Virus record (IMG/VR): IMGVR_UViG_3300033146_005306
Coordinates: 1-20,047 of that record
Source of the DNA: a virus
Length of the DNA stretch: 20,047 nt
Reading direction: 5' to 3' (one strand)
Shown piece by piece: positions 1 to 20,047 of this stretch. The translations under genes and the position numbers were made by a program. The number at the start of each line of letters is the position of its first letter. The stretch's first letter is position 1. Under the pieces are notes generated by a model. It was not told where the DNA came from, did no database searches, and was given only the letters and a program-made list of their open reading frames with translations.

Positions 1-142
1 TTAGCCCGTCGGGGCCTCGCTCAAGGGTGAAGAGGGCCGAGGTGTCGGCCTCGCCATAGAAGGACTTTGAGAGCAGGCTAAAGAAGCTCTCAGAGACCTC
101 TCGCCACCTCGGAGTTCGCGCTGCTTGGGTTGTGAAGCTCAT
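1..142 (-). CDS. Unknown late-block protein, N-terminal part (cut by window edge)
   Basis: An open frame starts with ATG at 142 and runs off the left edge after 47 codons. It begins MSFTTQAARTPRW and contains VSESFFSLLSKSFYG. The ATG overlaps the stop of the head morphogenesis gene by 4 bp (ATGA), the same coupling as between other genes of this block, which supports a real start. The peptide is too short to place in a family. Its place directly after the minor head protein is where phages often carry a scaffold, protease or other head gene, but nothing in these residues identifies one. Confidence 0.6.
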   Translation of the reverse strand, partial: MSFTTQAARTPRWREVSESFFSLLSKSFYGEADTSALFTLERGPDGL

Positions 143-1326
143 TCGTCGCTAACCTCGCTTTGATTGCTCGTCTTCGCGCGGATCTTTCTAATCCGCCCGT
201 CCTCGGTCACATAATAGCCAAAAGGCACGGGGATCGAGTCGCACTGACAGTTGGGGTGAACGGGCCAAACGGTCGGGAGCCAGTCGGCGGCCTTGCGCCC
301 TACATTGGTCCCATTGGCGAGCAACTCGGCTGCGCTGAACACGCGGGGGAGCCCGTCTTCGTCTCTGAAGAGGCGCAGACAATGAACACACGCCCCGCTC
401 TCTGTGATCCTCGCGATCTGAGCATCCTCGCCGTGTGCGTCGATGGCGTCTGAGACGCGGCCCGCGTTGTGCGCCCCTTGCAGCTCTGTCGTCGCGATCC
501 TCTCCCAGTTGTGGGAGTAGTAGCCTGAGCGGTCGGCCATATCGCGAGCGAGCTTGCGCGCGTCGCGCTCGGTCACGATAGAAGAGGCGGTCTCCTCTCT
601 AATAAGGCGCCTCATCCTCTCCCGTGTCTCGGCGTCCACCTCCTCAGAGATATCTTCGCCTTGCCAGCCCTCAAGGGCAGCCTCGCGCCCCTCCGCGGCC
701 CATGCGTTGCCAAGACCCCTCGCATAGTCTCCAGCTCTAGAGAGAGCTTCTGAGTGCGCGGCTTGCTCTTGGGGGCTTAACCATCGCGGAGGCTTCGGAG
801 TAAGCGGGGGCGCGCCTGTCTCGCTAGGGGGAGGGGGCGGGGGTTTTGCGCCTCCTGTTGAGGGGATAGGGCCCGCAGCGCGCGCGGCATCTTCGGCTTG
901 AGCGATGAACACGTCAAGGCGCCCCTGGGGTGCGGTTAACTCTCCCGCGCGCGGAGGGGCTCCAGCCGAGACCCCCCCGCCGATCTCCCCGGCCCTCTGC
1001 TCCGCCTCCAGGGGGATTTGAGCTGCGACGATGGGGCGCCATTCATTGAGGGACCAATCACGGGCGCGGGCAAGCTCTGAGGGGCTCATGCTGCTCATGG
1101 CGCGCCCTGCGAGCCGTAAGAACAGGAAGGGATCGACCTTCACTGTGCCCGCTTCGATTTGCAGTCCTCCGAGGAGAGATGGATCAAGGGCGCCGCGCTC
1201 AAAGAGGCGCTGTAGCTCATCAGGAGAGACAAGCCCCGCGTTGACCCCGAAAGCATCAACTAAGAACGCCTGGTGAAAGATCTTGATCGTCTCTGCGGTG
1301 AGAGATGCGAGGGCTTCACGCTTCAC
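139..1326 (-). CDS. Phage minor head / head morphogenesis protein, Mu F-like (SPP1 gp7-like)
   Basis: A 395-residue protein with a GTG start; GAGGGG lies 8 nt upstream and the start overlaps the previous stop (GTGA). The C-terminal part has the Mu F / SPP1 gp7 signature: an ERIATTELQGAHNAGR helix near residues 274-289, a CVHC pair at 313-316, and a closing HPNCQC at 357-362. The four cysteines and the histidine of this family probably hold a metal. Residues 155-180 form a Pro-rich linker separating an N-terminal region (about 1-110) that I cannot assign. Family members sit in the virion near the portal and are needed for capsid assembly or DNA ejection. The gene lies two genes after the portal, the usual neighbourhood. 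The family call is firm; the exact role is inferred. Confidence 0.85.
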   Translation of the reverse strand: MKREALASLTAETIKIFHQAFLVDAFGVNAGLVSPDELQRLFERGALDPSLLGGLQIEAGTVKVDPFLFLRLAGRAMSSMSPSELARARDWSLNEWRPIVAAQIPLEAEQRAGEIGGGVSAGAPPRAGELTAPQGRLDVFIAQAEDAARAAGPIPSTGGAKPPPPPPSETGAPPLTPKPPRWLSPQEQAAHSEALSRAGDYARGLGNAWAAEGREAALEGWQGEDISEEVDAETRERMRRLIREETASSIVTERDARKLARDMADRSGYYSHNWERIATTELQGAHNAGRVSDAIDAHGEDAQIARITESGACVHCLRLFRDEDGLPRVFSAAELLANGTNVGRKAADWLPTVWPVHPNCQCDSIPVPFGYYVTEDGRIRKIRAKTSNQSEVSDE

Positions 1327-1745
1327 TTCAGCGCCCCCTCTACTTGCGCACCTTCCAGCCGTGCCCCCTTCGCGCGCCCTTCACCGTCTTCAGCGGCTCT
1401 TAGAGCCTGGGCTTCTAGGCTCTTGAGCATTCGCCCCGTTGTGACCTCATAGGCCCCTAAGAGCATCTGCGAGAGGTCGTCTATGAGCTGAATCTCTCCG
1501 CCGCGGGGGCGGGGCTCTACATCAGAGGCTTTGAGGAGCGCATCATCACCACATGAGCCGCATGAGCAGGAGGGTGAAGCCGAAGGGTCCGCAGAGGGCG
1601 CGCCCTTGTTGAGATCATCGCCTAGCGCCTCGACAAGCACCGAGGGGAGCATGGCACGCAGGGCCTTATGGAGCTTTGCGCCAAACTCAGCGGGCGAAAG
1701 CTCATCAAACTCGGCGGCGGTCGATTCTTCGATTTGGAGTTTCAA
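1323..1745 (-). CDS. Hypothetical head-block protein with a CxCxxC cluster
   Basis: About 140 residues, acidic and Ala/Leu-rich, with a C-S-C-G-S-C-G cluster near residues 60-66 and no recognisable fold; the cluster could bind metal. I prefer the TTG at 1745 because GGAG lies 6 nt upstream. A TTG at 1766, overlapping the stop of the unshifted upstream frame, gives 147 residues but has no well-placed Shine-Dalgarno sequence. The stop overlaps the GTG of the head morphogenesis gene by 4 bp, so translation is probably coupled. Its position between portal and minor head protein suggests a virion or assembly role, by inference only. Confidence 0.6.
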   Translation of the reverse strand: MKLQIEESTAAEFDELSPAEFGAKLHKALRAMLPSVLVEALGDDLNKGAPSADPSASPSCSCGSCGDDALLKASDVEPRPRGGEIQLIDDLSQMLLGAYEVTTGRMLKSLEAQALRAAEDGEGRAKGARLEGAQVEGALK

Positions 1746-1781
1746 GGGGGGCTCCGAGGTCTTCAATCCTCAGAGTTTAGC

Positions 1782-2209
1782 CTAGCGGGTGGCTTTGGCG
1801 TAGGCGTCCGCAAAGGCATCGCCCGCCGCGCGGGCGATGGTGTCCCCAAAGACCTGATCGGGTGATCGCGTATCACCAAACAAGCTCTCTTGATTCTCTG
1901 GGTTGGCCTTCGCGACTGTGGCGTAACTCTCAAAGATGTTGGCGAACTGCCGGGGGCCTTTTGTTTGGACAAGTAGCCCCAGCAGCGCGCGCGCAGGTTG
2001 TCCTTGACGGGGTGGGCGTCCTGAAACATATCGGAAGTCCCAAGCCACCTATCAATTTGCTCTGAGATCTTCTTGGGGGATGATTCGACCTTTCCAGCCG
2101 CGCCCCTGAATGAAGACGCAGCATCAAGGGCGAGTCTGAGGTCGTCACGAATCCCGAACCCTTGCCCCGCCCCCTTGAGCAAAAGATCGGCAATTTCTGT
2201 AAAACTCAA
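1782..2209 (-). CDS. Small head-block protein, reading frame disrupted near 1952-1956
   Basis: The gene starts with TTG at 2209, three bases after the portal stop, with GGAGG 8 nt upstream. It reads MSFTEIADLLLKG through about residue 80. Beyond that this frame becomes Arg/Pro-rich shadow-like sequence ending at 1763. The -1 frame instead gives protein-like sequence (RQFANIFESYATV, ending DAYAKATR) to a TAG at 1782-1784. Adding one G to the five-G run at 1952-1956 (C on the coding strand) joins the halves into about 142 residues (LSKQKAPRQFANIF). This is a true frameshift mutation, a homopolymer sequencing error, or programmed -1 slippage; the site is not a canonical slippery heptamer, so an indel is more likely. 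Function is unknown; the position suggests a head or portal-associated protein. Confidence 0.6.
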
Positions 2210-2212
2210 AAC

Positions 2213-3880
2213 TTAAACCTCCACCTTGATCATGCGCGCCCCGCGCTCGTCTTGTGACTTAAAAAAGCTCGCGAACGGTGAGGGCTTCTCTTCGCCCTTG
2301 GTCTCTTCACCTTCCGCGTCCTGAGAGGGGGCCTTGCTGTCGGCCTCGCCGCTCACTTGCCCAGGCTCACCTTGGCCGGGTTCATCATCAGCGCCGCTTT
2401 GACCCCCTCCTTCATCTTGCGCGCCCTCCTCGCTTTCGGCAGCTTGAGCTGCAAGGTTTGCCGCTGTGTTCATGTAGGTTGCATCTAAGATCATGTTGGC
2501 GGCTTCGGACTCAAGGGCTGGCATATCGTATTTAGCCCGAATCTCATTTACCGTCGCAAAGGACTTGAGCTTCTTAATTGACTCGTCGAGCTTTGAGTTT
2601 TTGAGTTGCTCCTCAAGGCCCACAAAGACGATCTCGAAGCGCGGGTCTAGGCGATGAACTACCCAGCGGTTGAGAATCTTTGCGTAGAAGCGGAGGAGCG
2701 GGCGCAGCCCCTTTTCCCTTGAAAACTGAACGCGAGCCTCGGGCCCCTGCTGGGAGAGTGAGCCGGTCTGGCCCTCATTCCCATAAATGAACCCAAGCTC
2801 CGCCGGGTCAATCTGGAAGACGGCGCACGCGATCTTCTGCAAGAACGCGAGCCACTCCTTAAACTCCATCTCTTTATTATTGTTCGCCAGGTTAACCGAC
2901 TGGATCTCTTCTTTGTTTTCGGGGTCAAGCTGGAGAATGGGCATTTTCTTAGCGTTCGAGGGGCCTGCAAGCATGGCGTGAAAGTAGCGTTTGAATGCCC
3001 TGAATGTGCCTTGGTCCATTTTAGACTTGATCGCGAGGATGCCCGACGCATGAATGCCGTGCGTGAAGTTTTGAGCGTTAAAGGAGGTCGCGTGAAGGAT
3101 CGAAGTAACGGTCTTGAGGAGTTCCTCAAGCTCTGGGTAGCCGTAGCGAGACACGCGAATATCTGAGCGGGGGCGCCGCACCGCAAAAACCATCTCCCTC
3201 TCAGACCAAGCGGCGACTACCCGTTGATCGAGAACCTGAACGGTCGCAATCTCTGGTTCAACTGCATAGCGGCCAGCCGCGCGCTCTGCGTCGGTGGGCA
3301 TAGCACGGCGGATAGTTCCCGCGTCCACAGGGACAAACCCCGCGAGATCACCACCCCGCGTCTCAAGGATCTCAATGTTGAGCTGGTCAAGGATTAGGGA
3401 GTCTCTGATCACCTGTCGGGTGAGGTGCTCAAAGTCCATCTGAAAACCAACGGCCCTATTATCCCCGCAGTTGAAGACGAAGTTAGAGATCTCTCGAGAT
3501 TTAGCCTTGTCGGCTTTAGTGGGCGTGGCTTCTCTGTCTCGAAGCCGGATCTGATAGCCGATCTGGCCTTCGTCCTCTTGGGGAACACAAAAGGACGCGA
3601 CCTGATTAATCCGCGTCTCGATTATGGCACCGATAACATCGGTCCCCCTCGCCATTTGACGAAGGGTGTCATAGTGAACGCCCGAAAAAGAGCCGAGGTG
3701 CCGCCCTCCGTCTGTAGCCTCATCACCCGCGTAAAAATTCGCATTAAGCTCGTCGATTTGGCGTGATTCAGGGATCACAAAATCGGCCCCAGGGACAAGA
3801 GGCGAACCATCGGCGGTGATGGCCGGAGGCTTGGGCTTGGGTTGCCGCTTCCCTTTGTTCTTGGCCTTCTTTTTCGACAT
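2213..3880 (-). CDS. Phage portal protein
   Basis: A 555-residue protein, ATG start, with GAAGGA about 11 nt upstream. The middle is typical of the HK97/SPP1-type portal family (Phage_portal): an F-HG-ASGILAIKSK segment at about 272-287, then FKRYFHAMLAGPSNAKK and, after a loop, a helix with FLQKIACAVFQIDPAELG near 346-363. Portals form the dodecameric ring at one capsid vertex through which the terminase pumps DNA. The N-terminus is Lys/Pro-rich (residues 1-20) and the last 70 residues are acidic, Gly/Ser/Glu-rich low complexity. The gene lies downstream of the terminase but three probable fibre genes separate the two. A promoter-like sequence lies upstream. The call is firm. Confidence 0.9.
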   Translation of the reverse strand: MSKKKAKNKGKRQPKPKPPAITADGSPLVPGADFVIPESRQIDELNANFYAGDEATDGGRHLGSFSGVHYDTLRQMARGTDVIGAIIETRINQVASFCVPQEDEGQIGYQIRLRDREATPTKADKAKSREISNFVFNCGDNRAVGFQMDFEHLTRQVIRDSLILDQLNIEILETRGGDLAGFVPVDAGTIRRAMPTDAERAAGRYAVEPEIATVQVLDQRVVAAWSEREMVFAVRRPRSDIRVSRYGYPELEELLKTVTSILHATSFNAQNFTHGIHASGILAIKSKMDQGTFRAFKRYFHAMLAGPSNAKKMPILQLDPENKEEIQSVNLANNNKEMEFKEWLAFLQKIACAVFQIDPAELGFIYGNEGQTGSLSQQGPEARVQFSREKGLRPLLRFYAKILNRWVVHRLDPRFEIVFVGLEEQLKNSKLDESIKKLKSFATVNEIRAKYDMPALESEAANMILDATYMNTAANLAAQAAESEEGAQDEGGGQSGADDEPGQGEPGQVSGEADSKAPSQDAEGEETKGEEKPSPFASFFKSQDERGARMIKVEV

Positions 3881-3913
3881 ACGCGCACCGATCCTTCGCC
3901 GTATTTTCTGAGG

Positions 3914-3942
3914 ATCATAGTTTAGCGCGGGGGAGTTGTCTT
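3914..3942 (-). promoter_or_regulatory. Putative sigma70-type promoter for the portal operon
   Basis: On the minus strand AAGACA (4/6 match to TTGACA) is followed after exactly 17 bp by TATGAT (5/6 match to TATAAT). It lies in the only sizeable gap (93 bp) between the fibre genes and the portal. It would let the portal-head genes be expressed separately from the terminase-fibre genes. Found by eye only. Confidence 0.45.
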
Positions 3943-3973
3943 TAGCGGCGGGGAAGGGGACGGCTGAAGCCGA

Positions 3974-4555
3974 TCAAGCGGAGAATTCCTCGCGACTTCC
4001 CAGCGAGTAGATGGGGAAGTGCGCATCGACGAATACCGCCTGAACATCGCCAGTTGTAACATCGGTCCTAGTTACTCTAAATTGAACGGTACTTGATAGG
4101 TTTACATCAGCCCCGGACAAGTCCACCGTCGCCAGTCTTGTAAGTTGGTTCATCGTCCCTCCCACATAGGGGAAGATACTATCATTGTCGGAATCAGACA
4201 AAACAGTCGTCCACGCGGTAATCTTCGCGCTTCCGTTGTTCTGAATGCGATAGTCTACCTGAAATTCGATCTTATTGGATGTCTCCTGCTCCCAGTGCAG
4301 ATGTAACCTGAACTCAGAAGTGCCAGGAACGCCCAAAAGCATCCGATGGGGGACTTGATAGTTAAAGATCAGCCTGTCGGCTTTTTTTGTAGGGTCGCCC
4401 CCGTTTTGCATAATAATTGAATTATTTTCAAAATTATACTGAAGCCGCCCCGTGGTTGTCTCTAAGCGACGGGCCACAAGCGACCCCAAGAGATCATCCC
4501 ACACAACATCATCAGAATTTCTGCGGTTGGGGTACAGCGAGTTAATGTTCGTCAT
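3974..4555 (-). CDS. Probable phage structural (fibre-associated) protein, HxHW / GSRxE type
   Basis: A 193-residue protein; its ATG overlaps the previous stop by one base (TAATG). A mid-protein LHLHWEQ motif, alternating beta-rich stretches and the C-terminal ending FVDAHFPIYSLGSREEF recall a small beta-sandwich family common in tailed phages that combines an H-x-HW motif with a C-terminal D-H-Y-G-SR-E. I know no fixed name; members usually lie among fibre or decoration genes. The 5' half of the gene is noticeably A/T-rich (for example around 4409-4440), unlike the terminase and portal genes, suggesting separate acquisition. A receptor-binding or capsid-decoration role is inferred. Confidence 0.65.
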   Translation of the reverse strand: MTNINSLYPNRRNSDDVVWDDLLGSLVARRLETTTGRLQYNFENNSIIMQNGGDPTKKADRLIFNYQVPHRMLLGVPGTSEFRLHLHWEQETSNKIEFQVDYRIQNNGSAKITAWTTVLSDSDNDSIFPYVGGTMNQLTRLATVDLSGADVNLSSTVQFRVTRTDVTTGDVQAVFVDAHFPIYSLGSREEFSA

Positions 4556-5664
4556 TAGAGGCTATCCCATGTTGATTCTGCTGCATCCCAGCACAGCGAA
4601 AGAGTATCACCGGAAGTTGCGAATGTATACGCGGCGGTAATCCCATCAATTGACGTTGAAACAATAACGGCGGAGAACCCAGCCGCAAAGACTCCCTTAA
4701 CGTCGAGAATCTGCCCATCGGCGGGGAATGGCGGCATGTTTAACGCAACATCATTCAAACGTGCGTCAATCTTTATCATTCTGTCGTAGTTAGTAGCAAT
4801 ATCATCGGCGGTTATCGTCCTTCGAGGGATAACGGTTGGGGTGTAGTGATTCGAGAGAGCAGACCACGAAACCCCGTTACTCTGTATAACTACAGCCGTG
4901 TTTCGTGAAGCGGTCCCCCAGGTGGACTTACCTTCGATCAATTCAGCCCCAGCCGGGGCAACCGTGACCGTGTTTTCGCTTGGGTCGATCTTCTTTACGC
5001 AAAGAACACGCTTCACGCTATCCACCGCGGGCGGCAGCGTTATCACAACAGGACCCGCTGACGCATCGACGAGGATCGTGTACTCATTCCCGTTAGAGAG
5101 AACGGCATAATCCGCCGTCTTCGTCGAGATCTGAAACTCTGGGGAAGTTTGCTCACCTTGGATCTCGACGATGTTCAAGCGCGTTCCGCTCGACTCGAAA
5201 TAGATCTTGTTCACAGACGAGGAAGTTGTGACACGCACCGCGCACTGAATGTCAGACGCGCCAACCCGGACCACGCCGAAGGCGTAACCCAGGGGGCCTC
5301 TGACAATCGAAGTCGGGAACGTCTCAGGGGTGCAATATGCCCGCGATATCAACTCAACACCGTTGGTGATATCGAAAAGATGAGCGCCCAAAGCCCCGCC
5401 CGACGCCGAAAAAGACACCCCCATAGCGAAATCAATAGCGTAGACGCGCCCAGCCTTTAGGGTGATCTCCCCTGTAGGTGAGACAACGATCCCCCCCGAC
5501 CCAGCCTTGACGGATGCAAAAGGCACGTTATCGCCTACCACGGGAGCGAGCAACTCCACAGGCGGGGTTATGTGCGCCCAGTCGGCTGAAGGGACAAGCG
5601 CAGGGCCACCACCGCCGCTACCACCCCCCGCTAAACCATCAAACCCGTAATAATAGATCGTCAT
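4555..5664 (-). CDS. Phage fibre/spike-like protein with repeated beta domains
   Basis: A 369-residue protein with ATG overlapping the previous stop (TAATG). After a Gly-rich hinge (residues 10-22) comes a jelly-roll-like segment (SPTGEITLKAGRVYAIDF, about 60-85). Near residues 190-270 is a beta unit typical of phage fibre proteins: YTILVDASAGPVVITLPP followed by KKIDPSENTVTV and a final GVSW. A diverged second copy covers about 280-369 (ITADD...MIKIDARLNDVALNMPPFP...). Such units stack along fibres and in head or tail appendages. The next gene (193 residues) may be its partner or tip. It sits between terminase and portal, unusual for a tail fibre, so a head fibre or capsid appendage is possible. 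Confidence 0.7.
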   Translation of the reverse strand: MTIYYYGFDGLAGGGSGGGGPALVPSADWAHITPPVELLAPVVGDNVPFASVKAGSGGIVVSPTGEITLKAGRVYAIDFAMGVSFSASGGALGAHLFDITNGVELISRAYCTPETFPTSIVRGPLGYAFGVVRVGASDIQCAVRVTTSSSVNKIYFESSGTRLNIVEIQGEQTSPEFQISTKTADYAVLSNGNEYTILVDASAGPVVITLPPAVDSVKRVLCVKKIDPSENTVTVAPAGAELIEGKSTWGTASRNTAVVIQSNGVSWSALSNHYTPTVIPRRTITADDIATNYDRMIKIDARLNDVALNMPPFPADGQILDVKGVFAAGFSAVIVSTSIDGITAAYTFATSGDTLSLCWDAAESTWDSL

Positions 5665-5981
5665 TAGCGGGCGTCCTTCCGATTGATCGCAACAACGGGG
5701 GAGGCTGCCCCTCCGAGCGCGGAGAAGGACACGCGAACCACCGAAAACGACACCGCGCGAGAGATTACAACCGAATCAGCTTCAAGCGCGCCAGCCTTGA
5801 CCTCCTTAAAACCCACAACGCCTGATACGCCGATCTCTACGGTATAGGAGCCCCCGTCGAGACCATCTGCGTTGACCTGAAGATCGAGGGATTCGTAGGC
5901 CGGGTTTTTTCCTCCGAGGTCTTGAGGAAAGAAGGAGTGCGGACCTGCGCCGCTCTTTGTGACAGTAGGATAAATCGCCAT
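5664..5981 (-). CDS. Small beta-rich structural protein
   Basis: About 105 residues from the ATG at 5981 (MAIYPTVTKSGAG), which has GAGG 8 nt upstream. A longer frame from a TTG at 6053 would overlap the terminase end and add Arg-rich shadow-like sequence, so I reject it. The C-terminal two thirds (GSYTVEIGVSGVVGF...FSVVRVSFSAL) look like one beta-sandwich of the kind found in phage decoration or fibre-base proteins. Its stop overlaps the fibre gene start by one base, so the three genes 5981 to 3974 form a tight unit. Function inferred from fold impression and position only. Confidence 0.65.
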   Translation of the reverse strand: MAIYPTVTKSGAGPHSFFPQDLGGKNPAYESLDLQVNADGLDGGSYTVEIGVSGVVGFKEVKAGALEADSVVISRAVSFSVVRVSFSALGGAASPVVAINRKDAR

Positions 5982-6036
5982 ATGGGCCGCCTCGGTCGTT
6001 GTTCTTGCCCAGTGTAGCGCGCGGGCCAAGCGCGGC

Positions 6037-7770
6037 CTAGAACTCGTCGTCAAAGGCCCCTATGCCGATTTCCCCATAGATCCCGTCCCAAGCGCCGTGG
6101 GCTGCGTTGCCCTCGACTATATCATCTTCATCTGAGGCGGCGCGGTAGGTGAACGCGCCCTTTCTGAGCACGGTCTCTGCGATCCATAGGGCCATAACGG
6201 TGTCGTCGTGAAGCTCGCGCCCAAGGGCCCAAAGCTCTTGGATCATCACCCCCACCCGCTGCTTGTCGCTGTCGAGCCTGGAAGGGAAAACCACCTTTCC
6301 CGCTTCAAAGAGGCCGCGGAGGGATGGAACACCATCCCAGTAATCCGCCTTCTTCTTGGTGGTGAGGTGCCCTTTGATCGGAAGATCTGTCGTCTTCTGT
6401 AGCCCGATGTAGTGCAGCTCTCCGAACGCGTTTCGCTCAACTGCAACGGCATGAACGCGTCCCAGCCCCCCGAACTTCTGAAACTCAGCGAGGACCGCAC
6501 CCCTGATCCCGCTAGGACTTAGACCTCTGATCCTCTTGAGCCCCAGGAGATAGCGATCCCCGTTAGCGTCGCGCCCCCATGTAATGCCGACCGTATAATC
6601 TGAATCTTGGGAAGCAGCTTTGGCGGGGTCAGTCACAAGAGAGAAGTCCCAGCCCTGAACAATCTCGAGCCCCTTTACCCCTTCTGGGATCGAGTCGAGC
6701 GAGAGGTGAGCGCCTCGGTCCTGCGCTCGCTGGAGCCACTCCATTTTGAATGGTGCGGAGCTGTCATCCTGAACTTGGTGTTGAAACTCGCGAGCGAAGA
6801 CTAGGGGCGTGATCTCGTCGCGTTCTTCGAGGAGGTACTCAATCGGTCGGTGCTGCGGCCAGAGAACCTTAGAAGGGCCGACCACATCAACCCCAGTGAC
6901 GATCTCCTTTTGAAGCTCAGGGTCATACTCTTTGATAATCGAGTGATCTTCCGGCCACTGGATGATCGCGGGGTCTTCAATCACCCGCCAAGATGCGCGG
7001 CGGGAGAGGTGCCCATACAGATCATCGTGGTGTTTGCGCGTGCCGATAATGATGAACGTGCCTCCTGGTGAGAGCATCGGCGTAACGGTCCCGTTGAACC
7101 ATCCGCGCGTCTTAGCCCGCCCCGCGATTGAGAGCGTGGTTTTATCCGATTCGAGGTCATCACAAAGGATGAGATCGAAGTGCCCGCCCGTGATCGCCCC
7201 ACCCGACCCCACAGCCTCAATCGAGGGGTCCACGCTTTTTCTGAGCCTCTGAACATAGATCGCGGTCTGAGTCCAGCGCGCTGCGTCTTCTTTGCCGCTG
7301 GCCTTGAACGGGAGACATCCGGCCTCGGGCTCGCTCGCCCAGTCCTCCACGATGCGTGGAGACTTCAAAAGAGAGGAGATCCTCTGCAAGCGTTTCTTGC
7401 CCACCTCGGCGGACTCTGAGATCCAAAGGATCCGAATATCTCGATCCTTGCAGAGCTCGCGCAGAGCGATAGTGATCGTTAACTCTGTTTTCCCGTGGTC
7501 ACGGGGGGCTAGGAGCAAGAGCCTGTTCTTGCGCTGTCCGTCCCGCCGCGCGTTGTCGATTGTCCGCGTCGCGATACTGAGCCACCTATCCCGGTGCGCA
7601 GCTCGCCACATTCCGCAGTAGTAGGTGTCGAAGAAGGTCGGGCTTGCCGCTGCAAGGCTGCGCCGCCCTGCGGGAGTTGACACCAACTCTGCCGCAAAAG
7701 CTGTCGCGTCCTCGGGTGAATGGTTTGCCTGTGGTGCGCTCAAGGTGTGGCCTCTCGTCTGTGGTAACAT
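6037..7770 (-). CDS. Terminase large subunit (packaging ATPase-nuclease)
   Basis: A 577-residue DNA-packaging motor. The ATPase domain has Walker A APRDHGKT at 88-95, Walker B FDLILCDD at about 198-205, and a coupling motif around GGTFIIIGTRKHHDD (236-250). The C-terminal RNase H-like nuclease shows the expected acidic residues: D375 in QGWDFSLVTD, E445 in AVERNAFG and D522/D523 in HDDTVMALW. It cuts concatemeric DNA and pumps it through the portal. The ATG at 7770 has no Shine-Dalgarno sequence, whereas a TTG at 7743 (nine codons in) has AGAGG 7 nt upstream, so the true start may be 7743. The call is firm. Confidence 0.92.
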   Translation of the reverse strand: MLPQTRGHTLSAPQANHSPEDATAFAAELVSTPAGRRSLAAASPTFFDTYYCGMWRAAHRDRWLSIATRTIDNARRDGQRKNRLLLLAPRDHGKTELTITIALRELCKDRDIRILWISESAEVGKKRLQRISSLLKSPRIVEDWASEPEAGCLPFKASGKEDAARWTQTAIYVQRLRKSVDPSIEAVGSGGAITGGHFDLILCDDLESDKTTLSIAGRAKTRGWFNGTVTPMLSPGGTFIIIGTRKHHDDLYGHLSRRASWRVIEDPAIIQWPEDHSIIKEYDPELQKEIVTGVDVVGPSKVLWPQHRPIEYLLEERDEITPLVFAREFQHQVQDDSSAPFKMEWLQRAQDRGAHLSLDSIPEGVKGLEIVQGWDFSLVTDPAKAASQDSDYTVGITWGRDANGDRYLLGLKRIRGLSPSGIRGAVLAEFQKFGGLGRVHAVAVERNAFGELHYIGLQKTTDLPIKGHLTTKKKADYWDGVPSLRGLFEAGKVVFPSRLDSDKQRVGVMIQELWALGRELHDDTVMALWIAETVLRKGAFTYRAASDEDDIVEGNAAHGAWDGIYGEIGIGAFDDEF

Positions 7771-7816
7771 CTCACGCTATGCTCTGGAGATCTTACCAAC
7801 AAACAAGAAGGGCCAC

Positions 7817-8191
7817 ATGAACCTAACCAGCGCCAAAAGCAGTATTACCCGCGCGATCAAGCGGGCGATGAGCTCAACAGAGATCGACGTTAACCCCATG
7901 ACGATCTTAGGTGAGAAGGTCAAGGTTGAGATCCACCCACCCAAGAAGGGCAAGGAAGAGGCCAGGGTCTACATCGACTGCGCCGCACGAGGGGTGCGCG
8001 CCCTCGCCCACGCAGACTTTGAATCGGCCTCTGAGGCTTCGGCTGCGCTCGTCGCGGAGTTTGAGGGGGATGAGGTGAAGGCGAGCAAGGCCAGCGAGGC
8101 GCTGGGGGTGAAGCGGGAAGAGGCGCGCGTGAGGCGCGCGAAGCGCCTAGCCGTCAAGCGTGGGGAAGGATCCCAGGCTATAGCTCTCTAA
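7817..8191 (+). CDS. Hypothetical basic protein, lone plus-strand gene
   Basis: A 124-residue protein starting at ATG 7817 (MNLTSAKSSITRAIKRAM) with AAGG 5 nt upstream. The frame is open further upstream to 7625, but that part is antisense to the terminase and has no ribosome site. The protein is Ala/Lys/Glu-rich: a basic N-terminus, a short beta-looking middle (VKVEIHPPKK...ARVYIDCAARG) and a C-terminal helix rich in Lys/Arg (EARVRRAKRLAVKRG). I do not recognise the family. It diverges from the terminase, and its last 45 bp overlap the 3' end of the recombinase-like gene on the other strand. Confidence 0.6.
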   Translation: MNLTSAKSSITRAIKRAMSSTEIDVNPMTILGEKVKVEIHPPKKGKEEARVYIDCAARGVRALAHADFESASEASAALVAEFEGDEVKASKASEALGVKREEARVRRAKRLAVKRGEGSQAIAL

Positions 8192-9193
8192 CAAGTCCTG
8201 GTGAGTGTAATAGTTTTTGACGATGTGGCTTAATCCTCGAGCCGTCCAAGCGCGGCCCTTCCTGTTGACTGAGCCGCTCACCCGCTCCAACACATCAGCC
8301 CACTTGAGCCCCTCTGCGCGGAGGTCTATCACGCGAAGCGTAAACTCAAGCTCGTCGGGCTTTGGGATAAGGCGCCCTCCGAGCCGCCTGAACCCCCAAG
8401 GCCCCATCTTGGGAATCGCGCGCCCGACCTCCCCGCCTGCGAGCTTGGCGCGCTCGTATTTGGTGGAGAGATCCGAAGAGTGAGCCCAGGGCTTTCCGTT
8501 CCTGCGCTTGAGCCCCTTCTCATTGAGCAGCCTTAAAATATCAACCCAGCGCGCGCCCGCGTCGCGCTCCTTTACGATGAGCGCGAGGGTCGCCGCTTCC
8601 TGCTCATCAACGACGGCGGCGGAACCGTCCCACCTCCACCCGTAGGGAAGGCGACCGCTCCTATTCCCCAGGAGCGGTACTGCCGCGCGGGCTGCCACAG
8701 AGACCTCGGCAACCGCGCTGAGGGCAAGCCCCGCTGCGTTGTCTTTATGGATGAAGAGGCCCCGTACGCCGGGAGCTTTAGCCCCTACGAGGCGACGCCC
8801 CCCTGTCTCATAGTTGGAGATGTAGACGCCCCCCAGGGACCGAGAAATCTCCGCCGCGGCCTCATCCACGGTCACGAAGAGATCTGAGAGTGCCCGCATG
8901 ACCAGCGGAGAGCCCGCGCGGAGGGCCTTGAGCACGCAGGCGCGCCCCTCCCTTGCCCCTGGGGCGGTCTTTATGTCGTCGAGATAGAGCGCGAAGGGTG
9001 GTGCGAAGTGGAGGTTATCCTCTGCATAGATACAGAGGGCCTCTTGGGCGTCCTCGAAGATGCTCGCTCGCTCACCTTTTGCGCGGAGCAGGTAGAGCAC
9101 GGGCGGGGGCGGGGGCGGGGGCGCTGGCTTGCGAGGCTTGGGCTTTCGGTCAGGGAATGGTGGAGGGGGGAGGCTGTCGGGTTGGGTTGCCAT
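8147..9193 (-). CDS. Degenerate serine-recombinase-like protein with two recombinase-type domains
   Basis: A 348-residue protein; ATG with GAAGG 8 nt upstream. After a Pro-rich tail (1-31), residues 32-128 follow the outline of a serine resolvase catalytic domain (Y-L-L-R, then LYLDDIKTAPGAREG like the D-x-SG-RPG stretch, then GGVYISNYE). The catalytic Ser position appears to be Lys (K39 in LLRAK), and the D-R-L-x-R stretch reads SDLFVT, so strand cleavage is not expected. Residues 181-248 match the helical Recombinase domain that follows the catalytic domain in large serine recombinases (LPYGWRWDG...VVDEQEA...LNEKGLKRRNGKPW); residues 264-330 look like a second copy (GPWGFRRLGG...WADVLERV...GRAWTARG). 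A DNA-binding, non-catalytic role is likely; what it binds is unknown. Confidence 0.65.
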   Translation of the reverse strand: MATQPDSLPPPPFPDRKPKPRKPAPPPPPPPVLYLLRAKGERASIFEDAQEALCIYAEDNLHFAPPFALYLDDIKTAPGAREGRACVLKALRAGSPLVMRALSDLFVTVDEAAAEISRSLGGVYISNYETGGRRLVGAKAPGVRGLFIHKDNAAGLALSAVAEVSVAARAAVPLLGNRSGRLPYGWRWDGSAAVVDEQEAATLALIVKERDAGARWVDILRLLNEKGLKRRNGKPWAHSSDLSTKYERAKLAGGEVGRAIPKMGPWGFRRLGGRLIPKPDELEFTLRVIDLRAEGLKWADVLERVSGSVNRKGRAWTARGLSHIVKNYYTHQDLLESYSLGSFPTLDG

Positions 9194-9201
9194 TGATTAA
9201 G

Positions 9202-9242
9202 CCTTCGCCCCCTAAGCGGGGGGCTTGCCTGTAGGTTGAGCC
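9202..9242 (-). promoter_or_regulatory. Leader element copy 1: ACAGGCAA plus C6/G5 hairpin
   Basis: On the minus strand GGCTCAAC, then ACAGGCAAG, then a six-C run pairing with five G across a short loop, directly before the GAAGG ribosome site of the recombinase-like gene. A close copy precedes the next upstream gene at 9627-9667. The hairpin abuts the ribosome site and could affect translation. Confidence 0.5.
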
Positions 9243-9259
9243 CCTTTGAGGGCCCGATC

Positions 9260-9295
9260 AAAAAAAGCCCGCCGCGGCATGATGCCAGGGCGGGC
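9260..9295 (-). terminator. Rho-independent terminator
   Basis: On the minus strand a GCCCGCC arm (9289-9295) pairs perfectly with GGCGGGC (9267-9273). Inside it a second stem, GGCAT with ATGCC, closes a one-base loop. Seven T follow at once (9260-9266 read as A on the plus strand). This ends transcription of the 101-residue gene and separates it from the recombinase-like gene. Confidence 0.85.
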
Positions 9296-9317
9296 GAGGG
9301 GGGGCGGCGGCGGTGCG

Positions 9318-9623
9318 CTAGATGCTCACGCAGCGCCACCCGAATTGGCCGCGGTGCTCTAAACGAAGCCCGAGGGCCTTCAGGCGGGGGTTGATCTCCT
9401 CTTCCGCATCCTGCTGCACATCATGAGCATCAATCCTCGCCACACGTAAAGCGTGGTGGGCGTCCTGCTCGGCGCGGTCCCATGCGCGGGGGGTCATCAT
9501 GCGAGCGTTCTCCTTGAGCGTGCGGAGGTCAGCCTGAGCCTTGGCGGCAGCTTGGCGGAGGAGGATGAGGGCGGCGGGGGCGTTGTAGGTGTCGGCGATG
9601 TTTTCGATCTTGGTAATGCTCAT
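9318..9623 (-). CDS. Hypothetical small helical protein
   Basis: A 101-residue protein with GGAG 6 nt before its ATG. Residues 10-80 are strongly helical and charged (LRQAAAKAQADLRTLKENARM...AEQDAHHALRVARIDAHD), probably a coiled coil, followed by a short beta-like end (LRLEHRGQFGWRCVSI). No family recognised. It is a single-gene unit: a duplicated leader element upstream and a strong terminator about 23 bp after its stop. Confidence 0.65.
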   Translation of the reverse strand: MSITKIENIADTYNAPAALILLRQAAAKAQADLRTLKENARMMTPRAWDRAEQDAHHALRVARIDAHDVQQDAEEEINPRLKALGLRLEHRGQFGWRCVSI

Positions 9624-9626
9624 GGT

Positions 9627-9667
9627 CTTCTCCGCCCCCCCAAAGGGGGGCTTGCCTGTGTTGAGCC
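9627..9667 (-). promoter_or_regulatory. Leader element copy 2: ACAGGCAA plus C6/G7 hairpin
   Basis: The minus strand carries GGCTCAACACAGGCAAG, then a six-C run pairing with seven G over AAA/TTT, then GGAG just before the ATG at 9623. It is nearly identical to the element at 9202-9242. Confidence 0.5.
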
Positions 9668-9668
9668 T

Positions 9669-9692
9669 CAGCGCGCCTCCTAGAGCGCGCTG
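9669..9692. repeat. 8-bp inverted repeat
   Basis: CAGCGCGC (9669-9676) and GCGCGCTG (9685-9692) form a perfect 8-bp stem with an 8-nt loop; the minus-strand loop holds AGGAG. It lies just upstream of leader copy 2. No T-run follows on either strand, so it is not an ordinary terminator; an operator or leader structure is possible. Confidence 0.45.
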
Positions 9693-9719
9693 TGAGGTTT
9701 GAACCCCGTCGGCAGAATC

Positions 9720-9858
9720 AAGCTATCTGGCAGTCTGAGTTTTCGCAAATAAAAAACGAATATAAATTTAAATGCGCAGCGACAACGGCTAGTTGCGCCG
9801 TGCTTTCTTTTGCGAAAAAGGCGGAGATTAACACCGCGAAATCAAAACAAAGCCCCCT
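9720..9858. promoter_or_regulatory. A/T-rich intergenic island with inverted repeats
   Basis: A gene-free, A/T-rich stretch inside G/C-rich sequence. TTTTCGCAAA (9740-9749) and TTTGCGAAAA (9809-9818) form a perfect 10-bp inverted repeat 59 nt apart. Further GCGAAA copies occur near 9837 and inside the next gene near 9876, and a smaller GCGCA/TGCGC pair is nested inside. It could be a promoter-operator region for the 101-residue gene, an attachment or packaging site, or a secondary origin. Confidence 0.35.
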
Positions 9859-10398
9859 TCAAACGCCCGAATCGCGAAACCCACTCACCCCGTAAATCAA
9901 CCGAGGGGCCTCATTTTCGACAGGATAGGGGCTCTCAACCACTACCGCGCCCGGCGCATCAGAGAGAGCACGCCACAGGAAGATCGCGAGGTGCGATGGG
10001 CACGCAGACCTGATCAGGATGCCAGGGAGAGCCCGCGCTGCTGCAAGGTAGAGGGCCCTTCCTATCCCCTGTCGCCTATACTCGGGGAGAACCCACGCTG
10101 CGCGGACCATGAAGAGACGAGGGCAGAGAGAGCGGCCCGTGTTATCCACAATCTCACGAGCTGAGACCCCCCCGAGCTTTGCACCGTTGCCGTGCTCACA
10201 GAGCCCCTCTCGCGCCTCTACATCCACGCCAACGCCTAGGGTTACGGTCCACAGAGGTTGGAGCCTACACGGCTCAAAATGGGCAACGGTGAGTTGGGGG
10301 CGCGGCAAACTTGGGCGTTTAATCGAGAAGGGGGAGGCTTCACCACAGGGGAGGGGGAAGGGTGCCGTTTCGAGGTAGAAGCTGGATATCTCCTGCAT
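9859..10398 (-). CDS. GNAT-family N-acetyltransferase
   Basis: A 179-residue protein from the ATG at 10398, which has AAGGGG 6 nt upstream; a longer frame to 10509 crosses a large inverted repeat and is unlikely. The GNAT acetyl-CoA motif A is clear near residues 97-122: MVRAAWVLPEYRRQGIGRALYL, with RRQGIG as the pyrophosphate-binding loop. The N-terminal 40 residues are Pro-rich. Phage GNAT proteins can acetylate host proteins, small molecules or modified DNA bases; the substrate cannot be read here. It is preceded by a 13-bp stem-loop that may regulate it. Confidence 0.7.
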   Translation of the reverse strand: MQEISSFYLETAPFPLPCGEASPFSIKRPSLPRPQLTVAHFEPCRLQPLWTVTLGVGVDVEAREGLCEHGNGAKLGGVSAREIVDNTGRSLCPRLFMVRAAWVLPEYRRQGIGRALYLAAARALPGILIRSACPSHLAIFLWRALSDAPGAVVVESPYPVENEAPRLIYGVSGFRDSGV

Positions 10399-10417
10399 CG
10401 GGCGCCCCTTAAACAAG

Positions 10418-10473
10418 AAACCCTCTCCGCTTGGGTGGACAGCTTTAGGAGGTACTGACCGCGGAGAGGGTTT
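10418..10473. repeat. 13-bp perfect inverted repeat with 30-nt loop
   Basis: AAACCCTCTCCGC (10418-10430) pairs perfectly with GCGGAGAGGGTTT (10461-10473). On the minus strand the second arm runs into TTTCTTGTTT, a weak terminator-like tail, about 20 nt before the GNAT start. It may end the 364-residue gene's transcript, act as an attenuator for the GNAT gene, or bind a protein; the 30-nt loop is long for a plain terminator. Confidence 0.55.
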
Positions 10474-10554
10474 AACCCCACAGGCAAAAATGGAGACCTC
10501 ACCTACCAAGAATGGGGAGAGGCAGGACGATTAGATCACGCGGCGTTGATCTGG

Positions 10555-11649
10555 TCAAGCGCCATCATCGCGGGCGGCTGCGGCTGCGGTCTTTTCAGCC
10601 TCATTGTCCTCTTGAACGAGATCAGCCTCTAGAGTGAGCTGTGCGCGTGAGGCTTTAACGTCCTCCTGTGCTTTGTCAGAGAAAACCGAGGCGAGTTGAT
10701 CCCCGATGGCCGCGAGGCGATCAACGTCGAGCCCGAACTTCTCCGCCGCCTCAAGCGGGGTTATCCGCGGAGCCGAGGATCCTGATACCTGCGTGTTGAC
10801 GATCTGCGTGTTTGAGATCGTGAACTGAGACGCTTCAGCTTTCAGATCAACGCCGAGTAGTGCAGCTTGGCGAGCCCCCGCCTTAACGATCATTCCCATG
10901 AACGCTGTGCGCTCTTTCGGGTCTAAGAACTGCGACCCATCATAGGCCGCGTCAAGCTCTGCGAAAGCGAGCCGCTTCACGCGCTCCATGTCATCATAAA
11001 GAGCCCGCCGCGCCCCGTGTCGGTGGTCTTCATCCCATATCTCAGCATCGCGCCGTTTTGCCCTCCTGAGGAAATCTTGGGCGCGCTGCACATGAACATC
11101 AGGATCAGCGAGGATCTTCTGGAAAAACGGAGCCTTTATGTCAGCGTCTACCTGGAGAACCAAGAACGCGGTGTCAATGAGGGGCTCAAGCTCCTCAAGG
11201 CTCAGGCGCGGGTGTCCGACCTCAGCCCTGATCTCCGCAATCGAAGGGGGGCGCTTGATCGAATCGAAGGGCTTTCTGAGGAAATCTGTTCGAGGATCCA
11301 TTAGCGCCCGCCGCTCCTCGGCTGAAAGGATGTACCGTACCCCCCCTCGAGGACCGGGAGATCTCACCTGCGTTTCATTATTATGCAAAACACCTGAACG
11401 CTCGGCCAGCCCATCGCCGCCAATGTGCTTCAGATTGTCTTGTTTGCCCGTAGGCTGCACACACGGCTTACCCTCAACAGGCTCAACAGAGACCCCCTCA
11501 GACTGCGAGACGGGGGGCTCGATGTCCGCGCTGGAGTGCTTCCTGGGCTGCTTCTGCGCCTTGTCCCGCTTGGCTTGGGCCTTGGGCTTGGTGGCCTTCG
11601 CGCTGGCCTTCTTTGGCTTAGGGGCTGATTTGGCGCGTGGCTTTGTCAT
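10555..11649 (-). CDS. DNA-associated phage protein, possible terminase small subunit
   Basis: A 364-residue protein, ATG start. The first 40 residues are Lys/Ala/Pro-rich like a DNA-binding tail, followed by a low-complexity stretch to about 95. The body is helical, with a motif near residues 265-290 (KERTAFMGMIVKAGARQAALLGVD) that resembles the helical segment of some phage small terminases, and a C-terminal acidic/Ala tail. A small terminase recognises the packaging site and recruits the large subunit. Here the large-subunit gene is about 3 kb further on, so this is a tentative reading. Otherwise it is an unknown nucleic-acid-binding protein. Its start overlaps a possible small gene (ATGA). 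Confidence 0.6.
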   Translation of the reverse strand: MTKPRAKSAPKPKKASAKATKPKAQAKRDKAQKQPRKHSSADIEPPVSQSEGVSVEPVEGKPCVQPTGKQDNLKHIGGDGLAERSGVLHNNETQVRSPGPRGGVRYILSAEERRALMDPRTDFLRKPFDSIKRPPSIAEIRAEVGHPRLSLEELEPLIDTAFLVLQVDADIKAPFFQKILADPDVHVQRAQDFLRRAKRRDAEIWDEDHRHGARRALYDDMERVKRLAFAELDAAYDGSQFLDPKERTAFMGMIVKAGARQAALLGVDLKAEASQFTISNTQIVNTQVSGSSAPRITPLEAAEKFGLDVDRLAAIGDQLASVFSDKAQEDVKASRAQLTLEADLVQEDNEAEKTAAAAARDDGA

Positions 11650-11762
11650 CTCTGAGAGGCTCCTGTGTTGGTGTGAGGCGGGGTGTAGACGGCGGTAAGC
11701 TCAGCGTAGACGCAGATATGGGCTGAGCGGCCCTTGGGGCTGAGCGGACCTTGGGGCCGCAC
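11646..11762 (-). CDS. Possible small gene, 38 residues
   Basis: An open frame from GTG at 11762 to a TGA that overlaps the next ATG by 4 bp (ATGA), the coupling used elsewhere in this window. It contains AHICVYAELTAVYTPPH, and most codons end in G or C as in its neighbours. Against it: no clear ribosome site and a 17-bp tandem duplication at its start. Weak support. Confidence 0.28.
   Translation of the reverse strand: MRPQGPLSPKGRSAHICVYAELTAVYTPPHTNTGASQR
11720..11753. repeat. 17-bp tandem duplication
   Basis: GGGCTGAGCGGCCCTTG is followed directly by the same 17 bases with one change (C to A at position 12), between the SspB-like gene and the 364-residue gene. Probably a slippage product; its period is not a multiple of 3. 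Confidence 0.6.
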
Positions 11763-11764
11763 TC

Positions 11765-12055
11765 TCAGGCTAGAGACCTCATCTCTACGATCGACGCGAG
11801 AGGGATAACGCAGGTGTAGGAGAAAGAGCCGAAGGTGAGTACCGCTTTAACCTTGAGCAACTCAACGCGAATCTCGCCTGTAAAGCGCCTGCTCAGATCG
11901 AGCCTCACAAGCGGGCTGTTCATCAGATGGCCGGGGATGTCAACACCGCGCGCGAGGGTGTCAACGGTCACGGCCACGGGGCCATCGTCGAGCATGGCAA
12001 GCAGATCAGCGCGGGTCTTGCGCTCTTTGGTGTTTGGCATTCTAAGGAAGGTCAT
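11765..12055 (-). CDS. SspB-like protein (putative ClpXP adaptor)
   Basis: A 96-residue protein; ATG with GAGGTGAG 5 nt upstream, overlapping the previous stop (ATGA). The sequence follows the SspB fold in its shorter form: a helix (TRADLLAMLDDG), then PVAVTVDTLARGVDIPGHL, VRLDLSRRF, then the strand pair VKAVLTFGSFSYTCVIPLASIV. Bacterial SspB binds ssrA-tagged substrates and hands them to ClpXP. The acidic C-terminal tail ending in the ClpX-binding XB motif of classical SspB is absent here: the protein stops at EMRSLA. It might therefore bind tags without delivering them, or work with another protein. The assignment rests on remembered family patterns and should be tested. It is the last gene of a coiled-coil, membrane, SspB-like operon. 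Confidence 0.55.
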   Translation of the reverse strand: MTFLRMPNTKERKTRADLLAMLDDGPVAVTVDTLARGVDIPGHLMNSPLVRLDLSRRFTGEIRVELLKVKAVLTFGSFSYTCVIPLASIVEMRSLA

Positions 12056-12441
12056 CTGCGCTCACCTCGCGGCGGAGAAAATCGCGCTCCTAGGGGGGTT
12101 ATCTCACATTCTGCGGTGTTCTCAGTCACAACGCAGACTCGGCGGGTGATCTGCTTACCACCTCCAACTAAGGGGATCTCTCTGTAAACGTCGAAGGCAT
12201 AGACACCTGGGCCTCGGCGCTCGCGTCCTGAGATCAATGTGTCTGCGTTGGGGTTATGGGGCGGGCGATCAATGGCCTTGAGGATGAGGGCGCGTTGGGC
12301 GTCGGTGGGGGCGTCGAGGGCGATAAGGGCCGCTCCGCCAAGCTGGCCGAGCGCCACCATCAGCACAACTAAGGCGCTCAGGATGAAGATGAACGCGGTG
12401 AGCGTGCTGAGGCCCCTGAACCAATCAGAGAAGGCCCTCAT
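12052..12441 (-). CDS. Single-pass membrane protein, unknown
   Basis: A 129-residue protein. A hydrophobic segment of about 28 residues near the N-terminus (TAFIFILSALVVLMVALG and on to about residue 42) is a likely membrane anchor or uncleaved signal; the charged first ten residues suggest an N-in orientation. The rest is soluble, with two Cys (VCVVTENTAECEI) that could pair if exported. Both ends overlap neighbours by 4 bp, linking it to the coiled-coil and SspB-like genes. No family recognised. Confidence 0.65.
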   Translation of the reverse strand: MRAFSDWFRGLSTLTAFIFILSALVVLMVALGQLGGAALIALDAPTDAQRALILKAIDRPPHNPNADTLISGRERRGPGVYAFDVYREIPLVGGGKQITRRVCVVTENTAECEITPLGARFSPPRGERR

Positions 12442-13709
12442 GTGGTGCTCTCATCGGTGGGGGGCGCGGTCTCGGCGGCGGGGACGGGGGCCTCGGAGCC
12501 CTCAACGGGGCGGGCGTCCTCTTGGTGGAGGCCAAGATCCAGGGTGGGCGCGGGGGCGCCCGTGACCTCCGCGAGCCCGATATCCTCGACAGGGCCAGAG
12601 AAGGACGCCTCGATCACGAGATCCTCGCGGCCCGCGCTCGCCATGAGGTCTACATATTGCTCGCGGTGCTCAGGGCTAAGGGCGCTCACCTGGATCGCGA
12701 TGGCTTGCCGAGCTGCTTCAGCTTTGGCGGAGAACTGATCGATCTCCAGCGTAGATGCGGCAAGGGCCTCTAGGTCGGAGGAGGGTTCAACATGGAAGGC
12801 CCCCGTGTTGAGCGTCAAGAGCCGATCAAAGCGGCCTGAGAAGCCAGAGAAGAACACCGTGATCTTCCGATTCAGCTTCTCATTGAGCTTCTGCGCGGCC
12901 TCTGGGTCGGTCTTGCTGTCGTTGATACGTGCAAGGGCCTTGATGATCGCGCGGACCTCGCGAGACGCCCAACAGATCAGCGCGCTACGGTGGATCTCCC
13001 CGCGCAGCTTGGCCTTGAGCCCCGCGAGCCCGGCCTTGAGCCCCAACACCTCACGATTAAGGGCCGCGTTCTCCATTTGAAGGGGGAGCACCTCAGCTTT
13101 TAGCTCGGCGTTCTCCGCGCTCATGCGGCTCATTGACTCTGCGGCGAGTTGCCCGCGGAGCTCAAAGGACTCGGCGACCGCGGCGGTGATCTGCTCAAGG
13201 TCGGGGAGGAGATCGAGATCCTCAACAGTGGGGGCCGGTGGGGCGTCCTTCAAATCGGAGGGCTTGAGGGTGCGGAGGTGCGCTGCGTGGGCGTCTTGGG
13301 CGGCCTTGAGGATCACCCCCTCGACAGCGGAGAGGCGGGCCTTAATGGCGTCGCGCTCAGCGAGGGCTTCGGCTACCTGCTCAGAGGGGGCGGCTTCAAG
13401 CTCGGAGATGCGCGCTTCAAGCTGTGATATCTCGTATTTGAGCACATGCGACTCGTTAAGGAGTCGCTCCGCCGCGTGAAAAGAGGCGCGCTCAGAGTCC
13501 GTGATGCGCGATAAGTCCGCCGCCTGCTTTGAGTTGATCCCCTCCAGCATAAAGAGCTTGTCATTCACCGCGGAGAGGGCCAGGCGCGCCGCGTCGAGTT
13601 GCGCGAGGGCCTCGGCGTGGGGGACATTCCTCACCTTGAGCAAGCGGGTCTTGAGCGCGTGATTTTGGCGTTTGAGGTCGCGGACGATCTGCGGGGTCTT
13701 GGCGTGCAT
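12438..13709 (-). CDS. Long coiled-coil protein, unknown
   Basis: A 423-residue protein, ATG start with GAGAGG 9 nt upstream. Residues 5-135 and 180-235 are heptad-rich coiled coil (for example LKYEISQLEARISELEAA and LPLQMENAALNREVLGLK). A middle block (about 238-310) contains the only aromatic-rich part (VFFSGFSGRFDRLL), and the C-terminal 50 residues are acidic and Pro-rich. It resembles structural or scaffolding coiled coils but no named family. It is first in a three-gene overlapping operon and follows a good promoter. The position is far from the tail genes, so a tape-measure role is unlikely. Confidence 0.65.
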   Translation of the reverse strand: MHAKTPQIVRDLKRQNHALKTRLLKVRNVPHAEALAQLDAARLALSAVNDKLFMLEGINSKQAADLSRITDSERASFHAAERLLNESHVLKYEISQLEARISELEAAPSEQVAEALAERDAIKARLSAVEGVILKAAQDAHAAHLRTLKPSDLKDAPPAPTVEDLDLLPDLEQITAAVAESFELRGQLAAESMSRMSAENAELKAEVLPLQMENAALNREVLGLKAGLAGLKAKLRGEIHRSALICWASREVRAIIKALARINDSKTDPEAAQKLNEKLNRKITVFFSGFSGRFDRLLTLNTGAFHVEPSSDLEALAASTLEIDQFSAKAEAARQAIAIQVSALSPEHREQYVDLMASAGREDLVIEASFSGPVEDIGLAEVTGAPAPTLDLGLHQEDARPVEGSEAPVPAAETAPPTDESTT

Positions 13710-13799
13710 CTAGAGGGGCCTCTCTACGGGCCTCTTCGCCCGCCTTTGGTGCCTGTGTTGGTGGGGCAGCCCGCCGCGCGAGCATTTCCTCCCTTGGTC

Positions 13800-13828
13800 A
13801 TTCGATCAAATCAGGTGATCGGCGTCAA
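13800..13828 (-). promoter_or_regulatory. Putative sigma70-type promoter with GATCA/TGATC inverted repeat
   Basis: On the minus strand TTGACG (5/6) is followed after 17 bp by TCGAAT (4/6). The spacer contains GATCA and TGATC as an inverted repeat, a possible operator. It lies about 90 bp before the coiled-coil gene and would drive 13709 to 11765. Found by eye. Confidence 0.5.
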
Positions 13829-13872
13829 GGGCTGTGAGGTGTTGCTTGCGAGAAAGGCGAAGGGGAGGACGG

Positions 13873-13900
13873 GGTTAGGATGAGGGGGCGCGTCCTAACC
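13873..13900. repeat. 8-bp inverted repeat at the end of the 40-residue gene
   Basis: GGTTAGGA (13873-13880) and TCCTAACC (13893-13900) form a perfect stem with a 12-nt loop overlapping the stop codon of the small membrane gene. There is no T-run, so it may protect the 3' end of the mRNA or be a factor-dependent terminator. Confidence 0.45.
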
Positions 13901-14017
13901 GAGATGGTCTGCGCCGTCACTGTCTTTCGGATCTCTGAACACAAACCAGAGAGTGATCGCAAAGAGGGTCAGGCGGATAACGAGCCAGAGCGGGCCGTCC
14001 GTGTCGAAGAGGCTCAT
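13895..14017 (-). CDS. Very small membrane protein (40 residues)
   Basis: The ATG overlaps the nuclease gene stop (ATGA) and has AAGGGG 7 nt upstream, so the start is well supported despite the size. The protein is MSLFDTDGP, then one hydrophobic helix (LWLVIRLTLFAITLWFVF), then an acidic tail (RDPKDSDGADHLG). It is a single-pass inner-membrane peptide. It could be a lysis or regulatory peptide or a membrane-targeted inhibitor; nothing decides between these. A short stem-loop covers its stop. Confidence 0.6.
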   Translation of the reverse strand: MSLFDTDGPLWLVIRLTLFAITLWFVFRDPKDSDGADHLG

Positions 14018-14604
14018 AAGAGGGCCCCTTGATGGCTCTTAGGTGGGCGAGGGCCGCGCACCTTGCGCCACCTCTCACCGTCCTTGACGCGTACAGGGAA
14101 ACCCAAGGCCCTGAGCTTCTCTAGGGCGTCCTCGGAGCCGTACCCCATGAGACAGACCCAGCCCTCGCTAAGAAGCGCGTCTAAGTAGACTTTTTGGTGG
14201 GGCTCGGCCCCGCTCCACATCCCCGCGCGGTCTGTCTTCGGCTTCTTTGAGGGCACTTTAAACTCAATCGCGATCCCGCGGGGCGTCTTCAAGAGAAGCC
14301 CGTCCTCATCAGCCGGGAAGCTGATAGAGGGGAAGGGGCGCCCTGTACGCTTGGCCTCGCGCGCCTCCCAAAACACATCAGAGAGAGGAGATGGCGGGCG
14401 GGTGAAGATCATCAGATCAGGGCAGCCCTTCTCTAAGCCCAGGCGGACAGCTCCCGCGGCGGAGGCCCCAGAGAGGGGAAGCCCGTTCGATTGAGCGTTG
14501 AAGAGAATGTGCAGGCGTCGCAGCTCGCGGACCACGAATGCCTGCTCTACGTCCTCGAGTTTGCGGCGCTTCGGCCCCTTGCGTGGCCCGGTGCGTGGTT
14601 TCAT
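14014..14604 (-). CDS. VRR-NUC domain nuclease
   Basis: A 196-residue protein, ATG with AAAGGA 9 nt upstream. Motifs of the VRR-NUC branch of the PD-(D/E)xK nucleases are in order: a helix with LEDVEQAFVVRELRRL near residues 16-31, LEKGCPDLMIF (about 57-67) carrying the catalytic Asp, IAIEFKVPSKKPK (about 110-122) with the E-x-K, then EPHQKVYLDALLSEGW and the closing GSEDALEKL. An insertion of about 40 residues between the Asp and the E-x-K is longer than usual. Phage members are thought to process branched or replication DNA. It lies among replication-type genes and is coupled to the 40-residue membrane peptide. Confidence 0.8.
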   Translation of the reverse strand: MKPRTGPRKGPKRRKLEDVEQAFVVRELRRLHILFNAQSNGLPLSGASAAGAVRLGLEKGCPDLMIFTRPPSPLSDVFWEAREAKRTGRPFPSISFPADEDGLLLKTPRGIAIEFKVPSKKPKTDRAGMWSGAEPHQKVYLDALLSEGWVCLMGYGSEDALEKLRALGFPVRVKDGERWRKVRGPRPPKSHQGALL

Positions 14605-14617
14605 CTCATTTTTTCCT

Positions 14618-14657
14618 TTGCCTGTAAGATCCGCGCTGACCTAAGATCTTCGCGGAT
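14618..14657 (-). promoter_or_regulatory. Leader of the nuclease gene: ACAGGCAA and ATCCGCG inverted repeat
   Basis: ACAGGCAA (minus strand, 14618-14625) lies 14 nt before the nuclease ATG. Directly upstream ATCCGCG (14629-14635) and CGCGGAT (14651-14657) form a 7-bp inverted repeat whose loop holds the palindrome AAGATCTT. Candidate operator or leader hairpin. Confidence 0.4.
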
Positions 14658-14807
14658 GGTTTTAACTGGACGCCCACGGAGGGCGAGTGTCTGTGCTGGG
14701 AAAAGGTCGCTCTGCTAATTCTTGCAGGGGGCCTTTTTTACGTTTAGGGGCGCGCGTTGACCTCGCCCTCCCCATTTGACATCAAGATCTAGCGCGGGCC
14801 GAGCCCC

Positions 14808-15131
14808 TCACCTCACACCCTTGCTCCTCGCAGGGCACACCGCAGAGTGAAGATCCCCCACCCGATAAACCCCCACCGAAGCGCAGATCCTATCAGGGAG
14901 ATCCTCAAAGCCGCTGACCATGTGACCTCGAAATACCTGTCCGTCCTGAGTAACGCACATATAAGCCCCGTGCTCATCGCGCGCGGCTTGGTACAGGGCG
15001 CGGCCTACCAGGACGCCTCCAGCGCCACCTATCGCCCCCAGGGGGGCCTCGTCTGCATCCCCGGGGGTTGGAAGGGGAATCACCACCCACACGGGCTCGC
15101 CGCAGTTTGGGCAAATTTCTAAGGTCGCCAC
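14808..15131 (-). CDS. Hypothetical protein with one zinc-knuckle-like CPNC
   Basis: A 107-residue protein starting with GTG at 15131 (GAGG 8 nt upstream), beginning MATLEICPNCGEPVW. The first CxxC looks like half a zinc ribbon; other Cys residues (MCVTQ, RICAS, AVCPA) are scattered and do not form a clear second pair. A Gly/Ala-rich stretch follows at 32-45. No family recognised. It lies between the small 82-residue gene and the nuclease in the minus-strand run after the HTH-helicase gene. Confidence 0.6.
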   Translation of the reverse strand: MATLEICPNCGEPVWVVIPLPTPGDADEAPLGAIGGAGGVLVGRALYQAARDEHGAYMCVTQDGQVFRGHMVSGFEDLPDRICASVGVYRVGDLHSAVCPARSKGVR

Positions 15132-15187
15132 AGACCAGCCCTCGCAGCGGTCAAGGGGTGGGGAGAGTCAAAAAGGGGGGGCCTCAC

Positions 15188-15436
15188 CTAACCCTCGCCC
15201 AAACGATCCCACCGAATAGGGGGAGCAGGCTTGCGAGGGGCAGGCGCGCGAAGGCTCACCCCTTTGAGGGCATCCTCAGAATCGCAGGCATCGACCCAGC
15301 CCGCCGCGTTGAGGTTAGACACCGACCCATCAGCGTTGAATCTCACGCAGTCAGCACGGCGGAAGATCCCGCCCTTGGGGGCGTCTGTGACGATGTAAGT
15401 GAGGCCGATCACGAAGTAGGGTATGGGGAGGTTCAT
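15188..15436 (-). CDS. Hypothetical small protein
   Basis: An 82-residue protein, ATG with AAAGGA 10 nt upstream, preceded by a degenerate copy of the window's leader motif (ATAGGCAA). The N-terminal half is beta-like (PYFVIGLTYIVTD...GGIFRRADCVRFNADGS); the end is Pro/Arg-rich. Small phage proteins of this look are common, but I cannot name it. It follows the HTH-helicase gene after 39 bp and is probably cotranscribed with it. Confidence 0.6.
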   Translation of the reverse strand: MNLPIPYFVIGLTYIVTDAPKGGIFRRADCVRFNADGSVSNLNAAGWVDACDSEDALKGVSLRAPAPRKPAPPIRWDRLGEG

Positions 15437-15475
15437 GTGCGCGCTGTCCTTTTGCCTATGGAGAGGAGAGGTGGG

Positions 15476-16513
15476 TTATGCGTCGAGGTTCGAAACGGCG
15501 CCCGATTTCGAGCAGTACGCAAGCTCAACCACGCCTCGCGGGGTCGCTCTGCTCTTTGCGCAGATCATCTCAAGGACTCCCCGGCGCGGCGAGTCGTCTT
15601 GATAGACCTCCTCACGGTGCAGGAGGAAGATGCGTGAGGAGTGCTGCGCTATGGCGTCGCGCTCTCGGAGATCCTCAAGCCTGGGGCGCTTGTCGGGGCG
15701 CTCGTCGATAGGAGCTAAGAGGCCCTCAGAGTAGCCACGCGGAATCGTAGTCGTCACAAGGAGAGGCACCGAAAACTCACCTGCGACACCTAGAAGCCTC
15801 CTGATCGTCTCATCAAACTCAACCTCGCGAGACTCACGGCGAGGGCCACTGAGGAGCTCCGCGCGGTCGATCACAACAAGCCCGACAGGCGGGGCGTCGC
15901 TCTGCGCGACGATTTGAACCTCGTCGCGCACATCGTCAACGCTCATTGCACCATCGAAGATATGCAGGGGGGCCCGGTCTAACTCCCCGAGCGCCTTCAC
16001 GACGAAGCCCAGGGCGGCCCCGTCGATGGCGGCAGCATCGCCCGTCTCTGCGAAGCGGAGGACATCACCCCGATCAGCTTTTGCGCGACCTGAGATCATA
16101 AGGGACCGAACCTCGGTTTTCGTGCTTTCAGTCGAGAAGTAGAGGACGGAAAACCCATCGAGTGCGACGTTCACTGCGTCCGCGCAGGCTTTTGATGTCT
16201 TCCCCATTCCGGGGCGGCCCGCGAGCGCGGTCAACGTGCCGGGTCGATACATCCCGAAATCACGATCTATCGCGGCGAAGCCGGAGTTGACACGCGCCAC
16301 GGGGGAGGGGCGTCCGGGCGCGATGGTGGACACTGGGCTCATGTTCACAGCGCCGCCCGTCATCTGTGAGATTTTCTGAGCTGTGCTCTCGGAAGGGGAG
16401 TACGCCACGTTGGGCGCACAAAGCCGATCAATTGTGTTTTTTGAGACCCCGACCATTAGGGCGAAGTGCTCTCGGCGGATGGCGTTTTGGCGCAAGTAGC
16501 TTGAGAGTTTCAT
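15476..16513 (-). CDS. HTH domain fused to a DnaB-type helicase C-terminal ATPase domain
   Basis: A 345-residue protein from ATG 16513 (MKLSSYLRQNAIRR), a typical XRE-type N-terminus. ATG 16537 and TTG 16549 are alternative starts; none has a well-spaced ribosome site. Residues 1-45 form an XRE-like helix-turn-helix (HFALMVGVSKNTIDRL). Residues 80-345 follow the DnaB/RecA-fold domain: FAAIDRDFGMYRPGTLTALA, Walker A GRPGMGKT (99-106), Walker B GLVVIDRAELL (Asp near 216), then KRPRLEDLRERDAIAQ and IFLLHREEVYQDD, where DnaB has D-L-R-SGAIEQ and its arginine finger, and a final CAKSRATPRGVVEL. The DnaB N-terminal domain is missing, replaced by the HTH. It diverges from the initiator gene across operator-like repeats. 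It may be the phage helicase, a regulator, or both. Confidence 0.8.
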   Translation of the reverse strand: MKLSSYLRQNAIRREHFALMVGVSKNTIDRLCAPNVAYSPSESTAQKISQMTGGAVNMSPVSTIAPGRPSPVARVNSGFAAIDRDFGMYRPGTLTALAGRPGMGKTSKACADAVNVALDGFSVLYFSTESTKTEVRSLMISGRAKADRGDVLRFAETGDAAAIDGAALGFVVKALGELDRAPLHIFDGAMSVDDVRDEVQIVAQSDAPPVGLVVIDRAELLSGPRRESREVEFDETIRRLLGVAGEFSVPLLVTTTIPRGYSEGLLAPIDERPDKRPRLEDLRERDAIAQHSSRIFLLHREEVYQDDSPRRGVLEMICAKSRATPRGVVELAYCSKSGAVSNLDA

Positions 16514-16545
16514 GAAAAAGACTTTAGCGAGGCTCATCCTTTCGT

Positions 16546-16585
16546 GCAATAGTTGATTGCTCCTTTTATTGGACTCCGAGCAATC
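16546..16585. promoter_or_regulatory. Operator-like GCAAT half-sites in the divergent promoter region
   Basis: GCAAT occurs at 16546-16550 and 16580-16584 and inverted (ATTGC) at 16556-16560. GATTGCTC (16555-16562) with GAGCAATC (16578-16585) is a perfect 8-bp inverted repeat, and GCAAT-agttg-ATTGC a second, overlapping one. The sites lie at the 5' end of the HTH-helicase gene and beside a weak plus-strand promoter candidate (TTGGAC, 18 bp, GATACA). They suit repression by an HTH protein; binding is inferred. Confidence 0.5.
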
Positions 16586-16629
16586 TTTCTGCGATACACA
16601 CGGTTAAGCGCAAAACAGGAGGAAAAGCC

Positions 16630-18087
16630 ATGGCAAACACCGGGGTTGAGCAAAAGGGCCGATTCGGGCGCCTCATGGGGGCCACCTTCCGGTCCAAGCT
16701 AGGGCGCCGAGACAAGATGGTCTTGATGGCGATTATCACGCTGGCCGGAGATGACGGCGTGTGCCGCTACGGGAAAAAAGCAATCTCCGATCTGACTGAG
16801 TACGACCGCAAAACCATAGGGCGTTCTCTTGCGGTCCTGAGACGCCTCGGGTTGATCGATGAGGTCAAGGGGGCGCAGTCCTGGTTCCCCTCGTCTAGAG
16901 TGTTAAAGGTCGCCGAAATTGAGGCGTTGAGAGCCCGAGACGTTGAGGGATACGCGGAGATCGTCGAGGAGCAGGCGGCTGCCATAAACCCAAAGCGTAA
17001 GCGCCTCACCAAAGCCGAACGTAGCGAAAGAGCCAAAGCCCGCGCGGCGGCGCGGGCAACCAAAAATAAGGCTGAGAGGGCCCTAGGTGGGGACACAGTG
17101 TCCCTAGGTGGGGACACAGTGTCCCTAGGTGGGGACACAGTGTCCCTAGGTGGGGACACAGTGTCCCTAGGTGGGGACACAGTGTCCCTACCCTGGGGAC
17201 ACAGTGTCCCTACCCTGGGTGCCGAAAACCCTAGTGCCCCTACGCACACACGCGCGCGCTCTTTTTCTGACTCTGTATCTGACTCTGTATCTGACTCTGT
17301 ATCTGACTCTGTATCTGACGAAGGCGGGGCGGCGGGCGGCTTGGGCCAGGAAGCTCTAGAGGGGCTTGTTTTCTGGGCTAAGACGCTCAAGGTGAGGAAG
17401 TCAGACCAGACCAGAAGCGCGAACCCGAGCACGACAAAGGGAGATGTCCGCCTTAGTGCTCTGCGCTGGTTTCTAGAAAACACCCCCGACCGTAGCCTCT
17501 TAAACGTGAAGCTCGGCTGCCTGGGTTGCAAAGTGAAGATCGCCCGACAGCGCGCGGACAACTTCAACCCAGGGGCGACCTATGACGAGCTCACCCGCAT
17601 TGTCGCCGACCGGGACAGCCTTGATATGCACTCGAAGCACCTACTCACCCCGTCGTCAGTAATCCCGACGCCGGGAGAACTGGAACTTGAGGATTTGGCC
17701 TCAACGCCCGAGGGCTTGGACACGTTGAGGGCTCACGCCGAGGAGTTGGCAACCCGCGCTCAGACTCGTGAGCCATATCGCCCGGCCCGCACACGAAGCC
17801 AAGGGGGAGGTCGCCAGAGCAACCGAACCGGGATCAGGGCGCAATTCACCGACGAGCAGCGACGAGGGTTCCTGTCGCTGGTCGCGAACGGATCAAAGCC
17901 TCTCGACGGAGAGATCACCGCACGCGAGGCCGCTGACCTCGGGGTTTCACGCCAAGAGATGTTGAGAGCCTATGAAGGCGGGGCAGATGCGCGGGCGCGC
18001 GTGCTGGAGGCTCGCGCGAAAACCGAGGCCGACTTAGAAGCCGAGGCCGATGAGATTTGGGGCTCTGCCGCTAAAGCCTGGCGATAA
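16630..18087 (+). CDS. Phage replication initiator (lambda O-like role) with internal origin
   Basis: A 485-residue protein with a strong AGGAGG site 7 nt before its ATG. Residues 20-90 form a winged helix of the kind in phage replication proteins (RRDKMVLMAIITLA...GKKAISDLTEYDRKTIGRSLAVLRRLGLIDEV). A basic linker follows (about 118-150), then a repeat region: five LGGDTVS units (about 152-186) and a Ser-Asp-Ser-Val repeat (about 215-232). These are the translations of DNA repeats that look like an origin. The rest (240-485) has a Cys pair (GCLGC) and helical, charged sequence and probably contacts the helicase or loader. The next gene is a DnaC-like loader, the order seen in lambda (O then P). 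Function is inferred from this architecture. Confidence 0.75.
   Translation: MANTGVEQKGRFGRLMGATFRSKLGRRDKMVLMAIITLAGDDGVCRYGKKAISDLTEYDRKTIGRSLAVLRRLGLIDEVKGAQSWFPSSRVLKVAEIEALRARDVEGYAEIVEEQAAAINPKRKRLTKAERSERAKARAAARATKNKAERALGGDTVSLGGDTVSLGGDTVSLGGDTVSLGGDTVSLPWGHSVPTLGAENPSAPTHTRARSFSDSVSDSVSDSVSDSVSDEGGAAGGLGQEALEGLVFWAKTLKVRKSDQTRSANPSTTKGDVRLSALRWFLENTPDRSLLNVKLGCLGCKVKIARQRADNFNPGATYDELTRIVADRDSLDMHSKHLLTPSSVIPTPGELELEDLASTPEGLDTLRAHAEELATRAQTREPYRPARTRSQGGGRQSNRTGIRAQFTDEQRRGFLSLVANGSKPLDGEITAREAADLGVSRQEMLRAYEGGADARARVLEARAKTEADLEAEADEIWGSAAKAWR
17081..17210 (+). repeat. Iteron array, putative replication origin
   Basis: Five exact 21-bp tandem units (17081-17185) and a sixth 22-bp variant (17186-17207). 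Each carries the core GGGGACACAGTGTCCC, palindromic around a central A (cores at 17089, 17110, 17131, 17152, 17173 and 17195). The 21-bp period keeps the initiator reading frame. Iterons inside the initiator gene match the layout of lambda ori within O. Probable binding sites of the protein encoded around them. Confidence 0.75.
17266..17319 (+). repeat. 12-bp tandem repeats, putative origin unwinding element
   Basis: TCTGACTCTGTA is repeated four times exactly (17266-17313) plus a half unit. It is locally lower in G+C than its surroundings and starts 56 bp after the last iteron core. Repeats beside iterons often mark the DNA-unwinding region of an origin. The 12-bp period encodes SDSV units and keeps the frame. 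Confidence 0.6.
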
Positions 18088-18122
18088 CCACTGATTCAAC
18101 CCACAGGACAAAAGGAAAAGAG

Positions 18123-19247
18123 ATGAGCGACTACACAAAGACCCACGGCCTCAGTGATGAGCGAGTGAACCAATTAGAAGCCCGCGCGAAAGAGGTCGCG
18201 CATCAGCCCCCGCCTGACCCCAAGGACGTAAAAGAAGCACTGAAGACGCTAAGAGAGAGCAAGCCGAGAGGCGGAGAGCCTACAAGCTGGGAGGACGCCT
18301 TCGATAATGCCATCGCGACCCTTGAGGCGATGAGAGACGCCCAACGTGCGAAGCGGGCCGAGCTCGGGCTTGTCGAGGAGACCCCCGAGGACACCGAGAT
18401 CTGGCCGGACTTCCCCCAGGAGGCCCACTTTGAGCTATACGCCGACACAATACACACGCCATGGATGAAGGACGCGGAGAGCATCACCGCCGCGCGGCTC
18501 GCTCTGCCATGCGCACGCTGCGACGCCGACGGGTTTAGTTATGACGTTGCAGAGAACGGATACGACCGAAGAGTGCGGCGGTGTCGGTGCTACGGCTGGA
18601 AGAAGAACGCAAAGTTCCTCAGCGAGTCACGATTGCCCGCGAGGGCCGCCGCGCACGGGCTTGATCGGATAAATTGGCGATTGGTCTCTGCAAGCCGCCT
18701 GGTCCCCTCCGCTTTCGGGGACGCGCGCTTTGAGCCGGTGAGCATTGAGAGCGAGGCTCGAAGGATCTTGAGGCGCACCTCTCACGAAGGGAGCGGGCGC
18801 TTAGGACTTCTCCTCTACGGTGACACGGGGACAGCTAAGAGCCACATTATCCAAGGGCTAGGGCGCCGCGCTGCGCTCGTTTACGGGGCAAAGGTTCGCT
18901 GGGTCAACTGGCCGTCGCTCCTAGAGCGCCTCAAGTCCAGCTTCAACGGGTCCGGCGAGACAGTCTCTTCAATCATCGGCTGGCTGACCTCCTGCGACAT
19001 GCTGATCCTTGACGAAATCGGGGGCGAGAACGTGAGCGGGTGGGCTCAAACACGGATGGAGGAGGTTTTGACGATCTGCGAGAACAGAGGAATCACGCTG
19101 CTAGCCTCCACGAACTACGGAAAAGATCGCCTGAAGAGGGAGATCGGAGAGCCGAGCGTTTCACGACTCCTCGGCCTGTGTGAATTGGTGGTGATGCAAG
19201 GTCGAGATTACCGTTCGATGAGCGTAAAAGAGCGCGAGGCGCGCTAA
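18123..19247 (+). CDS. DnaC-like AAA+ replicative helicase loader
   Basis: A 374-residue protein with AAAGGAAAAG before its ATG. The N-terminal 110 residues are charged and Pro-rich, followed by a zinc-type cluster (CARC at 130-133, CRC at 154-156). The C-terminal AAA+ domain of the DnaC/IstB type has Walker A GDTGTAKS (233-240), Walker B DMLILDE (292-298), sensor 1 ASTNYG (about 328-333) and a C-terminal SVSRLLGLCELVVMQGRDYR like the arginine-bearing end of DnaC. The Walker A has Ala where most have Gly before the Lys, a form seen in MCM proteins. It should load a DnaB-type helicase at the origin in the gene just upstream; the partner could be the host DnaB or the window's HTH-DnaB-like protein. 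Confidence 0.85.
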   Translation: MSDYTKTHGLSDERVNQLEARAKEVAHQPPPDPKDVKEALKTLRESKPRGGEPTSWEDAFDNAIATLEAMRDAQRAKRAELGLVEETPEDTEIWPDFPQEAHFELYADTIHTPWMKDAESITAARLALPCARCDADGFSYDVAENGYDRRVRRCRCYGWKKNAKFLSESRLPARAAAHGLDRINWRLVSASRLVPSAFGDARFEPVSIESEARRILRRTSHEGSGRLGLLLYGDTGTAKSHIIQGLGRRAALVYGAKVRWVNWPSLLERLKSSFNGSGETVSSIIGWLTSCDMLILDEIGGENVSGWAQTRMEEVLTICENRGITLLASTNYGKDRLKREIGEPSVSRLLGLCELVVMQGRDYRSMSVKEREAR

Positions 19248-19300
19248 CCCCCTCCCCCGCGGCTTGAGGTTGCCGGGCTCGGCTGCCCTTCGGCCTTGAG

Positions 19301-19327
19301 CAACACCTCAACATTTTCGAGGTGTTG
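19301..19327. repeat. 9-bp inverted repeat after the loader gene
   Basis: CAACACCTC (19301-19309) and GAGGTGTTG (19319-19327) form a perfect 9-bp stem with a 9-nt loop, about 54 bp after the loader stop. No T-run follows on the plus strand. It could be a factor-dependent terminator or an operator upstream of the next promoter. Confidence 0.45.
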
Positions 19328-19368
19328 ACCTCTAAAAACACACCATTGAGAGCCCCCCCAAAAAACCG

Positions 19369-19398
19369 TTGCCACACCTACGTTTTATTTGAGATCAT
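19369..19398 (+). promoter_or_regulatory. Putative promoter of the winged-helix gene
   Basis: TTGCCA (5/6) followed after 18 bp by GATCAT (4/6) in an A/T-rich stretch. ACAGGCAA begins at 19407, about where transcription would start. Found by eye. Confidence 0.4.
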
Positions 19399-19434
19399 AG
19401 AACATCACAGGCAACGCGAAGGAGGCGTTAACCC

Positions 19435-19944
19435 ATGACCAAAGAACAGAAAGGCCACCTGCTCCTGAAGATCGCCCTGAGCAGGCTCAACCCTCATCAA
19501 AAGGCCGTGCTCTCCGCCCTCGTGGGGAAACACCCCCAGACCGTTACAGCGCCAAAGATCTGTAAGATCACGCAGACCACGCGCCCGACGGTCCTTAAGG
19601 CGAGCGACGTGCTCTCAGGATATGGGCTCTTGATCGTAAAGAGGGAGACCCGGAATTACACAAGCCGCGAGTTCGTGATCCCGCGGATTCTCCAGCTCGG
19701 CGACGCACTCAAGGGAGAGCCTCTCTTTGTTGAGCTTGAAGATGAGCCGGAGGGTGAGAACAACCCCTTCTCAGAGAAGCTCAGGGTGGAGAACGTGGGA
19801 GCCTTTGGGGCGGGCGACTGCAAAGGGGTAGGTGGTCCTCTCGCTGAGGCTGTCCGCTATGCCCACTCTGTTGCTGAGGTGATCGTGCGGAGGGCCTTAG
19901 AGGAGCAGGCTGAGGCTATGAAGGGGGCAAGCGATGAAGGTTAA
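19435..19944 (+). CDS. Winged-helix DNA-binding protein, probable regulator
   Basis: A 169-residue protein with GAAGGAGG about 9 nt before its ATG. Residues 15-75 form a MarR-like winged helix (LNPHQKAVLSALVGKHPQTVTAPKICKITQTTRPTVLKASDVLSGYGLLIVKRE): initial helix, HTH, then the wing (RNYTSREFVI). The C-terminal half is acidic and helical (EAVRYAHSVAEVIVRRALEE). It has its own promoter and leader motif, so it is expressed apart from the loader. It may control phage transcription or assist replication; which genes it acts on is unknown. Confidence 0.65.
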   Translation: MTKEQKGHLLLKIALSRLNPHQKAVLSALVGKHPQTVTAPKICKITQTTRPTVLKASDVLSGYGLLIVKRETRNYTSREFVIPRILQLGDALKGEPLFVELEDEPEGENNPFSEKLRVENVGAFGAGDCKGVGGPLAEAVRYAHSVAEVIVRRALEEQAEAMKGASDEG

Positions 19945-20047
19945 GATCATAGAGGAGATGTTGACGTCGAAGCGCGCCTGCAAGCGAGGGCTGAAGGCGT
20001 TCATCGCAGCACACCCTAATGGGGTGGATGTGGAGTGGACCGTCGAA
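19934..20047 (+). CDS. Unknown small phage protein, N-terminal part (cut by window edge)
   Basis: ATG at 19934 with AAGGGG 7 nt upstream, overlapping the end of the previous gene by 11 bp; the frame is open to the window edge (38 codons). It begins MKVKIIEEMLTSKRACKRGLKAF and continues AAHPNGVDVEW. This opening (an A-C-K-x-G-L-x-F helix followed by P-x-G) recalls small uncharacterised proteins common in phages, but I cannot name it. Confidence 0.6.
   Translation, partial: MKVKIIEEMLTSKRACKRGLKAFIAAHPNGVDVEWTVE

Follow-up and report, generated by a model that had tools for sequence, protein, structure and literature searches.

What is a recombinase-related protein doing a few hundred bases ahead of a phage terminase gene if it lacks the motifs with which serine recombinases cut DNA? 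The question is raised by the window analysed here, a stretch of 20,047 bases that makes up an entire virus record and carries genes for a portal, TerL, a DnaB-type helicase and a DnaC-like loader; no tRNA and no Rfam family were detected in it. Read in its own frame, the gene of interest (Table 1) has a codon score of 0.23 log2 units per codon, resembling that of the neighbouring genes, against at most 0.04 in the other five frames, and both its coordinates and its gene-like codon use bear out the open reading frame that a preliminary description had placed at 8147-9193. We infer that its 348-aa product is a non-catalytic protein related to recombinases that would bind DNA, most likely as a regulator, and we give this reading a probability of roughly 0.55.

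Table 1. Features of the packaging region and of the 348-aa protein in the window
Feature	Position	Strand	Basis or remark
TerL (terminase large subunit)	6037..7770	minus	PHROG_38, E 2e-71; PF17289
124-aa ORF, convergent with the gene and overlapping its 3' end	7817..8191	plus	High codon score
Gene for the 348-aa protein	8147..9193 (stop codon included)	minus	Codon use, PF07508, PHROG_95
RD2, residues 265-316	8246..8401	minus	17.9 bits, internal repeat, confident part of the model
RD1, residues 178-236	8486..8662	minus	40.5 bits, HHalign, structure match to the Bxb1 RD
N-terminal region (residues 31-177) where a catalytic domain would be expected	8663..9103	minus	Ancestry weakly supported; motifs absent
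Proline-rich N-terminal tail, about residues 8-31	9101..9172	minus	Sequence
Leader hairpin with ribosome-binding site, 30 bases	9203..9232	minus	Copy at 9630-9659
Terminator-like hairpin, then seven U	9260..9295	minus	z -1.92; 6/200 shuffles fold as well
TerS-like gene	10555..11649	minus	Location; resembles the L103/L104 protein

The relation to recombinases is seen in the C-terminal part of the protein, where we find two recombinase-type DNA-binding domains (RDs) in tandem. Pfam Recombinase PF07508 matches residues 197-240, exceeding its cut-off, and PHROG_95 (integrase) matches the protein in two stretches with an E value of 3.9e-11. With a profile made from RDs of 23 phage recombinases, RD1 scores 40.5 bits and RD2 17.9 bits when the C-terminal part is the query, and 38.8 and 16.2 bits when the query is the whole protein, for which HHalign reports an RD match of 97.3% over residues 167-240. 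The repeat is also visible internally, as the alignment of residues 171-256 with residues 257-340 scores 66, against 26 +/- 5 for shuffled sequences, the best of which scored 54 (0/2000 reached 66). Each RD retains nine of 15 conserved positions, which 9/400 and 15/400 shuffles achieved, respectively, and both are confident parts of an AlphaFold model (pLDDT blocks of about 80-97) whose alignment included 21 recombinase relatives. In structure, the modelled RD1 resembles the RDs of integrases, including Bxb1 (9iub_D: Z 7.3; 75 residues with an rmsd of 2.6). A duplicated Recombinase domain had been proposed at residues 181-248 and 264-330, and tandem domains of the PF07508 type are indeed present. 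Single RDs of other phages are nearer to RD1 and to RD2 than these two are to one another. Because RD1 and RD2 are not each other's best match, RD2 may go back to an old duplication or may have been added as a separate domain.

The residues needed for catalysis are missing. The 23 aligned relatives show Y-x-R-x-S and D-R..R, with small exceptions in single sequences, and neither motif is found in the 348-aa protein: S44 is the sole Ser within residues 28-60, the aligned nucleophile position is K39, with R37 and Q50 falling on the conserved R and Q, and the sole D-R dipeptide lies at residue 15, in the proline-rich tail. Given that there is neither a Ser nucleophile motif nor a D-R motif, serine-recombinase chemistry is absent under any reasonable alignment, and the loss of catalytic residues that had been noticed earlier, with Lys at the nucleophile place, stands. 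Since the cutting chemistry is absent and the RDs are present, the protein probably only binds DNA; it would do so through its recombinase-related part, being unable to cut or join it. Large serine integrases such as Bxb1 and A118/LI have the RD fold in common with the window protein and, as an excerpt of PMC3783163 describes, an RD-zinc ribbon layout. The window protein differs from them in having no catalytic motifs and, after its RDs, no zinc ribbon with coiled coil, as its chain stops 32 residues past RD2 and contains two cysteines in total, both in the N-terminal part; a second RD is found instead.

Whether the N-terminal region descends from a resolvase domain is a separate question. The claim that residues 32-128 keep the outline of the resolvase fold was not confirmed by the profile comparisons: a catalytic-domain HMM scores residues 28-140 at -0.8, with 273 of 1570 reported shuffles equally good, HHalign of the N-terminal part gives a probability of 0.4%, and 19 of 51 conserved positions are kept, compared with 17.0 +/- 2.8 in shuffles. 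Predicted structure is of little help, as AlphaFold without an alignment reaches a pLDDT of only 40.5 over residues 28-178, too poor to use. With recombinases in the alignment, the region starts as strand-helix-strand-helix at a pLDDT of about 50-69 and falls below 50 over residues 94-161 (model residues 67-134), a result that is circular. The same circularity affects the N-terminal part in a Foldseek search with this model, where the top matches are serine integrases (best E 1.5e-2), and the viral structure matches, again headed by recombinases (best E 1.1e-3), are not independent support. Weak support comes from a global alignment of residues 31-177 anchored on RD1, which is mildly above chance (Z 2.8) and was equalled by 14/3000 shuffles and by 7/721 native windows, a set from which seven windows scoring at least 100 had been dropped beforehand as true recombinases; residues 31-140 alone give a Z of 1.95. 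The length is also as expected for a recombinase, with 147 residues against 150 profile positions.

Resolvase ancestry of residues 31-177 is thus plausible but unproven, and it is quite possible, at somewhat short of even odds, that the region was never a resolvase and that an unrelated domain became fused to two RDs, which is compatible with a DNA-binding function. The lack of any profile match over residues 28-177 and the poor AlphaFold result would follow from such a fusion, and so would the RD-like stretches that occur without a resolvase domain in related phages, namely in G013, G021, G034 and a second ORF of G038, those in the last three being below the Pfam cut-off. Against it, the length and the anchored alignment fit a recombinase origin, as does the start of the recombinase-aligned model, with the circularity already mentioned. 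In the loci L088 (G034) and L091 (G038), the single sub-cut-off stretch lies in frames of 1156 and 1182 codons, respectively, that resemble a helicase or primase. Either way, the region, as a decayed or a replaced catalytic domain, would serve at most for self-association.

Comparison with related phages places the protein among several kinds of RD-containing proteins. The relatives of the window's TerL comprise 80 virus loci and one MAG titled Deltaproteobacteria (L083). Recombinase domains were searched for in 50 of the 80 virus loci, and PF07508 was found at E 0.1 in six of these 50 (over the cut-off in four) and the resolvase domain in four. In one relative, L075 (the same as L103), and its near twin L104, the interval from a TerS-like gene to TerL contains the gene for a single-RD serine recombinase whose motifs are intact. 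The same interval is therefore occupied by an apparently working recombinase in L103/L104 and by the non-catalytic protein in the window. In L075, an HNH endonuclease gene (L075:5220-5816) directly follows the serine recombinase, ahead of TerL. The recombinase of L103 belongs with those of L105 and L116 to a kind of small phage serine recombinase (PF00239 and one RD; PHROG_95/125 in L103) that has its RD family in common with the window protein and of which one member sits in the same TerS-TerL interval, but these enzymes retain Y-x-R-x-S and D-R..R, whereas the window protein has neither motif and two RDs. The RDs closest to those of the window come from phages other than L103/L104.

Two RDs in one protein are not peculiar to the window. 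L050 and L052 each encode a recombinase that keeps its motifs and carries two RDs. The L050 protein (330 aa) resembles the window protein in having two tandem RDs after an N-terminal domain and differs from it in that its catalytic domain is intact by motif (Pfam Resolvase, E 1.5e-29) and its gene is found some 7 kb upstream of TerL. The second RD of the L050 protein has closer counterparts among the single RDs of other phages than in RD2 of the window. In G013 (L087), a protein of 210 aa contains two PF07508 stretches but lacks a catalytic domain; it is like the window protein in both respects and different in its N-terminal half. RDs thus do occur in non-recombinase proteins of these phages.

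None of the scans yielded an orthologue. The whole protein, the C-terminal half and the N-terminal part were each used in pattern scans of viral_contigs, which brought up no orthologue, and a pattern scan of genome_contigs was equally negative; 377 genomes of one phylum gave only three matches, each of them in the RD of a serine recombinase whose motifs are intact, and 16 genomes of one order and one MAG gave no orthologue. The N-terminal part had no orthologue in 10 phage records, and tblastn matches in phages (10 records) and plasmids (six) were confined to the RD region. As baits, the portal gave no match and the L050 recombinase returned only its own two records. PADLOC models had no match to the protein at E 0.1. 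Our literature searches listed no paper on a natural non-catalytic relative of serine recombinases in a phage, nor on a catalytically dead one beside a terminase; the excerpt of PMC8190038 that they yielded concerns an unusual TerS and is not relevant to the 348-aa protein.

As no orthologue was found in any scan, the gene may be a decaying, functionless recombinase gene that has stayed open by chance. The chance-level retention of conserved positions in the catalytic part and the apparently intact recombinase at the same position in a relative would be expected in that case, but 348 open codons, gene-like codon use and a leader of its own would not, nor would RD positions conserved above chance in both copies and RDs that are confidently modelled. 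We therefore consider decay unlikely.

The neighbourhood of the gene, some 380 bases upstream of TerL and on the same strand, had suggested another use, the recognition of the packaging site. For example, the protein could assist or replace TerS in marking that site through its two RDs. RD1 does align with a TerS structure from a phage, in its helical domain (6ejq_B; Z 6.4 and rmsd 3.3 across 57), but this may simply be a common arrangement of helices, and the 348-aa protein has no match to a TerS family in Pfam or PHROG. A distinct TerS-like gene also exists in the window; its product matches the protein at the same position in L103/L104 with an E value of about 3e-7, and neither it nor its L103 counterpart has a Pfam or PHROG match. 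A terminator-like hairpin sits between an upstream 101-aa ORF and the gene, and this hairpin together with the gene's own leader points to separate transcription; on the other side, an ORF on the opposite strand lies between the gene and TerL. The hairpins at 9203-9232 and 9630-9659, which directly precede two neighbouring start codons, are 83% alike, with 14 consecutive bases identical. An ORF resembling a GNAT acetyltransferase, for which Acetyltransf_1 is barely over its cut-off, lies at 9859-10509 on the minus strand between the TerS-like gene and TerL.

Small serine recombinases do lie just upstream of TerL more often than expected from random placement. We collected 30 recombinase loci and located TerL in 22 records, from which the 19 with a small recombinase were counted, excluding L129, L130 and L132, whose large integrases lie far from TerL. 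In six of the 19, the recombinase lies on the TerL strand and at most 2 kb upstream of that gene, against 1.1 expected at random (P 0.0003); the count is 4/17 without L103 and L104 (0.86 expected, P 0.007) and 6/22 with the three large integrases included. These P values are rough, since L103 and L104 are nearly identical, L103 was obtained via its TerL, several records are short fragments and there is shared ancestry. The proximity is thus a lead and no proof of a packaging role. In one locus (G447:C1:24127-25515), the TerL match contains eight in-frame TGA codons, perhaps indicating a recoded phage.

PF07508 is lacking at E 0.1 in 44 of the 50 TerL-related records, and the distance between TerS and TerL, in the loci where both genes were located, is anywhere from about 0.3 to 8 kb, a variability that suits a slot for cargo. 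The proposal of packaging-site recognition is accordingly not supported, given the separate TerS-like gene, the terminator-like hairpin and the intervening plus-strand ORF, and an aid to packaging seems to us distinctly improbable. We are more doubtful still of the fuller scenario in which the protein began as a recombinase encoded between TerS and TerL, was deprived of its chemistry, acquired another RD and now recognises the packaging site together with the packaging machinery. The separate TerS-like gene, the hairpin, the plus-strand ORF and the variable interval suit a separately transcribed cargo gene.

The retention of RDs with loss of catalysis could also be explained if the protein bound and blocked the recombination sites used by the serine recombinases of competing elements. 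Recombinases with intact motifs are present in related phages, but there is none among the ORFs of the window scanned with Pfam and PHROG, and we regard such an antagonist as very unlikely.

The regulatory reading thus remains the one that we prefer. Reuse as a DNA-binding protein, which the preliminary description had also suggested, is probable, since the protein cannot carry out catalysis and has an additional DNA-binding domain of the recombinase type. In the mechanism that we envisage, the two RDs would grip one extended DNA site, the protein would regulate phage or host DNA in a sequence-specific manner, and its gene would be separately transcribed cargo within a variable stretch of the packaging region. 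Inspection of repeats and promoters in the window recognised no convincing binding site and no operator-like set of repeats. Elsewhere in the window, an ORF resembling a replication protein (16630-18087) contains in-frame tandem repeats of 21 bases (17081-17190) and 12 bases (17259-17319) that yield repeated LGGDTVS and SDSV peptides.

The neighbourhood of small serine recombinases and TerL recurs in distant phages. If the packaging reading were true, the window would represent a later stage of an association between recombinase and terminase that recurs in several phage groups. If the protein binds DNA, as we consider probable, this would show that the RD, in duplicate, can be put to new use as a DNA reader in its own right.

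Follow-up and report, generated by a model that had tools for sequence, protein, structure and literature searches.

The window, meaning the whole stretch of DNA analysed, is a 20,047-base virus record and may be a fragment. Its minus strand contains a 96-aa ORF that starts with ATG and stops with TGA, and whose open frame opens just two codons upstream of the ATG. This ORF and the features around it are as follows.

6037-7770: large terminase, downstream of the SspB gene.
10555..11649, minus strand: putative small terminase, likewise downstream of SspB; six relatives among the ORFs of related phage loci (best 8.5e-7).
11765..12055, minus strand: predicted 96-aa SspB core domain with neither a linker nor a ClpX-binding (XB) motif; evidence from profile, tree, model, fold search and tail comparison.
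12052..12441, minus strand: 129-aa protein, judged by eye to have a single membrane span at the N-terminus; ATGA overlap, directly upstream of the SspB gene.
12438..13709, minus strand: coiled-coil protein, 423 aa, first of three coupled genes; sub-threshold coiled-coil-type Pfam matches only.
13895..14017, minus strand: candidate single-span membrane peptide of 40 aa, whose frame overlaps the upstream gene at its end; coding status judged by codon-position GC.
14014..14604, minus strand: 196-aa protein, nuclease-like by eye only; in related phage loci, phmmer matches 12 ORFs, the best at 3.9e-15.

ATGA overlaps couple the coiled-coil gene, the membrane-protein gene and the SspB gene, bearing out the proposal of the initial annotation that the three are co-operonic; this shared operon is all that links the SspB protein to the other two. 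The third-position GC of the SspB gene is 0.71, and the neighbour genes are alike in this respect. No relative of the 423-aa coiled-coil protein was found in the related phage loci or in further searches. For the 129-aa membrane protein, the searches turned up neither a convincing family nor a relative in phages; the putative small terminase matched no Pfam or PHROG family. Elsewhere in the window, a Pfam Recombinase protein (8147-9193, minus strand) has an N-terminal half unlike the serine-recombinase catalytic domain, and its relative in locus L073 (4519-5265) seems to possess that domain. On the plus strand, 16630-18087 encodes a replication-initiation-like protein with internal GGDTVSL and SDSV peptide repeats.

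The initial annotation had likened the strand and helix pattern of the 96-residue protein to that of SspB, the ClpXP adaptor for ssrA-tagged proteins, and the profile, tree and model described below all uphold the resemblance. Twelve myxobacterial SspBs were found by a bacterial-genome scan with an approximate, consensus-like query, and each of the twelve matches the window protein, with E-values from 1.8e-11 to 3.2e-7 in a set of 12. Four of them were checked against Pfam, and all four are SspB, three above the cut-off and L089 just under it. An SspB profile of 50 myxobacterial rows (12 proteins and 38 loci; the loci overlap and some genes occur twice) scored the 96-aa ORF at 50.2 bits (E 1.6e-12 at Z 100,000). 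It was the profile's sole match at E<=10 when the 291 window ORFs were searched together with 2,000 shuffled versions of the 96-aa protein. Judged by its sequence, the phage ORF is a homologue of the SspB core domain, and we hold it to be nearly certain that the protein is both homologous to SspB and devoid of the tail.

Searches that started from the window protein itself gave a fainter picture. Pfam and PDB sequence searches returned no SspB, and the NCBIfam SspB model aligned colinearly but scored low, at 13.6 bits (E 0.043) for a cut-off of 162. The Pfam SspB model scores certain genuine myxobacterial SspBs below its cut-off too; when PF04386 was searched against 282 Myxococcota genomes, SspB was detected in 110 at E<=0.01, with 83 above the cut-off. 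Since the Pfam and NCBIfam cut-offs were not reached directly, we filed the protein as an SspB-core homologue and not as a full member of the PF04386 family. With the window protein alone as the query, no relative appeared at useful E-values among viral contigs, genome contigs, phages or plasmids. The relationship came to light with the myxobacterial SspBs as a bridge. An HTH_20 match (15 bits, cut-off 27) and the rows for bactofilin and HypC were taken as chance.

The window protein keeps 14 of the 20 positions that are invariant in its eight closest cell relatives. The six changes comprise K14T, N53D, S74T, G77S and A88S, which are mild, and P66L, which is not. The host-conserved MVHLDARR stretch is not preserved as such; the pan-family D, GV and P are preserved, and the N-terminal helix and the MP..ER.. 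motif, common to the close relatives, are kept.

The single-sequence model of the window protein was poor (pLDDT 44). With an alignment of 12 proteins, the model reached a pLDDT of 83.1 and a pTM of 0.70, and its secondary structure agrees with the SspB pattern. Structure prediction followed by a search against SspB had been suggested as a check, and it placed SspB entries first. The best 19 rows listed by Foldseek against the PDB were all SspB (E 1.3e-5 to 2.5e-3, TM up to 0.78), and VIA-align 2 gave a Z of 11.9 to 9.9 for the SspB entries versus 7.4 for the next row. Among the best 19 predicted viral structures listed, 4 are named stringent starvation protein B, and all 19 (129-373 aa) are longer than the window protein. 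SspB relatives were fed to the predictor as an alignment, which ties the fold match to the sequence match, so the model supports rather than independently proves that the window protein has the SspB fold.

In a tree of 73 rows and 101 columns, the window protein groups with the eight cell proteins mentioned above (support 95/80), all of which belong to one Myxococcota class (57 genomes searched, 38 with a match). It shares 37-43% identity with these relatives, which average 52% among themselves. Its branch is long, at 2.23 changes per column versus a median of 0.35, and this length suits a changed function. A search of the 282 Myxococcota genomes gave a single relative of the phage terminase (56% identity), in G233 of the same class, on a 3.6-kb contig for which misbinning is possible. 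Because the SspB relatives and the G233 terminase relative come from the same class, we infer that the phage host is probably a myxobacterium of that class. The SspB gene may have been acquired from the myxobacterial host and then reduced to the tag-binding core.

The XB tail of SspB docks on the ClpX zinc-binding domain. The initial annotation had described the window protein as ending before any such tail, and the comparison with cell proteins confirms this: the stop follows directly after the last core strand, with no linker, and there is no XB motif at either end. In all eight closest cell relatives, a C-terminal LR[IL][VI] follows the linker; since all eight are tailed, parsimony places the probable loss of the tail on the long branch of the phage protein itself. 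The 12 first-found myxobacterial proteins are 144-171 aa long versus 96 aa for the window protein, run roughly 55-80 residues beyond its end and have tails with HLR or HLK. Also missing are about ten residues with which the core ends in each of the eight closest relatives, a loss that may weaken tag binding or make the protein less stable. A hidden tail reached by frameshift or read-through was rejected, as no XB motif arises from TGA read-through or from another frame. The -1 frame at the SspB stop (11728-11775, minus strand) reads SLRVRP, which has a partial likeness to the start of an XB motif and is probably chance.

Loss of the ClpX contact, the ATGA coupling of the three genes and the long branch would all suit a core that has been repurposed as a peptide-binding module, acting with the coiled-coil and membrane proteins in a phage task outside ClpXP, such as holding a phage protein at the membrane. 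However, both partners are without known relatives or function, and the place beside the terminase genes singles out no task; we regard this explanation as unlikely, though worth keeping in mind.

The significance of a missing tail depends on how cellular SspBs end. By patterns for the XB and N-terminal motifs that were written after the tails had been inspected, 54 of 67 distinct cell SspBs have an XB-like C-terminus, 11 have an N-terminal NVV.LDF-like motif and 2 have neither; in these two, a version of the N-terminal motif is recognisable by eye. A second set of 30 cell SspBs, which overlaps the first, gave 22 with the C-terminal pattern, 4 with the N-terminal pattern and 4 with neither. 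Among the last four, L198 ends in HLKVIT, which is XB-like by eye, and L203, L207 and L209 do not have such an end. Because these four match neither pattern, the XB-type motif is not universal in cell SspBs. Thirteen cellular Myxococcota SspBs (L157, L158, L160, L161, L164-L167 and L169-L173), which form a clade with 99/99 support, lack the C-terminal XB and carry a conserved NVV[RHE][LV][DP]F-like motif close to the N-terminus, as if the docking element had shifted to the opposite end. Whether cellular SspBs from this class might be tail-less too was looked into with these 13, and all of them have the N-terminal motif (11 by pattern, 2 by eye). On contig C122 of G033 (L094, L178), fewer than 200 bases separate the SspB gene from the tmRNA gene, which is on the other strand, a proximity that fits a link of myxobacterial-type SspB to trans-translation.

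Given a clade in which the docking element may have moved, the phage protein could conceivably be an active adaptor with new clients, docked on ClpX by another part of the chain or by another protein. We consider this quite improbable, as the window protein has neither the C-terminal nor the N-terminal motif, and its N-terminus is a few residues long and bounded by a stop two codons upstream. An XB motif supplied by another window protein was rejected: the motif-like strings in four of them (p147, p129, TerL and p348) are all internal, and none is in the operon.

Other phages also encode SspB. We read ten phage SspBs in full, hand-picked as differing representatives from 79 records and, in the case of LucasX, from outside them; two Salmonella and two Acinetobacter records were left out as they looked like bacterial DNA. 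An XB-like end is kept in seven of the ten (pf16, AH06, RAY, SNUABM_54, phiKZ, Psa21 and SNUABM_DT01). Vibrio 150E35-1, Vibrio D69 and LucasX do not match the XB pattern; close to their C-termini stand NVV, NVI or DFRARRK-like strings, which may be the alphaproteobacterial kind of motif. The phiKZ protein gp232 (L135:1471-2379), which carries no annotation beyond the name PHIKZ232, is an SspB match with LTVIKGGKK at its C-terminus, and the SspB gene of Pseudomonas phage pPa_SNUABM_DT01 (L139) is one gene away from a DNA ligase. PF04386 was run against 27 of 80 records of related phages and found SspB in none of the 27, a result that carries no information, as the same model misses the window's own gene; the myxobacterial SspB profile gave nothing below E 0.38 in the ORFs of all 80 related phage loci, many of which are fragments. 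The core-only phage SspB is known here from one genome.

Five IMG/VR loci of three kinds encode SspBs nearer the myxobacterial type: those of L141-L143 are identical, L174 has two tandem genes, and L175 has two domains in one chain. None of the five distinct SspB domains in these loci has an XB motif. Between L141 and the second domain of L175, dN is 0.24 and dS 0.66; from these rates, the XB-less SspBs of the group are judged to be under purifying selection. In these large phages, the SspB coding region (L174:4859-5709, L175:966-1817, L141:6013-6441) lies directly behind an NAD-dependent DNA ligase gene.

The constraint on this separate phage group bears on whether the window protein is a decaying, functionless relic of a captured gene. 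Its truncated end and long branch would suit such a relic, but its frame is open, its third-position GC resembles that of its neighbours, its translation is coupled and its core residues are preserved; we therefore consider decay very improbable. The two-domain chain of L175 lends some credit to a dominant-negative dimer, as do the N-terminal helix and MP..ER.. motif that the window protein retains. The phage core would pair with host SspB into one-tailed mixed dimers, which would deliver poorly regardless of tag binding. However, at 37-43% identity the sequences may be too divergent to pair, and this explanation seems to us decidedly unlikely.

In the available text of two reports, delivery requires the SspB core and XB to be coupled (PMC8138137), and SspB127, which is without the ClpX-binding sequence, did not enhance the degradation of lambda O by ClpXP (PMC7804408). 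By analogy, we tentatively favour, at slightly less than an even chance, a phage core that acts as a non-delivering competitor. The bare core would hold tags without handing the cargo to ClpX, and the occupied degrons would slow the ClpXP turnover of host-SspB clients during infection. Peptide binding, dimerisation and an effect on ClpXP are all predicted properties of the window protein; that it could divert or block ClpXP, as first proposed, follows from the known biochemistry. The accompanying suggestion that it protects a repressor found no support, as none was identified in the window. The proposed search for phage proteins with ssrA-like C-termini was also negative: host-type tags are ANDNVELALAA and kin, and none of the 25 listed window ORFs ends in this way. 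For this reason, host products are likelier clients than phage proteins.

If delivery is indeed blocked, the phage core would be an anti-proteolysis device that targets the adaptor and not the protease, and the reason for a phage-borne SspB would become testable by simple in vitro degradation assays. Tail-less and split SspB serve as laboratory tools, and a natural core-only phage SspB would be nature's counterpart of them. At least two phage conversions of a captured myxobacterial-type SspB to an XB-less tag binder, one a bare core and the other duplicated or fused cores, might constitute an anti-adaptor class that shields selected clients or the products of trans-translation from ClpXP in infected cells, a generalisation that we consider possible but doubtful. 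Phage SspBs as such have been published (pf16, PMC5587285; RAY, PMC10299810). The core-only form is new as far as the accessible parts of these sources and the open-licence literature go, and no report of a natural core-only SspB was found in the latter.

Compared with cellular SspB (PF04386; the E. coli, H. influenzae, Caulobacter and Myxococcota forms), the window protein shares the core by profile, tree and modelled fold, but is without the linker, the XB motif and the last core residues. The SspB of Pseudomonas phage pf16 (gp18, 128 aa) is likewise phage-borne; its authors, reporting in 2017, modelled competition with host SspB on RseA and proposed a competitive role (PMC5587285). As far as the accessible text goes, however, pf16 SspB differs from the window protein in keeping LRVVK at its end, in its gammaproteobacterial lineage and in a linker that is only partly deleted. 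The nucleus-forming and other jumbo phages also carry an SspB domain (RAY gp039, described in the available part of PMC10299810; phiKZ gp232; Psa21; AH06), but with LTVVK, LTVIK, LTLIQ or LSIVK near the end. The SspBs of L141-L143, L174 and L175 resemble the window protein as myxobacterial-type relatives without XB, whereas they keep a C-terminal extension, have a ligase neighbour and form a separate tree branch; that of L174 is duplicated and that of L175 fused, while the window protein is a single bare core. SPO1 Gp53 is a phage protein that modulates ClpCP at the adaptor level, and thus shares the level at which a host Clp protease is targeted; unlike the window protein, it binds ClpC, and the text available states no relation to SspB (PMC6873191). 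On that partial text, Gp53 is the nearest functional analogue, directed at another Clp protease.

Follow-up and report, generated by a model that had tools for sequence, protein, structure and literature searches.

The gene described here joins, in a single reading frame, a Cro-type HTH to a DnaB-family ATPase core, the HTH standing in for the N-terminal domain (NTD) and linker of DnaB. This architecture is well supported; what the protein does we infer from it. On the tests made, the fusion falls outside the standard DnaB replicative helicases, being without their NTD, linker helix and ssDNA-loop features, though its motor belongs to the DnaB family. Tentatively, and with rather less than even confidence, it is read here as a regulator with a DnaB fold, targeted by its Cro-type HTH and dependent on ATP, that controls the phage replication module, and not as a conventional processive replicative helicase.

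The window analysed is the whole virus record IMGVR_UViG_3300033146_005306 (20,047 bases). Since it holds only a partial phage gene set and carries no completeness estimate, it is probably a phage fragment, linear and metagenome-derived. Genes for portal, terminase and head lie on the minus strand; the plus strand carries an initiator of HTH_36/lambda-O-like type, followed by a DnaC-like loader (Table 1).

Table 1. Positions of the fusion gene, its parts and the neighbouring replication features in the window
Feature	Coordinates	Strand	Remarks
Cro-HTH/DnaB_C fusion gene	15476..16513	-	345 aa, P0001
XRE/Cro-type HTH, residues 1-57	16343..16513	-	
Short linker, residues 58-74, where DnaB has its linker helix	16292..16342	-	predicted without a helix; pLDDT under 50 at residues 53-66
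DnaB-family (SF4) ATPase core, residues 75-345	15479..16291	-	
Walker A, residues 98-106, AGRPGMGKT	16196..16222	-	conserved
Motif H3, residues 254-259, TTTIPR	15737..15754	-	invariant Gln replaced by T256
ssDNA loop/H4, residues 281-290, DLRERDAIAQ	15644..15673	-	SGxxE replaced by RDxxA (R285, D286, A289)
Candidate operator, perfect 8-bp inverted repeat GATTGCTC-N15-GAGCAATC	16555..16585		weak statistics
Initiator protein, HTH_36/lambda-O-like	16630..18087	+	weak matches, E about 5e-4
Six perfect GGGACACAGTGTCCC iterons within the initiator gene	17090..17210	+	15-bp palindromes, period 21-22 bp
Tandem 12-bp repeats	17259..17319	+	lower GC (0.45), possible unwinding element
DnaC-like helicase loader	18123..19247	+	phrog_50 E=1e-26

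The fusion ORF is real and gives 345 aa from ATG 16513 on the minus strand. The product of this start begins 'MKLSSYL...', resembling Cro-type proteins that begin 'MNLASYL' and 'MKLGTFI'. Other in-frame starts are ATG 16537 and TTG 16549. The latter, with AAAGGAG upstream, overlaps the candidate operator and would lengthen the fusion by 12 residues.

Sequence comparison and modelling together assign residues 1-57 to the XRE/Cro-type HTHs, with a lambda-repressor-like fold. Profile matches at the N-terminus (HTH_3, E=0.05; HTH_26, E=0.07; the repressor family phrog_2328, E=0.05) each fall short of curated significance, and all agree. In tblastn searches of phage and plasmid collections, residues 1-62 alone matched mainly Cro-like and other HTH proteins, the best being a Cro-like protein of a Microcystis phage (E=4e-3, 42% identity); no DnaB was among the matches, though both collections hold many. 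A Cro-family HMM was built without the query from relatives of this Microcystis Cro, a seed itself picked as the query's best match. It scored the fusion N-terminus at 39.5 bits, and the highest of 10,000 shuffles reached 11.0. An earlier Cro HMM, made from the query's own matches, was discarded as circular. A DnaB-NTD HMM derived from 87 phage proteins gave the same N-terminus 0.8 bits, a score equalled by 273 of 10,000 shuffles, and no Pfam NTD family matched the fusion. The original prediction, that an XRE-like HTH replaces the DnaB NTD, is thus borne out by the two profiles (39.5 against 0.8 bits); it had named as contrary outcomes an N-terminus that is not an HTH or one that is an ordinary variant of the DnaB NTD, and the profile searches returned neither.

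The monomer structure prediction proposed earlier partly agrees with the profiles. Single-sequence AlphaFold2 gives an HTH at the N-terminus, with helices at residues 3-9, 14-21, 25-32 and 42-51 (block pLDDT about 62-81), and this part of the model resembles the XRE HTH structures of the CapH NTD, DR_2454 and SinR (TM 0.65-0.71 by target length). AlphaFold2 run with a DnaB alignment disagrees there, placing one long helix at residues 2-31 instead of the HTH. It is unreliable for residues 1-60 because the sequences in its alignment set the HTH against the hairpin of the DnaB NTD; the long helix was probably forced by the alignment, and the two models still conflict. Between residues 53 and 79 this second model contains no helix that could serve as the linker helix, a model-based negative of moderate strength. 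In DnaB the linker helix docks on the adjoining subunit; that of E. coli spans residues 182-202 (PMC6391071).

The C-terminal part is a DnaB core, as originally predicted. PF03796 (DnaB_C) matches residues 75-336 with E=8e-34 (117.6 bits against a cut-off of 27), and phrog_19 matches at 6e-40; with TIGR00665 the fusion scores 127 bits, the cut-off being 385. The nearest solved relatives are DnaB helicases (2q6t, 3e-28; Bst DnaB, 4e-26), and the alignment begins only at residue 68-71. When modelled by AlphaFold2 with the DnaB alignment, the core reaches a block pLDDT mostly above 90, and Foldseek matches it to the DnaB structures 3bh0 and 6kza (TM 0.86 and 0.83 by target length). Membership of the KaiC or RadA families was rejected (E=0.025 and 0.0017, against 8e-34 for DnaB_C).

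Comparison was made with 89 DnaBs: the 80 closest relatives in IMG/VR and nine further proteins. The fusion has 97 residues before Walker A; the complete DnaBs of this set have at least 180, and the two exceptions (L068 and L061) are ORFs cut by the contig end. Judged by its residues, the ATPase site is intact: Walker A (R100, P101, G104 and K105), the catalytic Glu (E129), the Walker B Asp (D216) and the Lys/Arg fingers (K320 and R322) are all retained. The fusion thus shares with DnaB helicases (PF03796, TIGR00665, phrog_19) the core fold, Walker A/B, catalytic Glu and Lys/Arg fingers, at about 25-33% core identity. Unlike them, it carries a Cro HTH, is without NTD and linker helix, and has lost the H3 Gln and the ssDNA-loop SGxxE.

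These losses are selective. Four positions invariant in all 89 DnaBs are changed: Q has become T256, S has become R285, G has become D286 and E has become A289. The same alignment shows that near-invariant residues have also been lost, with L241 in place of K, R217 in place of Y and S130 in place of M. R283, E284, R259 and Q290 are retained. Bst DnaB grips the ssDNA backbone through R381, E382 and G384 (PMC6391071, PMC8421360). Aligned to Bst DnaB, these are R283, E284 and D286 of the fusion; two contacts are kept, the third is now acidic, and the changed residues lie at or beside these published phosphate contacts. The segment DLRERDAI, which had been taken as typical of DnaB, turns out to depart from the invariant DLRESGxxE, and a DNA pattern search for DLRERDxI found no further case. 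With four invariant H3/ssDNA-loop residues replaced, the usual translocation along ssDNA is doubtful on sequence grounds.

An intact ATPase combined with changed ssDNA-loop and H3 residues would tilt the balance towards a regulator. A site-targeted working helicase is nevertheless a close rival, and one we regard as possible though more doubtful than probable. Such a helicase would find its own start: the HTH, replacing the NTD, would tether the DnaB core to the control region or the iterons, and the DnaC-like loader would put the core on melted DNA. The complete set of ATPase residues, the retained R283, E284, R259 and Q290, and a gene that adjoins those for initiator and loader are all consistent with it. 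A DnaB core that lacks both NTD and linker is able to unwind DNA when it bears a thioredoxin tag (PMC4523182), so that the missing NTD alone is no argument against a helicase. The four lost invariant residues and the linker helix absent from the AlphaFold2 model do weigh against it, as does gene order: the fusion gene points away from initiator and loader, and in the related phages examined the helicase stands in a run with an upstream replication gene.

A third explanation is a decoy or dominant-negative DnaB, whose core would bind and titrate the phage loader or the host DnaB while the HTH would hold the protein near the phage origin or limit its own expression. The core fold does resemble the DnaC-binding DnaB domain (6kza, above), and the ssDNA loop is changed; intact Lys/Arg fingers would be superfluous in such a protein, and we consider it improbable.

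The fusion is a singleton in the collections searched, on this 20-kb phage fragment. No second example appeared among the inspected matches from IMG/VR, GTDB genomes, INPHARED and PLSDB. Inspection covered part of the matches, and fusions alike only in the core may have escaped it. The sole IMG/VR match of the fusion in the relative search (L001) is an ordinary full-length DnaB, and the INPHARED matches that seemed to span the N-terminus (Cato, MT837181, P12026, RCIP0114, BUCT628, Sansa, PPyecE and phiT1) are full-length DnaBs on inspection; a GTDB scan with the fusion gave nothing. The claim that no named family has this architecture also held, with no library model or paper found that names an XRE/Cro-DnaB_C family. 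A defence-system role for the fusion was checked and dropped.

Rarity is one of three points that would suit a non-functional or recent accidental fusion, now decaying, in which a deletion joined a Cro gene to dnaB or an assembly error did so; the others are the loss of invariant residues and the nature of the record, a linear metagenome-derived fragment. This explanation is very improbable. The frame is open with uniform codon-position GC, every ATPase residue was kept while others were lost, and an assembly chimera would leave the H3/H4 changes, which lie far from the junction, unexplained.

The place of the gene bears on the regulator reading. The fusion gene runs away from initiator and loader, as had been noted (minus strand against plus strand for both), and 116 bp separate it from the divergent initiator gene. 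Repeats had been claimed at 16540-16600; one perfect 8-bp inverted repeat does lie there and nothing more, its significance being weak (matched by randomised sequences in 6/300 and 93/2000 cases). Since randomised sequences yield repeats as good, it counts as no more than a candidate operator. In the phages that carry the nearest Cro relatives, Cro adjoins a CI/XRE gene where a control region serves divergent genes, and the fusion gene occupies a comparable place, one in which phages often have Cro/CI.

For the preferred regulator, a working scheme can be proposed. Through its HTH the protein would settle on a site within the 116-bp control region and there repress its own promoter, the initiator promoter or both, as Cro does. 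The DnaB core would supply ATP-dependent oligomerisation and perhaps loader contact, and ATP state or loader availability would thereby switch phage replication. Counted in favour of a regulator are the identity of the HTH, the complete ATPase residues, the lost invariant residues, the Cro-like divergent position and the candidate operator. Counted against it are the retained R283, E284, R259 and Q290, with which translocation may persist, the statistical weakness of the operator and the singleton status of the fusion. The stronger claim, that the phage has turned a DnaB ATPase into an ATP-gated Cro-type switch on its replication control region, coupling repression to loader or nucleotide state and no longer unwinding DNA, is possible and held with somewhat more reserve.

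The iterons might seem an alternative target. The repeats at 17081-17330 (plus strand) translate as GGDTVSL and SDSV repeats of the initiator. In the lambda O system, the origin lies inside the initiator gene and its iterons are bound by the initiator. By that analogy, 17081-17330 is a candidate lambda-O-like intragenic origin, and its iterons are more simply explained as predicted initiator sites than as sites for the fusion protein.

Known systems share parts of this design. The Cro-like regulators of Microcystis phage Mae-JY02 and Paracoccus phage Pthi1 have HTHs 42% and 35% identical to that of the fusion, with a similar start, a GAV ending and a divergent control-region position; they differ in being free-standing (66 and 98 aa) and without an ATPase. 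DnaB relatives without an NTD include mycobacteriophage D29 gp65 and RSF1010 RepA (PMC4523182). Both resemble the fusion in having an SF4 core and no DnaB NTD, and differ from it in having no HTH. D29 gp65, of 232 aa, has Asp where the catalytic Glu stands, whereas the fusion keeps Glu; no RepA chain was among the PDB sequence matches of the fusion at E<=1. Work-alikes are the HTH-ATPases of P1 ParA type and the alpha protein of phage P4, in each of which a P-loop ATPase carries a DNA-binding domain. ParA, of the ParA/MinD ATPase family, is an ATP-dependent autorepressor, and P4 alpha, an SF3 helicase, is an origin-binding helicase; neither family is that of the fusion. No named family with the XRE/Cro-DnaB_C architecture was found in the literature.

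If the protein works as a helicase, then a ring helicase can recognise its site through a domain of its own that has taken over from the NTD, a result of interest for helicase recruitment to origins and for the role of the NTD. Should it prove to be a regulator, the motor of a helicase has been put to use in switching genes, and the ParA-type HTH-ATPases have a counterpart with a DnaB fold. In both cases the protein makes it possible to test directly what loading, ring assembly and translocation each require of DnaB.

Other genes of the window give some context for the phage. For the terminase (6037-7770, minus strand) the IMG/VR scan found only two relatives (L011 and L012; 57%), each on a 7-kb fragment without a replication region, and a scan of GTDB genomes found none. 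Loader, portal and initiator had no useful relatives in IMG/VR. From these sparse terminase relatives, the lineage appears poorly sampled. The product of 8147-9193 (minus strand) is serine-recombinase-like, matching the PF07508 Recombinase domain and the phrog_95 integrase with no resolvase catalytic domain detected; it is possibly a degenerate integrase, and for that reason a temperate ancestry is possible. The gene at 14014-14604 (minus strand), which shares a leftward gene run with the fusion gene, matches phrog_824 and, weakly, the Holliday-junction resolvase family phrog_5702 (E=0.0025).

Follow-up and report, generated by a model that had tools for sequence, protein, structure and literature searches.

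Does the repeated DNA in the middle of a putative phage initiator gene serve as the origin at which that initiator acts? The window, which comprises all 20,047 nucleotides of the IMG/VR virus record IMGVR_UViG_3300033146_005306, contains such a gene, and the initial annotation had placed inside it an origin made of six iteron cores followed by 12-bp repeats. Both sets of repeats do lie within this ORF, the iterons as exact copies and both as arrays detected by Tandem Repeats Finder (Table 1). From sequence comparisons, we consider it very probable that the locus is a lambda-type theta origin located within its own initiator gene. The annotated arrangement, an origin inside a winged-helix initiator gene with a DnaC-like loader gene next to it, is well supported by comparative data, as the same layout occurs elsewhere.

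Table 1. Features of the putative in-gene origin and its neighbours, with positions numbered along the window.
Feature	Position	Strand	Basis or remark
DnaB-like gene (divergent; helicase C-terminal domain)	15476..16549	-	DnaB_C 8.8e-34; phrog_19 6e-40
Initiator gene, 485 aa	16630..18087	+	ORF; weak family matches
Putative N-terminal winged helix, about aa 26-76	16705-16857	+	Weak HTH_36 match; followed by repeat-coding linker and C-terminal domain
Iteron 1, GGGACACAGTGTCCC	17090..17104	+	Exact match
Iteron 2	17111..17125	+	Exact match
Iteron 3	17132..17146	+	Exact match
Iteron 4	17153..17167	+	Exact match
Iteron 5	17174..17188	+	Exact match
Iteron 6, read as WGHSVP	17196..17210	+	Exact match, shifted one base
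Proposed DNA unwinding element, TCTGACTCTGTA repeats	17259..17319	+	Lowest stability within the gene
DnaC-like helicase loader, 374 aa	18123..19247	+	phrog_50 1.4e-26; IstB_IS21 1.8e-6

The iteron is present in six exact copies and nowhere else in the 20,047-base record. With up to three mismatches allowed, 12 matches were found, which are the same six sites read on both strands, against 0.4 expected from window shuffles. Tandem Repeats Finder delimited the array to 17081–17212, with a period of 21, 6.2 copies and 97% match. The six iterons fall at residues 154–194 of the initiator, C-terminal to the putative winged helix and approximately 450 bp into the gene. The perfect palindrome around one base that had been annotated is correct for 15 bp (GGGACAC-A-GTGTCCC) but not for an additional 5′ G, which has no mirror partner. 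Similarly, a tandem spacing of 21 bp describes the first four start-to-start intervals but not the last, which is 22 bp. Iterons 1–5 are identical, spacer included, and are translated as LGGDTVS, as had been reported, whereas iteron 6 is one base off the 21-bp register and retains the DNA palindrome in another frame, where it reads PWGHSVP (GGDTVS becoming WGHSVP). The second array, consisting of TCTGACTCTGTA repeats (17266–17319; period 12, 4.5 copies and 100% match in Tandem Repeats Finder), is translated into the expected SDSV units.

A search of public genomes for GGGACA-N3-TGTCCC occurring twice within 30 bp yielded 55 loci. In nine of these (L012, L013, L024, L031, L032, L036, L038, L047 and L062), both copies fell within a gene scoring as a replication initiator of phage or plasmid type; these genes are from Brevibacterium, Ligilactobacillus, Ectobacillus, Thermotalea, Eubacterium, an uncultured Clostridiales and an alphaproteobacterium. 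The remaining genome loci were mostly outside initiator genes, and many were dispersed repeats. Among viral contigs, the pair fell within winged-helix genes at 10 of 21 loci, two of which (L066 and L072) are copies. When two other palindromes with this layout were used as controls, they gave four and two loci, five of the six being in genes of winged-helix type (L087 as judged by eye alone). Since most control loci are likewise in such genes, palindromes of the 6-N3-6 form that recur in mid-gene are, in the loci compared, a general mark of these initiators, and the GGGACA core is frequent among them but not special. ORFs fetched by HTH_36 alone contained recurrent palindromes in 8 of 61 cases, with several different cores, and none appeared in 50 codon shuffles. 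Winged-helix initiator genes with palindromic iterons at their centre recur in the surveyed phages and bacterial replicons, which belong to several phyla.

A GGGACA core unique to initiators was rejected, considering the control palindromes and the many genomic matches that are dispersed repeats. In nine whole genomes, the core was found only in the initiator gene, with one exception, and few copies were expected by chance anyway. Palindrome matches in other ORFs of the HTH_36 loci were overlapping frames of the same DNA, L117 excepted. By eye, the residues of the recognition helix showed no clear correspondence with the iteron core, similar helices (L080 and L084) being associated with different cores. 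Sites in other genetic contexts were also recorded. Two related viral contigs (L001:7540–7630 and L002:10912–11000) carry three ATGGGACACNGTGTCCCAT or close-variant palindromes at the end and just 3′ of parA-parB, a candidate partition site. One Bartonella record (L016) has two GGGACA-N3-TGTCCC sites (5586–5636) within a ParB_N-domain gene (5165–6193), and a second record from this genus (L028) has a matching pair. At L015, a gene with a product that is BlaI/MecI-like by eye is overlapped at its start by the same palindrome pair (7533–7571), which may be its operator. The palindromes of L076 (12174–12209) are located approximately 140 bp upstream of a winged-helix gene (12350–12809), not within it.

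The initial annotation had also proposed that both repeat periods are multiples of three, so that the copy number could change without breaking the frame. This is true of the five 21-bp units and of the 12-bp units, but it fails for the sixth copy, with its 22-bp step, and for the 20 of 29 related genes in which copies occur in more than one reading frame. Lambda iterons also occupy several frames (phases 0, 2, 2 and 1), and multiples of three were rejected as a design rule. Iteron intervals in the 29 genes cluster near 22, 33 and 44 bp, and those beyond 25 bp show a modest phasing that nonetheless exceeds a uniform null (P = 0.009). This clustering suggests that what counts is helical phase and not codon phase, and iteron 6, in which the palindrome is kept while the reading changes, favours selection acting on the DNA and its helical phase. 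The in-frame periods of 21 and 12 bp are compatible with easy changes in copy number, without being a rule of the class. Slippage could have produced a low-complexity protein linker whose repeats have no function at the DNA level, given that the identity of five units, spacer included, fits a recent expansion and that both arrays are mostly in frame. That the repeats are nothing more than such a linker is extremely unlikely, however, as the sixth copy retains the palindrome despite its changed frame and residues, the relatives keep theirs in several frames and the codon shuffles yielded no recurrent palindromes.

DNA stability was scanned with nearest-neighbour values, taking the least stable 40 bp of each ORF, and a minimum was considered just 3′ of an array when it started between −15 and +100 bp from the array 3′ end. 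In the initiator gene of the window, the stability minimum coincides with the 12-bp repeats whether 48 or 40 bp are taken, and in the 40-bp scan it lies 65 bp beyond the end of the iteron array. Since the least stable segment 3′ of the iterons is this repeat block, the 12-bp repeats look like an unwinding element, a role that the initial annotation had not given them. The minimum was located just 3′ of the iteron array in 23 of 28 genes, against 3.3 expected (P about 1e-17), and at the mirror position 5′ of the array in three. The 28 genes are partly related (L036 and L062 are 76% identical, L070 and L081 55%, and L100, L108 and L113 are related to each other), and the result is independent of these relationships. 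Using the same computation, the least stable 40 bp of lambda O start 4 bp past iteron 4, and the minimum of P22 gene 18 is inside its annotated origin. The minimum is no deeper in HTH_36 genes with iterons than in those without; its position alone differs.

The unstable segment also bears on a regulatory reading, in which the palindromes serve as intragenic operators, the winged-helix protein acting there as an autorepressor, and replication starts elsewhere. Repressors typically bind palindromic sites in tandem, and in one genome a BlaI-like gene has the same core upstream. Nevertheless, operators placed so far inside a gene are very improbable here, with no sigma-70-like promoter detected in 16400–17500 and with an unstable segment recurring 3′ of the array, which would be unexpected for an operator. 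No DnaA box was found near the iteron array, the sole TTATCCACA in the record being at 10142. The cumulative GC-skew minimum is at approximately 7–8 kb and not at 17 kb, in a record that is a 20-kb linear fragment for which skew is uninformative.

Family matches of the initiator protein were weak: HTH_36 (E=4.8e-4, 20.3 bits, under the Pfam cut-off of 25), phrog_391 'replication initiation O-like' (5e-4) and phrog_4617 'replication initiation protein' (4.1e-4). Neither Phage_rep_O (PF04492) nor an RP-C domain was detected in it, and RepA_N (PF06970) gave no Pfam match at E≤0.001. The AlphaFold model of residues 1–150 had a pLDDT of 77, with 87–97 for residues 21–80 (the helix-turn-helix core) and a wing that was not confident; the C-terminal domain gave no usable structure model. 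No structural match of the 1–150 model was obtained at E≤0.001, and the weak ones were all of winged-helix type, including TubR (the best), MarR and phage helix-turn-helix proteins, among which a putative replication protein O ranked 17th. Close relatives of the protein were not found in phages, plasmids or viral contigs. The weak TubR match, together with the presence of the same core beside a parA-parB pair in two viral contigs and within a ParB_N gene in Bartonella, is consistent with a centromere-like partition site bound by a ParB- or TubR-like protein and lacking an origin role. We regard this function as highly unlikely for an array that has a helicase loader gene and an unstable segment as neighbours and is enclosed in an O-like initiator gene, in a window where no partition genes (ParA, ParB or TubZ) were recognised, particularly as related genes with the same layout score as replication initiators.

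The neighbouring loader gene had distant tblastn matches that are phage DnaC genes, and no close relatives in viral contigs. Its Walker A motif is GDTGTAKS, with A replacing G ahead of the lysine. One distant relative was found for the DnaB-like gene, in which a Cro/XRE-type helix-turn-helix apparently precedes DnaB_C in place of the DnaB N-terminal domain. Past the loader, an ORF of 169 aa (19435–19944) had no Pfam or PHROG match and resembles another helix-turn-helix protein. Two terminase relatives were obtained at 57%, both of them short fragments.

If the locus is a lambda-type origin, dimers of the encoded winged-helix protein would bind the six palindromic iterons, which, at about two turns from each other and on one helix face, could support an O-some-like complex. 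Strain from this complex would melt the adjoining weak segment, and the DnaC-like loader, encoded by the next gene, would then bring a DnaB-type helicase to the opened strand. The DNA encoding the linker would therefore double as the origin.

The origins of lambda and Stx phages are located in the middle of the O gene, where O binds iterons whose number is variable, with four in lambda and six in Stx phages (PMC7466680). The window shares with lambda O/ori-lambda, P22 gene 18 and the Stx phages the order of iterons and then an unstable segment in mid-initiator gene, the helicase-loading or helicase gene next to it and the presence of copies in several reading frames. It differs from lambda in its unrelated iteron sequence, in iterons that are more perfectly palindromic and nearly identical, in a loader that is DnaC-like and not a lambda P homologue and in an unwinding segment of 12-bp repeats, and there is no close sequence kinship. 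In the plasmid pSK41, Rep boxes are located centrally within rep, the origin DNA encodes a linker and the DNA-binding domain is N-terminal (PMC5703833). The window has putative counterparts of these three features of RepA_N plasmids but, in contrast, belongs to a phage and lacks a detectable PF06970, while the pSK41 plan, as described, includes no distinct loader gene. Replication of the repABC plasmid p42d is lost upon synonymous changes within the A+T-rich portion of repC (PMC3155836). RepC resembles the plan proposed for the window in having the origin in the initiator gene, in its case near the A+T-rich stretch, but repC has no iterons and shares its operon with partition genes. The HTH_36/DnaD-like initiators of Brevibacterium, Ligilactobacillus, Clostridiales, Alphaproteobacteria and viral contigs share with the window the mid-gene GGGACA-N3-TGTCCC and the unstable segment 3′ of it, whereas their identity to the N-terminus of the window protein is 13–26%, their C-terminal domains differ and they contain 2–5 copies. 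Judging from these comparisons, the window is most likely a clean further example of the lambda O/pSK41 RepA_N plan and not a new design.

The window would thus contain a phage origin within a gene, with six perfectly palindromic iterons and an unwinding segment built from repeats. Origins in phages and plasmids not yet characterised could be located through simple sequence rules, namely recurrent palindromes in mid-gene, the least stable segment just 3′ and spacing set by helical turns and not by codons. A core common to several phyla also makes cross-recognition between replicons testable. It is rather doubtful that phages and other replicons of Actinobacteria, Firmicutes and Proteobacteria share GGGACA-N3-TGTCCC as an iteron 'dialect' that moves between them together with HTH_36-type winged helices; if they do, unrelated replicons using it would compete for each other's initiators, resulting in cross-incompatibility or phage-plasmid interference. 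As a separate observation, the DnaD gene of Bacillus phage Pookie (L154:1420–2199), which adjoins a DnaC gene, contains in-gene AACAAGCAACTA repeats directly before its least stable segment.
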